Assembly: GCA_002840685.1 (NCBI GenBank)
Contig: PHBU01000011.1
Location: forward strand, 1-64,000
Reading direction: 5' to 3'
Length of the DNA: 64,000 bases
Source: Chloroflexi bacterium HGW-Chloroflexi-6
GTDB lineage: Bacteria > Chloroflexota > Anaerolineae > Anaerolineales > Villigracilaceae
The position numbers and the translations under genes are program-made. How positions within the stretch are numbered: position 1 is the first letter of the stretch; each line of letters begins with the position of its first letter. Shown here piece after piece: positions 1 to 64,000 of this stretch. Below the pieces are notes generated by a model. The model did no database searches. It was given only the letters and a program-made list of their open reading frames with translations, and was not told where the DNA came from.

Positions 1-217
1 CAGGAGCAATCCTGTTCTTTTTGTTTCCCGCCAGGGGCGGGACTGACGCCATCCCATCGTCGCCTCAAGCAAAAGGACAGGAGCAATCCTGTTCTTTTTT
101 TGTTTCCCGCCGAGGGCGGGACTGACGCCATCCCATCGTCGCCTCAAGCAAAAGGACAGGAGCAATCCTGTCTTTTTTGTTTCCCGCCGGGGGCCATCCC
201 ATCACCATCTCAAGCAA
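1..217. repeat. Tandem repeat, ~77-79 bp unit, with terminator-like hairpins
   Basis: Three copies start at 1, 78 and 157; the third is shortened and decayed, and the first may run in from outside the window. Each unit holds a hairpin ACAGGA-gcaa-TCCTGT followed by a T-rich run, shaped like an intrinsic terminator on the plus strand, and then CCCGCC...GGCGGG, a second G+C-rich hairpin (reduced in copy 3). The array ends just before the promoter of the YwiC-like gene, so it may insulate that gene from an upstream neighbour. No ORF is supported here. Confidence 0.8.
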
Positions 218-233
218 ATGGACAGGCTTAAGC

Positions 234-263
234 TTGTGCTACTGTGTTTAATCGAGTTACAAT
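234..263 (+). promoter_or_regulatory. Promoter of YwiC-like gene, near-leaderless
   Basis: TTGTGC at 234-239, an 18 bp spacer and TACAAT at 258-263. The ATG at 272 lies 8 nt after the -10, so transcription would begin at or next to the start codon. No Shine-Dalgarno is present. Confidence 0.5.
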
Positions 264-271
264 ATCAGTAC

Positions 272-1087
272 ATGAAACGATTCTTTCAAAAACACATCGC
301 CATTCCGCAAGATCACGGATCGTGGGTTTTCCTGTTCAGTCCGCTGCTGATTGGGTTATCAGCCGGGGCGACGTTCAACGCCGCTTCGCTGGCCCTGGTT
401 ATCGCAGCGCTGGCTGCCTTCCTGATCCGCCAGCCGCTGACGGTGGCAGTCAAGGCCTATTCGGGCCGCCGCCCCAAAAGCGACCTGCCTGCGGCCCGTT
501 TCTGGCTGATCGTGTATGGCGTGATCGGGCTGGCTTCGGCAGCAGAATTGTTCATGCTCGGCTATACCATGCTAGCCTGGCTGGCTCTGCCCGCCCTGCC
601 GGTCTTTGCCTGGCATCTGTGGCTGGTCAGCAAGCGCGAAGAACGCCGCCAGTCGGGCATCGAGATCCTGGCAACCGGGGTGCTGGCGCTTTCGGCCCCG
701 GCAGCCTACTGGATTGGACAGAACGCTTACGAACCGCTCGGCTGGGTCTTGTGGATACTGGCCTGGTTCCAGTCGGCGGCGTCGATCATTCATGCCTACC
801 TGCGGCTGGAACAACGCGAGTGGCGCACTCCCATCAGCCTGGCGGACCGTTTTCGAGCGGGCTGGCGCGCCCTGGCCTACACCGGATTTAACCTGGCGCT
901 TTCCGTCGTTTTGGGTGTCTTTGGCATCATTCCCGGTCTGGTCTGGCTGGCTTTCCTGCTCCAGTTTGGCGAAACGCTCTTCGGAACAGTCAACCCGGCG
1001 ACGGGTGCGAAGCCGGTCCAGATTGGGGTACGGCAATTGATCGTCAGCAGTCTCTTCACTCTTTTGTTTATCCTGACCTGGGGGTAG
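272..1087 (+). CDS. YwiC-like integral membrane protein
   Basis: 271-residue polytopic membrane protein of the YwiC-like family, function unknown. The conserved family N-terminus IPQDHGSWVFLFSPLLIGL sits a few residues after the chosen start, followed by about eight hydrophobic segments. A cytoplasmic stretch with basic and acidic residues (SKREERRQSG) lies near the middle. An ATG at 218 is in frame, but the one at 272 fits the family and sits 8 nt after a TACAAT box. The next gene follows after 56 nt and may be co-transcribed. Family assignment is confident from the N-terminal motif; no substrate or role can be read from the sequence. Confidence 0.8.
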   Translation: MKRFFQKHIAIPQDHGSWVFLFSPLLIGLSAGATFNAASLALVIAALAAFLIRQPLTVAVKAYSGRRPKSDLPAARFWLIVYGVIGLASAAELFMLGYTMLAWLALPALPVFAWHLWLVSKREERRQSGIEILATGVLALSAPAAYWIGQNAYEPLGWVLWILAWFQSAASIIHAYLRLEQREWRTPISLADRFRAGWRALAYTGFNLALSVVLGVFGIIPGLVWLAFLLQFGETLFGTVNPATGAKPVQIGVRQLIVSSLFTLLFILTWG

Positions 1088-1143
1088 GATTTTCCCAATA
1101 GTTTGCGGAGCAGCATTCCGCACAATGAGAACGGAGCTGAAAT

Positions 1144-1413
1144 ATGTCGCGCATCGAATGGAAAACCCTGCTGGTAGTAAACGACCGCAGCGAAGCAGAA
1201 GTGATCAAAGCGGCGCTTGAAGCGCAAGGCATCCAGGCTGAATTGTTCCAGGAAGCCGCCGGCACAGTGTACGGCCTGACCGGGGGCATGCTTGGCGAAG
1301 TCGAGGTGTGCGTTACACCCACCGACCTGGTTGCCGCGCGCGACTGGCTGAAAGCCTATCAAAACCACCAACTGGAGAATACCCTTGGAGAAGACAGTTC
1401 TCCCGATCAATAA
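1144..1413 (+). CDS. DUF2007-like small protein
   Basis: 89-residue soluble protein resembling the DUF2007 family (putative signal-transducing, PII-like fold). The pattern is a first strand (WKTLLVVND), a helix starting SEAEVIKAALEAQGI, a central strand rich in small residues and a C-terminal VTPTDLVAARDWLKAY helix, as in that family. A Shine-Dalgarno (GGAG) precedes the ATG. It lies 56 nt after the YwiC-like gene in the same direction. A short hairpin, GCGGA...TCCGC, lies between the two genes. No binding partner can be inferred. Confidence 0.7.
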   Translation: MSRIEWKTLLVVNDRSEAEVIKAALEAQGIQAELFQEAAGTVYGLTGGMLGEVEVCVTPTDLVAARDWLKAYQNHQLENTLGEDSSPDQ

Positions 1414-1604
1414 AAATGAGACAGGCGGTGCGGATTAAACCCTGCTGCCTGTAATTAAATCTTGATTTGATCTGCAAAACAAAAAACCTGCTGCGTGCTG
1501 CATCTGGGCTGATGGTTAATCATCAGTGTTGGATAACTTTCCAGTGCTGATAAAAATGAAGATCAAAGCAGCTAAGCAAGTTCAATCGGGCCTCAGCAAG
1601 CAAT

Positions 1605-1634
1605 AAAAAACGGGAGCGAAAGCTCCCGTTTTTT
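1605..1634. terminator. Bidirectional intrinsic terminator
   Basis: AAAAAACGGGAGC - gaaa - GCTCCCGTTTTTT, a perfect stem with U-tracts on both strands. It lies directly after the glpD stop on the minus strand. The 1414-1604 stretch before it holds no gene, only a short CTGATG...CATCAG hairpin near 1510. Confidence 0.9.
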
Positions 1635-1639
1635 AGTTG

Positions 1640-3310
1640 TTACAAGACCACCCCGTGAAATTCTTTTAGCACCTTCAGTGTGCGCGCTATTTCTGCTTGT
1701 TTTTGCTCCGCGCTCCAGCCCAGCCTGTCAGCCATGATCCCGGCCAGTTCATCCACCAGCGGACGGGTGACCTGCCCCAACCAGGCCAGCGTCGAGCGGC
1801 GGATGAGCAAATCGTCAATATGCTCGGCCCTTTCGCGCTCGACCAGGAAACGCACCTCACCAACCGTCCAGCCCGCAAGCGACTTCAACGGTTCGGCACT
1901 GGTGGCTTTGATGAATTTGGCAATTTCCATGGCCCGCGTCCCATAACGTTCGAAAAGATTTTTGGGAATGAAATCACCCAGGCCGGTTTCTTCGGCCACT
2001 TTCTTGATATATTCGATCTGCGCCAGGCTGACTACCGGGTAATCCTTACCGCCGCCGATCGGGGTTTTGAGCGTGTCGGCCCGGCGGGTTTTGCCCAGGA
2101 TTCCCATGATTTTGTCGGCCACCTGTTCGCCAAAGGCGCGATAGCTGGTCCACTTGCCGCCGACCAGCGAGTAAACCGGAATGTTACCAGCCATGTCTTC
2201 TTTGACGCTGTGGTCGCGGGTGATCTGGCCGGTGGTTTTGGCTTTCATGTATTCGAGTGGGCGAACGCCCGAGAAGCGGAAAACGATATGCTCGGGGCCG
2301 ACCTTGATGGTTGGGAAGACGCGCGAGACCAGATCGATGAAATATTGCTCTTCTTCAGGGGTACAGCGGGCTTCGTCCGGGTTTTGGATGGGCAGATCGC
2401 TGGTGCCGATGATGACCTTGTCGTAGAACGGGAAGATCAGCACGATGCGCCCGTCTTTGTTCTCGAAGAAAAATTCGTTCTTGCCGATGGCCTCGCGCAG
2501 TTCCGGGTGATTGAGCACCAGGTGCGAGCCTTTTGTGCCGCCGATATAGCGTTCGGATACGCCAAAAGTGGAATTGACCATATCGATCCATGGCCCGGCA
2601 GCATTGATGATCAATTTGGGATGCAGGCTGAAGGTCTGCTGATTGACTTCATCTCGCAAAGTGACAAAATTGCCCTGCGCCCCAACGAACGAAACATAGT
2701 TCAGAGCCTTGCCGCCATCCTTTTCGCCGTCCAGCAGCAGTTCAACGGTGTAACGCTCCGGGCTGAGGATCTGGCCATCGTAGTAGGTCGCTGTGAATTT
2801 AATATCCTGGGCCAGCTTGGGATATTTCTCGAGCGATTTCTGGCGTCCTTCGAACTTGTGCGGCGGAACGGTTTTCTGGGCGCGGGTAAAGGCATCGTAG
2901 AAGATCAGACCGATCTTGATCACCAGTGCCCCGCGCTCGGCGGGTTTGTCGAGCAGGTTCAGGAATTTGAATGGCGCATTCAGCAAACCCGAGAAAAGCT
3001 TGAACATCGGCACAACGGTCGGCAGGGGCTTGACGAGGTGCGGAGCATTCTGAATCATGCGGTTGCGCTCCTGCACCGCCTCGCGCACCAAACGAAACTC
3101 CCCGTTTTCGAGGTAGCGGATGCCGCCATGGGCCATATGCGACGAAGCCGCACTCGCCCCGGAGCAGAAGTCACCGCGATCGATGATCAAGACATCGACA
3201 CCGTTCAAGGCCAGATCGCGAAAAACGCCGGCACCATTGATGCCCGCACCCACGATCAGCACATCTGGAGATTTGGCTTTTATGGAGGTAAGAATTTCGT
3301 TTCGGTTCAT
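1640..3310 (-). CDS. glpD: Glycerol-3-phosphate dehydrogenase (FAD, GlpD type)
   Basis: 556-residue flavoenzyme that oxidises sn-glycerol 3-phosphate to dihydroxyacetone phosphate and passes electrons to quinone at the membrane. The N-terminal FAD-binding motif VGAGINGAG is followed by the family signature around CSGASAASSHMAHGGIRYLE. The catalytic domain continues through RPLEYMKAKTTGQITRDH and SLVGGKWTSYR, with a C-terminal DAO_C-like domain. Length matches bacterial GlpD. AGGAAAA precedes the ATG. It stands alone: no glpF or glpK is adjacent. A palindrome at 3454-3471 in the divergent upstream region may serve as its operator. It ends at a strong terminator. Confidence 0.95.
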   Translation of the reverse strand: MNRNEILTSIKAKSPDVLIVGAGINGAGVFRDLALNGVDVLIIDRGDFCSGASAASSHMAHGGIRYLENGEFRLVREAVQERNRMIQNAPHLVKPLPTVVPMFKLFSGLLNAPFKFLNLLDKPAERGALVIKIGLIFYDAFTRAQKTVPPHKFEGRQKSLEKYPKLAQDIKFTATYYDGQILSPERYTVELLLDGEKDGGKALNYVSFVGAQGNFVTLRDEVNQQTFSLHPKLIINAAGPWIDMVNSTFGVSERYIGGTKGSHLVLNHPELREAIGKNEFFFENKDGRIVLIFPFYDKVIIGTSDLPIQNPDEARCTPEEEQYFIDLVSRVFPTIKVGPEHIVFRFSGVRPLEYMKAKTTGQITRDHSVKEDMAGNIPVYSLVGGKWTSYRAFGEQVADKIMGILGKTRRADTLKTPIGGGKDYPVVSLAQIEYIKKVAEETGLGDFIPKNLFERYGTRAMEIAKFIKATSAEPLKSLAGWTVGEVRFLVERERAEHIDDLLIRRSTLAWLGQVTRPLVDELAGIMADRLGWSAEQKQAEIARTLKVLKEFHGVVL

Positions 3311-3453
3311 AATTTTCCTGTACCGGACACCAAACTCTCATGATTTTGGAAATACCGTGTGGCATTCCAATCTGTGAAGACGCAGGGGTCCCATAAAATG
3401 AATTGTGATATCAAGCACTATTTTACGCCAAAACTTTCAAAAAGGTTAAAACT

Positions 3454-3471
3454 CATGTTACCGGTCACATG
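3454..3471. promoter_or_regulatory. Near-perfect 18 bp palindrome, putative operator
   Basis: CATGTTACCGGTCACATG is symmetric apart from one central-flank pair. It lies between divergent glpD and the DUF58 gene, about 15 bp before the putative -35 of the latter. A dimeric repressor or activator site is the simplest reading; the regulator is unknown. The rest of 3311-3520 holds no gene. Confidence 0.45.
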
Positions 3472-3484
3472 TCATTTTATTGCA

Positions 3485-3513
3485 TTGCGCTTGTGAGCCT
3501 TTTCACGTATGCT
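3485..3513 (+). promoter_or_regulatory. Promoter of the DUF58-transglutaminase pair
   Basis: TTGCGC at 3485-3490, a 17 bp spacer and TATGCT at 3508-3513. The ATG at 3521 follows after 7 nt without a Shine-Dalgarno, pointing to a leaderless message. Confidence 0.45.
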
Positions 3514-3520
3514 TAACCCA

Positions 3521-4813
3521 ATGAAAACCCAGATGCGCTTCAAGGCTTACATCCTGGCACCCTTGCTGATCGTGCTCCTGATCCTGCAATGGCGCGATCC
3601 TTCGCGGGTCTGGACGATGCTGCTGGTAACCCTGGGCGGCGTCTGGCTGCTGGGCTGGCTGTGGGCGCGTTCGATTTTCAGGAACACGCGCATCATGCGC
3701 GAAATACGGTTTGGCTGGGCCCAGGTTGGCGACCGGCTCGAAGAGCGCTTCACCGTTGAGAACCGCGGCTTTTTGCCGCTGCTCAACGCCGAGATCGAAG
3801 ACCACTCGACCATGCCGGGATACAACGCCGGACGGGTGACAGCGGTCGGTTCGCAGGATGTGACCACCTGGACCACCCAGGGCATTTGCTCGCGGCGCGG
3901 CGTTTACCTACTCGGCGGGACGACCCTGCACAGTGCTGACCCGTTTGGCCTGTATTCCGTTTCGGTGCATGACCCGGCCCAGGCGACCCTGATGGTCATG
4001 CCGCCTGTCGTCCCGTTGCCGCAGATCGAGATCACACCAGGTGGTTATCTGGGAGAAGGCCGTCCGCGCCCACGCGCCCCGGAACAGACCGTTGGCGCAG
4101 CAGGCGTGCGCGCCTACCAGCCCGGCGACCCGCTGCGCATGATCCACTGGCCGACCAGCGCCCGCCAGGGCTCGTTGTTTGTGCGCACCTTCGATGGTGC
4201 GCCGGCCGGCGACTGGTGGGTTTTGCTCGATCTCGACCGCGAGATCCTGGCCGGCAGCGGATTCGACTCGACCGAAGAACACGCCATCATTCTGGCGGCC
4301 TCGCTGGCCGACCGCGGTTTGAAAGCCCGCCAATCGGTTGGGATGGTCATCAACGGCGAACCTTTCACCTGGCTTGCGCCGCAAGAATCACCGGCCCAGC
4401 GCTGGCAAATCTTGCGGGCACTGGCCCTGGCCCAACCCGGAAATGTCTCACTGGCCAACCTGCTGGAACGGGTCCGCAGCCAGATCGGCCAGCGCGCCAG
4501 CCTGCTGATCATCACCTCGTCGCGCAGCAGTGAGTGGCTGAACCCGCTGGCCATGCTGACCCGCAAGGGAATTATCCCGACCGTGTTATGGCTGGATGCG
4601 GAAACCTTCGTTCACAAAAAACTCCCTGGCGGCGACCTGCCGTTGGTATTGGCAAAGCACCAGATCTCCTGCCACGTTATTACACCCGACCTACTCAACC
4701 GGCCTGAAGCGCAACCCGGGCAAGCCGGGCAGTGGGAGTGGCACACCTCGGTCACGGGGCGGGTAATTCCCATCCACAAACCGGGCGATTTATCCTGGCG
4801 GAGGCTGGGATGA
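3521..4813 (+). CDS. DUF58 domain protein
   Basis: 430-residue protein with two N-terminal transmembrane segments (about residues 7-45) and a DUF58 domain carrying the typical sequence [21 protein letters not shown], then a von Willebrand A-like fold starting [13 protein letters not shown]58 proteins normally act with a MoxR AAA+ ATPase and a transglutaminase; the second partner follows immediately, but no moxR gene is next to it. The start at 3521 is preferred over the in-frame ATG at 3509, which falls inside the putative -10. The stop overlaps the next start as ATGA, so translation is probably coupled. The biochemical role of the family is unsettled. Confidence 0.85.
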
Positions 4814-7134
4814 AACGAGTCCTGGCTTTTTTCTCGCTGGAAAATCCGCGCAGGTGGTGGCTTTTGGCCACACTGTGGCTGGCGCTGGCCTGCGTGGTCT
4901 GGGATGTGGTCCGCAGCCTGTCCGATGCCGCACCGGGCGGTTTGCTGGCAGCCACGCTGATAGGGGCGGGCCTGGCCTGGGCGCTGGCACGAGGCCGCTG
5001 GTCAGCGGCCAGGGCTGGCGGGTTGTACGCGTTTGCCGGGGTCGGGGCCCTGGTTATTTTAACGGCCAGAATTACAGGAACAGTATTCGGCCTGCTTGAC
5101 GGAACATTTTCCATTTTGTTTGGCTGGCTGACGCTCGAACCGCTCGATTTTGGCAGGCTGGCTGAACTATTGTTTGAATTGAATGCGCGCATGAGCGGCC
5201 TGCTGGTGCGCCTGGTCCAATGGATTTTCGCCTTTTTGCAGGGGCGCACGCTCGAAGACGCGGTGGTAGGCGAGCTGATGTGGCTGATCCTGTTCTGGCT
5301 GTTGGCCGGCTGGGCCGGCTGGCTGCTGGCGCGCCGCTCCGATGTGATCGGGGCGTTTTTGCCGCTGCTGGCGTTGCAGGCTGTCGTTTTGGACACCTTC
5401 CGTCAAAAAGAGCTGTCTTTCCTGTGGTTCAGCCTGTTCTTTTTTGTGAGCCTGCTCGGGCTGGTGCGCTACGAACGCCGCCTGCACGAATGGCTGCGCA
5501 CCAGATTGGATTACGCCGAGAATGCGACGATCAACAGCCTGGTCAGCGCGCTGGTATTGGCGGCGCTGCTGGTTGGGCTGGGCATGGCAACGCCCTCGAT
5601 CTCGGTTGAAGAAATCAAGAAGGCCTGGGAGGAACGCCAGGCGGCAGAACAGGCAGCCGAAACCGGGACAGGATCATCTGGAACGGGAGCGGGAGGCCCA
5701 TCAGACAAAACCGGGGAGCGGGTCGTGGCCGGACTGCCGCGCGACCACCTGCTGCGCGGTGATGTGGCCCTCTCTGAGGCGCTGGTGATGCGGGTCAAGA
5801 CATACGATTTTTTGCCAATGCCGCGCGTGGATATCCAGATCGATGCACCGCGCTATTACTGGCGGGTCGAAACCTACGACAGCTACAGCGGGCTGGGCTG
5901 GGTCAGCAGCCCCTCGGAAAGCGCCAGTTACCCGGCAGGAGAGATCTTTGTCGCTGAAAAACCCGAATTTTACAAGCGGGTCGAACACGATTTTGAGATT
6001 CTCAATCAAGATGCGCCACTGATCTACCGCGTAGGGATACTGGAAAGCGCGAACGTGCCCCTGGAGATCGAATGGCGCAATGCGCTGGCCCGAATGACCC
6101 TGCCCGCCGCGCTCAACGGCACCGCAGATCTGTTCCGCGCGAAGAGCCTTTCGAACACCTACCGGGCCACTTCGCTGGTCGCAACGGTGGACGCCGAAAC
6201 CCTGCGCGATATTTGGCCGGATTACCCCGAATGGGTGCGGACCCGCTACCTGGCACTGCCGCCGCTGCCGGAACGGGTGACAAGTCTGGCACGCGATATT
6301 ACAGCGACAAGCCCCAGCCTGTACGACCGGGCCGAGGCCATTGAGCGCTACCTGCGCACGAATTACGAGTACAGTCTGGATATCGACGCCCCGCCGCCGG
6401 GCAGGGACCCGGTCGATTATTTTCTATTTGACCTGAAAAAAGGATATTGCGACTACTACGCCTCGGCGATGGTGGTGCTGGCGCGCGCTTCAGGCGTCCC
6501 GGCCCGGCTGGTGGTGGGCTACGTCGGCGGGAGCTACGACCCGGTCGAGGCCGTTTACACCGTGCGCGAAGCGGATGCCCACTCGTGGGTCGAGGTTTAC
6601 TTCCCGACCGTTGGCTGGGTCGAGTTCGAACCGACCGCCAGCCAACCGGGATTCCAACGGGTAGGCACCGGGGCGGCTCCCCTGCCGTTCGTCATGCCGG
6701 AAAAAGTGGAAGAACCGCCGCTGACCTGGCTATGGCGCTGGCTGGCAGGTTTGCCCGGGTTCCAGCCCTGGCTGGCGCTGGCGGCCGTGCTGACCGCGCT
6801 GGGGATACTCCTGCACCGTTTGCTGCGCGATTGGGGTGACCCGCGTCCGCCAACAGTGCGCCAGATCGGGCGAATCTACCAGGCGATGCAGAAGCGCGGG
6901 GCCAGAATTCTCAAATCTGAGTTCCGGGTTAACCAGACTCCGCAGGAGTTTTTGGAAACATTAACAGCCCAGATTTACGCCCGAAAGTCACAAAAACACA
7001 CCGCAAGCCTCGTCAATGATATCGAGCAAATCGCAAGCCTGTATCAGTTGTCGCTGTTCAGCGGGCATACCCCGAGCGGGAAAGATGCCAGGCGCGCAGA
7101 GCAAGCCTGGTGGCGGCTGAGATGGCGGATGTGA
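4810..7134 (+). CDS. Transglutaminase-like membrane protein (TgpA/DUF3488 type)
   Basis: 774-residue membrane protein. The N-terminal 260 residues hold a cluster of hydrophobic helices, followed by an extracytoplasmic transglutaminase-core domain with catalytic Cys about 547 ([13 protein letters not shown]), His about 591 ([11 protein letters not shown]) and the acidic motif WVEFEPT. One more transmembrane helix follows near residue 650, then a cytoplasmic C-terminal DUF4129-like tail. This matches TgpA-type proteins that pair with DUF58 proteins. Start chosen from the ATGA overlap with the DUF58 gene. The third acid is Glu, where many relatives have Asp. A terminator follows. Whether it crosslinks or hydrolyses protein substrates cannot be told from sequence. 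Confidence 0.88.
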
Positions 7135-7148
7135 TGTGAAACGTGAAA

Positions 7149-7188
7149 GAAAAAGAGCAGCACCCCAAACGGAGCGCTGCTCTTTTTC
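7149..7188. terminator. Bidirectional intrinsic terminator
   Basis: GAAAAAGAGCAGC and GCTGCTCTTTTTC form a perfect 13 bp stem with a 14 nt loop. It lies between two convergent genes and serves the transglutaminase gene and the minus-strand purine block. Confidence 0.92.
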
Positions 7189-7203
7189 TTGTCAGAAAGG
7201 TTA

Positions 7204-8193
7204 TTAACTCATCGTCAACGCCATGACGGCCTTTTGGGCGTGCAGGCGATTTTCGGCTTCATCAAAGACAACCGACTGCGGGCCGTCGAGCACGCTGGAG
7301 GTGACTTCGATGTTGCGATCGGCGGGCAATGGGTGCATGTAGATCGCGCCGGGTTTGGCAACCTTGAGCTTGGCATCGTCCATGATCCAGTCTTTGTACA
7401 TATCCTGGAGTTTTTTGCCTTCGACTTTGTCGGTGGTGGTCAGGAGCGGGCCCCAAGACTTGGCGTAGATGACATCGGCGTCTTTGCAGGCTTCGGTCAT
7501 GCCGTCTTTGCTGTCGATGATCTCGAAGCTGGTCCCGGCCAGTTTGGCCTGTTCTTTGGCCTGTTCAACAATCTCGGGCATGAGCGGGAATTCGGGCGGG
7601 TAAGCCAGGGTCACATCCATGCCAAAGCGCGGCATTTGCAGGATCAGCGATTGCGGTACGGAGATCGGCTTGAGATACGAAGCGGCATAAGCCCAGGAAA
7701 CAACAATCTTCTTCTTGCGCAGATCGCGGCCTTTTTTCTCCATGATGGTCATCAGGTCGGCCAGGCACTGGAAGGGGTGGTAAACGTCGCATTGCATGTT
7801 GAGGACCGGGGCGCGGCTGGATTTGGCAACCGCGTTCAGGTAATCGTTGCCGTCGCCATAATCGCAGTGGCGGATGGCGATGCCGTCAAAATAACGGCCA
7901 AAGATCTCACCAATCTCAACCGGGGTGTCACCGTGCGAGATCTGGGTGGTGTTGCTGTCAATGAAAGCGCCGTGGCCGCCGAGTTGGGCCATGCCCGCTT
8001 CGAACGATCCGCGGGTGCGGGTGGACGAGAAGAAGAACAGCATCGCCAGCACCTTGTCGCGCAGGTAAGGGTGGGGTTCGCCGAGGGCGCGTTTGCGCTT
8101 AAGGTCCCAGGCTACTTCTAATACAGTTTCGACTTCTTCTTTGGTGAAGTCAAGATCGCCGATAAAATCTCGGCCGCGGAAATTGGTTTGCAT
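7204..8193 (-). CDS. YgeW-like carbamoyltransferase (ATCase/OTCase fold)
   Basis: 329-residue member of the aspartate/ornithine carbamoyltransferase superfamily. The carbamoyl-phosphate motif SSTRTR, the central YHPFQCLADL (family HPxQ) and HPLPADRNIEV near the end are intact. The middle section (VVSWAYAASYLKPISVPQSL, RFGMDVTLAYPPE) closely resembles E. coli YgeW rather than anabolic OTCase or ATCase, though the protein is shorter. YgeW-type proteins occur in purine-degradation clusters and are thought to act on ureido or diamino acids; the substrate here is unknown. GGAG precedes the ATG. It is the last gene of a nine-gene minus-strand block that also encodes YgeY and two purine deaminases. 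Anabolic ornithine carbamoyltransferase is the main alternative. Confidence 0.8.
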   Translation of the reverse strand: MQTNFRGRDFIGDLDFTKEEVETVLEVAWDLKRKRALGEPHPYLRDKVLAMLFFFSSTRTRGSFEAGMAQLGGHGAFIDSNTTQISHGDTPVEIGEIFGRYFDGIAIRHCDYGDGNDYLNAVAKSSRAPVLNMQCDVYHPFQCLADLMTIMEKKGRDLRKKKIVVSWAYAASYLKPISVPQSLILQMPRFGMDVTLAYPPEFPLMPEIVEQAKEQAKLAGTSFEIIDSKDGMTEACKDADVIYAKSWGPLLTTTDKVEGKKLQDMYKDWIMDDAKLKVAKPGAIYMHPLPADRNIEVTSSVLDGPQSVVFDEAENRLHAQKAVMALTMS

Positions 8194-8241
8194 TGCGAAT
8201 ACTCCTTTTTAAGTGTCAGGTTTCAAGTTTCAGGTGTGATG

Positions 8242-8760
8242 TCACACGCGTAATACTTGCAGATCGATAAATCTTCCATCTTCCCAGGTCAGGCGGACAC
8301 CTTCACAGTAGTCGATATAGTCGCCCAGGGAAGCGAAATCGAAATCGGGCAGGCAGGCGATGGCGCTCAGTTCGACCACGCCGCCATGATTGACCACCAG
8401 CGCCGCGCCGCCCTCGGGCAGGGATTCGACCAATTGATCGTAGAAATCAGCGAGGCGCCGGATGTAGCGCGTTGTCGGGCCGTTTTGACGGGAGGCGGCT
8501 GCGTACTCGTCAAAACTGGCAGGCCAGGGGCACTCCAGGTCAACGCTATCCCCGTAGGTGGCGATCAGCTCGGCAGTTTCATCAACGGGATAGCCCATCG
8601 CCACGGCAGTCTGAACGGCGCGCGGCAGGGGGCTGGTCACCACGCGCTCAAATTTCCCCATTCCCTGGCCGACCAGGTTCGCGAGAGCGATACCTTCTTC
8701 GGAAAGGTCTGGCAGCGCGCGGTTGCGCAGGGAATGGCGGCGGATTTCGATGGTTTTCAT
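8242..8760 (-). CDS. Histidine phosphatase family protein
   Basis: 172-residue protein of the phosphoglycerate-mutase-like (histidine phosphatase) family. The N-terminal motif is RRHSLR instead of the usual RHG, keeping the catalytic His but replacing Gly by Ser. TSPLPRAVQTA supplies the phosphate-binding Arg, and VVNHGGVVE the second catalytic His. The gene sits 31 nt after ygeY and 48 nt before the YgeW-like gene, so it is probably co-transcribed with the purine block. Substrate unknown; such proteins act on small phosphorylated metabolites or on phosphoproteins. Confidence 0.8.
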   Translation of the reverse strand: MKTIEIRRHSLRNRALPDLSEEGIALANLVGQGMGKFERVVTSPLPRAVQTAVAMGYPVDETAELIATYGDSVDLECPWPASFDEYAAASRQNGPTTRYIRRLADFYDQLVESLPEGGAALVVNHGGVVELSAIACLPDFDFASLGDYIDYCEGVRLTWEDGRFIDLQVLRV

Positions 8761-8791
8761 GTGGTTATCGGGGCGACCCGGCGGATCGCCC

Positions 8792-9988
8792 TTACGGAAT
8801 CAGGCTCGGAAGAACGGCGTAAAACTCGGTTGCTTTGACCATGTCGGCCAGCGGGACGCAGTCGCGGGTGGTGTGGGCGGTTTCTTCGTCGCCGGGGCCG
8901 AATCCGATCGAGGGGATGCCGGCCTTGCCCGCCCAGTAGATACCGTTGGTCGAGAAATTCCACTTGCCGGAGGGGACATCCTTGAGGCCGATGGCAACGC
9001 GCGCTTTTTGCCCGGCTTCGACCAGTGGGTGGGTCTCTTCGTAGGCCCAGGCCGGGAAGTATTTGTCGACCGGGAAAACGAACCCGGTATAGGAGGCTTC
9101 ATCGTAGAAGAGTTCTTCGAGCTTGACCGAGTCTTTATATTCGGCAGGGATCAGATCCTCGACCTGTTTCTTGACGGCTTCCTTGGTTTCGCCAAAGGTC
9201 ATGCGGCGGTCGATGAAAATCACTGCTTCATCGGGAACAGCATTGATGCTGGGGGTTTTGACGTGCATGTCGCTGACGGTGATCTTGCCGTGGCCCAGGA
9301 AGGGGTGGTCGCCGAGCTTCGGCTCAAGATCGCGGATACCGGCAATGACCGGCAGCAGTTTGTAAACAGCGTTGTCGCCGAGGTGGTTGCTGGCGGCGTG
9401 GGCCGATTTGCCCTTGGCGGTGACCTTCATCTCCAGGCGGCCTTTGTGGCCGCGATAAACGTTCATCTTGGTCGGTTCGCCGATGACGACAAAATCCGGC
9501 CGGACTTTTGGGTCTACTTCGACGAAGGTGTTGGGGGCGATGCCGTCGCACCATTCTTCCATGTTGCCGAAGTACCAGGCCGTCCAGCCATCCAGCAGGC
9601 CCAGGTCGCGGGCAAAGGCCAGGCCATAGACCATGCCGGGGGTGGAGCCTTTTTCGTCACAGGCGCCGCGCGCATAGAGTACGCCATCTTCAACTTTGCC
9701 GACGAAGGGGTCCCATTCCCAGGCGGAGGGGTCGCCGATGCCGACGGTATCGATGTGCGAGTCATATACGATGACGCGCTTGCCAGAGCCGATGCGGCCC
9801 ATGATGTTGCCCATTTTATCGAAGCGGACTTCATCGTAGCCGAGTTTATTCATTTCGGCGGCAATGCGTTCGCCCACATCTTTGAGCTGGCCTTCCATGG
9901 AGGGAATGGCGCAGATGTCGCGCATGAACTGGATGATCTCATCCTTGTGCTGAGCGACGAGAGCTTGGATTTCGGGTATCTTGGTCAT
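8792..9988 (-). CDS. ygeY: YgeY-family M20 amidohydrolase/peptidase
   Basis: 398-residue zinc-dependent M20-type hydrolase. The metal-site motifs VYDSHIDTVGIGD (about residue 80) and RGACDEKGSTPGM are present, and a dimerisation insert follows. The sequence closely resembles YgeY, annotated elsewhere as a selenium-metabolism-linked putative hydrolase. In E. coli and gut anaerobes ygeY lies beside ygeW in purine or urate catabolic clusters; here the YgeW-like gene is two genes downstream. The start at 9988 is chosen because AGGAGA lies just before it; the longer in-frame extension reaches into repeat sequence upstream. No selenium gene is visible nearby. Exact substrate is not established. Confidence 0.85.
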   Translation of the reverse strand: MTKIPEIQALVAQHKDEIIQFMRDICAIPSMEGQLKDVGERIAAEMNKLGYDEVRFDKMGNIMGRIGSGKRVIVYDSHIDTVGIGDPSAWEWDPFVGKVEDGVLYARGACDEKGSTPGMVYGLAFARDLGLLDGWTAWYFGNMEEWCDGIAPNTFVEVDPKVRPDFVVIGEPTKMNVYRGHKGRLEMKVTAKGKSAHAASNHLGDNAVYKLLPVIAGIRDLEPKLGDHPFLGHGKITVSDMHVKTPSINAVPDEAVIFIDRRMTFGETKEAVKKQVEDLIPAEYKDSVKLEELFYDEASYTGFVFPVDKYFPAWAYEETHPLVEAGQKARVAIGLKDVPSGKWNFSTNGIYWAGKAGIPSIGFGPGDEETAHTTRDCVPLADMVKATEFYAVLPSLIP

Positions 9989-10023
9989 AAGTCTCCTAGT
10001 GAGAATGAAATAATGCGGAATGC

Positions 10024-10078
10024 AAAATGCAGAATAGGTGATGCAATTCTGCACTCTTCATTCTACATTCTGCATTTT
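10024..10078. repeat. Inverted repeat between gntR and ygeY
   Basis: AAAATGCAGAAT (10024-10035) and ATTCTGCATTTT (10067-10078) are perfect inverted arms. Several decayed copies of ATTCTGCA-like text lie in between. It can fold as a large hairpin inside the operon and looks like a short dispersed or self-repeating element rather than a classical terminator. Confidence 0.6.
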
Positions 10079-10794
10079 TACGCCCCGCCGACTTTGCGGA
10101 CGATGTGGAATTTGAAATAGCCAGGAAGAAAGTAACTGTGCGAGTAATCGACAATTTTTCCGCTGGCGGTGATCAGTTTGGCGGTGAACTGCAAGAGCAC
10201 ATCGCCGCGCTGGATCTCGAGCATTTTGGCCACTTCGGCAGTTGCATTGCTGGCGGTAATGTCGGTGCGGCTAACGCTCAACGGATCACCGCGCTGCAGC
10301 AGGTAATCGAGCACCGAGCCGCTAAATTTATTGGTCAGCTCTTCAGCGTGCAGGATCTCTTCCGGGAGGGTGTCGACCAGATAGGCCACCGGGCGCAAAT
10401 CTGCGCGCATGGTGCGGGCAACACGCACCAGTCTGGTACCGACCGGAACTTCCAGCGCAGCGGCGATTTCGTCATCCGCCTGGAGGCGCTCAACAACCGC
10501 CGCACCGGGGCCGACATTCAGATTGGTGCGGCGGGCCAGGGTCAGCATGCTTTCGAGCACCTCCAGACCGCCTTCGATAACCGGCGGCTGGCCGACCACA
10601 AACGTCCCGGCCCCCTGCCGGCGGCGGATCAGGCCCTGGGTCTCAAAGGTGCGCATGGCTTCGCGCAGCGTGGCGCGGCTGACGCCCAGCTCAGCGGCCA
10701 GGTCCGGCTCGGAGGGCAGGCGCGCACCCGGCAACGACTTGGCGATCAGTTCGGCCAGGTCAGCTTGCAAGCGTTGAAAAGGAAAATGAGGCAT
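10078..10794 (-). CDS. GntR-family transcriptional regulator (UTRA/HutC type)
   Basis: 238-residue regulator. An N-terminal winged helix-turn-helix (SEPDLAAELGVSRATLREAMR, residues about 27-47, then RRRQGAGTFV) is followed by a UTRA ligand-binding domain (about 90-235) ending FKFHIVRKVG. HutC-type regulators bind small metabolites and repress nearby operons. It lies inside the purine block, 26 nt after the DinB-like gene, so it probably controls that block. A TTGTCTGACAA palindrome before the first gene (15540-15556) matches the general GntR operator pattern and is a plausible target. CGGAG precedes the ATG. The ligand is not known; a purine breakdown product is a guess from context. Confidence 0.88.
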   Translation of the reverse strand: MPHFPFQRLQADLAELIAKSLPGARLPSEPDLAAELGVSRATLREAMRTFETQGLIRRRQGAGTFVVGQPPVIEGGLEVLESMLTLARRTNLNVGPGAAVVERLQADDEIAAALEVPVGTRLVRVARTMRADLRPVAYLVDTLPEEILHAEELTNKFSGSVLDYLLQRGDPLSVSRTDITASNATAEVAKMLEIQRGDVLLQFTAKLITASGKIVDYSHSYFLPGYFKFHIVRKVGGA

Positions 10795-10820
10795 GTAGAC
10801 TCCGGTTCTGGAACTATGGT

Positions 10821-11324
10821 TTATTTTCCGTGCAATTTACGGATGGCAAGAATATCATCTTGAACGTGAGCGTTAGCGTGAGCAGGGATCATCCCTATCA
10901 CCCATTCGATCGAGATGGCAGTAGGCTGATTCTGCCCGCGGAAAGTGACGTGGCCGGAACGATTCCAGGCTTCGTCGGGTAAATGTGCCATCAGATCGGC
11001 TAAGTCGAGAATGCTGCCGCGTAATCCTGCCAGTGCCGGGTTCAACGGACGCCGATCGAAGGCCCAAATATCGGCCCACGCATCCTGGGTCAGGCCCATG
11101 TACCAGCCAAAGGGCAGCTCCACATCTTCGAAGCCCAAGATAGCCTTGACGCACAGGGAAAACATCATCTGACCGTTGGCGATATGATGGGCCACCTGGC
11201 GGATCGACCAGCCTTCACCCTTGGTCAAATCGAAATCGGCTTCGCTCAACCCGGCGAGGGCGGCTTCGAGTTGGTCAGGCATTTGGAGATAGTGTTCAAG
11301 CAGTGTCTGATGATTTTCGTTCAT
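10821..11324 (-). CDS. DinB-superfamily protein
   Basis: 167-residue four-helix-bundle protein of the DinB_2 type. A metal-site His lies in the second helix region (WSIRQVAHHIANG, around residues 41-53), and further His residues occur near the C-terminus (MIPAHANAHVQDD), consistent with the His-triad metal centre of the family. Function is open: relatives include bacillithiol- or mycothiol-dependent transferases and DNA-damage-induced proteins. It lies in the purine block between ade and gntR with short spacing on both sides, so co-transcription is likely. Confidence 0.75.
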   Translation of the reverse strand: MNENHQTLLEHYLQMPDQLEAALAGLSEADFDLTKGEGWSIRQVAHHIANGQMMFSLCVKAILGFEDVELPFGWYMGLTQDAWADIWAFDRRPLNPALAGLRGSILDLADLMAHLPDEAWNRSGHVTFRGQNQPTAISIEWVIGMIPAHANAHVQDDILAIRKLHGK

Positions 11325-11360
11325 ACACTATACATCCTTTAATCAAGACAAAATCAAAGA

Positions 11361-13130
11361 TTAGATGGATTCCACCACCGGAATAAACTCAAACCTGGTC
11401 ACATCGACCAGCCCCTTGTCCGAAATGCGCAACTCGGGGATGACGACCAGGCCGAGCAGGGCCATCTGCATATTGGGGCTGTTCAGCTCGGAGCCGCAGG
11501 CCGCAAACCCGGCCAGCACCGACTCCGCTTGTTGGGCAACGGCCTCGACATGCTCATTCGACATCAGCCCGGCGATCGGGAGCTGGACTTCGCCGATGAT
11601 CTCGCCATCCTTGACCACCACCTGTCCGCCGCCGGTTTCGGCGAGATGATTGGCCGCCTGCGCCATACAGGCATCATCCGTGCCGATCACGATCATATGG
11701 TGGCTGTCGTGCGCCACGGTCGTGGCGATCGCGCAATGGGCCTTCAGGCCAAATCCGCTGACCAGGGCAACCTGCACTTTTCCGGTGCGGTGGTGGCGGT
11801 CGACCAAGGAAAGTTTGGCAACATCGCCGGAGGCAGAAACCTGGCCATCGACAACGGGCAGTTCGAGTTTCAAATGACGGGTTGGGGCCTGGTTTTCAAT
11901 GATCCCAATCACATTGCAGGTAGCCACTTTTTTATTACTCGTCACCGGTAATTTGAAATCGTCCGCCGTCAGCTTGTGAGCCAGCTTGACGCTTTTCTTT
12001 ACCCAGGCCGGGTACGGATAGGCTGCCAATTCTTCCTTCCACTTGCCGTTTTCGGCGATCAGCTTGCCCTTGGCCACCACCAGTTCGGCATGGAAATCCT
12101 TCAGGTCGCGCACCAGCACCACATCCGCATAACGGCCGGGGGCGATCATGCCCATTTCGCGGCTCAAGCCAAAGTGCTCGGCGGTGTTGATGGTCGCCAT
12201 CTGGATGGCGGTCATCGGCGGCAGGCCTTCGCTAATGGCGTGGCGCACGACCCGGTCCATGTGGCCTTCAAAGGCCAGGGTGGCAGCGTGGCTGTCATCG
12301 GTGCAGAGCAGGAAGCGGCGCGGATCAAGACCGTGCTTGGTAATGGCTTTGACCTGGGTCGCAACGTCATGCCAGGCCGAGCCGTAGCGCAGCATCGGTT
12401 TCATGCCCTGACGGGCGCGGGCGATGGCATCTTCAGGCCGGGTGCCCTCGTGGTCGTCTTCCGGGCCGCCGGCAACATAGCCGTGAAAGGCCCGTCCCAG
12501 GTCGGGGGTCGGATAATGCCCACCAATGGTTTTGCCCGCGTGGCGGGTGGAGTGCATTTCAGCGTGCATCTTCTCGTCTGAGGCGACCACGCCGGGAAAA
12601 TTCATCATTTCGCCCAGGCCGATGATACCGGGCCAGGTCATGGCTTCGGCCACGTCGGCCGGACTGATGGATGCCCCGGGCGTTTCCATGCCGGGGGCGG
12701 ACGGCACGCAGGAGGGCATCTGCACCCAGACGTGGATCGGCTGACCCGCGGCCTCGTCCACCATTAATTTGACGCCCTTCAAACCGAAAACGTTGGCAAT
12801 CTCGTGCGGGTCGACAAATATGCCGGTTGTGCCGAGCGGGGCCACCGCGCGGACGAATTCCGTAACGGTGACCATGCCGCTCTCAACGTGCATGTGACCG
12901 TCGAGCAGGCCGGGGACGAGGTAACTGTTGTGCGCGTCGATAACCTGGGTTTTCTCGCCAATCGCGTGGTCGGCATTTTCACCGACAAAGGCGATATGCC
13001 CGCTGACGATGGCGATATCGGTCTTGGGGATAATTTCCCCGGTCTGGACGCAGACCCACTTCCCGTTTTTGATCACCAGATCAGCGGGAGTGCGCCCCAT
13101 GGCAACGTTGACAAGCGTTTGAGAGAGCAT
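11361..13130 (-). CDS. ade: Adenine deaminase
   Basis: 589-residue amidohydrolase converting adenine to hypoxanthine and ammonia. The metal-binding HMHVESGMVTVTEF lies near residue 80, followed by TTGIFVDPHEIANVFG, LLCTDDSHA, and a C-terminal domain with SDKGLVDVTRFE, all typical of bacterial Ade. Length matches the family. GGAGA precedes the ATG. The gene is separated from the upstream kinase by 87 bp, enough for its own promoter, but belongs to the same minus-strand block. With the 8-oxoguanine deaminase upstream it suggests scavenging of free purine bases. Confidence 0.95.
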   Translation of the reverse strand: MLSQTLVNVAMGRTPADLVIKNGKWVCVQTGEIIPKTDIAIVSGHIAFVGENADHAIGEKTQVIDAHNSYLVPGLLDGHMHVESGMVTVTEFVRAVAPLGTTGIFVDPHEIANVFGLKGVKLMVDEAAGQPIHVWVQMPSCVPSAPGMETPGASISPADVAEAMTWPGIIGLGEMMNFPGVVASDEKMHAEMHSTRHAGKTIGGHYPTPDLGRAFHGYVAGGPEDDHEGTRPEDAIARARQGMKPMLRYGSAWHDVATQVKAITKHGLDPRRFLLCTDDSHAATLAFEGHMDRVVRHAISEGLPPMTAIQMATINTAEHFGLSREMGMIAPGRYADVVLVRDLKDFHAELVVAKGKLIAENGKWKEELAAYPYPAWVKKSVKLAHKLTADDFKLPVTSNKKVATCNVIGIIENQAPTRHLKLELPVVDGQVSASGDVAKLSLVDRHHRTGKVQVALVSGFGLKAHCAIATTVAHDSHHMIVIGTDDACMAQAANHLAETGGGQVVVKDGEIIGEVQLPIAGLMSNEHVEAVAQQAESVLAGFAACGSELNSPNMQMALLGLVVIPELRISDKGLVDVTRFEFIPVVESI

Positions 13131-13217
13131 TCGGTCTCCGATACTTCACAAATTTGCAACACTTCGAAATATTCGGTACAAGTTTCAGAAAGCAGTAAAC
13201 AGATTGGCTACGCGCTA

Positions 13218-13787
13218 TTATCGGTGATATTGCCCTTTGACGAGCGGCGTTTTGACGATCAGCCGTTCGATGGCAACATCCTGGCTGGTAACAAACCCGA
13301 GCACTTTGGCGTAATTCTGCTCGATCGGGTCGGCGGCGTCAACAAACAAGGCCGTGCCCGGCTGCCAGGAGGCAAACCACTGGCGCTGATGCTGAATCCG
13401 CTGCCAGGTGGCAACCTGCGGGTTCTGGAGTTCATCGAAGCGCGCAGTCACGCGTTTTTCCCAGAGCAGCTCATCAGACACATAACAATACAGCGGGCGG
13501 AAAATTGCAGCGTGTTTTTGGGCAATCTCCTGGGCGTGGAGTCGATCCGCACCCATAAAGACCGAGTCGACGATGACGCTGATACCCAATTCCAGTTGCG
13601 CTTCGGCGATATTTAACAGCACAAGGATCTTCTCATCCCAAAAGTGAAAATCCGTAGCCGGGGGAATATTCCCGGCAACATCGTCGATGCGCAGCAGCGG
13701 CCAGCGCAGTTCGCGCGCAAGACGCTCAGCCAACGTGCTTTTCCCGCTTCCGGGCAGGCCGGAGAAGATGACAAGGGTCGGCTGCAT
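13218..13787 (-). CDS. P-loop kinase (AAA_33/zeta-like)
   Basis: 189-residue ATP-binding protein with a Walker A motif GLPGSGKSTLAERLA (residues about 10-24) and a downstream RIDDVAGN acidic motif. It resembles small kinases and zeta-like P-loop proteins of the AAA_33 group. There is no adjacent antitoxin, so a toxin role is unlikely; phosphorylation of a metabolite such as a nucleoside is possible from context but unproven. The start abuts the stop of the preceding membrane protein (13788), suggesting tight coupling. It is the third gene of the purine block. Confidence 0.75.
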   Translation of the reverse strand: MQPTLVIFSGLPGSGKSTLAERLARELRWPLLRIDDVAGNIPPATDFHFWDEKILVLLNIAEAQLELGISVIVDSVFMGADRLHAQEIAQKHAAIFRPLYCYVSDELLWEKRVTARFDELQNPQVATWQRIQHQRQWFASWQPGTALFVDAADPIEQNYAKVLGFVTSQDVAIERLIVKTPLVKGQYHR

Positions 13788-14117
13788 TTAGATCGCGCCG
13801 TTATTTTGCAAAAGAACATAAATGTAGAGAAAAGCCATGTATACAGCCGCCAGTCCGAGTGGGATAAGCAAGATCCACAGCCAGCGTGTTTTCTTTTTAT
13901 AAACTGCGAAAGCCGCACCAAATAAGAGCAGCGGGACGATCAAAACCGGGAGGCGCAGCCCGCCACCCAGATAGTAGGCCGGCCCGATGGAGAACAACCC
14001 GCCAAGCGCCAGCAAGAGGGGCTTTTTGGCAATCAGCCCGGCCAGGGAGAGCAGCAACGCAAGCAGGATGGCTGGCAACCCAAACGTGAACTGGATCAAA
14101 ATTTCTTCCATCAACAT
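13788..14117 (-). CDS. Small hydrophobic membrane protein
   Basis: 109-residue protein with four predicted transmembrane segments (LPAILLALLLSLAGLIA; LLLALGGLFSIGPAYYLGGG; LPVLIVPLLLFGAAFAVY; WLWILLIPLGLAAVYMAFLY). No family recognised. The start is set at 14117, 7 nt after the 8-oxoguanine deaminase stop; a longer in-frame extension would overlap that gene and is not membrane-like. Position between a deaminase and a kinase suggests co-expression with purine metabolism. It is too small for a typical transporter but could be a subunit or chaperone. Confidence 0.65.
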   Translation of the reverse strand: MLMEEILIQFTFGLPAILLALLLSLAGLIAKKPLLLALGGLFSIGPAYYLGGGLRLPVLIVPLLLFGAAFAVYKKKTRWLWILLIPLGLAAVYMAFLYIYVLLQNNGAI

Positions 14118-14124
14118 TCCAGAT

Positions 14125-15510
14125 TTAGCCCGATACCAACCTTTTGGCCGCTCTGTTATGACGCGCGGCAAGTTCGGATTCATCCACACTGACGAGTTTG
14201 CCAGCCTTGACGACGAATTTTCCACCGACAACGGTGTAATCGACGCGGCGCGGCTGGCAGAAAACAACCGCCGAAACCGGGTCGTGAACAGCACCGCCGG
14301 CCAGTTCGAGGCTGTTGAGGTTGATGGCGTAGAAATCGGCGCATTTACCAACTTCGAGACTGCCAATGTCCGTGCGGCCGAGCACCGCTGCCCCGCCGCG
14401 CGTACCGAGGCGCAGGGCTTCGCGGGCGGTCATCAGCTTGCGGCTGGGGTCGTCGGATCGTGAGTAACCGGTGAGGCCTTCCTTGACGCGCGCCACCAGC
14501 ATCGCCTGGCGGACTTCGGCCAGCAGGTGCGAGCCATCGTTGGAGGCGGAACCGTCCACGCCCAGGCCGACGTTAACGCCAGCCGCGAGATATTCCTTAA
14601 TCGGGGCAATACCGGAGGCCAGGCGCATGTTCGAGGTCGGGCAGTGCGCCACGCCACAGTTGTGTTTGGCGAAAACGCCGATCTCTTCGGCGTTGACGTA
14701 AACCGAGTGCGCGAACCAGACATCGTCGCCGACCCAATCGACGGACTGCATGTACCCGACCGGGCGGTAGCCAAACTTTTGCAGGCAGAACTGTTCCTCG
14801 TCTTCGGTTTCGGCCAGGTGGGTGTGAAGGTGGACGCCGTACTGGCGGGCCAGTTTGGCAGATTCACGCATCAGGTCGCCGGTGACGCTGAAGGGTGAGC
14901 AGGGCGCGAGCACGATCTGGGTCATCGAACCCGGCTTGGGGTCATGGTAACGCTGAATTAAGCGCTGGCTGTCCGCCAGGATCAGGTCTTCGTTATCAGT
15001 AACCGAGTCTGGGGGCAGTCCGCCCTGGGATTCGCCCAAAGACATGGAGCCGCGCGAGGCGTGCAGGCGAACTCCCAGCGTCAGAGCGGCTTCGATCTCA
15101 TCATCCAGCTTTGAACCATTGGGGAAGAGATACAGGTGATCGGAAGCGGTGGTGCAGCCCGAGAGGGCCAGCTCGGCCAGGGCAGTCTGGGTCGAGGTGA
15201 AGATGTCATCGGGCCGCAGACGGGCCCAGATGGGGTAGAGGGTCTTGAGCCAGTTGAACAGGTTAGCATCCTGGGCCGCCGGGATGGCGCGGGTCAGGGT
15301 CTGGTAGAAGTGATGATGGGTGTTAACCAGCCCCGGCAAAACGATGTGGCCGGCCAGGTCGAGAACTTCGTCTGCTGTGTGGGGCAGGCTGGCGGTTAGC
15401 CCAATCTGTTCGATGAAGCCGTCGCGAATAAAAAGACCACCGTCCGGAATCTCGGTCTGGTGGTCGTCCATGGTGGCTATGAATGCATTTTTGATGAGGA
15501 GGGTGCTCAT
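14125..15510 (-). CDS. 8-oxoguanine deaminase (SsnA/AtzA-type amidohydrolase)
   Basis: 461-residue metal-dependent hydrolase. The metal motif NTHHHFYQTLTRAIPAAQD (about residues 62-80), RGSMSLGESQGGLPPDSV, HLHTHLAETEDE, VAHCPTSNMRLASG and GLGVDGSASNDGSHL match the 8-oxoguanine deaminase group closely. The expected reaction is 8-oxoguanine to urate plus ammonia, or deamination of a related purine. It is the first gene of the minus-strand purine block, and an inverted repeat (15540-15556) sits in its promoter region. The SsnA-like or guanine deaminase subfamilies are the alternatives; the QTLTRAIPAAQDANLF region favours the oxoguanine group. Confidence 0.85.
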   Translation of the reverse strand: MSTLLIKNAFIATMDDHQTEIPDGGLFIRDGFIEQIGLTASLPHTADEVLDLAGHIVLPGLVNTHHHFYQTLTRAIPAAQDANLFNWLKTLYPIWARLRPDDIFTSTQTALAELALSGCTTASDHLYLFPNGSKLDDEIEAALTLGVRLHASRGSMSLGESQGGLPPDSVTDNEDLILADSQRLIQRYHDPKPGSMTQIVLAPCSPFSVTGDLMRESAKLARQYGVHLHTHLAETEDEEQFCLQKFGYRPVGYMQSVDWVGDDVWFAHSVYVNAEEIGVFAKHNCGVAHCPTSNMRLASGIAPIKEYLAAGVNVGLGVDGSASNDGSHLLAEVRQAMLVARVKEGLTGYSRSDDPSRKLMTAREALRLGTRGGAAVLGRTDIGSLEVGKCADFYAINLNSLELAGGAVHDPVSAVVFCQPRRVDYTVVGGKFVVKAGKLVSVDESELAARHNRAAKRLVSG

Positions 15511-15539
15511 GGTTTTCTGCCTGAACTATGAAAATAGCA

Positions 15540-15556
15540 AAGTTGTCTGACAACTT
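15540..15556. promoter_or_regulatory. Putative GntR operator before the purine block
   Basis: AAGTTGT-ctg-ACAACTT is a perfect 7 bp inverted repeat with a 3 bp spacer, and its core TTGTCTGACAA fits the GntR-type pattern TNGTNNNACNA. It lies 30-46 bp before the ATG of the first gene of the block that encodes a GntR regulator. Binding is inferred. Confidence 0.5.
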
Positions 15557-15637
15557 ATAGTTTAGCAGAAAGGAATAGACAAGTCAATTGGTTTGAAGGG
15601 GGAAATGTAAAACTAAAAAATAACCCCAGATCGCCTC

Positions 15638-15665
15638 TTGAAGAGATCGAAAGTAGGACTATAAT
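15638..15665 (+). promoter_or_regulatory. Sigma-70-type promoter of lysine-rich micro-protein
   Basis: TTGAAG (15638-15643), a 16 bp spacer and TATAAT (15660-15665). A leader of about 68 nt with AAAGGAG just before the ATG follows. Confidence 0.6.
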
Positions 15666-15739
15666 TATTCTTATCCACTGCAGCGCCTGGCAGCCTTCAC
15701 CCATCCGACCAGGCCATACATAAAAAAAGGAGATACGTT

Positions 15740-15856
15740 ATGGGAGACAAAGGCGGCAAGAAAGAGAAGAACAAGGCTGATAAACAAAAACAGCAGAATG
15801 AGCAGAAGAAAAAAGAACAACAGAAGAGCAAACTGCCCACCAAGAAACCTGCTTAA
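15740..15856 (+). CDS. Lysine-rich micro-protein (38 aa)
   Basis: 38-codon gene starting MGDKGGKKEKNKADKQ and ending KLPTKKPA. About 40 % of residues are Lys and there is one long Gln/Lys/Glu-rich stretch; no aromatic or Cys residues, so it is probably disordered or a single charged helix. Support as a gene: promoter 15638-15665, AAAGGAG 8 nt before the ATG, and a terminator directly after. A similar 25-residue protein is encoded on the opposite strand beyond the FKBP gene. Nucleic-acid or ribosome binding is plausible from charge but not shown. Confidence 0.7.
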   Translation: MGDKGGKKEKNKADKQKQQNEQKKKEQQKSKLPTKKPA

Positions 15857-15862
15857 TCAGTC

Positions 15863-15906
15863 AACCGCCTCCACCTGGGAATTCCTGGTGGGGGCGGTTT
15901 CATTTT
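15863..15906 (+). terminator. Intrinsic terminator of the micro-protein gene
   Basis: AACCGCC(t)CCACC pairs with GGTGG(g)GGCGGTT, a stem of 12 pairs with one mismatch, followed by TTCATTTTTT. Confidence 0.85.
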
Positions 15907-15939
15907 TTGAAGACCCCGGCAGGGTGATACAAATCATGC

Positions 15940-15969
15940 TTGAAACATTGCCCGCCCCTGTGATATAAC
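15940..15969 (+). promoter_or_regulatory. Promoter of FKBP gene
   Basis: TTGAAA (15940-15945), an 18 bp spacer and TATAAC (15964-15969), followed by AAAAGGAG before the ATG at 15988. Confidence 0.5.
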
Positions 15970-15987
15970 AACCCAAAAGGAGAAACA

Positions 15988-16323
15988 ATGAAAACATCCA
16001 GCGGATTGGACTATAACGAAACACTGGCCGGGACAGGCCCACAGGCTGTGGCCGGGAAAACCGTCAGCGTGCATTACACCGGTAAACTGACCAACGGGAC
16101 GGTCTTCGACAGTTCCTACTCGCGCAACGAGCCGATCGAGTTCGTTCTGGGCGCCGGGCGCGTCATCAAAGGCTGGGACGAAGGCATCGCGCTGATGAAA
16201 GTCGGCGGCAAAGCCGTGCTGACCATCCCGCCCGCGCTGGGCTACGGCGAACGCGGCGCCGGCGGCGTGATCCCGCCCAACGCCACCCTCGTTTTCGAAG
16301 TGGAGCTGGTCAGCGTGAAATAA
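15988..16323 (+). CDS. FKBP-type peptidyl-prolyl cis-trans isomerase
   Basis: 111-residue single-domain FKBP that speeds cis/trans isomerisation of proline peptide bonds during folding. Characteristic stretches: [65 protein letters not shown]. No signal peptide, so cytoplasmic. Own promoter, AAAAGGAG, and a strong shared terminator. It is flanked by two lysine-rich micro-protein genes pointing toward it from either side. Confidence 0.95.
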
Positions 16324-16351
16324 GCCGCAAGCCAGCCGATAACACAAAAAG

Positions 16352-16385
16352 AAATGCGCCGCGTAAGATCAACGCGGCGCATTTT
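16352..16385. terminator. Bidirectional intrinsic terminator
   Basis: AAATGCGCCGCG and CGCGGCGCATTT form a perfect 12 bp stem with a 9 nt loop and T or A tracts outside. It lies between convergent FKBP and micro-protein genes. Confidence 0.92.
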
Positions 16386-16403
16386 TCGTGCGAGAAGGGA
16401 AGA

Positions 16404-16481
16404 CTACTTCTTCTTTTCTTTGTCCTTCTTTTTTTTCTTCTTGTCTTTGTCTCTATCCTTGCCTTGTTCTTTGTTTGCCAT
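16404..16481 (-). CDS. Lysine-rich micro-protein (25 aa)
   Basis: 25-codon gene starting MANKEQGKDRDKDKK and ending EKKK; 13 of 25 residues are Lys and the rest mostly Asp or Glu. A good Shine-Dalgarno (GAGAGGAG) lies before the ATG, and a TATAAT at 16535-16540 on the same strand could be its -10. The convergent terminator 16352-16385 ends it. Composition is similar to the 38-residue protein at 15740. Because the protein is so short and low in complexity, it might instead be a leader peptide or small RNA; ribosome-site quality favours translation. Confidence 0.55.
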   Translation of the reverse strand: MANKEQGKDRDKDKKKKKKDKEKKK

Positions 16482-16619
16482 AAAATACTCCTCTCTCTAC
16501 TGAAAACGGATCGGCACCAAAGCCAACCAACAATATTATATACCAGTACTTCGCTGAAAACGGCCAGCAGACGGGAGAATTTTGGAATTTGTCGCAGTCC
16601 GCCCAAGGACAGGCGCTCC

Positions 16620-16752
16620 GTCTACAGGCAGAATGTGTGTTATAGTGATTGTGTAGTTGAATAATCGGATCTCTGTTGTACCTTGGCTGCTGACCCCTTT
16701 ATGGGTTTGGCGGCCATTTTGTTTCCGGCCGTGCCGGAGAAAGCAGTAAAAA
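16620..16752 (+). promoter_or_regulatory. Leader of the RRM gene
   Basis: About 270 bp without a gene lie between the micro-protein and the RRM gene. A TATAGT box near 16640 would give a leader of roughly 100 nt. It can form small hairpins (CCC-ctttat-GGG; GGCC...GGCC) and ends in GGAGAAA before the ATG. Long structured leaders are common for cold-responsive RNA-binding proteins; this is inference. Confidence 0.35.
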
Positions 16753-17013
16753 ATGGACTCAAGAGTATATGTAGGCAACCTGGCCAAGTCAACCACTCAG
16801 GCTGAAATCAACACCCTTTTCGCCCAGGCCGGGACCGTCTCAGAAGTCGAACTCATCAAAGATCGCGATAGCGGCCTGTCAAAGGGTTTTGCTTTCGTCA
16901 CCATGGGCTCGTCGGCTGAAGCTGACAAGGCTGTAGGCATGTTCCACGCCTACACCCTGGCCGAAAAAGAACTGAAAGTCAACATCGCCAAACCGCGCGT
17001 CGAGCACGCTTAA
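16753..17013 (+). CDS. RRM-domain RNA-binding protein
   Basis: 86-residue single RRM protein. RNP2 is VYVGNL (residues 5-10) and RNP1 is KGFAFVTM (about 45-52), both complete. It resembles the small RNA-binding proteins of cyanobacteria and other bacteria that are often cold-induced, but lacks a glycine-rich tail. Expected to bind single-stranded RNA in the cytoplasm. Preceded by a long possible leader and followed by a strong terminator, so monocistronic. Confidence 0.93.
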   Translation: MDSRVYVGNLAKSTTQAEINTLFAQAGTVSEVELIKDRDSGLSKGFAFVTMGSSAEADKAVGMFHAYTLAEKELKVNIAKPRVEHA

Positions 17014-17043
17014 TTCTACTCCACACACCACACGACTTTTGCG

Positions 17044-17077
17044 CCCCCCGCCCCAACCGGCGGGGGGTTCTTTTTTT
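17044..17077 (+). terminator. Intrinsic terminator of RRM gene
   Basis: CCCCCCGCC - ccaacc - GGCGGGGGG followed by TTCTTTTTTT. It abuts the stop of the convergent lipoprotein gene. Confidence 0.92.
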
Positions 17078-17951
17078 ATGGGATTATTTTCGCCAGCGCC
17101 CCGTCTGGCGCGATGATCGTCTCGAGCGCGGCGTAAGGCACAAGCACCTGCTGCATCCCGGCAGCGTAAGGGGCGACCTGGTACTCATCGAAGGTGATCA
17201 GCAGGCCGTCATAGGTCAGGTTCCAGTTAAGGTAATTTTCGGGGAGCGGGTCGGCGCCGGATTGGAAACCAGACTCAAAACCGATCTCGCGGGTGGCAAG
17301 TTCAGCCTTGCAATAGTCCGAGAGAACGGTCAGGTAATCCGCATCGGGCAGGAAGAGCGAATCGAGGCTGAGAACCTGTCCGGTTTCAAGGTCAAAGTTC
17401 AGGGTGCGGGTCAGGTGATAGGGATGGGCTGCGCCGTCGGCGTAAGCATCCACACTGAACTGGATGCTCAAAATGTCACCGGGCGGCGCCAGTTGGAGAT
17501 ACGTGACCTGGTAGAAGCTGCCCATCGCAAGCGGTTGTTCGGACAGATACTCAAACCCGGCCTTGAACTCGGCCACCAACCCTTCGACAAGCGCCACAGC
17601 CTGACGGTTAAATTCCAAGACACGCGGGTCGTCGGAGCCTTCGAGCAGGGGTGTGATGGTTTCGAGGCTGTAAACGGGAGCCTCCCCGCTTTCACTGTAG
17701 GATTCGGCGGTCAACGTCACCTGCTGGAACAAGCGCGGAGGAGAAAGCGGCGTCTCGCTTGGGATGGGGGTCACATCCGGCGGCGGGGGCAGGGTCGGCG
17801 TGGCCGGCCCTTCGGCTCCGCTCAGGGCAGGGGCGGAGGTTGAAGTTGGGATAACTGTTTCGGTCGGCGCAAACAGGGCGGGAATGGGCACCGAGACGCA
17901 GGCAAGCTGGAAGAGCAGGGCAAAGATCACAAGAGCCAGTTTACTTTTCAT
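17076..17951 (-). CDS. DUF3298-type (RsiV-like) lipoprotein
   Basis: 291-residue predicted lipoprotein: signal MKSKLALVIFALLFQLAC with lipobox Cys18, then a Thr/Pro-rich linker (residues about 30-70), then a globular domain. The domain contains a DUF4163-like part (SLETITPLLEG, YQVTYLQLAPPGDILSIQF) and a DUF3298-like part (RTLNFDLETGQVLSLDSLF, NWNLTYDGLLITFDEYQVAPYAAG). These domains occur in RsiV-type anti-sigma factors and other surface proteins. The start is the ATG overlapping the end of the MrfB-like gene by 11 nt; the longer frame upstream is out of place. The linker includes ALSGAEGPA, typical of repeat-derived inserts. Confidence 0.75.
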   Translation of the reverse strand: MKSKLALVIFALLFQLACVSVPIPALFAPTETVIPTSTSAPALSGAEGPATPTLPPPPDVTPIPSETPLSPPRLFQQVTLTAESYSESGEAPVYSLETITPLLEGSDDPRVLEFNRQAVALVEGLVAEFKAGFEYLSEQPLAMGSFYQVTYLQLAPPGDILSIQFSVDAYADGAAHPYHLTRTLNFDLETGQVLSLDSLFLPDADYLTVLSDYCKAELATREIGFESGFQSGADPLPENYLNWNLTYDGLLITFDEYQVAPYAAGMQQVLVPYAALETIIAPDGALAKIIP

Positions 17952-19179
17952 TACTTTTTCCTTCCAGGCGCGCTTTGCGGTGCTGCAACTCAACCAGCCA
18001 GTGGGCGCGGATGTAAGCCGGCAGGCCGGGGGCATTGGCCAGCTCGATGGCGGTCCCGGTCCAGCGCAGGGCCAGCAGGATGTCTTTTTGACGGTGCTCA
18101 GCGTGCTTGGCCAGTTCGACATGGGCATAGATGTGGCCCTCCCCGGCGGCGCGCTCCCACAGTTTGACGGAGGTTTCCAGATCGCCGCGGCGGCGCTGAA
18201 GGGCGGCATAACGCCGGGTCGCTTCGCCAAAACTGGCTTCGGGTAGCACGCTCTCCAGCGCGCGTTCGTACAGGCGGGCGGCGTCCTCCCATTTGCGCAG
18301 ATCTTCGAAGAGGCGCGCCAGGGCCAGGACATCCAGCCCGTGCAGTTCGGCTTCGTGCGGGTTGTCGAGCAACCCGGCCGTGTAATTGAGCAGGGCCGCC
18401 ATCGAGACCACATCGAGCGCGTTGTGGTAGAAAACACCCTTGAGCGGGGTCGGGTCGCCGCTGCGCAGGTAGTCGAAATACAGCCAGGGGATTTCGTAGC
18501 CGGGGACTTCTTCCTGTCCGCGCGGGGCGTTCATGATGTCGACTTCGAGGGCTTTCAGGGCCCGCGAAGGCAGGCGGTCGCGCCACAGGCGGCGGGCCAG
18601 CGGCAGCAGATCGATGTGGGCGAAATCGTCAAACGGGCAGGGGATGCTGTGCAGGCTGTAACGGGTTCTGAGCAGCGGCGCGTCAAAAGATTTGCCATTG
18701 AAGGTCACCAGGGCCGTGCAGGGAGCCAGGAAATCAGCCAGGGCCTCGAGCAGGGCCGGCTCTTCTTCTGGCGCGCGCATAAAGAACATCGCCAGGTGAA
18801 AATGGGCCTCGTGATAACGCGCAACGCCAACCATAAAGGCATAAGTGCCAGTTCCGCCCGAAAGGCCGCTGGTTTCGGTATCGAGAAAAGCCAGTTGCTG
18901 AGGGGCGACCCCATCCAGGCGCGGATCGTTGGCCCAGGCCGAAATCCCGCGCAGGGGCGCAGTCAACCAGATCGGCAGATCGCCGTGCTGATAGGCGGCC
19001 GGGTAGATCTTCTCAACCACAAAGGCCTGGCCACGCCGGGTCTGGATCCAGCGCCCGTCCAGAATTTCATCCAGGGGCAGGCTGGCGGCTTGGCGCGGAA
19101 TCTCAATCTGCGGCCGGATGTCGGCAGCGCCAACTTTGACGCCCAACGATTTGAGTTTATCTGCCAGGGAGGGGGACAT
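17941..19179 (-). CDS. mrfB: MrfB-like (YprB) RNase H-fold exonuclease
   Basis: 412-residue protein. The central RNase H-like 3'-5' exonuclease domain holds FLDTETSGLSGGTGTYAFMVG (Asp and Glu of the DEDD motif, about residues 94-97), TFNGKSFDAPLLRTRY and HNALDVVSMAALL. The C-terminal third is TPR-like (LARLFEDLRKWEDAARLYERAL...). This matches B. subtilis YprB/MrfB, which works with the YprA/MrfA helicase in repair of mitomycin-type DNA damage. Here it follows the MrfA-like gene by 12 nt on the same strand, the same pairing. Role by homology is repair of interstrand or bulky lesions; not tested in this lineage. Confidence 0.85.
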   Translation of the reverse strand: MSPSLADKLKSLGVKVGAADIRPQIEIPRQAASLPLDEILDGRWIQTRRGQAFVVEKIYPAAYQHGDLPIWLTAPLRGISAWANDPRLDGVAPQQLAFLDTETSGLSGGTGTYAFMVGVARYHEAHFHLAMFFMRAPEEEPALLEALADFLAPCTALVTFNGKSFDAPLLRTRYSLHSIPCPFDDFAHIDLLPLARRLWRDRLPSRALKALEVDIMNAPRGQEEVPGYEIPWLYFDYLRSGDPTPLKGVFYHNALDVVSMAALLNYTAGLLDNPHEAELHGLDVLALARLFEDLRKWEDAARLYERALESVLPEASFGEATRRYAALQRRRGDLETSVKLWERAAGEGHIYAHVELAKHAEHRQKDILLALRWTGTAIELANAPGLPAYIRAHWLVELQHRKARLEGKSNEK

Positions 19180-19191
19180 AAGAGAATTTTA

Positions 19192-21759
19192 CTATACCAG
19201 CTGCTTCAACAACGCCAGGGTCTCGGCCTTGCCGCCCAGCCCATTTTCGCCGCCCGGCCCAACGCAGGACGGACAGCCATCCTCGCACGGACAGGCGCGG
19301 ACGTGCTCCAATCCGCGCGCCAGCAGTTCCGCGTGCAGTTCGAACAGGCGCTCGCTGAAGCCGATCCCGGCCGGGACCTGGTCGTAGAGCACCAGCGAGG
19401 GCAGGCCGTTGATGGCAAAGGCCTCCGGCTCGATGTGCAGCCCGAGATCATCCGAATCGCACATCAGGAAGAGCGGCGCCAGGCTGGCGAGCACATAGCC
19501 CAGCCCGGCCAGCCCGCTGCGCACGCGGACATTGGTCTCAGCCTTCTTATGGCATTCGTGACAAAGCGTGGTCAGGTTGGACAAATTATTGGCAGCGGCC
19601 CGGGCTTTTTCGGGGTATTCCGAAGCGCGCACATCAGTGCTGCGCATGAAAAAGCGAAAGGGCGTTTTGTGATGGACATCGTGCTGGCGCTGACCCTCAG
19701 CCGCGCCGCACACCTGGCAGCGGAACCCGTCCCGGGCGCGGACGCGCTCGCGGATCTTCGGCCACTCCGGACCATAATCGTTGGGAGAATTGGTCCACAG
19801 CCCGGCCCGGCTGAGCGACTCGACAGTTTCTTCCGAAATGGAGAGCCAGTAGCCGGTCGTTTGCAGGTCGCTCGGCGGCAAATCGAGCGGCTCCTGGCCG
19901 AGGATCTCTCCGCCGACCCAGGCCCGCTTGCGGAAGCCCGTCACCTGGCTCGTGACCTGAACTTCGCCCCAGGCCTTCTGCGCTGCTTCGGCCACGACCG
20001 ACAAGACCGTGACCGAGGTTTCTTTGAGCGGCTCGGTAAAATAATCGAGCGCGACCGGGATCAGCGTTGCGCGCCCGGCTTCAAGATCAAGCTCCTGAAC
20101 ATAATACTGCTGGGCTTCGTGCAAATAAACCGCCTTGGGATGCACCATCCAGGGCGCAGATTCGCGGTCGACTTCGCCCAGCAGGCGCGGCCGGTCCTCT
20201 TCCTCGGTTTGCAGAACCACATTCTCCGGCGAAGCCGAACGCAACGAAACCGCCGCCGCGGGATAAGCTTCGGACATCCAGAAGGTTTTTTCGACTGCTT
20301 CGTGCGCCTCGCCGCCCGCAGACAAGATTTGCAGGTATTCCTGGATCGTTTCAGCCGGCAAACTGCCAAAGCCCTCGTTCACGCCGAAGGGCAGCTCGAA
20401 CAGGGCGCAGCGGATGTGGTTGAGCAGGATCAGCAAATGGTCGGGGTTGATCAAGCCCTGCTCGGGGGAGCGGCCAAACAGGTATTCGGGGTGATGGGCT
20501 AGGAACTGGTCGAGCGGGGCGGGTGAGGCCAGCAGGATCGAAACCGCCGGAGCGTCCCCACGACCGGCGCGACCGGCCTGCTGATAAGTGGAGGCCACCG
20601 AGCCGGGATAGCCCACCAGCAGGGCCGCGCCCAGCCCGCCAATGTCGATGCCCAGTTCGAGGGCGTTGGTCGCCACCACCAGGCGCACTTCGCCGGAGCG
20701 CAGTCCCTGTTCGATCTCACGCCGGTGGGCGGGCAGGTAGCCCGAGCGGTAGCCGCGGATGGCGCCCCCACCCCGACTACCCCCTCCCCGGCCCTCCCCC
20801 AAATTCGTTGAATTTGGGGGAGGGTGCAGGGTGGGGGCTGAAGGGGGAAGATAGCTGAGTAAAAATTCAACGCTGCGCCGCGAACGGGCAAAAACGACGG
20901 TCTGGACATCGGCATCCAGCAATTCCTTGCCCAGCCGGACCGCCTCCTGCACGGACGATTTGCGCAGGCCAAGGGCCTCGTCCACCACGGGCGGGTTGTA
21001 GATCAGGAAATGCTTCTCGCCGCGCGCCGAACCATCGCGCTCGATCAAGGTCAGCGGGGCTTCGATCAGGCGTCTGGCCATCTCGGCCGGGTTGCCAATC
21101 GTGGCCGAAGTCAGGATGAACTGCGGGGTCGCCCCATAAAAGGCGGCGATCCGCTTCAGACGCCGGAGCACGTTGGCAACATGTGAACCAAACACGCCGC
21201 GATAAATATGCAGTTCATCGATGACCACAAACCTGAGATTGCGGAAAAACTCACTCCAGTTGGTGTGGTGCGGCAAAATGCCGGTATGGAGCATGTCCGG
21301 GTTGGACAGGATCACGCGCGCCTTCTCGCGCACCGCTTTCCGATGGGAGGTTGGCGTATCGCCATCATAGATCGCTGCCGGTACTGAAAACTGATCGATG
21401 AGCCCGGAAAACTGATCCTGGGCCAGGGCCTTGGTCGGGTAGAGATACAAGGCGCGCGCCAGCGGATTCTCCGTCAGCGCCGCCAGAACCGGCAGGTTAT
21501 AGGCCAGGGTCTTGCCGGAGGCCGTGCCTGTCGCCAGGACGATGTTCTCGCCGCGCTGCGCCGCATCCCAGGCCTCGGCCTGGTGACTGTACAGGGCCTG
21601 GATCCCACTCTTGGCCAGCGATTCAAGCAAAGGCCGGGGAAGCTCCAGCGGCAGCGGGCGCAGATCCGCCGCCCGCGCCGGGAAAACCTGCCAGTGCGAG
21701 ACGTTCGGCGCGGTCAGTTGGTCCTGGCGCAAATGATGGAGAAAGTCATCGAAAGACAT
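19192..21759 (-). CDS. mrfA: MrfA-like DEAD/DEAH helicase with HNH insertion
   Basis: 855-residue SF2 helicase. Walker A-type ATGTASGKTLAYNLP, DELH box (VVIDELHIYRG), TSATIGNP and QQAGRAGRGDAP are present; the C-terminal DUF1998-like region has a Cys cluster (CPCEDGCPSC, about 822-832), as in B. subtilis MrfA (YprA). Two inserts stand out: a Pro/Gly-rich segment (about 305-333) encoded by a palindromic repeat, and an HNH-type domain (about 672-740: CQVCG, VHHKTPF, LCHECH). The start is set at 21759, 6 nt after TACAAT; a TTG further upstream is in frame. MrfB-like gene follows. Expected to move on 3'-tailed DNA during repair; the HNH role is unknown. Confidence 0.9.
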   Translation of the reverse strand: MSFDDFLHHLRQDQLTAPNVSHWQVFPARAADLRPLPLELPRPLLESLAKSGIQALYSHQAEAWDAAQRGENIVLATGTASGKTLAYNLPVLAALTENPLARALYLYPTKALAQDQFSGLIDQFSVPAAIYDGDTPTSHRKAVREKARVILSNPDMLHTGILPHHTNWSEFFRNLRFVVIDELHIYRGVFGSHVANVLRRLKRIAAFYGATPQFILTSATIGNPAEMARRLIEAPLTLIERDGSARGEKHFLIYNPPVVDEALGLRKSSVQEAVRLGKELLDADVQTVVFARSRRSVEFLLSYLPPSAPTLHPPPNSTNLGEGRGGGSRGGGAIRGYRSGYLPAHRREIEQGLRSGEVRLVVATNALELGIDIGGLGAALLVGYPGSVASTYQQAGRAGRGDAPAVSILLASPAPLDQFLAHHPEYLFGRSPEQGLINPDHLLILLNHIRCALFELPFGVNEGFGSLPAETIQEYLQILSAGGEAHEAVEKTFWMSEAYPAAAVSLRSASPENVVLQTEEEDRPRLLGEVDRESAPWMVHPKAVYLHEAQQYYVQELDLEAGRATLIPVALDYFTEPLKETSVTVLSVVAEAAQKAWGEVQVTSQVTGFRKRAWVGGEILGQEPLDLPPSDLQTTGYWLSISEETVESLSRAGLWTNSPNDYGPEWPKIRERVRARDGFRCQVCGAAEGQRQHDVHHKTPFRFFMRSTDVRASEYPEKARAAANNLSNLTTLCHECHKKAETNVRVRSGLAGLGYVLASLAPLFLMCDSDDLGLHIEPEAFAINGLPSLVLYDQVPAGIGFSERLFELHAELLARGLEHVRACPCEDGCPSCVGPGGENGLGGKAETLALLKQLV
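20792..20824. repeat. Perfect palindromic repeat inside mrfA
   Basis: CCCTCCCCCAAATTC - gtt - GAATTTGGGGGAGGG, 15 bp perfect arms, flanked by more C- or G-rich text (about 20762-20850). It looks like an intergenic REP-type element that landed in frame within the helicase gene. Confidence 0.8.
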
Positions 21760-21765
21760 GCGCAA

Positions 21766-21771
21766 ATTGTA
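21766..21771 (-). promoter_or_regulatory. -10 box of mrfA, leaderless
   Basis: TACAAT on the minus strand, 6 nt before the ATG at 21759. TTGATT 16 bp upstream could be the -35. It faces the divergent -10 of the M1 peptidase gene only 13 bp away. Confidence 0.5.
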
Positions 21772-21784
21772 TCTGACTTTTCAG

Positions 21785-21790
21785 TATAAT
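21785..21790 (+). promoter_or_regulatory. -10 box of M1 peptidase gene, leaderless
   Basis: TATAAT, 6 nt before the ATG at 21797, without a Shine-Dalgarno. The -35 is weak. Confidence 0.5.
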
Positions 21791-21796
21791 CAAACA

Positions 21797-23536
21797 ATGC
21801 GCAGCGACACACACAACCAGCCCGCTTCAGCCGGCTTCGCAAAAATAGCCCGGTCAGCCCGCCTTAAGCCTGCCGAAGGGTTTACGTTCCGGCAGGCCAA
21901 CAGACCAACAAACCCACCCAAACGGATTGATCTGCTTGCCGGGCGATCCAAAGTCGGGAGACTTTGGACTCCACTCGTAATCCTGCTTTTCTTGATTCTC
22001 TCAGCCTGCGCGCCCATCCTGAATGCATCCCAGCCCTACTACTTCGTCACCGCCCAAAGCGCACCGACCCTGACCCCCTTCCAGCCGGGACAGGCCACCC
22101 CCGCCCCGACCTGGCCCATCCCACCCAGTGCAACGCCCAGCCCGACCGCGGTCCCGACGCTGACGGCCACCCACGCGCCGCCGACCAGTACCGCCCTGCA
22201 ATCGGGCTTCGAGAGTACACCCGATCTACCCGAAACCCCCGCCTCGAGGAACTCGGACGAGCTGCCGACCTACAACATCAACGCCCTGTGGAATTACACG
22301 GGGCGCAGCCTGACGGTTGCCCAGGAGATCATCTACCCCAACCGCAGCACGGATACGCTCAGCACCATTTTGCTGGCGGTCAACCCCAACCTGTGGCACG
22401 GGACCTTCGCGCTCGACTCGCTGACGGTCAACGATCAGGCCATCAGCAATTACACCCTTTCCGGCCAGACCCTGACCCTGCCGCTGCCGGCTCCGCTCGC
22501 CCCCGGCGCCAGCCTGCGCATCGGTCTCACCTACAGCCTGATCCTGCCCTACAGCTCCGGCACCTTCCAAAATTTCGGCTATACCGCCCGCCAAACCAAC
22601 CTGATCGACTGGTTCCCCTTTGTGCCGCCTTATTTCTCGGGCCAGGGCTGGGTTTTGAGCGAACCCTGGACCTACGGCGAAAACTTTGCCTATCCGCTGG
22701 CAAATTTTTTCATCGGGCTCAGTTTTACCGAAGCCAGCCCGCCGACCGTCGCCGCCAGCGCCCCGGCCATCCAGCAGGGCAACATGCTGCGCTATGTTCT
22801 GCGCGGCGCGCGCACCTTCACCTTCTCGGCCAGCTATGATTTCCAGGCCACAAGCAGCGAAGAGAACGGCATCACTGTCACTTCCTATTTCTTCCCCGAA
22901 CACTACGACGCCGGCCAGCGCATCCTGCTCGAAACCCAGGCCGCCATCCGCACCTACCAGAACGCCTTCGGCCCCTATCCGCACACCAGCCTGGCGATCG
23001 TCGAGACCGACCTGAACGACGGCCTCGAATCGGATGGCCTGTACTTCCTGGCCAGCAGCTTCTATGCCAACTACGATGGCAGCGCCGCCAACGACCTGGT
23101 CATGATCGGCATTCACGAAGCCGCCCACCAGTGGTGGTTTGGCGGCGTTTCGAACGACCAGGCCCTCGAACCCTGGCTCGACGAAGCCCTGTGCACCTAT
23201 AGCGAGCACATTTTCTACGAAGAGAATTATCCCAACCTGCTCAACTGGTGGTACAACGTCCGCATCCGCTACTACGGCCCGAGCGGCTACGCCGACACCC
23301 GCATCTACAACACCAACTCCTTCCGGGGCTACGTCAACGCCGTTTACCTGCGCGGCGCGCTCTTCCTCGATGACCTGCGCGACCGCATCGGCGACGAGGC
23401 CTTTTTCGCCTTCCTGCGCGACTACTATGCCCGTCACCAGGGGCGCATCGCCACGGCCGACACCTTTTTCGCTGTTCTGGCCGATCACACCTCCAACGCT
23501 GACGATCTGATAGGCAGCTACTTCTACTACCGATGA
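21797..23536 (+). CDS. M1-family metallopeptidase lipoprotein, first copy
   Basis: 579-residue gluzincin-type protein. The zinc motif HEAAH (residues 440-444) is followed by WWFGGVSND and the distal Glu region EPWLDEALCTYSEH, as in M1 aminopeptidases. A lipobox LSAC with Cys71 follows a hydrophobic helix, so it is probably a surface lipoprotein, with a Thr/Pro linker to about residue 145. Unusually, 55 residues precede the signal helix; they are encoded by hairpin-rich sequence (21868-21968) and may be a recent addition. The start is supported by TATAAT 6 nt before the ATG. It overlaps the paralogous next gene by ATGA. Confidence 0.85.
   Translation: MRSDTHNQPASAGFAKIARSARLKPAEGFTFRQANRPTNPPKRIDLLAGRSKVGRLWTPLVILLFLILSACAPILNASQPYYFVTAQSAPTLTPFQPGQATPAPTWPIPPSATPSPTAVPTLTATHAPPTSTALQSGFESTPDLPETPASRNSDELPTYNINALWNYTGRSLTVAQEIIYPNRSTDTLSTILLAVNPNLWHGTFALDSLTVNDQAISNYTLSGQTLTLPLPAPLAPGASLRIGLTYSLILPYSSGTFQNFGYTARQTNLIDWFPFVPPYFSGQGWVLSEPWTYGENFAYPLANFFIGLSFTEASPPTVAASAPAIQQGNMLRYVLRGARTFTFSASYDFQATSSEENGITVTSYFFPEHYDAGQRILLETQAAIRTYQNAFGPYPHTSLAIVETDLNDGLESDGLYFLASSFYANYDGSAANDLVMIGIHEAAHQWWFGGVSNDQALEPWLDEALCTYSEHIFYEENYPNLLNWWYNVRIRYYGPSGYADTRIYNTNSFRGYVNAVYLRGALFLDDLRDRIGDEAFFAFLRDYYARHQGRIATADTFFAVLADHTSNADDLIGSYFYYR
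21868..21968. repeat. Hairpin-rich segment in the M1 gene 5' end
   Basis: GCCTGCCG (21868-21875) pairs with CGGCAGGC (21890-21897), and TCCAAAGTC (21947-21955) pairs with GACTTTGGA (21960-21968). Both are perfect. They encode the unusual N-terminal extension of the first M1 protein and look like repeat elements taken into coding sequence. Confidence 0.5.
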
Positions 23537-25059
23537 AAAAACTAACCCTGCTCTTTCTTTCTGGATTAATTCTGCTCACTGGCTGTCTGCCCATCCCCGA
23601 CATTGTCACCGTTACCCCGGCCCCCGCCAGCCCTCAGGCCGCCACGCTGACTCCCTTGGGAGCCGCCTCGCCGACAAACCCGCCGCAGGTGGCCCTGACC
23701 CCGCTCCCGTCAATCCCCGTCCCGAGCGCCACCGCAGCGCCAACCCCGACAGCGCCGCCCACAGCCGCGATCCTGCCTTACTATCTGATCGATGTCAGCC
23801 TGGATTACGATGCCAAAACTGTGGCCGTTGCCCAGCAGATCCGCTACACCAACCAGACCGGCACACCGCTCAACGATCTGATGCTGGCGGTCGTCCCCAA
23901 CCTGTGGACGGGCGCCTTTCGCCTCGAAAAGCTGACCATCTTCGAGCTGCTCGAACCGGAATACAAGCTGGATGGTCAGCGCCTGACCATCCAACTCCCC
24001 GACCCGCTCCCGCCGGAGGCCGAGATCACGCTCCAGATTGGCTACACGCTTGACCTACCTGAACACAATCCCAATCCCGACCCCAACCTCGTCCGCCCCG
24101 ATATTTTTGGCTATACAACCAACCAGCTCAATCTCGTCGATTGGTACCCGTTCATCGTGCCCTACGAAGAAGGCTGGCTGCTGAGTGATCCCTGGTTCTA
24201 TGGCGAACACCTGGCCTACGACCTGGCCGATTTCGATGTCAAATTGACCTTCGCCAACCCCGAGCGCGCGCCGGTCGTCGCAGCCAGCGGCCAATTCGAT
24301 GGCAATCAGTATTCACTCAAAGCCGGGCGGACCTTTGCGATGTCGATGAGTCGCGAGTACATGCTGGCCAGCGCCAACGTGGAACGGACTCAGGCCAACA
24401 GCTACTACTTCCCCTACTACGAGGCGGGCGGGAAAGCCGCCCTGGATGCCACCGTCCGCGCTGTGCAGACATTTACGCGCCTGCTTGGCCCTTACCGCCA
24501 CCAATCGCTGGCCGTCGTCCAGGGCGATTTCAACGATGGCATGGAGTATGACGGACTGTATTTCCTGCCAAATTCATTTTATAACCTGTACGATAATACC
24601 GAACGCAATTATCTGGTGATGGTTGCCGCCCACGAGACCAGCCATATGTGGTGGTTTGGCGCGGTCGGCAACGATCAGGCCAACGAGGCCTGGCTCGATG
24701 AAAGCCTGGCCACCTACAGCGAACGCCTGTTTTACGAAGACAACTATCCCAACGATGTTGATTGGTGGTGGAGTTACCGGGTCACGTTCTACGCGCCGGA
24801 AGGCAAGATCGATAATCCCGTGCCAAGCTACGGCGGATTCACTCCCTACACCAACGCCACCTACCGGCGCGGGGCGCTCTTCCTTGAAGATCTGCGCGCG
24901 CGCACCGGCGATGAAGCCTTTTTCGCTTTCCTGAAAGATTACTACACCCAGATGGCCGGCCAGCGCGCCACCCGCGCCGATTTTTTCAGGGTTTTATCCC
25001 AACACAGCACTGCCGACATCTCCGATTTGTTGATCGAATATTTCGAAAAACAACCCTAG
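23533..25059 (+). CDS. M1-family metallopeptidase lipoprotein, second copy
   Basis: 508-residue paralogue of the preceding gene. The signal peptide MKKLTLLFLSGLILLTGC has lipobox Cys18, then a Pro/Thr-rich linker to about residue 80, then an N-terminal beta domain. The zinc motif HETSH (367-371), WWFGAVGND and EAWLDESLATYSER are intact. Translation is coupled to the first copy through ATGA. Expected to release N-terminal residues from peptides outside the cell, feeding peptide uptake. No GAMEN-type exopeptidase motif was seen, so amino- versus endopeptidase activity is open. Confidence 0.87.
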   Translation: MKKLTLLFLSGLILLTGCLPIPDIVTVTPAPASPQAATLTPLGAASPTNPPQVALTPLPSIPVPSATAAPTPTAPPTAAILPYYLIDVSLDYDAKTVAVAQQIRYTNQTGTPLNDLMLAVVPNLWTGAFRLEKLTIFELLEPEYKLDGQRLTIQLPDPLPPEAEITLQIGYTLDLPEHNPNPDPNLVRPDIFGYTTNQLNLVDWYPFIVPYEEGWLLSDPWFYGEHLAYDLADFDVKLTFANPERAPVVAASGQFDGNQYSLKAGRTFAMSMSREYMLASANVERTQANSYYFPYYEAGGKAALDATVRAVQTFTRLLGPYRHQSLAVVQGDFNDGMEYDGLYFLPNSFYNLYDNTERNYLVMVAAHETSHMWWFGAVGNDQANEAWLDESLATYSERLFYEDNYPNDVDWWWSYRVTFYAPEGKIDNPVPSYGGFTPYTNATYRRGALFLEDLRARTGDEAFFAFLKDYYTQMAGQRATRADFFRVLSQHSTADISDLLIEYFEKQP

Positions 25060-25137
25060 CCCGTCAGAAAGAAGAAAGCGAACCGCAAAGATCGACAGGT
25101 ATCGCGCACTTTGCAGTTCGTAAGCTCTTCCAAAAAA

Positions 25138-25749
25138 ATGAAAATTACCTTCACCCGTCACGGACAAAGCCTGGCGAACACCCTGCATATCATCTCTAAC
25201 CACAACCTGCCACACCCACTGACCAACGTGGGAAGGCAGCAAGCGGATGATCTTTCCCTGAAGCTGGCCCCCACCCGTTTCGAGCGCATCTACACCAGCC
25301 CGGTGCCACGCGCCGTCGAAACGGCCCAAATTCTATCGGGGGCGCTAAAACTGCCTGTCACCATCGAACCCGCCCTGCGCGAATACGACTGCGGAGAATT
25401 GGAAGGCCGCGGCGACCCCGAAGCCTGGAAAATCCACCGGCAGTTTGTTTTAGACTGGTTCGATGGTCTGCAGCGGGACGAATGCCCGCCCGGCGGCGAA
25501 ACCTTCCACGATATTCAGAAACGGATGAGAACCTTTCTTAACACCCTGTCTGAAGAATTCGGGGAAACCAATGCCCATATTTTGTGCGTCAGTCACGGCG
25601 GGACACTGGTCTTTGGCCTTCCCGAACTGCTGACCAATATAGATTTTGCCTTTGCCCGCCAGAATATTCCCGATCACACCGACCTGATCGTTGCCCAACA
25701 CGGTTCAGACGGCTGGCACTGTCTGGCATGGGGCAGCCGCCACCCATAA
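25138..25749 (+). CDS. Histidine phosphatase (phosphoglycerate-mutase-like)
   Basis: 203-residue protein. FTRHGQSLAN at the N-terminus is the intact RHG motif; TSPVPRAVETAQIL carries the phosphate-binding Arg, LREYDCGELEGR the acid, and VSHGGTLVFGLP the second catalytic His. Full-length for the family and more typical than the paralogue at 8242. The start at 25138 is chosen because the family begins right before TRHG; no clear Shine-Dalgarno is seen. The next gene starts 12 nt downstream. Substrate unknown. Confidence 0.85.
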   Translation: MKITFTRHGQSLANTLHIISNHNLPHPLTNVGRQQADDLSLKLAPTRFERIYTSPVPRAVETAQILSGALKLPVTIEPALREYDCGELEGRGDPEAWKIHRQFVLDWFDGLQRDECPPGGETFHDIQKRMRTFLNTLSEEFGETNAHILCVSHGGTLVFGLPELLTNIDFAFARQNIPDHTDLIVAQHGSDGWHCLAWGSRHP

Positions 25750-25761
25750 GGAACGCATCCA

Positions 25762-26622
25762 ATGCCCGCCTACGAACATACTTATTTACAGATCAACGAT
25801 CAGATTCGCCTGCATATTGTTCTGGCTGGCCCGCCGCAGGGTAAACCGGTCCTGCTCTTGCACGGATTCCCCGAATTCTGGTACGGCTGGCGGGCCCAGA
25901 TCATGGCGCTGGCTGCCAAAGGCTACCGCGTGATCGCCCCCGACCAGCGCGGCTACAACCTTTCGAGCGCCCCAAAAGATGTTGCATCCTACGCGATGGA
26001 AAATCTCAGCCAGGATGTGATCGTCCTTCTCGACCATTACGGCATCGAGAAAGTTTTCCTGGTCGGCCACGATTGGGGCGCCGCCGTCGCCTGGACGGTT
26101 GCCATCCTGCACCCCGAGCGGATTGAAAAACTGGCAATTCTCAACGTGCCGCACCCCTCCGTCATGATGCGCACCCTGACCAAATCGCCGCGTCAGATGC
26201 TCAAGAGCTGGTATATCGGCTTTTTCCAGATTCCGGGCCTCGCAGACTGGCTGATGAGCCGCCGCAACTTCAGCGGGATGATCACCATGCTCAAAAGCAG
26301 CGGCAAGCCGACCACCTTCAGCGCCGAAGAGCTGGCAGAATACCGCAAAGCCTACGCCAACTCCGGCGGGCTGACCGGCATGATCAACTGGTACCGAGCC
26401 CTCGTCCGTTTCCGTCCGCATATGCCGCGCAAACACCGCCTGGAAATGCCGGTACTTATCCTGTGGGGCAAAAACGATATTGCCTTAAGCGCAAAAATGG
26501 CCGAGGACAGCCTGAAATACTGCCAAAACGGCGAGCTGATCTTCTTCGAAAACGCCACCCACTGGGTGCAGCATGATGAAGCCAAAGCCGTGACAAACGA
26601 ACTGCTGGTATTTTTGGAATAA
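25762..26622 (+). CDS. Alpha/beta hydrolase, epoxide-hydrolase-like
   Basis: 286-residue alpha/beta hydrolase. HGFPEFWYGWR is the oxyanion-hole motif, DQRGYNLSS follows, and the nucleophile elbow GHDWGA places Asp104 as nucleophile, as in epoxide hydrolases and haloalkane dehalogenases rather than Ser hydrolases. LWGKNDIAL gives the acid and NATHWVQHDEA the catalytic His. No signal peptide. AAGGA precedes the ATG, 12 nt after the phosphatase gene. Epoxide hydrolase is the more likely activity; substrate unknown. Confidence 0.87.
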   Translation: MPAYEHTYLQINDQIRLHIVLAGPPQGKPVLLLHGFPEFWYGWRAQIMALAAKGYRVIAPDQRGYNLSSAPKDVASYAMENLSQDVIVLLDHYGIEKVFLVGHDWGAAVAWTVAILHPERIEKLAILNVPHPSVMMRTLTKSPRQMLKSWYIGFFQIPGLADWLMSRRNFSGMITMLKSSGKPTTFSAEELAEYRKAYANSGGLTGMINWYRALVRFRPHMPRKHRLEMPVLILWGKNDIALSAKMAEDSLKYCQNGELIFFENATHWVQHDEAKAVTNELLVFLE

Positions 26623-26690
26623 TATTCAATTCTTTCCAGTTCTATTACACCCAGATTTTTTCTACGATACGGTAATGTTGCCCCAGAATT

Positions 26691-27080
26691 TTATATTGGC
26701 GAAGTAGTCACAATAGACCACAATATCTGGTTGCGGAAGAAGTTGCCAGCGCGTTGGGCCTCGATCAGCTGAATACCAAACACCCAGTTGCGCGAATCTT
26801 CCACGGCTATTTGTGATCGCACCAGTTTTCCGCCTGCAAGGCCGGTTTCCAGGCGATCGCGCAGATCGGGCCACAAAACGGACTCCTGTGCCTGCCCGAC
26901 GTCCGGGTTGTTGTATGCGGCGCCACTGGCCACGCCGGTGATGAACACCGCCCAGTCGGCGGATGCCGCCCGAAATGCGTAAAAGGCAGCGTAGGTCATG
27001 CCGAACAGGAGCAGAATCAGGATGGGAATGACCAGGGCAAACTCAGCCATCACCTGCCCTTTTTCCTTCATCCTGCGCAT
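26691..27080 (-). CDS. TadE-like pilus assembly protein
   Basis: 129-residue protein with the TadE signature at the N-terminus: basic start, then GQVMAEFALVIPILILLLFGM, a Glu inside the type IV-pilin-like helix. The remainder is a small extracytoplasmic domain. TadE proteins are minor pseudopilins of Flp/Tad pili, processed by TadV-type peptidases. It starts 3 nt after the Flp pilin stop, so they form a two-gene operon. No tadA, tadB, tadC or prepilin peptidase gene lies in the window; the assembly machinery must be elsewhere. Confidence 0.85.
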   Translation of the reverse strand: MRRMKEKGQVMAEFALVIPILILLLFGMTYAAFYAFRAASADWAVFITGVASGAAYNNPDVGQAQESVLWPDLRDRLETGLAGGKLVRSQIAVEDSRNWVFGIQLIEAQRAGNFFRNQILWSIVTTSPI

Positions 27081-27083
27081 GGG

Positions 27084-27263
27084 TTACCCGCCTCTCGCCA
27101 TGCGCAGGGCTTCGATGCCGGCCTCGAAGGCGGCCTGCAATTCATTGCAGTAGCGGGCAATCACGGCGATGGCCACCACACCCACCGCGCCAAGAATCAG
27201 GGCATATTCGGCGAAATCCTGCCCCTTTTCCTCGAGAACAAAACATTTCATCAGTACATACAT
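27084..27263 (-). CDS. Flp-type pilin
   Basis: 59-residue pilin starting MYVLMKCFVLEEKGQDFAEY. GQDFAEYALILGAVGVVAIAV is the class IVb motif: prepilin peptidase cuts after Gly, and Glu19-Tyr20 lies in the hydrophobic helix. AAGGAG precedes the ATG. It forms an operon with the TadE-like gene. Cys7 and Cys39 are unusual for such short pilins. A terminator-like hairpin sits immediately before the Shine-Dalgarno, suggesting regulation in the leader. Confidence 0.85.
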   Translation of the reverse strand: MYVLMKCFVLEEKGQDFAEYALILGAVGVVAIAVIARYCNELQAAFEAGIEALRMARGG

Positions 27264-27277
27264 GGGATTCTCCTTGT

Positions 27278-27315
27278 GAAAAAGAAATCGGCTGGCAGAA
27301 CAATCTGCCAGCCGA
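27278..27315 (-). promoter_or_regulatory. Attenuator-like hairpin in flp leader
   Basis: On the minus strand TCGGCTGGCAGA - ttgt - TCTGCCAGCCGA (12 bp perfect) is followed by TTTCTTTTTC and then, after 2 nt, by AAGGAG of the pilin gene. No minus-strand gene lies upstream before the divergent gene at 27489, so it is a leader element rather than an upstream terminator. The 27316-27488 interval otherwise holds only the possible promoter. Confidence 0.6.
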
Positions 27316-27488
27316 AATCATAAGGATTCGGGGGTGGGGGTGGTTTTGGGAGTGTCGCTGAGTTCGCATCCAAGGGTTTATGATTGTCGGTGACCATAAA
27401 TCGTTCTATACTAACAATATGGGAATCAATAATCGATAAACAAGCAAAATAACAAGTCATTGATTGAAACTTACAGCCGGGAGGCAGT

Positions 27489-29393
27489 ATGAAAATAAAG
27501 GGCTGGCTTGCAGTGGGTGTCGTTGTTTTGATCGTAGCCATCGGGGTCATCGCGTATTATTTTTCCCTGCCGCGCATCTCAAGATTTGAACCGGGTGCCG
27601 GGCCGCTTTCGCAAACTGTCACCGCTCGCGCGGGGGAAGAAACGATCATTACTCTGGAGGATGGTGCAACATTGATCATCCCCGCCCACGCGCTTTCCGC
27701 GGATGCCCAAGTCACATTCAGACGCAACCCGGAAAAAGTAGCCGGTTTCCCGGAGCTTGAAGAAGGGCTGACTCCCCTGAGCGAATTTTATGATGTCACC
27801 ATCGAAAGACAGCCTTTGAACACATTGGTGACACTGATGATACCTTTTGATCTTGCCCGGGTGCCTGATGAACAGCAGGATGGGTTTCTGGCGGCGCTCT
27901 TCCCCGCTGAAACCGGGTGGGATGTCGTTCCCGTGGAATCCAGGGGAGGTACGGCGATTGTCGTTACAGACCAACTAGGCGACCCATTAATTGCATGGCA
28001 CTTTGCGCCCTGCCCGCCACGCCGCTACGAGTCTTCGCAATATTGCGAAGATTACAAGGCTGCACTTGAAAAAAGAGCCATCTGCTCTCCTCGCATCCCA
28101 CTGCGCATGGTGGCGCTGGAAGATGGAACGGGGTTCACGATTATTGGCAGGCTGGTACCTGGCCAGACCACCTATGCAGGGTTTGTCCCCCGCACCCCTG
28201 CCGCCAACCAGACTGTGACGATCTACGTCAACAAAAAAATACCCTTGCACACCAGCATGAACAAACTGAAAGTGCAGACCGATGCCGATGGGAATTTCCA
28301 AACAACCTTGCTCTTTTCGGATCCCCTAGGCGACCTTGTAACCGGAGAAAACTTCATCCGCGCATCGGCGGAGTGCGGCAGGTGGCCCGGGGAAACGACT
28401 GTGTTAAGTAAAGGATGGGCGTGGGGATATATGCCTGTTGCGGATGAAGAAACTCCACAAGCTATGCAGGATTTTATTGACCCGGTAGTCAAGCCACAAG
28501 CCAGCATTGAAAAGCCATACCTTGTAGAAGTGCCGGATGTAGTGGGCATGACCAAAGACGAAGCAATCGCCGCGCTCTTGAGAGCAGGTGTAAGCATTGC
28601 ACTGGGAAACGGGCGCAGCGCCTACGCGCCGGGAATAGTGTTTTCACAAACCCCACAGGCTGGCATGTTGATGGACCCTTACCAATCTTCGGTGTTGATT
28701 TACGTTACCACCGAGCAAATTCCGAATGGGCCTTCAGGGGTCATGCCGCAGTTTTTATATGCAAGGTATGAGTGCATCCAAAGAAATCAATACTCTGAAA
28801 GAAAAGGAACACTGAGCACGGATTGTAAAAACTGGTTTTATCAATACACAAATGTAAACGGGCAACTGGTGGTCGAATCCCCAATCCCTGATGGTTCGGG
28901 CAATACTGAAACAAAAGAATTGGATTCCAGGATCTTTGAAGGGATGAAGACCCCCATTACCAGCTATGGGACAGGCCGGTTCTTGTGGTTGCCGGCGTTC
29001 GATATTTCATACACAACCGAACCAAACGAATTTATCATTCCCAATTATTCGGTATTCACATCCGGCTACACCTACGCCCAAGTCGGCGCACAACCCATTG
29101 CGATTGCCGGAATCAACTTTAATGCTGTCGTATTTTCGGAAGAATATGATGTAACCATTGAATCCGTGAATGAGTTCAACTCCGGCGCTTACACCAAGTG
29201 GCAAAACCATGTGCGGGTGATGGAATACTTTGACAGTACGTCAGGACTGCTCCTGCGCACGGAAAGATATGAATATCATGTGTCCTGCGAGACAAATGAT
29301 GATATTCCTGCCTGCGCCAATGGAACGTATGTGGGTACAGAAGATATCAGCATATTTCAGCTAGTCGCCAGCAATTTGTTAGAGCTACCATAA
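27489..29393 (+). CDS. Membrane-anchored PASTA-domain protein, unknown function
   Basis: 634-residue protein with an N-terminal anchor (residues 5-24) and large extracytoplasmic part. Residues about 45-150 have ITLEDGATLIIPAHALSADAQVTF and LVTLMIPFDL, like the ZU5/GAIN-proximal beta folds seen in secreted proteins. Residues about 345-410 form one PASTA-like domain (VEVPDVVGMTKDEAIAALLRAG, FSQTPQAG). A Cys-rich stretch (CPPRRYESSQYCEDY) lies between them. The last 220 residues match nothing recognised. GGGAGG precedes the ATG; a strong terminator follows. No kinase is adjacent, so a PASTA signalling role cannot be claimed. Confidence 0.7.
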   Translation: MKIKGWLAVGVVVLIVAIGVIAYYFSLPRISRFEPGAGPLSQTVTARAGEETIITLEDGATLIIPAHALSADAQVTFRRNPEKVAGFPELEEGLTPLSEFYDVTIERQPLNTLVTLMIPFDLARVPDEQQDGFLAALFPAETGWDVVPVESRGGTAIVVTDQLGDPLIAWHFAPCPPRRYESSQYCEDYKAALEKRAICSPRIPLRMVALEDGTGFTIIGRLVPGQTTYAGFVPRTPAANQTVTIYVNKKIPLHTSMNKLKVQTDADGNFQTTLLFSDPLGDLVTGENFIRASAECGRWPGETTVLSKGWAWGYMPVADEETPQAMQDFIDPVVKPQASIEKPYLVEVPDVVGMTKDEAIAALLRAGVSIALGNGRSAYAPGIVFSQTPQAGMLMDPYQSSVLIYVTTEQIPNGPSGVMPQFLYARYECIQRNQYSERKGTLSTDCKNWFYQYTNVNGQLVVESPIPDGSGNTETKELDSRIFEGMKTPITSYGTGRFLWLPAFDISYTTEPNEFIIPNYSVFTSGYTYAQVGAQPIAIAGINFNAVVFSEEYDVTIESVNEFNSGAYTKWQNHVRVMEYFDSTSGLLLRTERYEYHVSCETNDDIPACANGTYVGTEDISIFQLVASNLLELP

Positions 29394-29414
29394 GCAGCCC
29401 GAAGAAAAAGAATA

Positions 29415-29464
29415 AAGCAACCTGTCTCCTGGTGAAGCAATTTTTCGGGAGACAGGTTGCTTTT
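29415..29464 (+). terminator. Intrinsic terminator
   Basis: AAGCAACCTGTCTCC and GGAGACAGGTTGCTT form a perfect 15 bp stem followed by TTTTC. It lies 22 nt after the stop of the PASTA protein gene. Confidence 0.88.
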
Positions 29465-29504
29465 CATCAACAAGCGTATCCCACTTGCATGGCCTGTCAC
29501 CGGC

Positions 29505-29759
29505 CTACATCATCCCGCTCCCCATAAACGGCGCAATGATCACCAGCACCCCGAACAGGCCGGCTCGCTGACGCACGAGGGCAGCATCGCCCAGATTGGG
29601 GATGTGCACCCGGGTGACTTCAATTACCTTGCTGAAATCCTCGACTTCCATCCTTGCCACGAGCAGCCCCAACAGGTTGCAGAACGGGCCGCCCACGCCC
29701 GCGGCCCGGCGCAGGGGATTGGATCCCGATCTGGAAAGCGGCCTATAGTGCATTGCCAT
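29505..29759 (-). CDS. Possible small protein, weakly supported
   Basis: 84-codon frame in a 460 bp stretch without a recognised gene. Its C-terminal half reads NLGDAALVRQRAGLFGVLVIIAP and ends MGSGMM, with a short hydrophobic stretch, and its codon use is not obviously random. There is no clear Shine-Dalgarno and no homologue that I recognise. It may be a decayed gene remnant instead. The rest of 29465-29914 holds the structured element at 29781-29840 and nothing else that I can support. Confidence 0.2.
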   Translation of the reverse strand: MAMHYRPLSRSGSNPLRRAAGVGGPFCNLLGLLVARMEVEDFSKVIEVTRVHIPNLGDAALVRQRAGLFGVLVIIAPFMGSGMM

Positions 29760-29780
29760 GGTGGGTCCGTATTTAAAACC

Positions 29781-29840
29781 CAAACCCCGTTGAGACCGGC
29801 CCAGGTCCTACGGGGTTTGTTCGTCGGGTATCTTCCCGAC
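29781..29840. other. Structured element, two hairpins
   Basis: CAAACCCCGT (29781-29790) pairs with ACGGGGTTTG (29810-29819); inside, GACC (29793-29796) pairs with GGTC (29804-29807). A second hairpin GTCGGG (29823-29828) with CCCGAC (29835-29840) follows. No good U-tract is present on either side, so it may be part of a small RNA or leader. Confidence 0.45.
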
Positions 29841-29914
29841 ACGAGGAGAATGCACTTCCTATTTTACGGGTCGAAGTTAAACAAAACCTGAACAAACGAT
29901 AAGGGGAAGATTAG

Positions 29915-29942
29915 AAAACGCGCCCACTCAGGTGAGCGCGTT
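29915..29942 (-). terminator. Terminator overlapping the tsaC stop
   Basis: On the minus strand AACGCGC...GCGCGTTTTCT: a 7 bp G+C-rich stem with a loop spanning the stop codon, then a T-rich tail. Confidence 0.65.
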
Positions 29943-30545
29943 CAAAATTTGTTCGAGTGTGATCGGTCCTTCGCGCAAGATCTGCGGCGTGCCCTGGGTG
30001 CAGTCAACCACCGTCGAGGGGGTGCCACCTGGGGTCACCCCGCCATCCAGGATCAGCGCAATCCGCCCGCCCAACTGGGCCTCGACCCCGCGCGCCGTCG
30101 ATGGGCTGGACTGCCCGGAAAGGTTGGCCGAAGAAACGGCCAGCGGCCCGGTCAGGCGCAGCAACTCGCGGGTCGGTTCAAAATCGGGGATACGCACTCC
30201 AACCGTCGGGTAAGGCGTGACGGCTTCGGGGATGCTGGCCTGCCTTGGCACAACCACCGTCAGCGGGCCGGGCCAAAAACGCCGCGCCAGCTTCTGACAC
30301 ATGCTGTTAACCCCCATCGCCACCCGCTCCAACTGCTCGAAATCACCGATCAAAATCGGGATGGCCTTGTCGTCGCCGCGCCCTTTAACCTCGTAGATGC
30401 TTGCAACAGCGTTCTCATTGAAAACCAGTGCGCCCACCCCGTAAACCGTATCGGTAGGGAAAGCCACCAGGCCGCCGCCTGCCAAGATGTCGATGGCCAA
30501 AGCCAGCGCTTGTGGATCGTTAATTGAGAGGATTTTTGTTTCCAT
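29928..30545 (-). CDS. ywlC: L-threonylcarbamoyladenylate synthase (Sua5/YciO/YrdC)
   Basis: 205-residue single YrdC domain. It makes threonylcarbamoyl-AMP from Thr, bicarbonate and ATP for the t6A37 tRNA modification. Motifs: VAFPTDTVYGVGALVFN (about 28-44), GRGDDKAIPILIGD, LARRFWPGPLTVVV, VAVSSANLSGQSSPSTARGV near the end. It lacks the extra C-terminal Sua5 domain, so it is the short TsaC type. A TATAAC box 7 nt before the ATG suggests its own leaderless message, although it lies 43 bp after prmC. prfA-prmC-sua5 neighbourhoods are common in bacteria; here they are partly preserved. Confidence 0.93.
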   Translation of the reverse strand: METKILSINDPQALALAIDILAGGGLVAFPTDTVYGVGALVFNENAVASIYEVKGRGDDKAIPILIGDFEQLERVAMGVNSMCQKLARRFWPGPLTVVVPRQASIPEAVTPYPTVGVRIPDFEPTRELLRLTGPLAVSSANLSGQSSPSTARGVEAQLGGRIALILDGGVTPGGTPSTVVDCTQGTPQILREGPITLEQILNALT

Positions 30546-30552
30546 TAATAAA

Positions 30553-30558
30553 GTTATA
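30553..30558 (-). promoter_or_regulatory. -10 box of the YrdC-family gene
   Basis: TATAAC on the minus strand, 7 nt before the ATG at 30545, with no Shine-Dalgarno; probable leaderless message. Confidence 0.4.
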
Positions 30559-30588
30559 CCCCTTTTTTATCCAAATTGTCCATAGCAA

Positions 30589-31380
30589 TTAAGTGACAAT
30601 CGACAAAACCCGGTCAAGCCCGGCCAGGTCTTTTAAAACCTGGATCTTTGCGCCGGGGAACTGGCGCGCGGCTGTTTCGAGCGCCAACTGCCCCAGACCC
30701 GACTCGATCTCGACCAGGAGCGCGCCACCCGGCGCCAGCCACCGTTTCGATTCGACGAGCAAACGCCGGATGGTGTCCATCCCATCCGGGCCGCCATCCA
30801 GGGCCAGGGTCGGTTCGCGGCCAAACACTTCCAGGCCATGCAAAGTTTCGGTGGGGATGTATGGCGGGTTCGAGAGGATGAGATCAAAGCTCGCGGATTG
30901 AAGATCAAGCGGGAAAAGATCAGCTTCGCAAAAACGGATGCGCCCCCCCACCCCGTGCTTTTCGGCGTTTAAGCGGGCGATCGTCAGGGCCGCCGGAGAA
31001 ATATCCGTTGCGACGATCTCGGCATTCGGAAGCACGGTCGCCAGGGTGACGGGGATGCAGCCCGAGCCTGTGCCAATATCAATCAAACGGGAGCCGGGCC
31101 CAAGCTGAGTCCGCGCCAGGTCGATCAGCAGTTCCGTCTCCGGGCGCGGGATCAGCACCTCGGGCGTGACGATAAAATCCAGCCCGTAAAATTCCCAATG
31201 ACCGAGAATATAAGGCAGCGGTTCGCCCTGTTCGAAGCGTTGGCGGGCCTGTTGAAAGGCCTGCTCCTGTTCGGGCGTCAGACTGGCTTCGGGGTGGGCA
31301 AACAGCCAGGCCCGGTTGCGCCCGGTGACATGCGCCAGGAGAACCTGCATTTCGAAGCTTCTGAGCCAGTCTTTAATCAC
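30589..31380 (-). CDS. prmC: Release factor glutamine methyltransferase
   Basis: 263-residue SAM-dependent N5-glutamine methyltransferase that methylates the GGQ glutamine of RF1 and RF2. The SAM motif LIDIGTGSGCIPVTLA and the catalytic LILSNPPYIPTE are complete; the N-terminal helical domain is present but short. The start is taken as GTG 31380 (GGAAG 5 nt upstream); TTG at 31392 is the alternative. Either way it overlaps the MalG-like permease gene. Its usual partner prfA is 4.2 kb upstream, separated by a glycosyltransferase-permease cassette. Confidence 0.93.
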   Translation of the reverse strand: MIKDWLRSFEMQVLLAHVTGRNRAWLFAHPEASLTPEQEQAFQQARQRFEQGEPLPYILGHWEFYGLDFIVTPEVLIPRPETELLIDLARTQLGPGSRLIDIGTGSGCIPVTLATVLPNAEIVATDISPAALTIARLNAEKHGVGGRIRFCEADLFPLDLQSASFDLILSNPPYIPTETLHGLEVFGREPTLALDGGPDGMDTIRRLLVESKRWLAPGGALLVEIESGLGQLALETAARQFPGAKIQVLKDLAGLDRVLSIVT

Positions 31381-32230
31381 CGGCGCTTCCAAAAGTCATA
31401 CGGTTGAGCAGGCTGCGCTGCAAAAGGATAAATACCAGCACGACCGGGGCTGCAATGATCAGCGCCAGTGAGCCGAGGTAGCTCCAGGGCTGCGCGCCGC
31501 CCTGATATTGGGTCTGGACAATGGCATAGATCGCCATCGCGAGCGTGACCGTATCGGCTTTCTCGACAAACAGCCAGCCCAGGGCAAACTCTGAATAAGC
31601 CGTCAGAAAAGCCACCAACCCGGCAACAGCAATCGCAGGCAGGGCCAGCGGCAGGGTGATGAAAAAGAAAGTCTTAAGGTCGCTGGCTCCATCCAGAAAG
31701 GCGGCTTCCTCGATCTCTTTCGGAATGGCCTGGAAGGTTGAGCGCATATTCCAGATGCAAAAGGGCATGCCAAAGGCCGCATAAACGATTATGAGCGCCA
31801 TCAGCGTGGTGCGGATTCCGATCATGCTGAGCAGAATGTATAGCGGGGCCATAAAGGCTACCGGCGGCAGGACAGCGGTCAACAAAAGGGCAAAAAGCCC
31901 GGCATTCCGCCCCGGAAAGCGGAAACGGGCAAAAGCATAGGCCAGGCTGATGCCAAGCAAGATGGCCAGCCCCGCCGCGCTGAACGAAACCAGCATGCTG
32001 TTTTTAAGCAGGGAAAGGAAATCCACCGATTGGTAAGGCCGGTCGAGAACTTTCAAAAAGGCTTCGAGCGAAAAGATCTTTGGAAACCAGAGAAATTCAG
32101 TCGGGCGGCCCTTCAGACTGCCATCGAAAGCCAAACGGGCAATGCCCCAGATGGGGATCAGCACAAACAGGCCGGTCAGGGCCAGCAGGAACTGGGTAAT
32201 GAACTGGCGAAGCGTAGAAATCTTACGCAT
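31373..32230 (-). CDS. ABC sugar transporter permease, MalG type
   Basis: 285-residue inner-membrane permease with six transmembrane segments. The EAA loop, about residues 185-205, reads KEIEEAAFLDGASDLK and continues into ITLPLALP, contacting the ATPase. MalG-type permeases pair with a MalF-type permease, here the C-terminal half of the preceding fusion gene, which overlaps it by 8 nt. No solute-binding protein or ATPase gene is nearby, so the system is incomplete in this window. Carbohydrate specificity cannot be told. Its 3' end overlaps prmC. Confidence 0.88.
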   Translation of the reverse strand: MRKISTLRQFITQFLLALTGLFVLIPIWGIARLAFDGSLKGRPTEFLWFPKIFSLEAFLKVLDRPYQSVDFLSLLKNSMLVSFSAAGLAILLGISLAYAFARFRFPGRNAGLFALLLTAVLPPVAFMAPLYILLSMIGIRTTLMALIIVYAAFGMPFCIWNMRSTFQAIPKEIEEAAFLDGASDLKTFFFITLPLALPAIAVAGLVAFLTAYSEFALGWLFVEKADTVTLAMAIYAIVQTQYQGGAQPWSYLGSLALIIAAPVVLVFILLQRSLLNRMTFGSAGD

Positions 32231-34412
32231 AGGTCACTCCTTCGCTGGCTTTGCTCCAACGGTTGAAGATGATGACGAAACCGATCAGGATCAGCACGGT
32301 TAGAACGTTGATCACAGATGAAATGGCAAACTGCCCGCCCAAGGGATGAAACCCGCCGGAGTTAAAGATATTGTAGGCCATCGTCGCCAGGGTACCTTCG
32401 AGAGCAAAAAAAGCCTGGAAAAGATAGAACTGGTTGAAGGCAAAAATCCCGCGCACAATGATCGCTGGCAGGAGCAGCGGCAGAAGCAGCGGCCAGGTGA
32501 TGTAGCGGAAAATCTGGAGAGAAGTTGCGCCGTCCATGGCGGCCGCATCGTACACTTCGTCAGGGATCATTCTCAGCCCGGCACTGGCCGCCATCATCAT
32601 GAACGGGAAGCCATACCAAACAGCGGGGATCAGGAAAACCAGAATCCACAAATCGGCGCTGTTTTCCCAACCGACCAGAAACCCAAAGGGAATGTTTGGG
32701 CCAAAGTCTTTGACCGCCAGCGCCAGCCAGCCGCGCTCCGGCTGGAAGATGTTGACCCACATCAGGGCCCCGATCATTTCAGGAATGGCCCAGGGAACGA
32801 TAAACAGCGCCTGCCAGAACTTGCCGAGCCGCACACCGCGCTGCCAGAGCAGGAGCGCAATGCCCAACCCGAGCGCGGATTGCAAAATCACAGAAAAAAC
32901 CGTCCACAGAATGTTGAAGATCAGGATTCCCCGATCAGTGATATACCCCAGAGCCGGCATGAAATTGATCGGGCCGATAAAATTGACCTGCGTGGCACGA
33001 TAAGGAAATTCCGGGGATATGACGACGGGAGCCTGGCCGGTCAGCCCGCCGAAAATGGCACGCCATAATCCGCCTTGCAGTCCATCGCGGATGGAAGCAA
33101 CGCTGAAATCGGTGAAGGAAACCCCCAACTGAAAAACGAGCGGGAAAAGGGTCAAAACAAGAAAGGCGATCAGTCCAGGGATGAGCCAAGCCCAGGCGCG
33201 GCGCAGTTCGTTCTTTTGGGGTGCGGCGAGCATCGCTTTATCCTTGCGATTCACCCACCAGGCTTTGAGCGGATCAACGATCAGGGCCATGAACCCTTCA
33301 GCGGCGGAGAGAGCGAGCGGCACACTATACATAATATTGTATTGCGCCCATTTGGTCGGCCAGACAAACAGGAAGGCCAGGGCAACAATCATCCAGAGCA
33401 CATACAGGCGCTCTTTTTTCCACAGGCGTTTCAGCCCAAAGGCGGCGAAAATGGCAATGAACGGGTCAAACGGAAAAATGAAAACCCCGTTTTGCCACCA
33501 CCAGTAAGGAGAAAAGGTTAAATACACCAGGGATTGGTAAAAGGGGTGGCCGGCATTCTGCACTTCAACGGCTCCGCTGGCATACCCGGCATGATAAAAA
33601 ACCGATTCTTGCAGGCGATTGATCGGGTCAGGCCATAGATACGGGTTTGTGGCAAAAAATACCAAAACGGCAATCAGCCCCCAGAGCAGCATGGGAACAT
33701 AGCGACGAAGCCCCTTGCCGGCCTCGCGCAACTTCCTCCAACCCGGGAATTTTGGGGAAGGCATGCCAAGGAACCAGTCAATCAAGATCGCAATCCCAAC
33801 CACGCAGTACAGGTATTTACTGGAGGCGGTCAGCCCCAGGAAAAGCGCGGAAAGCGCCAGCCAATTCCAGCGGCGGGTTGAGTTTTTGCTTTTGAGATAA
33901 GCCAGGATCGTGATCAGGCTGGTCAGCGAGGGCAGCGATTCAAGCATGACCTGTGAAACATATTTAATATTAAAAGTATGGATGCTCAGCGCAAACCCGG
34001 CCAGGGGATTGATTAAAGCGACGATGCCGACCACCAGCGTCCCGATGACGGCCCCCAACGTGCGGGCGTGGATCAGGTGCGGGCGCGGCAGAGTCGGGTC
34101 GGGCGGCGCACTGGTCCCCCGGTCTGGGATGAGTCGTACTTCCTTGTCGCCGGCGATCGCCCAGCCATACAGGATTTTCAACAACGGCGGGTGTTCAGGA
34201 CGGTAGTTATAGTCCATCAGGCCAGTCAGATCGCCGGAACGGATGACGGCGGCATATTCCTGGGCGGCGCGCAGGTAATCGTCTTCATCGTAATCGACCG
34301 GCAGGTAGGTGGCAGCGTTCAAGCGCAAGTTCCAGGCCAGGGCGATCACCAGTACCACGCTCAAAATATATAAAATGATACGAAACAACTTCAGTGAGAT
34401 GAAATTCTTCAT
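32223..34412 (-). CDS. GT-C glycosyltransferase fused to MalF-type ABC permease
   Basis: 729-residue protein in one uninterrupted frame. Residues 1 to about 395 are a GT-C (PMT/ArnT-like) membrane glycosyltransferase: acidic first loop PVDYDEDDYLRAA (about 39-50), RPEHPPLLKILYGWA (about 71), WPDPINRL, and VWPTKWAQYN. Residues about 402-729 are a MalF-type permease: RRAWAWLIPGLIAFLVLTLFP, then the EAA loop DEVYDAAAMDGATSLQ running into ITWPLLLP. The linker (about 385-402) is short and charged. The previous gene is a stand-alone paralogue of the N-terminal half, overlapping by ATGA; the MalG-like partner follows with 8 nt overlap. I know of no such fusion. It could couple sugar transfer from a lipid carrier to transport, or simply keep two proteins together. 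Confidence 0.85.
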   Translation of the reverse strand: MKNFISLKLFRIILYILSVVLVIALAWNLRLNAATYLPVDYDEDDYLRAAQEYAAVIRSGDLTGLMDYNYRPEHPPLLKILYGWAIAGDKEVRLIPDRGTSAPPDPTLPRPHLIHARTLGAVIGTLVVGIVALINPLAGFALSIHTFNIKYVSQVMLESLPSLTSLITILAYLKSKNSTRRWNWLALSALFLGLTASSKYLYCVVGIAILIDWFLGMPSPKFPGWRKLREAGKGLRRYVPMLLWGLIAVLVFFATNPYLWPDPINRLQESVFYHAGYASGAVEVQNAGHPFYQSLVYLTFSPYWWWQNGVFIFPFDPFIAIFAAFGLKRLWKKERLYVLWMIVALAFLFVWPTKWAQYNIMYSVPLALSAAEGFMALIVDPLKAWWVNRKDKAMLAAPQKNELRRAWAWLIPGLIAFLVLTLFPLVFQLGVSFTDFSVASIRDGLQGGLWRAIFGGLTGQAPVVISPEFPYRATQVNFIGPINFMPALGYITDRGILIFNILWTVFSVILQSALGLGIALLLWQRGVRLGKFWQALFIVPWAIPEMIGALMWVNIFQPERGWLALAVKDFGPNIPFGFLVGWENSADLWILVFLIPAVWYGFPFMMMAASAGLRMIPDEVYDAAAMDGATSLQIFRYITWPLLLPLLLPAIIVRGIFAFNQFYLFQAFFALEGTLATMAYNIFNSGGFHPLGGQFAISSVINVLTVLILIGFVIIFNRWSKASEGVTYA

Positions 34413-35530
34413 AGTGAGCCTCTTCGGAAACCTATCAGATCACTCCATATCGCTTTAAAGAGTATGAGCACAGCTTCGCCAGCAGCAAGTGAAAGTGGGG
34501 CAGTCAAAACAAGAATGTACTGCGGCCATTTCGTCGGCCAGACAAGCAGGAAAGCCAACCCAACCGCCAGCCAGAGCACGAAAACTCGTTCATTTTTCCA
34601 CAGACGTACCAACCCAAAGATGGACATACTAACGATGAACATGTCGAGTGAGAACATAAAAACATTCTGTGGATGCCAGTCTGAGGCAGAGGTGACAAGC
34701 CAGATAAAAGGTTGGTAAATAGGAAAACCCGACTGCACCACTTCCTGGGCCGAGCTGGAATAATTTGAGTGATAAGCAAGTGCCTCAGTCAACCTGCCTA
34801 TGGGATCGGGCCACAGATAGGGATTGGCAACCAGAAAGGCCAGAAGCGAAAAACTGCCCCAAAGTGTGGCAGTGCGTAAGAAGAATCCCCAACCCTGGCG
34901 GGTGTGCGGCGTGGAGATGATCCAATCTAGCAAAATGGCAAAGCCAACCAATGCATACAAAAACTTCCCGGCCGCGGTCAACCCCAAAAAGATGGCCGAG
35001 GCGATCCACCACAGATTGCGAGGCGAGTTGTGGCGTTTGTAAGCAACATAACACAATACAGCCAACAGACTGGTAAAAGAGGGTAGGGCTTCCAGCATGA
35101 TCTCGCTGGAGTATTTGATAGTCATCGTGTGGGCAGCCAGGAAAAACCCGGCAAAGGGGTTGACCAGAGCCAGGACACCAGCGGTCAGTGCCCCGAAGGC
35201 CACGGAAACGCGGCGCGCATTGAAACCCGATGGGGAGAGAACCGCCTGGTTGGGGTCGCCAATCATATCTTTCTCAAAGGTTGGCAAAATCGCCCAACCA
35301 AAGAGAATTTTGTTCAAAGGCGGATGTTCGGGGTTGGGATTGGTTTGTAAGAAACCGGCCCAATCGCCCAATTGCACCAAATCTGCGAACTGACTGGCCG
35401 CCGACAAATAGATCCCTTCATCGGCATCAGGCGGGAGGTTACTGGCAGCTTTCCAACGCAGATTCCAGGCCAGGGCGATCACCAGCAAAGCGGCGAGAAT
35501 ACGGAGAATTGGAATGAGTTTTTTCAGCAT
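34409..35530 (-). CDS. GT-C family membrane glycosyltransferase
   Basis: 373-residue polytopic protein, paralogous to the N-terminal half of the next gene. Acidic first loop PPDADEGIYLSAA (about residues 35-47), NPEHPPLNKILFGWA, ANPYLWPDPIGRL and WPTKWPQYILVL are shared. GT-C enzymes use lipid-linked sugars and act on the outer face of the membrane. The start at 35530 is preferred for AAGGATG; a longer frame to 35581 runs into the hairpin region. It opens a coupled cassette (ATGA with the fusion gene) inserted between prfA and prmC. A terminator-like hairpin lies just before its Shine-Dalgarno. Confidence 0.85.
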   Translation of the reverse strand: MLKKLIPILRILAALLVIALAWNLRWKAASNLPPDADEGIYLSAASQFADLVQLGDWAGFLQTNPNPEHPPLNKILFGWAILPTFEKDMIGDPNQAVLSPSGFNARRVSVAFGALTAGVLALVNPFAGFFLAAHTMTIKYSSEIMLEALPSFTSLLAVLCYVAYKRHNSPRNLWWIASAIFLGLTAAGKFLYALVGFAILLDWIISTPHTRQGWGFFLRTATLWGSFSLLAFLVANPYLWPDPIGRLTEALAYHSNYSSSAQEVVQSGFPIYQPFIWLVTSASDWHPQNVFMFSLDMFIVSMSIFGLVRLWKNERVFVLWLAVGLAFLLVWPTKWPQYILVLTAPLSLAAGEAVLILFKAIWSDLIGFRRGSL

Positions 35531-35545
35531 GCATCCATCCTTCAA

Positions 35546-35592
35546 CAAAAATCCGCAGATATCACCAACCTGAATTGGCAAAACCTGCGGAT
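35546..35592 (-). terminator. Terminator or attenuator between prfA and the GT-C cassette
   Basis: On the minus strand ATCCGCAG (35585-35592) pairs with CTGCGGAT (35551-35558), followed by TTTTTG. The loop has a minor CCAA...TTGG hairpin. Only about 15-20 nt separate it from the next ATG, so the cassette must rely on readthrough, or on regulated attenuation. Confidence 0.7.
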
Positions 35593-35615
35593 AAACTCAC
35601 CGGGCAAGAATAACT

Positions 35616-36692
35616 TTATTCGTCGTCATCGTCTGCGCCCGCCGAGAGCCGGTCGGCCTCATCGCGCGTCGAAAGTTCTTCGATGAAAATTTCAATTTCA
35701 CCGTTCATCACGACCGGCAGGTTATACGAAGAAACCCCGATACGATGATCGGTAACGCGGCTCTGCGGGTAGTTGTAAGTGCGGATCTTTTCGGAACGCT
35801 CGCCCGTGCCGACCTGTGAACGGCGATCAGCTTCCTGCTCGGCATTGCGTTTATTTTCTGCCAACTCGAACAGGCGCGCGCGCAAAATGCTCATGGCGCG
35901 CAGTTTGTTTTGCAGTTGCGAGCGTTCATCTTGACAGGTCACAACCATGCCGGTCGGTTTATGGGTCAGACGCACAGCGGTCGAGTTCTTCTGAACGTTT
36001 TGCCCACCTGCTCCAGCCGATTTGTAAACCTCGACTTCGACATCCGACTCAGGGATATTGATCTCAACTTCGTCCACTTCGGCCATCACAGCAACCGTGG
36101 CGGTGGAGGTGTGGATGCGCCCCTGCGACTCGGTCGCCGGAACGCGCTGGACGCGATGCACGCCAGACTCATATTTGAGTTTGGAATAGGCACCCTGGCC
36201 CTTGATCTCAAAGGTGATTTCCTTGTAACCGCCAATCCCGATTTCGTTGGCCGAAAGAATTTCAGATTTCCAGTGCTGGCGCTCGGCGTAGAGCGAATAC
36301 ATGCGGAACAGATCCGCCGCAAACAGGGCCGCCTCGTCGCCGCCGGTGCCGGCCCGAACTTCGAAAATAACATTCTTATTATCACGCGGATCTTTTGGCA
36401 CGAGCATGCTCTTAAGCGCGGCTTCGATCTCAGGGATCTTCGCTTCAAGTTCAGCCACTTCCATCTCGGCCAGGGCCAGCATTTCGCCATCGGTTTCTGA
36501 TTCAAGCATGGATTTGGCTTCATCCAGGCTTTTCAGCGCAACACGATATTCGCGGGCGGTTTCAACCAATTTTTCGAGATCGCTACGTTCCTTGTTCAAC
36601 TCCGCCGCGCGCTGGTAATCGTTGCCGACTTCCATCAACTGGCGGGTTAATTCTTCGTAGCGCTCTTCAATGCCTTCAAGTTTTTCGAGCAT
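35616..36692 (-). CDS. prfA: Peptide chain release factor 1
   Basis: 358-residue class I release factor for UAA and UAG stops. The anticodon-like PAT motif is in RVPATESQGRIHTS, which marks RF1 rather than RF2, and the catalytic GGQ is in SAGAGGQNVQKNS. Length and domain order are standard. GGATGATC precedes the ATG. It has its own TATAAT promoter and a 5' hairpin (36718-36754). prmC, whose product methylates the GGQ glutamine, is normally next but here lies 4.2 kb downstream. Confidence 0.97.
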   Translation of the reverse strand: MLEKLEGIEERYEELTRQLMEVGNDYQRAAELNKERSDLEKLVETAREYRVALKSLDEAKSMLESETDGEMLALAEMEVAELEAKIPEIEAALKSMLVPKDPRDNKNVIFEVRAGTGGDEAALFAADLFRMYSLYAERQHWKSEILSANEIGIGGYKEITFEIKGQGAYSKLKYESGVHRVQRVPATESQGRIHTSTATVAVMAEVDEVEINIPESDVEVEVYKSAGAGGQNVQKNSTAVRLTHKPTGMVVTCQDERSQLQNKLRAMSILRARLFELAENKRNAEQEADRRSQVGTGERSEKIRTYNYPQSRVTDHRIGVSSYNLPVVMNGEIEIFIEELSTRDEADRLSAGADDDDE

Positions 36693-36717
36693 AGATCATC
36701 CTTCAACATGCGAAAAG

Positions 36718-36754
36718 AAACGCGGCCTGACTTGCGCCGCGTTTACGAATTATA
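36718..36754 (-). promoter_or_regulatory. prfA promoter and 5' hairpin
   Basis: TATAAT on the minus strand at 36749-36754. Five bases later AAACGCGGC (36736-36744) pairs with GCCGCGTTT (36718-36726), followed by TTTCTTTTCG. The hairpin would sit at the very 5' end of prfA mRNA; it can also act as terminator for the small membrane gene upstream. It is about 25 nt before the prfA ATG. Confidence 0.6.
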
Positions 36755-36768
36755 CCAACGATTGCACC

Positions 36769-36912
36769 CTAAAACGTTGCTACTGCCGAGAGCACCATTG
36801 AGAACAACACGATCAGGGAAATAACAATAATCACAGCCCGGTAAATCACCATCTGCTTATTTTCGGGATTGTTTTTTTGCGGCTTGTTGTTAACAGTTTT
36901 CTTGCTTGCCAT
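36769..36912 (-). CDS. Small single-span membrane protein (47 aa)
   Basis: 47-residue protein beginning MASKKTVNNKPQKNN, a basic Asn/Gln/Lys-rich cytoplasmic head, and one transmembrane helix YRAVIIVISLIVLFSMVLSA (about residues 24-43). Strong AAGGAG precedes the ATG, 14 nt after the receiver-protein stop. It lies between uvrC-receiver and prfA on the same strand. No family recognised; it is not SecE. Function unknown. Confidence 0.65.
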   Translation of the reverse strand: MASKKTVNNKPQKNNPENKQMVIYRAVIIVISLIVLFSMVLSAVATF

Positions 36913-36925
36913 TCTGAAAATCTCC

Positions 36926-37303
36926 TTACTTTTCATATTTCTTCAAGACAGATAATAACGCATTTTCAAGTTCATCAAGTGTTACCGGCTTCATGACGTA
37001 GGCGTCCGCACCCAGGCGTGTGGCCTCGTCCACCTGAATATCGGTGGACTCGGACGAGAGCATGATCACCGGCAGATCATTCCACTCGGGGCGGCGGCGG
37101 ATGAATTCGAGCATCATGATGCCGTTAACGTCAGGCATGCTGATATCCAGGATCATCAAATCGGGCCGCTTGTTGTCCATCAGTTCTTTGGCTGCCAGGC
37201 GCGCATTCAGAAAATGCCGCGCATTGAACTTGAGCAATTTCAGCATCAAGATCACGGCGCGGGCCATCTCCTGGTCATCATCTACGATCCAAATTGTTTT
37301 CAT
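36926..37303 (-). CDS. Stand-alone response-regulator receiver domain
   Basis: 125-residue CheY-like protein without an output domain. Acidic triad IVDDDQ (residues 6-11), phospho-acceptor Asp53 (LMILDISMPD), Ser/Thr switch MLSSES and Lys105 (AYVMKPV) are intact. Its start overlaps the uvrC stop (ATGA), so it is translated with uvrC. The partner kinase is not in this operon. A DNA-damage link is only suggested by position. Confidence 0.9.
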   Translation of the reverse strand: MKTIWIVDDDQEMARAVILMLKLLKFNARHFLNARLAAKELMDNKRPDLMILDISMPDVNGIMMLEFIRRRPEWNDLPVIMLSSESTDIQVDEATRLGADAYVMKPVTLDELENALLSVLKKYEK

Positions 37304-39195
37304 TCCAAATGCGCCTTGACCTGTTCCGCAACATCCTGCGGAACAACACCCACAAGTTCCTGCAGCGAGGCCTCCCTAATCTTATCCACACTTCCGAAAT
37401 GCCGCAAGAGGGCTTTTCGGCGAACCGGCCCAACCCCCGGAATGCCATCCAATATCGAGGCCATACCCTGCTTCGAGCGCCGTTTGCGGTGGGCAGTGAT
37501 CCCAAAGCGATGGGCTTCATCGCGGATGCGTTGCAGCAGGTACAAACCTTGCGAATTGCGTGGCAAAAGCAGCGGCGTAGGTTGGTGCGGGAAGAAAATC
37601 TCTTCCTCGCGTTTGGCCAGCCCCACCACCGGCACTTTCTCCGTCAGCCCAAAGCGATCCAGAACACTGACCACCCGTCCCAACTGGCCTTTGCCGCCGT
37701 CGACAATGATCAAATCGGGCAGGATCGAAAAAGCCTCGTCCGGCTTCGCACCCGGAGCGTTGAGCGCAGCCGAAGCGGCCGTTTCATCCGCCTTGGGCGA
37801 GGTTGAAACCTGCCAGCGCTTAAAACGCCGCGTAAGCATCTCTTCCATGCTGGCGAAATCATCCGGCGCGCCGATCGAGGTGCTGTCGATGTTGAATTTG
37901 CGATACAGGCGTTTGGCCGGAACTCCCTGCTCAAAAACCACCATCGCACCAACCGTGGCCACCCCCTGAATGTGCGAGACATCGTAACATTCCATGCGGT
38001 TGGGCGGCTCAGGCAGGTTGAAGGCAGAGTGCAGTTCGGCCAGGGCCATTTCCTGCTTGTGGCTGTCGGCCTGCCACTGGGTGCGCAGCGCCGAAAGGGT
38101 CTCAGCCGCATTTTCAGCGGCCATCTGCACCAGTTCGTGAGGCTGCCCGTCGCGTGGGACATGGATCTCGACCTTGCCACCGCCGCGCCGTGAACGCATC
38201 CACTCTTGAATAATGCGCGCTTCTTCGATTTCCTGGGGGAGCAGCACTTGCTGGGGCATGGATGCCGCTTCGGTATAGAACTGCTTGATAAACTCGGCCA
38301 GCACTTCGCTATCGACCACATCCTCCGTGCCTTCGAGCACAAAATACTCGCGCCCGATCAATTTTCCACCGCGCACAAAGAAGATCTGGACGCAGGCTTC
38401 CCCGTCGGCGCGCGCCATGGCGATCACATCTGAATCCTTGTAATCGGAAGCAAAAACAACCTTCTGGCGCTCGACAATGCTGTGCATGGCCTTGAGCTGG
38501 TCGCGCAGCGCGGCGGCTTTCTCGAAGCGCAGTTCTTCGGCGGCCTTTTCCATCTCGGCCTGCACCCGGTCCATGATCGGCTCCGAATGGCCGCTCAGAA
38601 ATTCCATCAAGTCAGAGATCATCTGGCGATACCCCGCCTGATCGACAGCGCCGATACACGGGCCAATACACAATTTGATGTCGAAATACAGGCAGGCGCG
38701 TTTGTCCTGACCGGTAATTTCACGGTCACAGGTCAGGTACGGGAAAACTTTTCGCAGAACATCCAGAGTCTGGTAAAGCGCCCAGGCCGAGGTATACGGG
38801 CCAAAATAGCGCGCGCCATCATCGAACATCTGGCGGGTGACAGTTACTTTGGGAAAGGCATCCTGCAAATGGACTTTGATGTACGGATAGCGTTTGTCAT
38901 CCTTCAAGCGCACGTTGTACTTCGGGCGATGGCGCTTGATCAGATTCATCTCCAGAATCAGCGCTTCCAACTCCGAGCCGACCACGATCCACTCCAGGTC
39001 GACAATATCGCGCACCAGGCGGCGGGTCTTATTGTCGTGGCTGGAATCGGCATGGAAATAGGATCGCACCCGATTCTTGAGGCTGATGGCCTTGCCGACG
39101 TAGATAATCTTGCCCTCGGCGTTTTTCATCAAGTAACAGCCGGGTTTGGCAGGCAGGGTGGCAAGGATGCCCTGAATATGCTCAGAAATTTGCAT
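37300..39195 (-). CDS. uvrC: UvrABC nuclease subunit C
   Basis: 631-residue subunit that cuts on both sides of bulky DNA lesions with UvrB. N-terminal GIY-YIG nuclease (KPGCYLMKNAEGKIIYVGKA, about residues 16-35), UvrB-binding UVR segment (about 200-235: AAEELRFEKAAALRDQLKAM), RNase H-like nuclease (ECYDVSHIQGVATVGAMV, LIIVDGGKGQ), and C-terminal helix-hairpin-helix (IPGVGPVRRKALLRHFGS). Complete and standard length. TATAAT 7 nt before the ATG indicates a leaderless message. The receiver gene is coupled at its 3' end. Confidence 0.97.
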   Translation of the reverse strand: MQISEHIQGILATLPAKPGCYLMKNAEGKIIYVGKAISLKNRVRSYFHADSSHDNKTRRLVRDIVDLEWIVVGSELEALILEMNLIKRHRPKYNVRLKDDKRYPYIKVHLQDAFPKVTVTRQMFDDGARYFGPYTSAWALYQTLDVLRKVFPYLTCDREITGQDKRACLYFDIKLCIGPCIGAVDQAGYRQMISDLMEFLSGHSEPIMDRVQAEMEKAAEELRFEKAAALRDQLKAMHSIVERQKVVFASDYKDSDVIAMARADGEACVQIFFVRGGKLIGREYFVLEGTEDVVDSEVLAEFIKQFYTEAASMPQQVLLPQEIEEARIIQEWMRSRRGGGKVEIHVPRDGQPHELVQMAAENAAETLSALRTQWQADSHKQEMALAELHSAFNLPEPPNRMECYDVSHIQGVATVGAMVVFEQGVPAKRLYRKFNIDSTSIGAPDDFASMEEMLTRRFKRWQVSTSPKADETAASAALNAPGAKPDEAFSILPDLIIVDGGKGQLGRVVSVLDRFGLTEKVPVVGLAKREEEIFFPHQPTPLLLPRNSQGLYLLQRIRDEAHRFGITAHRKRRSKQGMASILDGIPGVGPVRRKALLRHFGSVDKIREASLQELVGVVPQDVAEQVKAHLE

Positions 39196-39202
39196 GGAAG
39201 CG

Positions 39203-39208
39203 ATTATA
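39203..39208 (-). promoter_or_regulatory. -10 box of uvrC, leaderless
   Basis: TATAAT on the minus strand, 7 nt before the ATG at 39195, with no Shine-Dalgarno. Confidence 0.5.
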
Positions 39209-39261
39209 AACGATGGAATATCCTGTACCCCCAGAAAATCCCAAAGAATTCCTACCCGGCT

Positions 39262-41499
39262 TTAGGGTGCATAGCCCGGCGGCAAGTACTCATTTTCTTC
39301 ACCATCCACGAAAGGTTCAGCTGGCGGCAAACGCTGCGCCCCTTCGAAAAGGGACATATCGAGCATATAAATCGCATGGTCGAGGGCGGTCAATAAACCG
39401 CCTTCGCCAGGAACAGGCTCTACTCTTTCATTGCCATCCAAATCGCGGCCGTTCTGCATGCGGTCTGCGAGCGCCAGCGACTGCAAAATCAGGGCGCGCA
39501 TGTCATCGTCAAGTTCTTCACGGGCGGCGATCTGCAACACCAGATCAGCCAACTCAACCGCCCAACCTTCCACGTTCCTGGCGGAATGAATGACATGCTC
39601 ACCGTGGATCACAATGTTGAGCGAGGCGTCTGGCATGCCCATGGCATAGCCGGTATGCGAGATCGTCCCCTCCAGATAACCGACTTGCTCGCCGTTCAAC
39701 AACAACCCAAAGCCGTCACCGGGATCAGTGATTTCGCCATCAGTGTCCAAGTCGCCATAGCCTTTGGCCTGGCTGCCGACCAGTGCGTTGTAAACGGCCT
39801 CGGCATGAAGGCGGACACCGGCCAGGTCATCCGCCTGATAGGCGTCCAGCATGAGCTGGGTATGCTCGTTGACCAGCAAAACGTGGCTTTCGAGGCCGAC
39901 CAACAGGCCGATCTCGCCGGGCGTTTCACTAAAGCCGACAAACAAGTGGCGTAAATGTCCCAGCGCCAGCGGCGGGATGCCCGACGAGTAAACGATTTTC
40001 CCCGATGAATTGGGATTCGGATCAGGGTTGGGTTCGAGGCTGATCTCAAGCCGGCCATAGCGGACAAGCAGGTTGCGTCCCTGCTCATCCAGGAAAGAAA
40101 GCCCGGCCTGACCATCCGCATCGGGTACGGGCAAAACACCCAGGCTGCGGCGGACTTCGTCGCCGACCAGCCAGGCTTCGTACCGGGAGTCAGGCCCCGG
40201 CTGGGGCAGTTCCGTGGTCGAAAGAATGGCCTCATCCAAAAATCCGGCCACGCTGTAGAAACGCAGGATGCCAAAGGTCGGCGCATCCGCGCTCATGGTA
40301 TCGCTCATCCCATCATCCCCGGCTTCGGGTGTTGCTTCAGCATCCGGTTGAGCAGTGGGCATATCGGCATGGGTTTCAGCAATTGGAATCGTCGCTTCTG
40401 GGCTAGGGACCGGGGTCGGCAGTGCTTCAGCGCCTTGCCTCGGCCAGAAAAATGCAACCGCGGCCAGGGTCAGGACAGCGATGACCGCTGCCACAGGCCA
40501 AAACGGGATCGAACGGGGCGGCGCCGCAGGCGCGGTTGAACCGGCCGGCGGTGTGGGGGGCAGCGTGGAACGCGACTCAAGCCCGGATGATATGCGCGCA
40601 TCGGAGAAAGGATGAGAGATGGGAACGTCCGACAGGGTCAAATTGCTGGCATCCAGAAAAGCGAATAATAATTCCTGGGCCGAGCCGTAACGCTCGGCAG
40701 GGTTCTTCGCCAGGGCGCGGTCCAGAACCAGTTGCAGAGAACCAGGCAGCCCATCGATCGGCGGGGGCGGTTCCTGAATGTGTTTGAGCAAGATCGCCAT
40801 CGAGGTATCGGCATCAAAAGGCACTTTGCCAGCCAGCATCTCGTAGAGCGTCACCCCCAGCGAATAAAGGTCGGCACGGTAATCCACCTGCTCGCCGCGA
40901 GCCTGCTCCGGGGACATGTAGGCAGGCGTCCCTGAGACCGTTCCGGAGGAAGTTTGCGAAGCAGACTGGACCAAACGCAGCAAGCCGAAATCGGTCAGGA
41001 CGGCTTCCACATCCGGCGGCAAGGGGATGCCCGGCTGAACCAGGCTTGTTTTCGAGGTCAATAAGATATTGGCGGGTTTGATGTCGCGGTGAATGATACC
41101 CTTATTGTGGGCATAATCCAGGGCCGAAACCAGCATCGAGAGCAATTGTCCGATCTCGCGCAGGGTCAGGCGTCCGCCGTTGGCATGGACAGCCTGCAAA
41201 TAAGTTGAGAGGCTGACCCCCGGCACATATTCCATAACAATGAAGGGTTGGCCTTCAACAACGTCGAAATCATAAACCTGGACAATGTTGGGGTGGCGCA
41301 AGGTGGCCAGCACCTGGGCCTCGCGTTCAAAACGCACCTGCAAATCGGACTGGCCTTCAAGATAACGATGCAGGATCTTGACCGCCACTGCGCGATTTAA
41401 GGTGGTGTGTATACCCAGGTAAACTTCGGCCATGCCGCCGCGCGCAACCAGCCTGTCGATCCGAACTTTTGAGAGCGTTTTTCCGACCAATTCTGTCAT
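39262..41499 (-). CDS. Ser/Thr protein kinase with anti-sigma-like extracytoplasmic domain
   Basis: 745-residue Hanks-type kinase. Gly loop VARGGMAEVYLG (18-29), catalytic Lys41, HRDIKPANILL (137-147), DFG 170-172 and APE-like AYMSPEQARG are complete. After a Pro-rich juxtamembrane stretch, one helix near residue 370 (WPVAAVIAVLTLAAVAFF) leads to an outside region. There, YEAWLVGDEVRRSLGVL and LEISLEPNPDPNPNSSGKIVYSSG resemble the C-terminal domain of RskA-type anti-sigma factors. PASTA repeats are absent. The start 41499 is chosen by TATAAT 6 nt upstream. It is divergent from yigZ. The outside domain probably senses something in the envelope; ligand unknown. Confidence 0.87.
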   Translation of the reverse strand: MTELVGKTLSKVRIDRLVARGGMAEVYLGIHTTLNRAVAVKILHRYLEGQSDLQVRFEREAQVLATLRHPNIVQVYDFDVVEGQPFIVMEYVPGVSLSTYLQAVHANGGRLTLREIGQLLSMLVSALDYAHNKGIIHRDIKPANILLTSKTSLVQPGIPLPPDVEAVLTDFGLLRLVQSASQTSSGTVSGTPAYMSPEQARGEQVDYRADLYSLGVTLYEMLAGKVPFDADTSMAILLKHIQEPPPPIDGLPGSLQLVLDRALAKNPAERYGSAQELLFAFLDASNLTLSDVPISHPFSDARISSGLESRSTLPPTPPAGSTAPAAPPRSIPFWPVAAVIAVLTLAAVAFFWPRQGAEALPTPVPSPEATIPIAETHADMPTAQPDAEATPEAGDDGMSDTMSADAPTFGILRFYSVAGFLDEAILSTTELPQPGPDSRYEAWLVGDEVRRSLGVLPVPDADGQAGLSFLDEQGRNLLVRYGRLEISLEPNPDPNPNSSGKIVYSSGIPPLALGHLRHLFVGFSETPGEIGLLVGLESHVLLVNEHTQLMLDAYQADDLAGVRLHAEAVYNALVGSQAKGYGDLDTDGEITDPGDGFGLLLNGEQVGYLEGTISHTGYAMGMPDASLNIVIHGEHVIHSARNVEGWAVELADLVLQIAAREELDDDMRALILQSLALADRMQNGRDLDGNERVEPVPGEGGLLTALDHAIYMLDMSLFEGAQRLPPAEPFVDGEENEYLPPGYAP

Positions 41500-41505
41500 A
41501 TTTCG

Positions 41506-41534
41506 ATTATACCTGAGACGGTACAGCGCATCAA
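41506..41534 (-). promoter_or_regulatory. Promoter of kinase gene, leaderless
   Basis: TTGATG (41529-41534), a 17 bp spacer and TATAAT (41506-41511) on the minus strand; the ATG at 41499 follows after 6 nt. Confidence 0.6.
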
Positions 41535-41575
41535 AGATGTAAAAGAATAATTGTATTTCAAACCATGTTTGGTTG

Positions 41576-41581
41576 TACAAT
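41576..41581 (+). promoter_or_regulatory. -10 box of yigZ, leaderless
   Basis: TACAAT, 6 nt before the ATG at 41588. TTGTAT at 41551-41556 could be a -35 with a 19 bp spacer. Confidence 0.5.
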
Positions 41582-41587
41582 TTGCCT

Positions 41588-42235
41588 ATGAGCAAAGCTT
41601 CCTACACCATCCCTGCCGAAGAGACCCGCCGCGAGCTGGAGGTGCTCAAGTCGCGCTTTATCGCCACGCTGGCCCCGGCCCTGTCCAATGAAGAGGCGCG
41701 GGCCTTCATCAAACGCATCCGCGATGAATTCCCCGAGGCCAGCCACCACGTCCCGGCCTATATCATCGGCGGAGGCAACAATTTCAGCGAATACTGCTCC
41801 GATGACGGTGAGCCGCAGGGCACCGCCGGGCGTCCAACACTGACGGTGCTGCGCGGATCCGGGCTGGGAGATGCGGCCCTGGTCATTACCCGCTACTTTG
41901 GCGGGACCCTGCTCGGCACGGGCGGGCTGGTCAAGGCTTACACCGAAGCCGCCCAGTTGGTGATCAACGCTGCCCGGCGCGCGCAGAAGGTCGAAGTGCA
42001 TACCGTTTTGCTGGCGATCCCCTACAACCTGCTCGAGCGCATCCGCCTGATCGCGCCACGCCACAACGGGGAAATTTTAGACGAGGAATTTGCCGCCGAC
42101 ATCACCCTGAGCCTGCGCTTCCCGATCGATTCCCTGGATGGCTTCCAGCGCGATTTGCAGGAGCTTTCGGCGGGCAAACTGCAGGCAGAGATCATCGAAA
42201 CCGGAGAAATGCTGGTGGCGATTTCACCCGGCTGA
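41588..42235 (+). CDS. yigZ: YigZ/IMPACT family protein
   Basis: 215-residue protein of the UPF0029/IMPACT family. The N-terminal domain includes EEARAFIKRIRDEFPEASHHVPAYIIG, DDGEPQGTAGRPTL, ALVITRYFGGTLLGTGGLVKAYTEAA; the C-terminal DUF1949-like domain follows (SLRFPIDSLDGF). Relatives in eukaryotes regulate GCN2, and bacterial members may bind ribosomes or nucleic acids; the exact job is unsettled. The start at 41588 is 6 nt after TACAAT; the in-frame start at 41573 falls inside the promoter. Confidence 0.9.
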   Translation: MSKASYTIPAEETRRELEVLKSRFIATLAPALSNEEARAFIKRIRDEFPEASHHVPAYIIGGGNNFSEYCSDDGEPQGTAGRPTLTVLRGSGLGDAALVITRYFGGTLLGTGGLVKAYTEAAQLVINAARRAQKVEVHTVLLAIPYNLLERIRLIAPRHNGEILDEEFAADITLSLRFPIDSLDGFQRDLQELSAGKLQAEIIETGEMLVAISPG

Positions 42236-42376
42236 GGTTTTCCACCCCGGACCAAGGACAGCACCTGATCATTTGAAATAGGTTGTACTGATGATTTTCG
42301 TCTGCTGACAGCCGCAGAACAAATCAGATACGCTGACTTATAGAAAATCGTTTTTTCAACAATTCAAGGAGGGAAA

Positions 42377-44236
42377 ATGAAAACCATTAAATCAACAAGA
42401 ATTACCCAAAAAAACCGGATGATTATCCTGATTGGGATCATCCTGCTTGGACTGTCAACAACAGCCCAAGCGGCCAGTGATTACCTGGATCCGCTTTTTG
42501 GCAACCCGAATGGGTATGTAACCCTGGATGGTTTTTACGGCTATTCGAAGTCAAGCGTGCAAAGCGATGGGAAAGTTCTGGTCATCGGCGAGGGTGCAGA
42601 GATCAGCGGACAATATAATCTCGTTCGCTTAATGCCGGATGGCTCCGTTGATACCGGTTTCGGCGTAAACGGCCAAAAAACGTTCCCAAACAATTCAGGC
42701 AGTGTAGCCGCCCAGGCCCCGGACGGGAAAATCATTGTCGTTGGAGAATGTGACCTGGATGGCTACATCCCAGAAAAAGGAATCAACATTGCGCGCTTGT
42801 TAGAGAATGGAACATTTGACCCAACCTTTAACGGAGGCAGTCCGGCATGCCGCTCTGCAAGGCTTTCCCTTCCTTTGCTCTTTATCCATGACATCGCCAT
42901 ACAGAAAGATGGAAAAATCCTCGTCATGGCAACCAGTATTTTCGTTGGGGACGGGATTGGCGGCTATTCCATTCTCGCGCGTTTCAATATCGATGGCAGT
43001 CTGGATGCCACTTTTGGAGAGGAGGGTGTCCGACACGCAGAACAACCTCTTCCGGGATCCAGCTCGGTCCGTTGGAGCGAGCTTGTTCTGCAACCGGATC
43101 AATCGATTCTGATCACTGGAACAGTATCCAACTGGCGCGATCCATCTGACTTGCCGATTTACCTGGTTGTTATCCGACTAACAGCTTCCGGCCAATATGA
43201 TCCATCTTTTGGCGAAAAAGGATATTTTATCTATCAAGGCCCGGACCAGATTTCGAGAGCATATACGATAACCCGCCAAAAAAGCGGCCGCATCATTATC
43301 GGCGGAGAAGAAAAAATAGGCGGCTCAATACGATATTTTTTGATGGGCATCACCCCAAATGGGACTCTGGATAGTACATTTGGCGACTCAGGGGTGGTCA
43401 CCATCACAGGAAATGTACAGAGTTTATTGGCCCTTCCCGATGACAACCTTATAACTATCGAATATGTGGACCCAAACAAGCTTGTTGTACGCATGTTTGA
43501 CCCACAGGGCGAAACAAAAACTACCTTCGCCAATAACGGCCAGGCAGCATTCGACTTTCTGGGTTCCCCTCTACAATTACACATTCAACCTGAAGGGCAG
43601 ATCCTTGTTGCCAGCTGGCTTAACCCCGGCTCTCAAATTGTGATGTCACGCCTGAATGCAAACATCGGCCCCCGTCCGGTTTTTGCAGATGTCAACTTTT
43701 TCCATTGGGCCAATGAATGGGTGGAGCGTTTATATTCATCCGGGCTAACAAGCGGATGTGGATCAGCCCCTGCAATATTCTGCCCCGACAAGCCAGTCAC
43801 CCGGGCGCAAATGGCTGTATTCCTACTCAAAGGAATTTACGGTCCGGCTTATGCTCCCCCACCTGCTGGCGATGGCACCGGGTTTGAAGATGTGGAAACA
43901 AATCACTGGGCCGCTGCCTGGATAAAACAACTGGCCGCCGAAGGCATCACCTACGGTTGTGGTGACGGGAATTTCTGCCCTGATACTCCGGTCAACCGCG
44001 CCCAGTTGGCTGTATTCCTGCTTAAAGCAAAGTACGGGGCCGCATATAGTCCCGCCCCGGCCAGCGGCGCCACATTTCTGGATGTTACATCAGATCATTG
44101 GGCGGCCGCGTGGATAGAACAACTTGCTGCGGAGAACATTACCAGTGGTTGTGGCAATGGAAATTTTTGTCCTCAACTATCTGCGAATCGCGCCCAAATG
44201 GCTATTTTCCTGGTAAAAACCTTCAACTTGCCCTAA
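42377..44236 (+). CDS. Secreted beta-propeller (delta-60) protein with three SLH domains
   Basis: 619-residue exported protein. Signal peptide about residues 16-35 with cleavage near TAQAASD. Residues about 50-430 contain about seven delta-60 (DUF5122) units of the form DGK-hydrophobic...R-x-x-x-D/N-G-x-x-D-x-x-F-G, predicting a seven-bladed propeller. Three SLH domains fill the C-terminus (about 436-490, 500-555, 562-618); each carries a GCG...FCP signature and NRAQMAVFL or VTRAQ. SLH domains hold proteins to the cell wall. AAGGAGGG precedes the ATG. Function of the propeller is unknown; display of a binding surface is likely. Confidence 0.9.
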   Translation: MKTIKSTRITQKNRMIILIGIILLGLSTTAQAASDYLDPLFGNPNGYVTLDGFYGYSKSSVQSDGKVLVIGEGAEISGQYNLVRLMPDGSVDTGFGVNGQKTFPNNSGSVAAQAPDGKIIVVGECDLDGYIPEKGINIARLLENGTFDPTFNGGSPACRSARLSLPLLFIHDIAIQKDGKILVMATSIFVGDGIGGYSILARFNIDGSLDATFGEEGVRHAEQPLPGSSSVRWSELVLQPDQSILITGTVSNWRDPSDLPIYLVVIRLTASGQYDPSFGEKGYFIYQGPDQISRAYTITRQKSGRIIIGGEEKIGGSIRYFLMGITPNGTLDSTFGDSGVVTITGNVQSLLALPDDNLITIEYVDPNKLVVRMFDPQGETKTTFANNGQAAFDFLGSPLQLHIQPEGQILVASWLNPGSQIVMSRLNANIGPRPVFADVNFFHWANEWVERLYSSGLTSGCGSAPAIFCPDKPVTRAQMAVFLLKGIYGPAYAPPPAGDGTGFEDVETNHWAAAWIKQLAAEGITYGCGDGNFCPDTPVNRAQLAVFLLKAKYGAAYSPAPASGATFLDVTSDHWAAAWIEQLAAENITSGCGNGNFCPQLSANRAQMAIFLVKTFNLP

Positions 44237-44331
44237 ATTAACGCGAAATATTCACTATAATTTAAATACGGCAACGCAAAGATTTAGACATCAACGGTTT
44301 TCATCGTTCGCTTTTCGATAGGACGGTCATC

Positions 44332-45714
44332 ATGGCCCGACAAGCTCAGCAAGGCGAAAAAGGTACTCTCCACCCGCAAGATTTCCACACCCAGGCGCTG
44401 GAGGCCGAGGCGCAGGGTAAATGGCAGACCGCTGCCCAGCTGTACGCCCGCGCCTTCGAACAGCGTACCGCCGAGTTGGAACTGATCAACAGCGTGCAGG
44501 CTGGTCTTTCGGCCAACCTGGACATGCAGGCCATCTACGATCTGGTGGGTGACAAACTACGAGATACGTTCAACGCCCAGGTGGTCATGATCTCGCAATA
44601 TGACCCCCATACCGAAAAGATCTTTCATCATTACGCCATCGAGCGCGGCCAGCACCTGCACATCCCCGGCTGGCACGCGATCGACAGCTCACGCGGCGAA
44701 ATTGCCCGCACGGGCAAACCGTTCATGATCAACCTGGCTGAGATCATACGGGTGGTTGAAGCAGGTAAAATGAGCGTTGTCCCCGGCACCGAACTGCCCA
44801 AAACCTGGTTGGGTGTGCCCATGCTGGTGGGCAAACAGGTGCGCGGCATCGTCAGCCTGCAAAACCTCGATAAGGAAAACGCTTTTAGCAAAAGCGATAT
44901 TGAGCTCCTGAACACGCTGACCAACAGCATGAGCCAGTCGCTTGAAAATGCGCGCCTGTTTAGCGAAACCCAACGCCTGCTCAACCTGCTCGAAGATGAA
45001 ATGGAAATCGCCAGGCAGACTCAGCAAAGCATTCTACCCTCCGAATTTCCGCGCCACAAAGGGTATGATATCGCCGCATCGATCATCCCGGCCCGCGCCG
45101 TTGGCGGAGACTTTTTCGATTTCATCCCGCTCAAAAAACAACGGCTTGCGCTTGTCGTTGGGGATGTTTCGGACAAAGGCCTGCCGGCTGCCCTGTTCAT
45201 GGCGCTGACCTTCAGCCTTTTGCGCGCCGAAGCCGCCCGCACCGCCGATGCACGCCAGGTGCTGATCAACGTCAACCGCGATCTGCTCAAGATGAACACG
45301 CTGGGCATGTTCGTCTCGCTGCTTTATTGTGTGCTCGATTTGCGCACCGGTGAGATGGAATGCACCCGCGCCGGGCATCCGCAGCCAATCGTGCTCGATT
45401 CGCTCGGCCGGCAGCGCCCAATCAACCTGCAGGAAGGCCAGGCGCTTGGTGTTCTGGAAAACTTTGCGCTCGATCAGCAGGAAATCATCATTCCACAAGG
45501 CGGGCTGGTTCTGCTGTACAGCGATGGGCTGAGCGAAGCCTGCGACACGCGTGGGAAAGAGTTTGGCACAGAACGCATCTTGCAAGAACTGCTCAGCCAC
45601 CGCCACAAAAACGCCAAAAACCTGTGCGCCCAACTGTGGAACGCGGTCGAACAGTACAGCGCCCCCATCCCCCACCAGGATGACTTCACAACCATTGTTA
45701 TCAAAAGGCATTAA
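44332..45714 (+). CDS. GAF-domain PP2C/SpoIIE-type protein phosphatase
   Basis: 460-residue soluble protein. The GAF domain spans about residues 55-205 (AIYDLVGDKLRDTFNAQVVMIS ... TWLGVPMLVGKQVRGIVSL). A coiled-coil linker (about 210-235) connects to a SpoIIE-type PP2C domain (about 245-460) with metal-site Asp in ARAVGGDFFDF, VVGDVSDKGLPAALFMA and LVLLYSDGLSEA. Such proteins (RsbU-like) dephosphorylate anti-sigma antagonists when the GAF senses a ligand. A TATAAT lies near 44256. No anti-sigma antagonist gene is adjacent; the nearest kinase gene is at 39262. Confidence 0.9.
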   Translation: MARQAQQGEKGTLHPQDFHTQALEAEAQGKWQTAAQLYARAFEQRTAELELINSVQAGLSANLDMQAIYDLVGDKLRDTFNAQVVMISQYDPHTEKIFHHYAIERGQHLHIPGWHAIDSSRGEIARTGKPFMINLAEIIRVVEAGKMSVVPGTELPKTWLGVPMLVGKQVRGIVSLQNLDKENAFSKSDIELLNTLTNSMSQSLENARLFSETQRLLNLLEDEMEIARQTQQSILPSEFPRHKGYDIAASIIPARAVGGDFFDFIPLKKQRLALVVGDVSDKGLPAALFMALTFSLLRAEAARTADARQVLINVNRDLLKMNTLGMFVSLLYCVLDLRTGEMECTRAGHPQPIVLDSLGRQRPINLQEGQALGVLENFALDQQEIIIPQGGLVLLYSDGLSEACDTRGKEFGTERILQELLSHRHKNAKNLCAQLWNAVEQYSAPIPHQDDFTTIVIKRH

Positions 45715-45739
45715 TTCTACTTAGGAGAAAACAGAACTG

Positions 45740-46441
45740 ATGGAAAGATCTTACAAGTATTACGATATCGTGATGGCCTTCTTTATTACTGTTTTGCTGG
45801 TTAGCAACGTGGCTTCATCGGCCAAAATCGTTGACCTGAAGCTGAGCCTGTTCGGTTTCGGACTGGCTTTTGACGCCGGCACGATCCTCTTCCCGCTCAG
45901 CTACATTTTTGGCGACATTCTGACAGAAGTCTACGGCTTCAAACGCTCACGCCGCGTGATCTGGATGGGATTCTTCGCGCTGGCGCTCTCAGCGGGAGTC
46001 TTCTGGTTGGTGGGCGCGCTACCCGGCGAAGCAACCTGGCAAACCTACGCCGGGGATGCCGCCTATGCCGCCATCCTGGGAGGCATGTCCAGCGGCGGAA
46101 TCGTGCTCGGGTCGCTGGCCGGTTATTTAACGGGAGAATTTTCCAACTCGGTTGTGCTGGCCAGGATGAAAGTCTGGACAAGCGGCCGCCACCTGTGGAT
46201 GAGAACGATCGGCAGCACCCTGATCGGCCAAATGGTGGATACCCTGGCCTTTATGCTGGTCGCCACTCTGCTGGGCGTCTTCCCCTGGAGCCTGTTTGCC
46301 ATGCTGACCGTGACCAATTATCTCTTCAAGGTCGCCATCGAAGCCCTGATGACACCCGTCACCTATGGACTGGTGAACTTCCTGAAGAAATCAGAAAACG
46401 AAGACGTTTACGACAAAGAAACACGCTTCAGCCTTATCTGA
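45740..46441 (+). CDS. yhhQ: Queuosine precursor transporter (YhhQ/VUT family)
   Basis: 233-residue membrane protein with six predicted helices. VSNVASSAKIVDLKLSLFG, FPLSYIFGDILTEVYGFKRSRRVIWMGF, RTIGSTLIGQMVDTLAFMLVA and VTNYLFKVAIEALMTPVTY are the family's typical sequences. It imports queuine-type precursors such as preQ0 or preQ1 for tRNA queuosine. Shine-Dalgarno AGGAG is present. No queuosine gene or preQ1 riboswitch was seen next to it. A strong terminator follows. Confidence 0.92.
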   Translation: MERSYKYYDIVMAFFITVLLVSNVASSAKIVDLKLSLFGFGLAFDAGTILFPLSYIFGDILTEVYGFKRSRRVIWMGFFALALSAGVFWLVGALPGEATWQTYAGDAAYAAILGGMSSGGIVLGSLAGYLTGEFSNSVVLARMKVWTSGRHLWMRTIGSTLIGQMVDTLAFMLVATLLGVFPWSLFAMLTVTNYLFKVAIEALMTPVTYGLVNFLKKSENEDVYDKETRFSLI

Positions 46442-46468
46442 CCAAGAAAAGCCAAAAACATCTATCAA

Positions 46469-46499
46469 AAGAGCGCCGGCATAAAAACTCGGCGCTCTT
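46469..46499. terminator. Bidirectional intrinsic terminator
   Basis: AAGAGCGCCG and CGGCGCTCTT form a perfect 10 bp stem with an 11 nt A-rich loop. It lies between convergent yhhQ and nadB. Confidence 0.85.
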
Positions 46500-46549
46500 G
46501 ATGTTTATCTTGACAGTGTGTGTTTTTGATTTTCCGATGGAATCGCCTT

Positions 46550-48145
46550 TTACAACAAGCGGTCGCCGCCGTCCACAGAATCTGTCCGGAAGTGGCAGCC
46601 GCGACTCTGACGGTTGTGGCGCGCGGCCTGGGCAACGATCAGTGCCGCTTCGACGGCGTTGCGCAGCCCGATCAGCCCATCGCTCAATTTGGTTTTGCGG
46701 TAAAAAGTCTCGATCTCGTTTTGCAGGTGACGCAGCTCGCGAATGGCGCGCGAGAGCCGGTCGCCGGAGCGGATCAGCCCGACATAATGCCACATCACAT
46801 TTTGAATGGTCTGCATATCGCCCTGGATCAGGGCCGGGTCTGAGTCGTGGATCAGGTTCGATTCGTCCCAGGGTGGAATATCATCCGGCTGCGGCAGGAA
46901 CCCGTCCGCCACCCAACCCGCAATATGTTCCGCCGCGCGCTCGCCAAAAACCAGGCCCTCCAACAGGGAGGTGCTCGCCAGACGGTTGGCGCCATGCAGC
47001 CCGGTGCAAGACACTTCACCCACTGCATACAGGTTCTGAATGCTGCTTGCGCCCCAGGCATCCACCGCCACCCCGCCACACGAGTAGTGCGCGGCCGGTA
47101 CAACGGGAATCGACTCACGGGTCATATCGATCCCGACCCGCAGACATTCGGCGTAAATATTGGGGAAACGGGCCCTGATCTTTTCGGCCGGCATGTGAGT
47201 GCCGATGTCCAGCAAAACGTACGAATATCCGTGCGCCTCCATTTCGCGGTGGATGGCGCGCGCAACCACATCGCGCGGGGCCAGATCCTTCCACTGCGGG
47301 TCATACTTGTGCATAAAAGGCTCGCCCGTTGGGGTCAGCAGGGTGCCGCCCTCGCCGCGCACCGCTTCGCTGATCAAGAACCCCTCCGCGCCCGGGACGG
47401 CCAGGGCCGTCGGGTGGAACTGAATATACTCGGCATTGATGATGTTCGCCCCGGCGCGGTGCGCCATCGCGAGTCCGTCGCCGCGCGCGCCAGGCGGATT
47501 GGTGGTGTTGCGATAGATGCGCCCCAGCCCGCCGGTTGCCAGCACGGTCGTCCGCGCCAACGTGCGGTGGATGGCCCTGCCGTTGCGGTCAAACACATAG
47601 GCGCCGTAACAGGTGATCGGCTTGTAAGTATCGAGCGGATCGCGTGAGTGATGGGGGTAGGTGATCAGATCAACGGCGGTGGCATTCGTCAACAACTCGA
47701 TGTTGGGCTGGCGGCGCACGGCGGCCATCAGCCCGAGCATAATGCTATGACCGGTTCCATCGCCAACATGCAGGATGCGCCGGCGGGAGTGGGCCGCTTC
47801 CTGTCCGAAAGCCAGTTCGCCACCTGCTCCGCGATCGAACCCGATGGCGGCTTCCGTTAAAAGCAGGTTCTCCAACCTGGGAGGGCCTTCCTCCGCCAGG
47901 ATGCGGGCCGCTTCGGGCAGCGAGGCCCCGGCGCCGGCGGCCAGAATATCCTGCACCAGCAGCTCGGCGCTATCATCCGCCCCGCGGTGGATGATCCCAC
48001 CCTGGGCGTAGTTCGAATTTGACTCATGCGGGTCGGCTTCGCGGGTGATCATAATGATGTGCAGCGATGGGTCTTTTGCCAGTTTGAGCGCAGCAGCTGC
48101 CCCGGCGATCCCGGAGCCAATGATGAGTACATCAGTAGTTTTCAT
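46550..48145 (-). CDS. nadB: L-aspartate oxidase
   Basis: 531-residue FAD enzyme that oxidises L-aspartate to iminoaspartate, first step of de novo NAD synthesis. FAD motif VLIIGSGIAGAAAALKLA at the N-terminus; SNYAQGGI (about residues 44-51), ATGGLGRIYRNTTNPPGARGDG, HPTAL, and SCGGVAVDAWGAS...LYAVGEVSCTGLHGANRLASTSLLEGLVFG are typical of NadB rather than SdhA. It is the last gene of a nadC-nadA-nadB operon. Confidence 0.96.
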   Translation of the reverse strand: MKTTDVLIIGSGIAGAAAALKLAKDPSLHIIMITREADPHESNSNYAQGGIIHRGADDSAELLVQDILAAGAGASLPEAARILAEEGPPRLENLLLTEAAIGFDRGAGGELAFGQEAAHSRRRILHVGDGTGHSIMLGLMAAVRRQPNIELLTNATAVDLITYPHHSRDPLDTYKPITCYGAYVFDRNGRAIHRTLARTTVLATGGLGRIYRNTTNPPGARGDGLAMAHRAGANIINAEYIQFHPTALAVPGAEGFLISEAVRGEGGTLLTPTGEPFMHKYDPQWKDLAPRDVVARAIHREMEAHGYSYVLLDIGTHMPAEKIRARFPNIYAECLRVGIDMTRESIPVVPAAHYSCGGVAVDAWGASSIQNLYAVGEVSCTGLHGANRLASTSLLEGLVFGERAAEHIAGWVADGFLPQPDDIPPWDESNLIHDSDPALIQGDMQTIQNVMWHYVGLIRSGDRLSRAIRELRHLQNEIETFYRKTKLSDGLIGLRNAVEAALIVAQAARHNRQSRGCHFRTDSVDGGDRLL

Positions 48146-48216
48146 AGGTCAGCTTTTTAGAACGTAGCGAGCAAAACCTGGCAGTCAACCAGCCCCTGCC
48201 CGCCACGCTCATATGG

Positions 48217-49251
48217 TTATCCGATTTTTATCATTCGATCGACAGCATTGAATGCCCGCAGGCGGATCTCTTCGGGCACATCGATAACGGTCCGGTTGTG
48301 CAGCAGCGAATCGCGCACATTTTCCATCGTGATCATGTTCATGTGCGGGCAACGCACCATGCACAGGCGCAGCAGATCCTTGTCAGGGTTGGCGGCGGCA
48401 ATGTTATCGCCCATCGAACACTCGGTCAGCACCAGGTAGTGCGGAGCCTGGCTGTCCTGAACGAACTTGATCATGGCGTTGGTCGAGCCGGAATAATCCG
48501 ACTCAGCCACCACCTCGGGCGGACACTCAGGGTGAGTCAGCACGACCACATCCGGGAATTGTTTCCGTACTGTGCGAATATCCTCGACCGTAAACTTGTC
48601 GTGGACTTCGCATTTGCCGTGCCAGCCGATCATCTGGACATCCAGCAACGGGTCGGCCACCCCGCCAACAGACGGGAAAATGATGTGCTTTCCGGTTTCA
48701 CGGGCAACGTTCGAGGCGAGATACTGGTCAGGCAGGAAGATGACCGTGTCGGTCTTGAGCGATTCGACCACAGCGATGGCATTGCCGGAGGTGCAGCAAA
48801 TGTCGCTTTCGGCCTTCACGTCTGCATAGGTATTGACATAGGTCACAACCGGCACACCGGGATACTTGCGCTTCAAGGCGCGCACATCTTCGGCAGTGAT
48901 CGATTCGGCCAGCGAACAACCCGCCTTTTCGGCCGGGAGCAGCACCGTCTTGGTCGGGTTCAGGATTTTGGCCGTCTCAGCCATGAATTTGACGCCGCAA
49001 AAGACGATCACATCCTTGTCGGTGCTGGCGGCTTTGCGACTCAGGTCGAGCGAATCGCCCTTGAAATCGGGGATCGAGTGGAAGAGCACCGGCTCCATAT
49101 AGTTGTGACCGAGGATGACGGCGTTGCGTTCTTTTTTGAGCTGGTTGATCTCAACCGCAATCTCGGCTTTGTAATACAGCTCGAAATCAGGCACGATCTT
49201 GCCCAGGCTGACTTTCATTTCTTCGTAAAGCGCTTGCGCTTCAGGGTTCAT
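48217..49251 (-). CDS. nadA: Quinolinate synthase
   Basis: 344-residue 4Fe-4S enzyme condensing iminoaspartate with dihydroxyacetone phosphate to quinolinate. Motifs: ILGHNYMEP, VFCGVKFMAETAKIL, SDICCTSGNA, and RCPHMNMITMENVRDSL. The three cluster Cys residues (in FCGV, CCTSGN, and RCPHM) are in place. AAAAGGAG precedes the ATG, 30 nt after nadC. Anaerobic-type protein of standard length. Confidence 0.96.
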   Translation of the reverse strand: MNPEAQALYEEMKVSLGKIVPDFELYYKAEIAVEINQLKKERNAVILGHNYMEPVLFHSIPDFKGDSLDLSRKAASTDKDVIVFCGVKFMAETAKILNPTKTVLLPAEKAGCSLAESITAEDVRALKRKYPGVPVVTYVNTYADVKAESDICCTSGNAIAVVESLKTDTVIFLPDQYLASNVARETGKHIIFPSVGGVADPLLDVQMIGWHGKCEVHDKFTVEDIRTVRKQFPDVVVLTHPECPPEVVAESDYSGSTNAMIKFVQDSQAPHYLVLTECSMGDNIAAANPDKDLLRLCMVRCPHMNMITMENVRDSLLHNRTVIDVPEEIRLRAFNAVDRMIKIG

Positions 49252-49281
49252 TTTTGGCTCCTTTTACCTGTAATCTTGCAT

Positions 49282-50118
49282 TTAGCGAACAAAATCCAAC
49301 GAGACATCAAAAACCTTTGCCGAATGGGTCAGCGCGCCGATCGAGATGTAATCGACGCCGGTTTCGGCAATCGCGCGCGCGGTTTCGAGACTGACGTTGC
49401 CACTGGCCTCCAATTTGGCGCGCCCGGAGGTGATCTGGACGGCCTCACGCATCATATCCAGGCTCATGTTATCGAGCAGGATGCGCTCCACCCCCAGCGA
49501 CAGGGATTCGCGGACATGCTCCAGCGTGCGGGCCTCGACTTCGATTTGCAATCCGCTCGCAGCGGCGCGGGCGCGAATAACCGCTTCACTGATCGACCCG
49601 GCAAAGTCGATGTGGTTGTCCTTGATCAGGATCATATCGTACAGGCCAATGCGATGATTCTGCCCGCCGCCGCGCAAAACCGCCAGTTTATCGAGGATGC
49701 GCAAGCCAGGGACGGTCTTGCGAGTGTCAAGGATGGCGGCCTTCGTCCCTGCAACCGCATCCACGAACTGACGGGTCAGGGTGGCGATGCCGCTCATCCG
49801 CCCCAGGAAGTTGAGTGCGGTCCGTTCAGCGGTCAGCAGGCTGCGGGCGGGACCGTCCAGCGTCGCAACGATTTGACGGTTCTCGACCTTCGCCCCCTCC
49901 TCCGCTTTTTGACGGAATTCGATTTTTGCATCCACCGCTTCACAAACCGCCCCGGCCACATCCAACCCGGCGATCACGCCCGTTTGCTTGGCGATGATCT
50001 GCCCGGTCATCTGCGCTTCAGGGGGAATGATGCTGTTACTGGTGGCGTCGCCGCTGCCGATGTCTTCGACGAGCGCGCGCCGAATGGCTTCAAGAATATC
50101 AGGATGAAGGTTATTCAA
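49282..50118 (-). CDS. nadC: Nicotinate-nucleotide pyrophosphorylase (carboxylating)
   Basis: 278-residue enzyme that turns quinolinate and PRPP into nicotinate mononucleotide and CO2. Signatures: EDIGSGDATS, ERTALNFLGRMSGIATLTRQFVD, ILDTRKTVPGLRILDKLAVLRGGGQNHR, LIKDNHI, EVEARTLEH and ASGNVSLETAR. The start is TTG 50118 with AAAGGAAAG upstream; a longer frame to 50166 would run through the operator region. First gene of the operon, with a perfect sigma-70 promoter 76 nt upstream. Confidence 0.94.
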   Translation of the reverse strand: MNNLHPDILEAIRRALVEDIGSGDATSNSIIPPEAQMTGQIIAKQTGVIAGLDVAGAVCEAVDAKIEFRQKAEEGAKVENRQIVATLDGPARSLLTAERTALNFLGRMSGIATLTRQFVDAVAGTKAAILDTRKTVPGLRILDKLAVLRGGGQNHRIGLYDMILIKDNHIDFAGSISEAVIRARAAASGLQIEVEARTLEHVRESLSLGVERILLDNMSLDMMREAVQITSGRAKLEASGNVSLETARAIAETGVDYISIGALTHSAKVFDVSLDFVR

Positions 50119-50131
50119 GGACTTTCCTTTC

Positions 50132-50155
50132 GTGTAAAATATACACTTAATGTGT
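50132..50155. promoter_or_regulatory. Overlapping inverted repeats, putative nad operator
   Basis: GTGTA-aaata-TACAC (50132-50146) overlaps ACAC-ttaat-GTGT (50143-50155). Both are perfect. They lie in the nadC leader between promoter and Shine-Dalgarno, a place suited to a repressor that senses NAD status. No NrtR, NiaR or NadR gene was seen in the window. Confidence 0.5.
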
Positions 50156-50193
50156 CGAAAAATCAAAGCGGTGATTGGCCGCTTGTTGACATG

Positions 50194-50221
50194 ATTATAA
50201 TCCGCCTGATGATTTTGTCAA
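50194..50221 (-). promoter_or_regulatory. Consensus promoter of nadCAB
   Basis: On the minus strand TTGACA (50216-50221), a 16 bp spacer and TATAAT (50194-50199). Both hexamers match the sigma-70 consensus exactly. Confidence 0.75.
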
Positions 50222-50300
50222 GTTCGCGGTAAAACCGGGGAGGTTTATAATCTTGCAGCAGGCATCTGGAAAACAAAAAGGGTTTTGTCGAGGAGAGACC

Positions 50301-50903
50301 ATGACACTCGAAACGATCATTCAGTGGATGGCCGGGCTGCTGGCGTTTTCCACTCTGGAGATTCTGCTCTACAGCATTGGGCGGGGAACCCAGCGCCAGG
50401 CCGGACGCACAAGCGGGTCGGCTGCGGTTCTCCGTTCCCCGCTTTTTTACCTGACTGTCAGTTTCCTGTTTTTCGGCGCTGCCTGGCTCGGGTGGATTCC
50501 CTTGCCGTTGAGGGTGGCTCCTCCCGCTCGAAGCGTGATGCTGATCGCCGGGGCATTGCTCTACATCCCGGGAATGGCATTGGTGCTGTGGGGACGCTTT
50601 GCGCTCGGCAAAAATTACTTTGTTTCCACTGGCATGGGCGCGCAACTCTTCTCTGATCAACAGCTGGTAATCAATGGACCGTATGCTTTCGTACGGCACC
50701 CCATGTATGTCGGTCTGGCGCTGGCGGCCTGGGGTGCGCTGCTAATCTACTTTACATGGACAACTGTTTATTTTGCCCTGTTCGCGCCCATGCTATTCAT
50801 GCGCGCTCGCCGCGAAGAGCAGGCCCTCGCGGCAGAGTTTGGCGAACAATGGCGGGCATACTGCCAACGCGTCCCTGCTTTTTTCCCGCGCTTGAAAAAT
50901 TAA
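50301..50903 (+). CDS. Isoprenylcysteine/phospholipid methyltransferase-like membrane protein
   Basis: 200-residue membrane protein of the ICMT/PEMT group. Four to five hydrophobic helices, with the family motif NGPYAFVRHPMYVGLAL (about residues 128-145) and C-terminal RREEQALAAEFGEQWRAYCQRVPAFFP. It probably uses SAM to methylate an isoprenoid or lipid-linked group. Start set at ATG 50301 with GAGGAGA upstream; TATAAT at 50246-50251. Substrate unknown. Confidence 0.82.
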   Translation: MTLETIIQWMAGLLAFSTLEILLYSIGRGTQRQAGRTSGSAAVLRSPLFYLTVSFLFFGAAWLGWIPLPLRVAPPARSVMLIAGALLYIPGMALVLWGRFALGKNYFVSTGMGAQLFSDQQLVINGPYAFVRHPMYVGLALAAWGALLIYFTWTTVYFALFAPMLFMRARREEQALAAEFGEQWRAYCQRVPAFFPRLKN

Positions 50904-50942
50904 ACCGCTCGTTTTCAAAAATTAACATCCTGCAAGAAACAA

Positions 50943-50981
50943 AAAGGAGAAGCGTCTGCTTTTGGCAGGCGCTTCTCCTTT
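50943..50981. terminator. Terminator between methyltransferase and response regulator
   Basis: AAAGGAGAAGCG...CGCTTCTCCTTT, with inner CTGC/GCAG. The better U-tract (TTTTTGTTTCTT) is on the minus strand, serving the response regulator. The remaining 50982-51176 holds no gene I can support. Confidence 0.8.
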
Positions 50982-51176
50982 AAAAATTTGTTACACAAAA
51001 ATCACTATCCAACACTCCCCCTGCGGAATGCCAGATACAGAAAGGCAACTGTTTACAATCAAAGAAATGATCAAGAACAGTTGAAATATAAACCGGCTTC
51101 GTGATTTTCAAAATAGACAAAGCAATCTTATAAACATAGGCATTTGTACCCCCGCTTCTTTTACAGCGAAAATCAT

Positions 51177-51887
51177 CTAATTTTTCAGGGTTGATGTTGG
51201 ATCAAGGCCCGGTCTGTACTCATTGAATTGGGCGCCTGCAATTAATCCCAACTGCTGAACACGAGCCAAAGCAGCAGCCCTGCTGCGCACTCCCAGTTTT
51301 AAATAAGCCTTGGTGAGCAGGTTGCGGACAGTGGAGTTCGCGATTTGCAGCCGAGCGGCAACCTCAGCCGTAGTAATGTCTGGCGACATCATACACAACG
51401 AAAGAATTTCAAGCTGACGAGGGGTCAGGCTGGGGGTTTCGGCAGGTGCCTTTTGATGCAACTGCCGATTGGCTTCCGGGCTGAAATACATTCCCCCCTT
51501 GGCTATAATCTCCACAACCATCGAAAGCATCTGAATAGAAGTTTGGTCATCTTTATAAATGTAACCACTCACCCCCGCATCCGCCAGCGCCTGGATCAAG
51601 GCAATTTGAGTGGACATTGATATGACAAGAATGCGAAGGTTCGGATACTTCTTAAACAACCGCGAGATGGCCTGCAACGTCTGAAATGGCGCCCGGTTAT
51701 CAGCGGAGGTTGGAAGGTTTACATCCAACAAGAGCACATCTACAGTCTGGCGAGCCAGCATCGGCTCCAGGTCTGCCCCAAACAGCGCTGTGCCAACGAT
51801 TTTCATTTCAGGATTCGGATTCAGGCGATAAAGGTATCCATCAATAATACCTTGATGGTCTTCGAAGATGGCTATTTGAACTGGCAT
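51177..51887 (-). CDS. NarL/FixJ-type response regulator
   Basis: 236-residue regulator. The receiver domain has acidic pair Glu9-Asp10 (IFEDHQG), phospho-acceptor Asp55 (LLLDVNLP) and Lys in GYIYKDDQ. The C-terminal LuxR-type HTH reads LTPRQLEILSLCMMSPDITTAEVAARLQIANSTVRNLL. Start taken at 51887: TATAAT lies 6 nt before it, and the longer frame overlaps the kinase gene. It follows its sensor kinase by 13 bp, so the pair works together, but it may also be transcribed alone. Target genes unknown. Confidence 0.92.
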   Translation of the reverse strand: MPVQIAIFEDHQGIIDGYLYRLNPNPEMKIVGTALFGADLEPMLARQTVDVLLLDVNLPTSADNRAPFQTLQAISRLFKKYPNLRILVISMSTQIALIQALADAGVSGYIYKDDQTSIQMLSMVVEIIAKGGMYFSPEANRQLHQKAPAETPSLTPRQLEILSLCMMSPDITTAEVAARLQIANSTVRNLLTKAYLKLGVRSRAAALARVQQLGLIAGAQFNEYRPGLDPTSTLKN

Positions 51888-51893
51888 ATATCT

Positions 51894-51899
51894 ATTATA
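51894..51899 (-). promoter_or_regulatory. -10 box of response regulator, leaderless
   Basis: TATAAT on the minus strand, 6 nt before the ATG at 51887, within the 13 bp gap after the kinase gene. No Shine-Dalgarno. Confidence 0.45.
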
Positions 51900-51900
51900 C

Positions 51901-54087
51901 CTATCTGACAACGGTAAGTGCGCCTAACTCGCTTGACTTGTTATTCTCTGCCTCTGTAAACAAAGGAATTATTGCTTTCAAACGGGTTCCCCGCCGTATG
52001 TCTGGCGTGATTTGCAGTTGCCCCCCCAAGAGAGACAGCCTTTCCTGAATTCCCAGCAGGCCGATCCCTTTCTGGTTGGGAGCCGGATGAAAGCCTGAAC
52101 CATTGTCTGATATGGTTAATGTCACCGAAGTTTTGTTGCAGCTCAAGGTCACATTCACCTGGGTGGTTTTCTGGGCATGTTTGGCAATATTGGTCAGGCC
52201 TTCCTGCAAAATACGATACAGGCTGATGCTGATCTCATCTGTCAGACCGATTGGTTCCGTGCCTTTATATTTGACCGGGATAGCAGCCTGCTCCGCGAAT
52301 TCCTGGCAATATCCTTGCAATGACAAGTTAATCCCGGCGACATCCAGGCTGGGGGGTCTCAAGTCGTGGGCCAGGGTGCGGATTTTTCCCATGGCCAGAT
52401 CTGTTCCAGTCATGGCAACGACAATCCGTTGGCGCGCTTCTTCGTATTCGCCAGGCAAGCTGGATAAAGCTTCGCCCAGTCTGTATTTCAGGCCGATCAA
52501 AATTTGCCCGGCCTCGTCATGCAGTTCACGGGAAACCCGGCGGCGCTCATTTTCCTGAACGGTCACAAGCTGCCGGGTCAGTTCACGTAATTGTTCGCGG
52601 CGGGTATTCAATTCAGCCGTGCGTTCTGCAACCCGAACTTCCAAGTCTTCTTTTGCATCCCGCAGCGATATTTCCAACCCCTTTAATTGTTCTACAGATT
52701 GCGCCAGGGCTAATTCAACCTGTTTACGCTCCGTTTGATCGATCACGGTCAATTGTACAGCGGGCTGGCCCATAAAACTGACACGCACTATTGCAAATTC
52801 TATCCAGCGGACCTGGCCATTTTCCAAAATCAACCTGGTTTCGCGATGTCCGGAATTATCCCCGGCCAATTGTTGCCGGGCATAAAGCAAAGTAACTTCC
52901 ATATCATCAGGATGGATCATATCCTGCAGTTCGTGCGCGCGGCTGTTGTATAACTTCTCCAAAGTCAGGCCGAAAATTTCAGAAAAAGCCTGGTTGGCCT
53001 TAATAATCCGGCTTTCCTGAATTAAGATCATACCCTGGTTCGATTTTTCGACCAGGTTCTGATAAGCCAGGTCACTTTCTCGAACTGTATCTTCCAGCCG
53101 GTCTCTTTCACCGCGAAGCTCCTGCTCGGCCGTTTTCCGCAAGGTGATATCGCGCCCTACGCCAATCGTTCTCTCCGGGCTACCTGTAACGGCATCGCAG
53201 ATCAGGAACATTTTGATTTCCAGATAAGCAGAACCGCCATCCTTTTTGTTGATCAGTACCTCTAACCCGGCTGCTTTAGGAATCTCGCCGAGGATCACCT
53301 GACGGCTCCAATCTGTGACCTTTTCATGATCACCTGGGTTAATGAAATCCCAAGCATTCTTCCCGATCACTGCTGTATCATTGTCACAGCCAATTAATTC
53401 CAAAAAGGCCTGGTTGACCATCTCGATCGTGCCTTGCAGATCACTCACAACCACAACGTCCGGTGATATTTCCACCAGAGATCGGTAGCGTGCTTCGCTT
53501 TCGCGCAAAGCACGGTTGGACAGATTAAGGCGTCGGATGGCATTTTCCAGGCCGGAAGTTGCCAGCCACATGACAAATGCCAGGATAAAAAAGCCAACAA
53601 TCGCAGTTGGATTGAGAACGGTGCCTGGTGTTCGAAAAACATAAACCGCGACTATGATGCTGCTGATCACTGCCGTGAAAAAACTGGCCCATGGCAGAAT
53701 AACCAAGCTGGAAAGAACGATCGGGATTGAAAAATATAAAAGAGAGCGACCTTGAGCCACCTGGGCCGGCTCATCCAGGATGCATCCCAAAAACACAACC
53801 CCCACAAAAAGGATACCGGCCCAATAACCATCAGAAATATGATTAATAAGACTGACGATGGCAAGACAAACCAGGAAAATAGGCGCGCCGATGAGCACAT
53901 ACCGAATTCCAAGATTATCGGTTTTCCCGGAAGAAAAGGCATAAAAGAAAAAAATGGTTATCGTGATGAATGTCATCCCCCCAATCCCCCAGAGCATGAA
54001 ATCCAACATTTTTTTTCGACGCAAAGATTCCGGCATTGGCTCAGCGAAATTTAAAATATCTCCAAAACGAGTGCGGATTGCCTTCAT
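51901..54087 (-). CDS. PAS-domain sensor histidine kinase (NarL-type partner)
   Basis: 728-residue membrane kinase. About six N-terminal hydrophobic helices (residues about 15-180), then two PAS domains (about 205-325, with VEISPDVVVVSDLQG; about 335-460, with SNQGMILIQE), a coiled coil (about 465-510), a HisKA_3 dimerisation domain with His523 (VSRELHDEAGQ), and HATPase_c (LQEGLTNIAKHAQ, DNGSGF, GIGLLGIQERL). Start at 54087 has GGAGAAG; a TATAAT lies about 50 bp upstream. It transfers phosphate to the LuxR-type regulator that follows. PAS domains could bind a cofactor; none is evident. Confidence 0.92.
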   Translation of the reverse strand: MKAIRTRFGDILNFAEPMPESLRRKKMLDFMLWGIGGMTFITITIFFFYAFSSGKTDNLGIRYVLIGAPIFLVCLAIVSLINHISDGYWAGILFVGVVFLGCILDEPAQVAQGRSLLYFSIPIVLSSLVILPWASFFTAVISSIIVAVYVFRTPGTVLNPTAIVGFFILAFVMWLATSGLENAIRRLNLSNRALRESEARYRSLVEISPDVVVVSDLQGTIEMVNQAFLELIGCDNDTAVIGKNAWDFINPGDHEKVTDWSRQVILGEIPKAAGLEVLINKKDGGSAYLEIKMFLICDAVTGSPERTIGVGRDITLRKTAEQELRGERDRLEDTVRESDLAYQNLVEKSNQGMILIQESRIIKANQAFSEIFGLTLEKLYNSRAHELQDMIHPDDMEVTLLYARQQLAGDNSGHRETRLILENGQVRWIEFAIVRVSFMGQPAVQLTVIDQTERKQVELALAQSVEQLKGLEISLRDAKEDLEVRVAERTAELNTRREQLRELTRQLVTVQENERRRVSRELHDEAGQILIGLKYRLGEALSSLPGEYEEARQRIVVAMTGTDLAMGKIRTLAHDLRPPSLDVAGINLSLQGYCQEFAEQAAIPVKYKGTEPIGLTDEISISLYRILQEGLTNIAKHAQKTTQVNVTLSCNKTSVTLTISDNGSGFHPAPNQKGIGLLGIQERLSLLGGQLQITPDIRRGTRLKAIIPLFTEAENNKSSELGALTVVR

Positions 54088-54226
54088 ATGCGTGCTTCTC
54101 CAGTTGGTTAAATGTCCAAGGTTCGACAACGATCGATTATACAAGCATCGGTTTGAAATTTTATGCGATTTTGGGAAAAAACCAACAAGCAGAATAAAGG
54201 TATAGCATAGCCCCGCTTAAAGATAT

Positions 54227-54261
54227 CGAGTTGCAGGATGAGGGGGGCATCCTGCAACTCG
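54227..54261. repeat. Perfect 14 bp inverted repeat
   Basis: CGAGTTGCAGGATG - agggggg - CATCCTGCAACTCG. It lies alone in a 310 bp stretch (54088-54397) between sulfatase and kinase genes that holds no other feature except the kinase promoter. There is no strong U-tract, so it could be a weak terminator for the sulfatase gene or a short mobile repeat. Confidence 0.6.
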
Positions 54262-54397
54262 ACTTTGAAATTTTATCAGCATTTATCGATTTGCACAACC
54301 TTTAATTTTTCTTTTTTGCGGCTAAACCAAAAACCTTTTCTGGAAAGTTCTTTCTGCAAGTTGAGAACGGGAGTTACAGGCCGCACCTATCCACCTA

Positions 54398-55828
54398 TTA
54401 CGGCTCGAAGCGGAAGGGTTGCAGTTGTTCTGAAAACCCGCGGATCAGCTCGGCATATTGCGGCAAATAGGCCAGGTTCTCGAGTTCGTAATGATCGTTG
54501 ACCATGTCATACAATTCCTGCTCACCATGAATGTATTCGACATATTTCCATTGAGTGGTGCGGATCGCCCAGTAGGTAGGAATAGTGGCCGACAGGCCAG
54601 ATGGATCATCCGCCTCCCCATCTCGGTAGTGTTCGATGAAGATATGCTCACGCCAGTCCACTTGCGGGTTCTGCAAAAGTGGAACCAGGCTGACGCCGTC
54701 CAACCCGTCGGGGATGGGGATGTTGGCAAACTCGAGCAGAGTCGGGGTGATATCGATGTTGAGCGCGAATTTGTCTTCGGCGCGCGGGGTATTTTCAAGG
54801 CGCGGATACGTCACCACGAATGGGATCTGGATGCACTCTTCGTATGGGCAATCTTTACCGATGATGTGATGCTCGCCCACCGACATACCGTTATCCGAAA
54901 TAAACAGGATGATTGTGTTTTCGCGAACCTGGCGATTATCGAGCAATTTCAAAATTTGTTCAATACCCTCATCCGCGGATAACAGGCTGCGAAGCATAGC
55001 CTGATCCGAATCGAAGGCATAGTTGTATTCAATTTTTTTCATTTCTTGCAGCCAGACAGGCTTGTCGCTCATATCCTCTTCGATAAAGTTGGGCGGCCAG
55101 TGCGGATTCCACTCTTCATCAGTTGTGAATCGCTTTTCGTGGCGTTTGGCTGAATCATAGGGATAATGCGGGGCGTAATAACTCAAGACCAGAAAAAAAG
55201 GATCCTGGCCAGATGCTTCGATAAACGTTTTGGCTTTTTCGGTGAAAACGTCGGTACTGTAATCTTGAGCATCAAGCCCGTATGATTCAAGTTTCCCGTT
55301 ATCGTTGAGCAGATAGCCATAGAAAAAGGAAAAATAATTATAGGATTTATCCCGTTCCCATAGAACTTGGTAATCATCCCATCCAGGCGGGATGTAATCC
55401 AGCGTTAGAACATCGATGTTGTTGAAGTATTTTCCAATCCAACCCGTGCGATACCCGGCCTGCTTGAACCAGACTGCGACAGTTTCCTCATCCTTGGTGA
55501 AGGCGGGCGCACCGGGACGGTTGGTCAGTACCCCGGTATTTTGGGCAAACAGCCCGGTGATAATGCTGGCACGGCTCGGACAGCACAATGGGGTGGTCGC
55601 GTAAGCCTGTGTAAAGTTGATCCCCTTGTCGATCAATTCCCTCTGCACAACCGGCATATAATCCATGGTATGCATGGGTTGATCGTCAGTCATAAAGATG
55701 ATGATGTTGGGTCGATCAGGATTCTGGTTGCCCACTTGGGCTTTTTTCTGACAGGCAGACAAACTAAAAAGCCCTGCGACCCCAAACAACAAGGCAAGGA
55801 TAAGAACTATTCGGGTTGAATTTCGCAT
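54398..55828 (-). CDS. Sulfatase lipoprotein
   Basis: 476-residue type I sulfatase. N-terminal helix with lipobox LSAC (Cys26), so probably anchored outside. PNIIIFMTDDQPMHTMDYMP holds metal-binding Asp residues; the active-site motif is C82-C-P-S-R86 (LCCPSRASIITG), which fits C-x-P-S-R and would need conversion of Cys82 to formylglycine. FISDNGMSVGEHH gives the C-terminal metal ligands. Likely cleaves sulfate from carbohydrates. No sulfatase-maturing enzyme is in the window. GAGGAA precedes the ATG. Confidence 0.92.
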   Translation of the reverse strand: MRNSTRIVLILALLFGVAGLFSLSACQKKAQVGNQNPDRPNIIIFMTDDQPMHTMDYMPVVQRELIDKGINFTQAYATTPLCCPSRASIITGLFAQNTGVLTNRPGAPAFTKDEETVAVWFKQAGYRTGWIGKYFNNIDVLTLDYIPPGWDDYQVLWERDKSYNYFSFFYGYLLNDNGKLESYGLDAQDYSTDVFTEKAKTFIEASGQDPFFLVLSYYAPHYPYDSAKRHEKRFTTDEEWNPHWPPNFIEEDMSDKPVWLQEMKKIEYNYAFDSDQAMLRSLLSADEGIEQILKLLDNRQVRENTIILFISDNGMSVGEHHIIGKDCPYEECIQIPFVVTYPRLENTPRAEDKFALNIDITPTLLEFANIPIPDGLDGVSLVPLLQNPQVDWREHIFIEHYRDGEADDPSGLSATIPTYWAIRTTQWKYVEYIHGEQELYDMVNDHYELENLAYLPQYAELIRGFSEQLQPFRFEP

Positions 55829-55868
55829 TACGCATTCCTCAGAGCGTTAAATTCTGGCAATCCGGTTT

Positions 55869-56504
55869 CTATTGTAACTTGTGCTTGATTTGATAAACCC
55901 CCGCGCAGGCTGAAAGCTGAGTGTAGCGCACCTCCAAACCGGCTCGATCAAACATTAAGGCTGATTCGTCTGCCAGCCAGTAAAATTCTTCATCCCAATC
56001 AGAAGTGGTTTGCCTGAACACTTCCTGATCGGCAAGACTCGCAAAGGAAATATCGCCGATGATCAGTTTGCCATCTTCAGCCAGGTTGTTATAGAGCAAT
56101 TTTCTGCAAATCTCAATTTTCTGCTCAATCTGGAAGTGATGAAAAACATACGCTGAAACAATCACATCGAAACGGCGATCCACCCAGGGGAGCGGCAAGC
56201 CGAGATCGTGCAGGAAAAACTCAGCCTGCGGTATTTTTCTGCGGGCTTGGGCAAGCATGGGTTTGGAGAAATCAGTGCATGTTAGTTGGCAGCCCTGGGC
56301 GGCGAACAACAACGCCAGGTTGCCGGTTCCAGTTCCCAAGTCGAGAATAGTCTGCCCGGCAGATGGGTTTGCCAGCTTCAAGATCGTTGCCAGAACACTC
56401 TCGTAACCTGTAAATGGAAAATGGGGATTAGTTTGTACCGACTGATCGTAAGTTTCGGCCCAGACATCAAAGTCTGAAGCGGGAATTAGATTAACCTGGC
56501 ACAT
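55869..56504 (-). CDS. Class I SAM-dependent methyltransferase
   Basis: 211-residue protein. Motif I is LDLGTGTGNLALLFAAQG (about residues 54-71); motif II-like HDLGLPLPWVDRRFDVIVSAYVFHHF and GKLIIGDISFAS follow. N-terminal FDVWAETYDQSVQ is typical of small-molecule methyltransferases such as the YrrT group. It begins 6 nt after the TPR gene stop, so co-transcribed with it and probably with polA. Substrate unknown. Confidence 0.8.
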   Translation of the reverse strand: MCQVNLIPASDFDVWAETYDQSVQTNPHFPFTGYESVLATILKLANPSAGQTILDLGTGTGNLALLFAAQGCQLTCTDFSKPMLAQARRKIPQAEFFLHDLGLPLPWVDRRFDVIVSAYVFHHFQIEQKIEICRKLLYNNLAEDGKLIIGDISFASLADQEVFRQTTSDWDEEFYWLADESALMFDRAGLEVRYTQLSACAGVYQIKHKLQ

Positions 56505-56510
56505 ATTGAC

Positions 56511-58808
56511 TTACAACTGGGCCAGCAAGGTCCGATAATCTTCCAGGTTGGGCGGATTCATGGCCATGATTTGCGTGACAACTTCGCGCACACCGTCTTT
56601 ATCACCTTTTTCCATCAGCTGGTCGCCAATTGCATCGAGCATGGTCACAGCCTCGGTTGTGCGTCCGGCCAGGTGATACTGCGCCGCCAGCTCCCGTCGC
56701 AACATGAACTGATCGTTTTCTTCGACCAGCTTTTCGAGAAAAGGAATCGCCTGATCGCTGGTTTTGGTGCTCTCCAGGTATTCGAGATAGGCTTGCAGTT
56801 CGCTATGAGCCTGGGCGGGCTGGCCTAGTCGCAGGTTAAGTTCGATGAGATTGCTGCGGGTCGAGACATCATCCGGGCGCAGGGTGCGGAGTTGTTCATA
56901 AACCCGCAAAGCCTGTTTCCATTCCAGACGCTGCATGTCGATATCAGCCATGCGACGCAGGATCTGAACACTCCACTGGCGGTTGGCGTTGGGTTGCTGC
57001 GCCAAACGCAGGGCAGTGGTGTAAGTTTTGCGCGCCATTTCCAGTTCAGCCAGGCGGTAATAAATATCCGCCAGATCGAGATATTCGGAAATGGCTTCAT
57101 CCTGCTGCCCGCGCGCAATCAGTTGGTCGATCAGGCGGGTGCGGGCAGACATATCCATGGGCGCAAGCTGGATGATCTTACGCAGAACCTTTGTGGCCTG
57201 TGAAGCTTCTCCGCGCACGCCATAAGCGTTCGCGACCACCGTAAATTTGTTGATCGCGTCCTGGGTCTGTCCCTCACGAATCAGCAAATCGCCGATCAGG
57301 ATGTGCAGAGGCAGGTAAGTTGGCGCATATTTCAGGGCCTGGAAAGCCTCATCCATGGCCGAGCGCAGGCGGTTGGAGCGGGCCAGTTGGTTGATATAGT
57401 TGATCGATTCAATGACATGGCTCGACTGAGCCTGGATCAAAATCTCAGCCAACGGCAAAATCGATTCGGCATCCGTGCTCGGCATTTCGCTGCGCAGTTT
57501 GAGCAAGTGTGCCCGCCAGTTGAGTCGCATCAACATTTCTTGAACGTTTTCGCACAACTTGGTCAGGGCTTTTTCATCGGAATCTTTCCCGACCGCCTCG
57601 ATCAAGGGCTCATATAACTGCCGGATCATGTCCGACTCTTCCGGTTTGACCACCGCCGCATCGGCGATTTTGAGGGCTTCCAGGCTCTCGATCGCCGCTT
57701 CTTTCAGCCGGCTGAGCCCCGCCAGTATCTGGCCGCTCAAAAGGCGTGCTGCCAACTCGTAGTCGGCATGTTTATTGCATTGTTGCAGGTTGCGCAGGGC
57801 GCTTTCAGAGCGGCCTGTGGCGGCCCGCAGGAAACCCAGATCAAAGTAAATTGCCGGGTGGGTAAAACCGCTTTCGATGGCTTTTTCCAGTTCATCGGCG
57901 GCCATTGCATCCTGGTTTTTGGTTTGGGCGTCGATCGCCTGGCTCAAGTGCAACAGGATGCGGGTTTGCTCGGCCTGGGCCGATAACTGCCCCGTCCCCT
58001 TCATGATCGATTGCAGGCCACGCCGCGTCTGGGCTTCGTTGCTTTCATCCGTAAATTGGAAAAGCGCATCGGCCAGTACGTTCAGGGCTTTTTTGCGCGC
58101 CTCGTTGAGTGGGTCAGGGCTGTCCTGGATCTGTTCGCGCGGCGCATCCAACTGTTTGACCTGTGCCATGCGCAGCGGACCGGTGCCGCCTTTGGGGCGG
58201 GTTGGCTTGGGCAAAAGTTTGCCTGCCATGACCATGGCCAGAGCCTGAGCGATTTCTGAGTTGCCGCTTTCCAACTGCTGGGCATGCTTCAGGATTTCAA
58301 CGGCTTTTTCGATATTGCCCATGTTTTGTAAAAGGCTGGCCACCGCAATGTATTCCGTGGCAGCCTGATGAATTTGACCGGTTTTCTCATGCACAAAAGC
58401 CAGCCGTGAGCGCGCCTGGATGTGTTCCGGGTTAAGCTGCACGACCCGCAGCCAGTTTTCGATAGCTTTTTCAACTTCGCGGGTTTTCAGGAAAAGCTCG
58501 GCCGCCTGATAGGATGCCTGAATGGCCTCCTTCAGGTTGCCATGCCGTTCCTCGATAAAAGCGATCTTCTCGAAAGGCGCCGGGTCTTCAGGGCTGATCT
58601 GCGCCGCGCGAATGTAAACCTTGAGCGCATCGTCAAATTTTTGGCGTTGGAAGAGCGCCAGTCCCAGACTGCTCAGGGCCTTCGGGTGGTCGGGGATTTC
58701 AGCCAGTGCTTTTCTATAAGCATTGGCGGCCTGCTCCCAGGCCTGGTCCCAGGCGGCTGAGTGGCCCTCGTTCATTGCGCGTTGAAAAATGTCGTCACGA
58801 CCAGCCAT
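56511..58808 (-). CDS. Large tetratricopeptide-repeat protein
   Basis: 765-residue cytoplasmic protein made almost wholly of TPR-like helices from residue about 10 to the end (for example AYRKALAEIPDHPKALSSLGLALFQRQKFDDALKVY and AISEYLDLADIYYRLAELEMARKTYTTAL). No signal peptide or catalytic domain. It starts within 7 nt of the polA stop, so translation is linked to polA. A scaffold role is likely; partners unknown. TTG 58814 is an alternative start, with TGATTG overlap to polA. Confidence 0.88.
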   Translation of the reverse strand: MAGRDDIFQRAMNEGHSAAWDQAWEQAANAYRKALAEIPDHPKALSSLGLALFQRQKFDDALKVYIRAAQISPEDPAPFEKIAFIEERHGNLKEAIQASYQAAELFLKTREVEKAIENWLRVVQLNPEHIQARSRLAFVHEKTGQIHQAATEYIAVASLLQNMGNIEKAVEILKHAQQLESGNSEIAQALAMVMAGKLLPKPTRPKGGTGPLRMAQVKQLDAPREQIQDSPDPLNEARKKALNVLADALFQFTDESNEAQTRRGLQSIMKGTGQLSAQAEQTRILLHLSQAIDAQTKNQDAMAADELEKAIESGFTHPAIYFDLGFLRAATGRSESALRNLQQCNKHADYELAARLLSGQILAGLSRLKEAAIESLEALKIADAAVVKPEESDMIRQLYEPLIEAVGKDSDEKALTKLCENVQEMLMRLNWRAHLLKLRSEMPSTDAESILPLAEILIQAQSSHVIESINYINQLARSNRLRSAMDEAFQALKYAPTYLPLHILIGDLLIREGQTQDAINKFTVVANAYGVRGEASQATKVLRKIIQLAPMDMSARTRLIDQLIARGQQDEAISEYLDLADIYYRLAELEMARKTYTTALRLAQQPNANRQWSVQILRRMADIDMQRLEWKQALRVYEQLRTLRPDDVSTRSNLIELNLRLGQPAQAHSELQAYLEYLESTKTSDQAIPFLEKLVEENDQFMLRRELAAQYHLAGRTTEAVTMLDAIGDQLMEKGDKDGVREVVTQIMAMNPPNLEDYRTLLAQL

Positions 58809-58814
58809 AAACAA

Positions 58815-61640
58815 TCACCCTTGATCCAACACCTGCATCTCACCCCAGTTCAAGCCCCAGCGGGCTTCGGTGGAGAGCGGAATACTTAACGAGTAGGCCT
58901 CGCTCATCACAGATTGGACAAGTTTGGCAGTTTCTTTTAACTCTTGCTTGGGGCATTCTATCACAATCTCATCGTGCACTTGCAGCAGCATCTGGCCTTT
59001 TAGCCCTGCTTTGATCAGAGCCGGGTTCACCTTGAGCATTGCCATCTTCATTATATCCGCTGCCGTGCCCTGGATGGGGGCATTGATCGCTTCACGTTCT
59101 TCGCGCTGACGCACATTGTGGTTGAGCTGCGATTTCAGCAGCGGGAAATAGCGCCGACGACCCAGAAGCGTCTCGACAAAACCCTGCTCGGTGGCCAGTT
59201 TGCGCGTACCATCGAGGTATTTCTTGACTCCCGGAAACTGCACAAAGTAGGCCTTGACGAAGTTCTCCGATTCGCCCAGGGTCAGCCCGCTTGAGCGCGT
59301 CAGGCCAAAGGCCGACATGCCGTAGATCAGGCCGAAGTTGATCGCCTTGGCGTGACGGCGCTGGCTTTTGTCTACCTGTTCGAGCGGGATGCTGTAAATG
59401 GCGGCAGCGGTCGCGGCGTGGATATCCTGTCCTTCGCGGAAGGCATCCAGCATGGTTTCGTCACCAGAGATGTGGGCCACGATCCGCAGCTCAATCTGCG
59501 AGTAATCGACCGAAAGCAGCACATTGCCATCTTCGGCGATAAAGCCGTTGCGCACGCGCCGTCCCAGGTCGGTTCGGGTCGGGATGTTTTGCAGGTTCGG
59601 GTTCGTGGAGGACAGTCGTCCGGTGACCGAGCCGCTCTGATTGAAGGAAGTGTGCACCCGTCCCGTGACCGGGTCGACCGCTTCGGGCAGGGCATCGACA
59701 TAGGTTGATTTAAGCTTGGTCAATTCGCGCTGTTCCAGCACCAGATCGACCACTTCGTGCTGGCCGCGCAGCTCTTCGAGCACATCCGCCGAGGTTGAGT
59801 AGTGTCCGCTGGCCGTTTTGCGAAAGTTACCAGGAGGCGTCAGCCGCAGGCGCTCGAACAGGATCTTCGACAACTGCTGGGTCGAGTTGATATTGAAAAG
59901 CGTCCCAACCGCTTCGTAGATCCGTTTTTCGATGTTTGTGATGCGTTCGTTCAGTTCCTTCGCAAAAGCGTGGAAAAAGTCGAGATCGAGCCTGATACCG
60001 TTCATTTCCATTTGAGCCAGCACCGGCACGAGCGGCATTTCAACCTGTTGGAATATGTCCATCAAACCGGCCTGTTTCAATTCTTCTTCGAGCAGCAGCT
60101 TCAGACGCAGGCTCATATCGGCATCGGCGGCGGCATACGGCGCGGCATTTTCGACCGGCACATCGGCCATCGAAAGCTGGTTCTTGCCCTTCCCGATCAG
60201 ATCTTCGATGTGGGTCATCTCGATCCCCAGGCGCGCCAGCGACAGGTTCTTCAGCCCCAGGTTGCGCGAACCGGGGTCGAGCAGCCACTCGGCCAGCATG
60301 GTATCGAAGGCCAGCGGCGCAACCTGCAGACCAAAACGCGCCAGAACCAGGGCGTCATATTTAATGTTATGTCCGATCTTGGGGATGTTCGGGTCAGTCA
60401 GCGACTTGCGCAGCGCGGCCAGCACCGTATCGAGGGGCAGGTTGCCGCCCGAAGCGTGACCAACCGGGATGTAATAGCCGACTCCCGCCTGGACGGCCAG
60501 CGAAATGCCGACAATTTCGGCGCGCATTTCCTCGGTCGAGGTGGTTTCAGTGTCGAAGGAAATTTCTTTGGCTTTTTCCAGCTCCGCTGCCAGCGCGGAC
60601 AACTTCTCGACGCTGTCGATGATGCGGGTTTCGGTATCGGTTGATGGCGGGGGGGCAGATTGGTAAGCAGGGGTTGTCTCGAAGAATGACAACTGCCCGC
60701 CAGGGCCGGGTTTGACGGAACCAGGCCTGGAGGTTGGCGTCGCTGCTTTGCCGGCCAGGCCGGCCACCCTGGGGATGAGCGAGCGGAATTCCATTTCTCG
60801 GAAGAAATTTTCCACGATGGCGGGGTCAAAGTTCGTCGGCCGGGCCTGCTCCAAATCCAACTGAATATCGAGATCAGTGCGGATGGTCGCCAGATCGCGG
60901 CTCATATAGGCCATGGCGCGGCCTTCTTCCAGCTTGGTGCGCACTTTGGGCAGCACCTGGTCGAGGTGCGCGTACAGATCATCGAGCGAGGCGAAAGTTT
61001 CAAAAAGCGCCTGGGCAGTTTTCTCGCCAATGCCTTTAACGCCGGGGATGTTATCGGATGAATCGCCAAGGAGAGCCTTATAATCGACCACCAGGCGCGG
61101 CGGGACGCCAAAATAAGCTTTGACCTGTTCATCGGTGATGTAATCTTCCGATTCGCCCATTTTGCCCTTTTGCGGCAGGCTGACGATGATATGGTCGCCA
61201 ACCAGTTGCAGCAAGTCGCGGTCGCCGGTGATGATCTTGACACCGATGCCTTGCGCCGCAGCCGCTTTGGCAACGGTCCCGAGCACATCGTCGGCCTCGA
61301 AGCCTTCCATCTCAAGGCGCGGAATGTTAAAGGCATCCACCAACTGGCGGATGCGCTCGATCTGCGGACGCAGATCGTCTGGCATTTTGGCGCGGGTGCC
61401 CTTGTATTCGGGAAAGATATCGTCACGGAAGGTTCTGCCCACATCGAAGGCCACGGCCAGATAATCCGGTTTTTCGTGTTCAAGCAGGCGCATCATCACC
61501 GTGGCGAAGCCGTAAATTCCGGCGGTGGGTTCGCCTTTGGAGGTTTGCCAGCGCGAGCCGCTGGGCGAGTAACCCGTCAGGGCAAAGTAGGTGCGGTAGG
61601 CAAGGGCGTGTCCGTCGATAAGGTAGAGAGTTTTTGGCAT
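58815..61640 (-). CDS. polA: DNA polymerase I
   Basis: 941-residue polymerase with all three domains. The 5'-3' exonuclease spans about 1-300 (FDVGRTFRDDIFPEYKG, ITGDRDLLQLV). The 3'-5' exonuclease, about 340-510, keeps Asp363 and Glu365 (FDTET), IGHNIKYD and YAAADADMS, so proofreading looks active. The polymerase, about 540-941, has motif A with Asp712 (SVDYSQIELR), motif B RRHAKAINFGLIYG and motif C with Asp890 (VHDEIV). A TAAATT box lies 6 nt before the ATG. Followed by a TPR protein with 4 nt or less between frames. Confidence 0.97.
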   Translation of the reverse strand: MPKTLYLIDGHALAYRTYFALTGYSPSGSRWQTSKGEPTAGIYGFATVMMRLLEHEKPDYLAVAFDVGRTFRDDIFPEYKGTRAKMPDDLRPQIERIRQLVDAFNIPRLEMEGFEADDVLGTVAKAAAAQGIGVKIITGDRDLLQLVGDHIIVSLPQKGKMGESEDYITDEQVKAYFGVPPRLVVDYKALLGDSSDNIPGVKGIGEKTAQALFETFASLDDLYAHLDQVLPKVRTKLEEGRAMAYMSRDLATIRTDLDIQLDLEQARPTNFDPAIVENFFREMEFRSLIPRVAGLAGKAATPTSRPGSVKPGPGGQLSFFETTPAYQSAPPPSTDTETRIIDSVEKLSALAAELEKAKEISFDTETTSTEEMRAEIVGISLAVQAGVGYYIPVGHASGGNLPLDTVLAALRKSLTDPNIPKIGHNIKYDALVLARFGLQVAPLAFDTMLAEWLLDPGSRNLGLKNLSLARLGIEMTHIEDLIGKGKNQLSMADVPVENAAPYAAADADMSLRLKLLLEEELKQAGLMDIFQQVEMPLVPVLAQMEMNGIRLDLDFFHAFAKELNERITNIEKRIYEAVGTLFNINSTQQLSKILFERLRLTPPGNFRKTASGHYSTSADVLEELRGQHEVVDLVLEQRELTKLKSTYVDALPEAVDPVTGRVHTSFNQSGSVTGRLSSTNPNLQNIPTRTDLGRRVRNGFIAEDGNVLLSVDYSQIELRIVAHISGDETMLDAFREGQDIHAATAAAIYSIPLEQVDKSQRRHAKAINFGLIYGMSAFGLTRSSGLTLGESENFVKAYFVQFPGVKKYLDGTRKLATEQGFVETLLGRRRYFPLLKSQLNHNVRQREEREAINAPIQGTAADIMKMAMLKVNPALIKAGLKGQMLLQVHDEIVIECPKQELKETAKLVQSVMSEAYSLSIPLSTEARWGLNWGEMQVLDQG

Positions 61641-61646
61641 GCTATT

Positions 61647-61652
61647 AATTTA
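61647..61652 (-). promoter_or_regulatory. Weak -10 box of polA
   Basis: TAAATT on the minus strand, 6 nt before the ATG at 61640. No Shine-Dalgarno is visible, fitting the leaderless pattern seen elsewhere. Confidence 0.3.
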
Positions 61653-61672
61653 CCATAAAACGCTTAAATAAA

Positions 61673-61702
61673 AAAACCGGAAGGTTGTAACCTTCCGGTT
61701 TT
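61673..61702. terminator. Terminator after rplT
   Basis: AAAACCGGAAGG - ttgtaa - CCTTCCGGTTTT, perfect 12 bp stem with U-tract on the minus strand. It ends the infC-rpmI-rplT operon 20 nt after the rplT stop. Confidence 0.92.
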
Positions 61703-61721
61703 CTTTGCTTTTATTGGTGCT

Positions 61722-62069
61722 TTACTCTTTGGCCTGGGCCACGACTGCAGCGAAGGCTTGCGGGTTGCGCACGGCAAGGTCGGCCAGCATTTTGCGGTTG
61801 AGCGAGATGTTGGCTTTCTTCATGGATGCAACCAGGCGGCTGTAGGTGATTCCGTTCAAACGCGCAGCGGCGTTGATACGGGCAATCCACAGGCGGCGCA
61901 GGTCACGTTTGCGCACGCGGCGGTCGCGCGTGGCGTACCACAGGCTCTTGAGCAGCGCTTCATTAGCGCGACGGAAGAGTAAGTGCTTTGAACCGCGCTG
62001 ACCTTTGGTCTGTTTCAGGACTTTCTTATGACGACGATAGCCTTGTGGGCCACCTTTTACACGAGCCAT
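61722..62069 (-). CDS. rplT: 50S ribosomal protein L20
   Basis: 115-residue 23S rRNA-binding protein needed early in 50S assembly. Basic N-terminus with [27 protein letters not shown], then [26 protein letters not shown]. Length is slightly below the common 117-119. AGGAGG precedes the ATG. In many bacteria L20 represses its own operon by binding the leader; the 97 nt before it can form hairpins. Confidence 0.97.
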
Positions 62070-62166
62070 TGTTTAACCTCCTGCGTTCCCCCGGGCGTCG
62101 AAGCGGATTGTTTCCGACTTCAGTTGCGCACACCCGGCAGACGCAAATAAAAATTTGGATACGATA

Positions 62167-62397
62167 TTACTTGAGATTGGGTACGAGACGGCGAACGCGC
62201 TTGATGATGCTGCGGCCTTTGACGGGCAACATGGAAGCGAGTAAAGCCTTGCTGCGATCGGAAGTGCGGCGGCGCAGATGGCTTTTGCCACCCTTGGTGC
62301 GTACCAGCACGCCAGAACCGGTCAGGCGAAATCGCTTGGATGTCGCCTTATGGGTTTTGAGTTTGTATTTGCCTGTTGTTTTAACCTTGTGAGGCAT
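62167..62397 (-). CDS. rpmI: 50S ribosomal protein L35
   Basis: 76-residue small basic protein with KLKTHKATSKRFRLTGSGVLVRTK and SHLRRRTSDRSKALL, typical of bL35. The N-terminus is about ten residues longer than common L35 (MPHKVKTTGKY before KLKTHKA). AAAGGAG precedes the ATG. A hairpin with a U-rich tail lies right before this Shine-Dalgarno. Confidence 0.95.
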   Translation of the reverse strand: MPHKVKTTGKYKLKTHKATSKRFRLTGSGVLVRTKGGKSHLRRRTSDRSKALLASMLPVKGRSIIKRVRRLVPNLK

Positions 62398-62412
62398 GGT
62401 GTAGTGCTCCTT

Positions 62413-62451
62413 TCAAGAAAAATAACTGCGGGTCAGTCAACTGTCCCGCAG
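62413..62451 (-). promoter_or_regulatory. Attenuator-like hairpin before rpmI
   Basis: On the minus strand CTGCGGG (62445-62451) pairs with CCCGCAG (62426-62432), followed by TTATTTTTCTTG, then AAAGGAG. It lies within the 83 nt between infC and rpmI and may reduce or regulate readthrough into the two ribosomal genes. Confidence 0.55.
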
Positions 62452-62480
62452 GGATGGACAAAGACATGCAATGCGGAGGG

Positions 62481-63056
62481 CTAGATCTCTTCAGGTTCAG
62501 CCGAGGTCTCGCCATCTTCGCCCTTTTCGGACTTTTTGACTTTGACCTTGGCCGGGCCCATTACGACCAGCATCGTGCGGCCTTCAAACATGGGCGATTG
62601 TTCGATTACGCCAACATCCGAAAGCGACTGGGCAATTTCGCGTAAATCTTCCAGGGCAATTTCTGGGTAATCCATTTCGCGGCCGCGGAACTTGACAGTA
62701 ACGCGAACTTTGTGACCCTGTAACAACCAGCGACGGGCATCATCCACTTTGAAACCACGATGGTGCTCATTGGTTTTGGGTCGCAGGCGGATTTCCTTGA
62801 CTTCGATCTTGGTCTGGGCTCTTTTAGCTTCGCGGTCTTTCTTTTCGCGCTCGTAGAGAAACTTGCCAAAATCCATGATGCGGCAAACAGGCGGGTTGGC
62901 GTTTGGCGAAACCTCCACCAAGTCCAAGTCCAATTCGCGGGCGTTTTGAATGGCCTGACGAATCTGCAGAACGCCCAGGTTTTCGCCTGTTGCGCCAATC
63001 ACGCGAACTTCTGGGACGCGGATGCCCTCATTTACTCGAAATTCTTGCTCAGCTAT
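62481..63056 (-). CDS. infC: Translation initiation factor IF-3, ATA start
   Basis: 191-residue IF-3. N-domain FRVNEGIRVPEVRVIG and ENLGVLQIRQAIQNARELDLDLVEVSPNANPPVCRIMDFGKFLYE; C-domain RGFKVDDARRWLLQGHKVRVTVKFRGREM. A short acidic tail (EDGETSAEPEEI) follows. The frame reaches upstream to 63194 but through a terminator-like hairpin. The best start is ATA at 63056: AAGGAG lies 6 nt upstream and IF-3 similarity begins there. Other bacteria use AUU or AUC for infC, letting IF-3 limit its own synthesis. Confidence in the gene is high, in the ATA start moderate. Confidence 0.95.
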   Translation of the reverse strand: MAEQEFRVNEGIRVPEVRVIGATGENLGVLQIRQAIQNARELDLDLVEVSPNANPPVCRIMDFGKFLYEREKKDREAKRAQTKIEVKEIRLRPKTNEHHRGFKVDDARRWLLQGHKVRVTVKFRGREMDYPEIALEDLREIAQSLSDVGVIEQSPMFEGRTMLVVMGPAKVKVKKSEKGEDGETSAEPEEI

Positions 63057-63071
63057 AAGAGTCTCCTTACT

Positions 63072-63110
63072 CAAAAAAAAACGGAAAAACCAGAATTTGT
63101 CTGGCTTTTT
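63072..63110 (-). promoter_or_regulatory. Attenuator in the infC leader
   Basis: On the minus strand AAAAAgCCAGA pairs with TCTGGTTTTT, followed by CCG and eight or more T, then GAGTAAGGAG. Terminator-like hairpin with a U-tract just before the Shine-Dalgarno, as in leaders of infC-rpmI-rplT operons in Bacillus that respond to L20. Confidence 0.65.
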
Positions 63111-63119
63111 AGCGGGCTG

Positions 63120-63149
63120 ATGATAACACATGCAAGCTGTTTTCGTCAA
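63120..63149 (-). promoter_or_regulatory. infC operon promoter
   Basis: On the minus strand TTGACG (63144-63149), an 18 bp spacer and TATCAT (63120-63125). Transcription would start near 63113, giving a leader of about 57 nt that contains the attenuator. Confidence 0.55.
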
Positions 63150-63161
63150 CTTTTTAAGTGT

Positions 63162-63193
63162 TGCGTCCCCGCTCAAATTTGGGCGGGGACGCA
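63162..63193. terminator. Strong hairpin after the MFS gene
   Basis: TGCGTCCCCGC - tcaaatttgg - GCGGGGACGCA, 11 bp perfect G+C-rich stem. It lies 21 nt after the MFS stop, in front of the infC promoter. No good U-tract follows on the minus strand, so it may end transcription weakly. Confidence 0.6.
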
Positions 63194-63214
63194 CGATCAG
63201 GGGGAGAAAATTTA

Positions 63215-64000
63215 TCAGTCTGCAATTGCCAGGGTTTGGGGGGTGCTTTCCGCCTCTTGTGCGCCGTGGTTATCCTCAATATTCATTACCGCCGGGATGA
63301 AAAAGGCTGCGGCGCCCATCAACAGGCAGACAGCGCCGCCAAAAAGATACCAGGTGCGGATGCCGACCAGATCTGAAACCGGTCCGGCCACTGCCAGCGA
63401 GAGCGGGGTCATGGCGGTAGCGGCGCTGCCGATCAGGGACATGACCCGCCCCTGCATTTCAGGCTTGACCGTAGCCTGGATGACGGCATGCAAGGGTCCA
63501 TTGGTGATCGGATTCATAAAACCCATCACGGTCATGCCGATCAAGGCCAGCCAAAACATGTTGGCAGGAGCCAGGCCGATCGCCATCACCCCAATGCCCA
63601 GGCCGATAATGCCCAGCATGGAGGTGACGATCCGTTTTTTGAAACCGCCCCAGACGCCGAGCAAGATCCCGCCCCCGATCATGCCGGCTCCAAAGAGCGA
63701 ATCGGTCAGGCCAAATTCGATCGCGCCCAGGCCAAAGTGTTTTGTCACCAGCAGCGGCATGAGCGATCCGGCCGGAGTCAGCAGGAAGTTGATGAAGACG
63801 GCCATCAAAAGGATCGCGAGCAGTCCCGGCCAGGCTGCAACGTAAGCGAATCCTTCGCGCACATCCTGCCAGTAAGAGGTCTTGTGCTCTCCATCTGCGG
63901 TTTGCTCGCGAAGCGGCTGCGGGATGGCAATGAACAGGAGCGGCAAGATGGCGATCAGCGCTGTGACGACATCGATCATCAGAACGCCCTGGGTCGGGAT
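63215..64000 (-). CDS. MFS transporter, C-terminal part (truncated by window end)
   Basis: At least 261 residues of a major facilitator protein; the N-terminus lies beyond 64000, since the frame is open at the edge (IPTQGVLMIDVVTALIA). About seven to eight hydrophobic helices are visible, with a cytoplasmic loop around REQTADGEHKTSYWQDVREGF, typical of MFS_3-like (enterobactin exporter-like) proteins. The C-terminus is short and acidic. Substrate unknown; exporters of drugs or siderophores are common in this group. Confidence 0.85.
   Translation of the reverse strand: MPTQGVLMIDVVTALIAILPLLFIAIPQPLREQTADGEHKTSYWQDVREGFAYVAAWPGLLAILLMAVFINFLLTPAGSLMPLLVTKHFGLGAIEFGLTDSLFGAGMIGGGILLGVWGGFKKRIVTSMLGIIGLGIGVMAIGLAPANMFWLALIGMTVMGFMNPITNGPLHAVIQATVKPEMQGRVMSLIGSAATAMTPLSLAVAGPVSDLVGIRTWYLFGGAVCLLMGAAAFFIPAVMNIEDNHGAQEAESTPQTLAIAD

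Follow-up and report, generated by a model that had tools for sequence, protein, structure and literature searches.

A GT-C glycosyltransferase and a MalF-type permease in one reading frame

The analysed window comprises 64,000 nucleotides of the 5.26 Mb genome of Chloroflexi bacterium HGW-Chloroflexi-6 (C26:1-64000). It carries on the minus strand a single open reading frame of 729 codons with an ATG start and without internal stops, in which a GT-C glycosyltransferase (GT) is joined to a MalF-type ABC permease (Table 1). The surrounding gene order, referred to as context A, is uvrC, response regulator, prfA, (GT paralogue), fusion, MalG, prmC and sua5. In agreement with the original prediction, the gene preceding the fusion is a stand-alone paralogue of its first half (approximately 47-50% identity, 4-base overlap) and the following gene encodes an overlapping MalG-class partner. 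The window also contains two related lipoprotein-like genes in tandem (21758-25059), both with HExxH-type metalloprotease motifs (HEAAH and HETSH), and a gene for a membrane-anchored 634-aa protein with a PASTA-like segment (27489-29393).

Table 1. Genes and protein features of the fusion locus, with positions in the window.
Feature	Position	Strand	Basis or remark
GT-C::MalF fusion gene	32223..34412	-	729 aa; ORF, family search, alignment, AlphaFold2 model, structure comparison
GT-C glycosyltransferase half, residues 1-378	33279..34412	-	Pmt4/ArnT fold; catalytic-type residues invariant
Acidic first-loop motif DYDEDDY, residues 40-46	34275..34295	-	Alignment of 38 fusions
EHPPL motif, residues 73-77	34182..34196	-	E73, H74, P75 invariant in all fusions
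Basic linker, residues 379-404	33201..33278	-	Mean K+R 6.4, D+E 2.7; predicted cytosolic
MalF-type permease half, residues 405-729 and stop	32223..33200	-	Pfam, AlphaFold2 model, structure comparison
Fusion-specific insert after first MalF helix, residues 440-460	33033..33095	-	Largely missing in same-family canonical MalF
EAA coupling loop, residues 615-630	32523..32570	-	A623, A624, D627, G628, A629 conserved as in canonical MalF
MalG-type partner permease	31373..32230	-	Start overlaps fusion stop by 8 bases
Stand-alone GT-C paralogue	34409..35581	-	Likely start ATG 35530; motif DADEGIYL
prfA, upstream flank	35616..36692	-	Context A
prmC, downstream flank	30589..31392	-	Context A

An AlphaFold2 model of the fusion, calculated with 44 natural fusions as input (alignment A1), reached a mean pLDDT of 87.4 and a pTM of 0.87. 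Comparison with solved structures matched the GT half to Pmt4 (Z 25.9, rmsd 3.5, 352 residues) and ArnT (Z 25.6, rmsd 3.6, 313 residues), and the permease half to SugA (Z 24.4, rmsd 2.8, 280 residues, model residues 399-729) and MalF (Z 23.8, residues ~397-729). Reading frame, model and structure comparison thus show both halves of the predicted union. The two-part layout, which had been placed at about residues 1-395 and 402-729, was recovered with other borders: the GT half ends at about residue 378 and MalF begins at about residue 405.

Pfam assigned BPD_transp_1 to residues 515-717 (56.5 bits, cut-off 26.4) and returned no model above cut-off for the first half of the window protein, PMT and PMT_2 included, so that automatic annotation would overlook the glycosyltransferase. 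A sequence-profile search with the GT half (A2) against solved structures gave neither a PMT/ArnT nor any other match, and the fold comparison was therefore needed for the assignment. The PMT_2 model scored above cut-off in the distant fused relative L137 (32.8 vs 26.1) and the PMT model in L138 (23.6 vs 22.7). For the permease half, the NCBIfam MalF equivalog NF008232 yielded 94.1 bits, which is below its cut-off of 392.

Sequence conservation in both halves

The acidic first loop and the HPPL motif noted in the original prediction were both found. D40, D42, E43, D44, D45 and Y46 are invariant in the 38 fusions compared, and the D/E residues of this loop, together with E73, H74 and P75, do not vary across 44 fusions. 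D44 and D45 are fixed in the fusions, whereas most unfused relatives differ at both positions. The acidic character of the first loop and the basic one of the joining loop are as expected for a cytosolic junction with the GT active site outside. Judged from these features, the GT half is likely an active-type, outward-facing glycosyltransferase and the linker probably lies in the cytosol.

On the permease side, the EAA loop is intact, as predicted. The insert behind the first MalF helix contains four glycines (G447, G448, G456, G459) that face gaps in 49/49 canonical MalF sequences. The membrane-path residues R654, Q661, Y663 and E545 are family-specific and unlike those in the maltodextrin MalF that these genomes also encode, which means that the substrate may differ. 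From these sequence features, we infer that the permease half works, with an altered substrate or docking surface. Comparing the window with L043, dN/dS was 0.18 for the GT half, 0.05 for the junction (26 codons only), 0.13 for the MalF half and 0.09 for MalG. These values indicate that GT half, junction and MalF half are under purifying selection.

Distribution of the fusion in Chloroflexota

Within the family, about 150 genomes were searched, and 48 of them, including the window's own, proved to carry a collinear fusion, full or partial. The possibility that no other genome carries the fusion is decisively contradicted. The reading frame is single and uninterrupted in 44 aligned fusion genes. 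A 400-genome sample of the phylum added three fusions from one further family (G177, G507 and G493; 41-46% identity) and one from another (G421; 40% identity), and in each case a MalG of the same type comes next. In a scan of ~85,000 species, which detects close relatives only, every record with a full fusion bore the label of Chloroflexota or of one of its subgroups. A plasmid collection contained matches in 421 records, none of them with at least 80% query coverage, and the best rows cover the MalF half alone.

The 8-base overlap between the MalG start and the fusion stop was found at 31 of 38 loci, and wherever the contig extends beyond an intact fusion, MalG either overlaps it or comes shortly after. 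Two damaged copies were recorded: L085:8531-9862 encodes a truncated fusion consisting of the GT and the first MalF helix, with MalG lost, and L078:8315-9619, from a long-read assembly, has a broken frame. In a tree of the GT halves, all fusions fall into one group. The paralogues linked to prfA belong to it too, as does a small number of copies that are unfused or broken. With several inner branches undecided, a single origin followed by later losses would be the simplest reading of this tree.

Association with maltodextrin import genes

Two contexts dominate among the fusion loci, context A being the commoner one. In context B, represented by ~12 relatives, fusion and MalG lie within a maltodextrin cluster in the order MsmK-type ATPase, ROK regulator, MalE, MalF, MalG, GH13 amylase, fusion, MalG and GH13, with the families confirmed. 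The same cluster exists minus the fusion in close relatives (e.g. L147), and fusion and MalG therefore constitute an accessory module. In the distant relative L050, a MalE-type protein is encoded directly before fusion and MalG.

Neither an ATPase nor a binding protein is adjacent to the fusion in context A. The earlier statement that none is near accordingly applies to the window, but not to relatives, where they are direct neighbours, nor to the genome as a whole, which encodes MalE-MalF-MalG-GH13 on C27 (L112) and MsmK on C23 (L113). On these grounds, an orphan transporter without partners was rejected for the relatives and for the whole genome, in which the MalE-type protein and MsmK are candidate partners of the fusion.

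The MalE family was present in 43 of the 48 fusion genomes in comparison to 15 of the 102 others, with genomes treated as independent and the total set to 150 (counting the own genome inside or beside the sample shifts the count by no more than 1). Within the largest genus, again with genomes treated as independent, the corresponding numbers were 26/30 and 3/25 (p about 2e-8).

Unfused GT homologues show a similar neighbourhood. They are encoded without MalF directly after MalE-MalF-MalG (L142, L143), beside GH13 (L141, L095) or amid GH13 and GH57 genes (L093), which indicates that the tie of this GT family to alpha-glucan uptake is independent of the fusion. Some of the unfused relatives bear a C-terminal propeller domain: the proteins of ~700 aa encoded at L093:7061-9166 and L142:9117-11252, among MalEFG, GH13 and GH57 genes, end in a propeller of the two-component-regulator type. 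At L054:489-2867, a 792-aa protein combining Peripla_BP_4 and SBP_bac binding-protein domains is encoded directly before an unfused GT-C gene, and at L090:8544-9692 the stand-alone paralogue occupies the prfA-prmC position alone, without fusion or MalG.

We also considered O-glycosylation of the Thr/Pro-rich tether of MalE as the task of the GT. The linkers of the MalE lipoproteins, from lipobox to binding domain, showed no visible Ser/Thr enrichment in fusion versus fusion-free genomes, and the linker in the window's own genome is nearly Ser/Thr-free. This indirect comparison lends the idea no support.

Proposed role of the fusion and alternative readings

With middling confidence, we propose that the fusion and its MalG form an accessory ABC import pair of the maltodextrin type, in which MalF bears an outward-facing, lipid-sugar-dependent glycosyltransferase. 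Together, the two proteins would span the membrane as the permease subunits of a type I (MalFG-class) sugar importer and would probably be produced in step via translational coupling. An MsmK-type ATPase may energise the pair and a MalE-type lipoprotein may feed it, both in common with the maltodextrin system of the cell. With its active site at the outer face, the GT half would take a polyprenyl-phosphate sugar as donor, and its acceptor would be handled by the same system, for example the incoming oligosaccharide, a surface lipoprotein or a neighbouring glycan.

The original prediction had spoken of a machine joining sugar transfer to transport. That both belong to one system is supported by the fusion itself, by the conserved way in which its stop overlaps the MalG start and by the repeated linkage to maltodextrin clusters, including that of unfused relatives; functional coupling of the two activities is a candidate reading. 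Several observations speak against this proposal. The clusters already contain a full MalFG and occur without the fusion, which makes the fusion optional. No ATPase or binding protein adjoins the fusion in the commoner context A, five fusion genomes are without the tested MalE family, and the membrane-path residues named above leave room for another substrate.

A somewhat less probable explanation, which we consider possible, is that the two activities are independent and fused for co-localisation only, with sugar import on the one hand and PMT- or ArnT-like glycosylation of lipids, glycans or lipoproteins at the surface on the other and no exchange of substrate. The closest folds of the GT half, Pmt4 and ArnT, fit such a division, as do the stand-alone paralogue preceding the fusion in the window and the unfused relatives beside MalEFG or GH13 genes, whose link to uptake needs no fusion. 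However, O-glycosylation of the MalE linkers is not supported by their Ser/Thr content as described above, and none of the loci read showed a recognisable surface-polysaccharide cluster near the fusion.

The covalent bond between GT and permease, the invariant GT residues together with the conserved fusion-specific insert in the permease half, and the retention of the fusion with MalG across families and contexts would fit a closer coupling. It is unlikely, though worth stating, that one membrane protein, acting as both outward-facing GT and ABC importer, glycosylates the incoming sugar or its delivering binding protein in the course of uptake; to our knowledge, such a mode of transport is undescribed. 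Still more doubtful is the specific version in which the oligosaccharide offered by the binding protein is altered by the GT half ahead of or during its uptake by the MalF/MalG half, or in which the GT half removes a sugar from this oligosaccharide and transfers it to polyprenyl phosphate. Relatives get by with an unfused GT, and we know of no precedent for import-coupled glycosyl transfer.

A GT half devoid of catalytic activity, acting as a scaffold or receptor, appears very improbable. The lack of recognition of the window protein by the Pfam PMT models would be in line with it, but ten residues (D40, D42, E43, H74, K79, R117, K199, W260, Q357, Y358) show no variation in 38 fusions and 20 unfused relatives, and dN over residues 36-80 is only 0.03 between the window and L043. 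Finally, an assembly or gene-calling artefact can be dismissed: nothing favours it, the same fusion recurs in dozens of independent assemblies, among them the two one-contig assemblies (G008 and G063), and the frame-broken L078 and truncated L085 copies are exceptions.

Comparison with known systems

Each half of the fusion belongs to a known fold class, and the union of the two is undescribed in the open-access literature that we searched. GT-C enzymes, which build glycans outside the cell, and type I ABC importers, which bring sugars in, are large families that are normally treated separately. The conserved covalent union suggests that, in Chloroflexota, glycosyl transfer outside the cell is linked to the uptake of starch sugars, and offers a handle on the role of unassigned GT-C proteins encoded beside sugar transporters.

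A MalF with an added functional domain may have a precedent. Among PDB entries, the L050 binding protein matched best to 6ffl ('Maltose/maltodextrin transport permease homologue', a solved binding-protein-type domain), which we take to come from a naturally occurring MalE-MalF fusion in Bdellovibrio; our open-access literature search retrieved no account of that fusion. The domain added there is a binding protein, whereas here it is a glycosyltransferase.

Compared to Pmt4 and ArnT, the GT half is alike in fold and in the acidic first loop, but it is shorter, shares 12-16% identity, lacks the C-terminal periplasmic domain and is joined to an ABC permease instead. With MalF/MalG of the E. coli maltose transporter and SugA/SugB of mycobacteria, the fusion has in common the permease fold, the intact EAA loop and a MalG-class partner encoded next to it. 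In contrast to MalF and SugA, it carries ~400 extra N-terminal residues that form the GT-C enzyme, as well as a conserved insert and membrane-path residues of its own, and the large P2 domain of E. coli MalF is missing.
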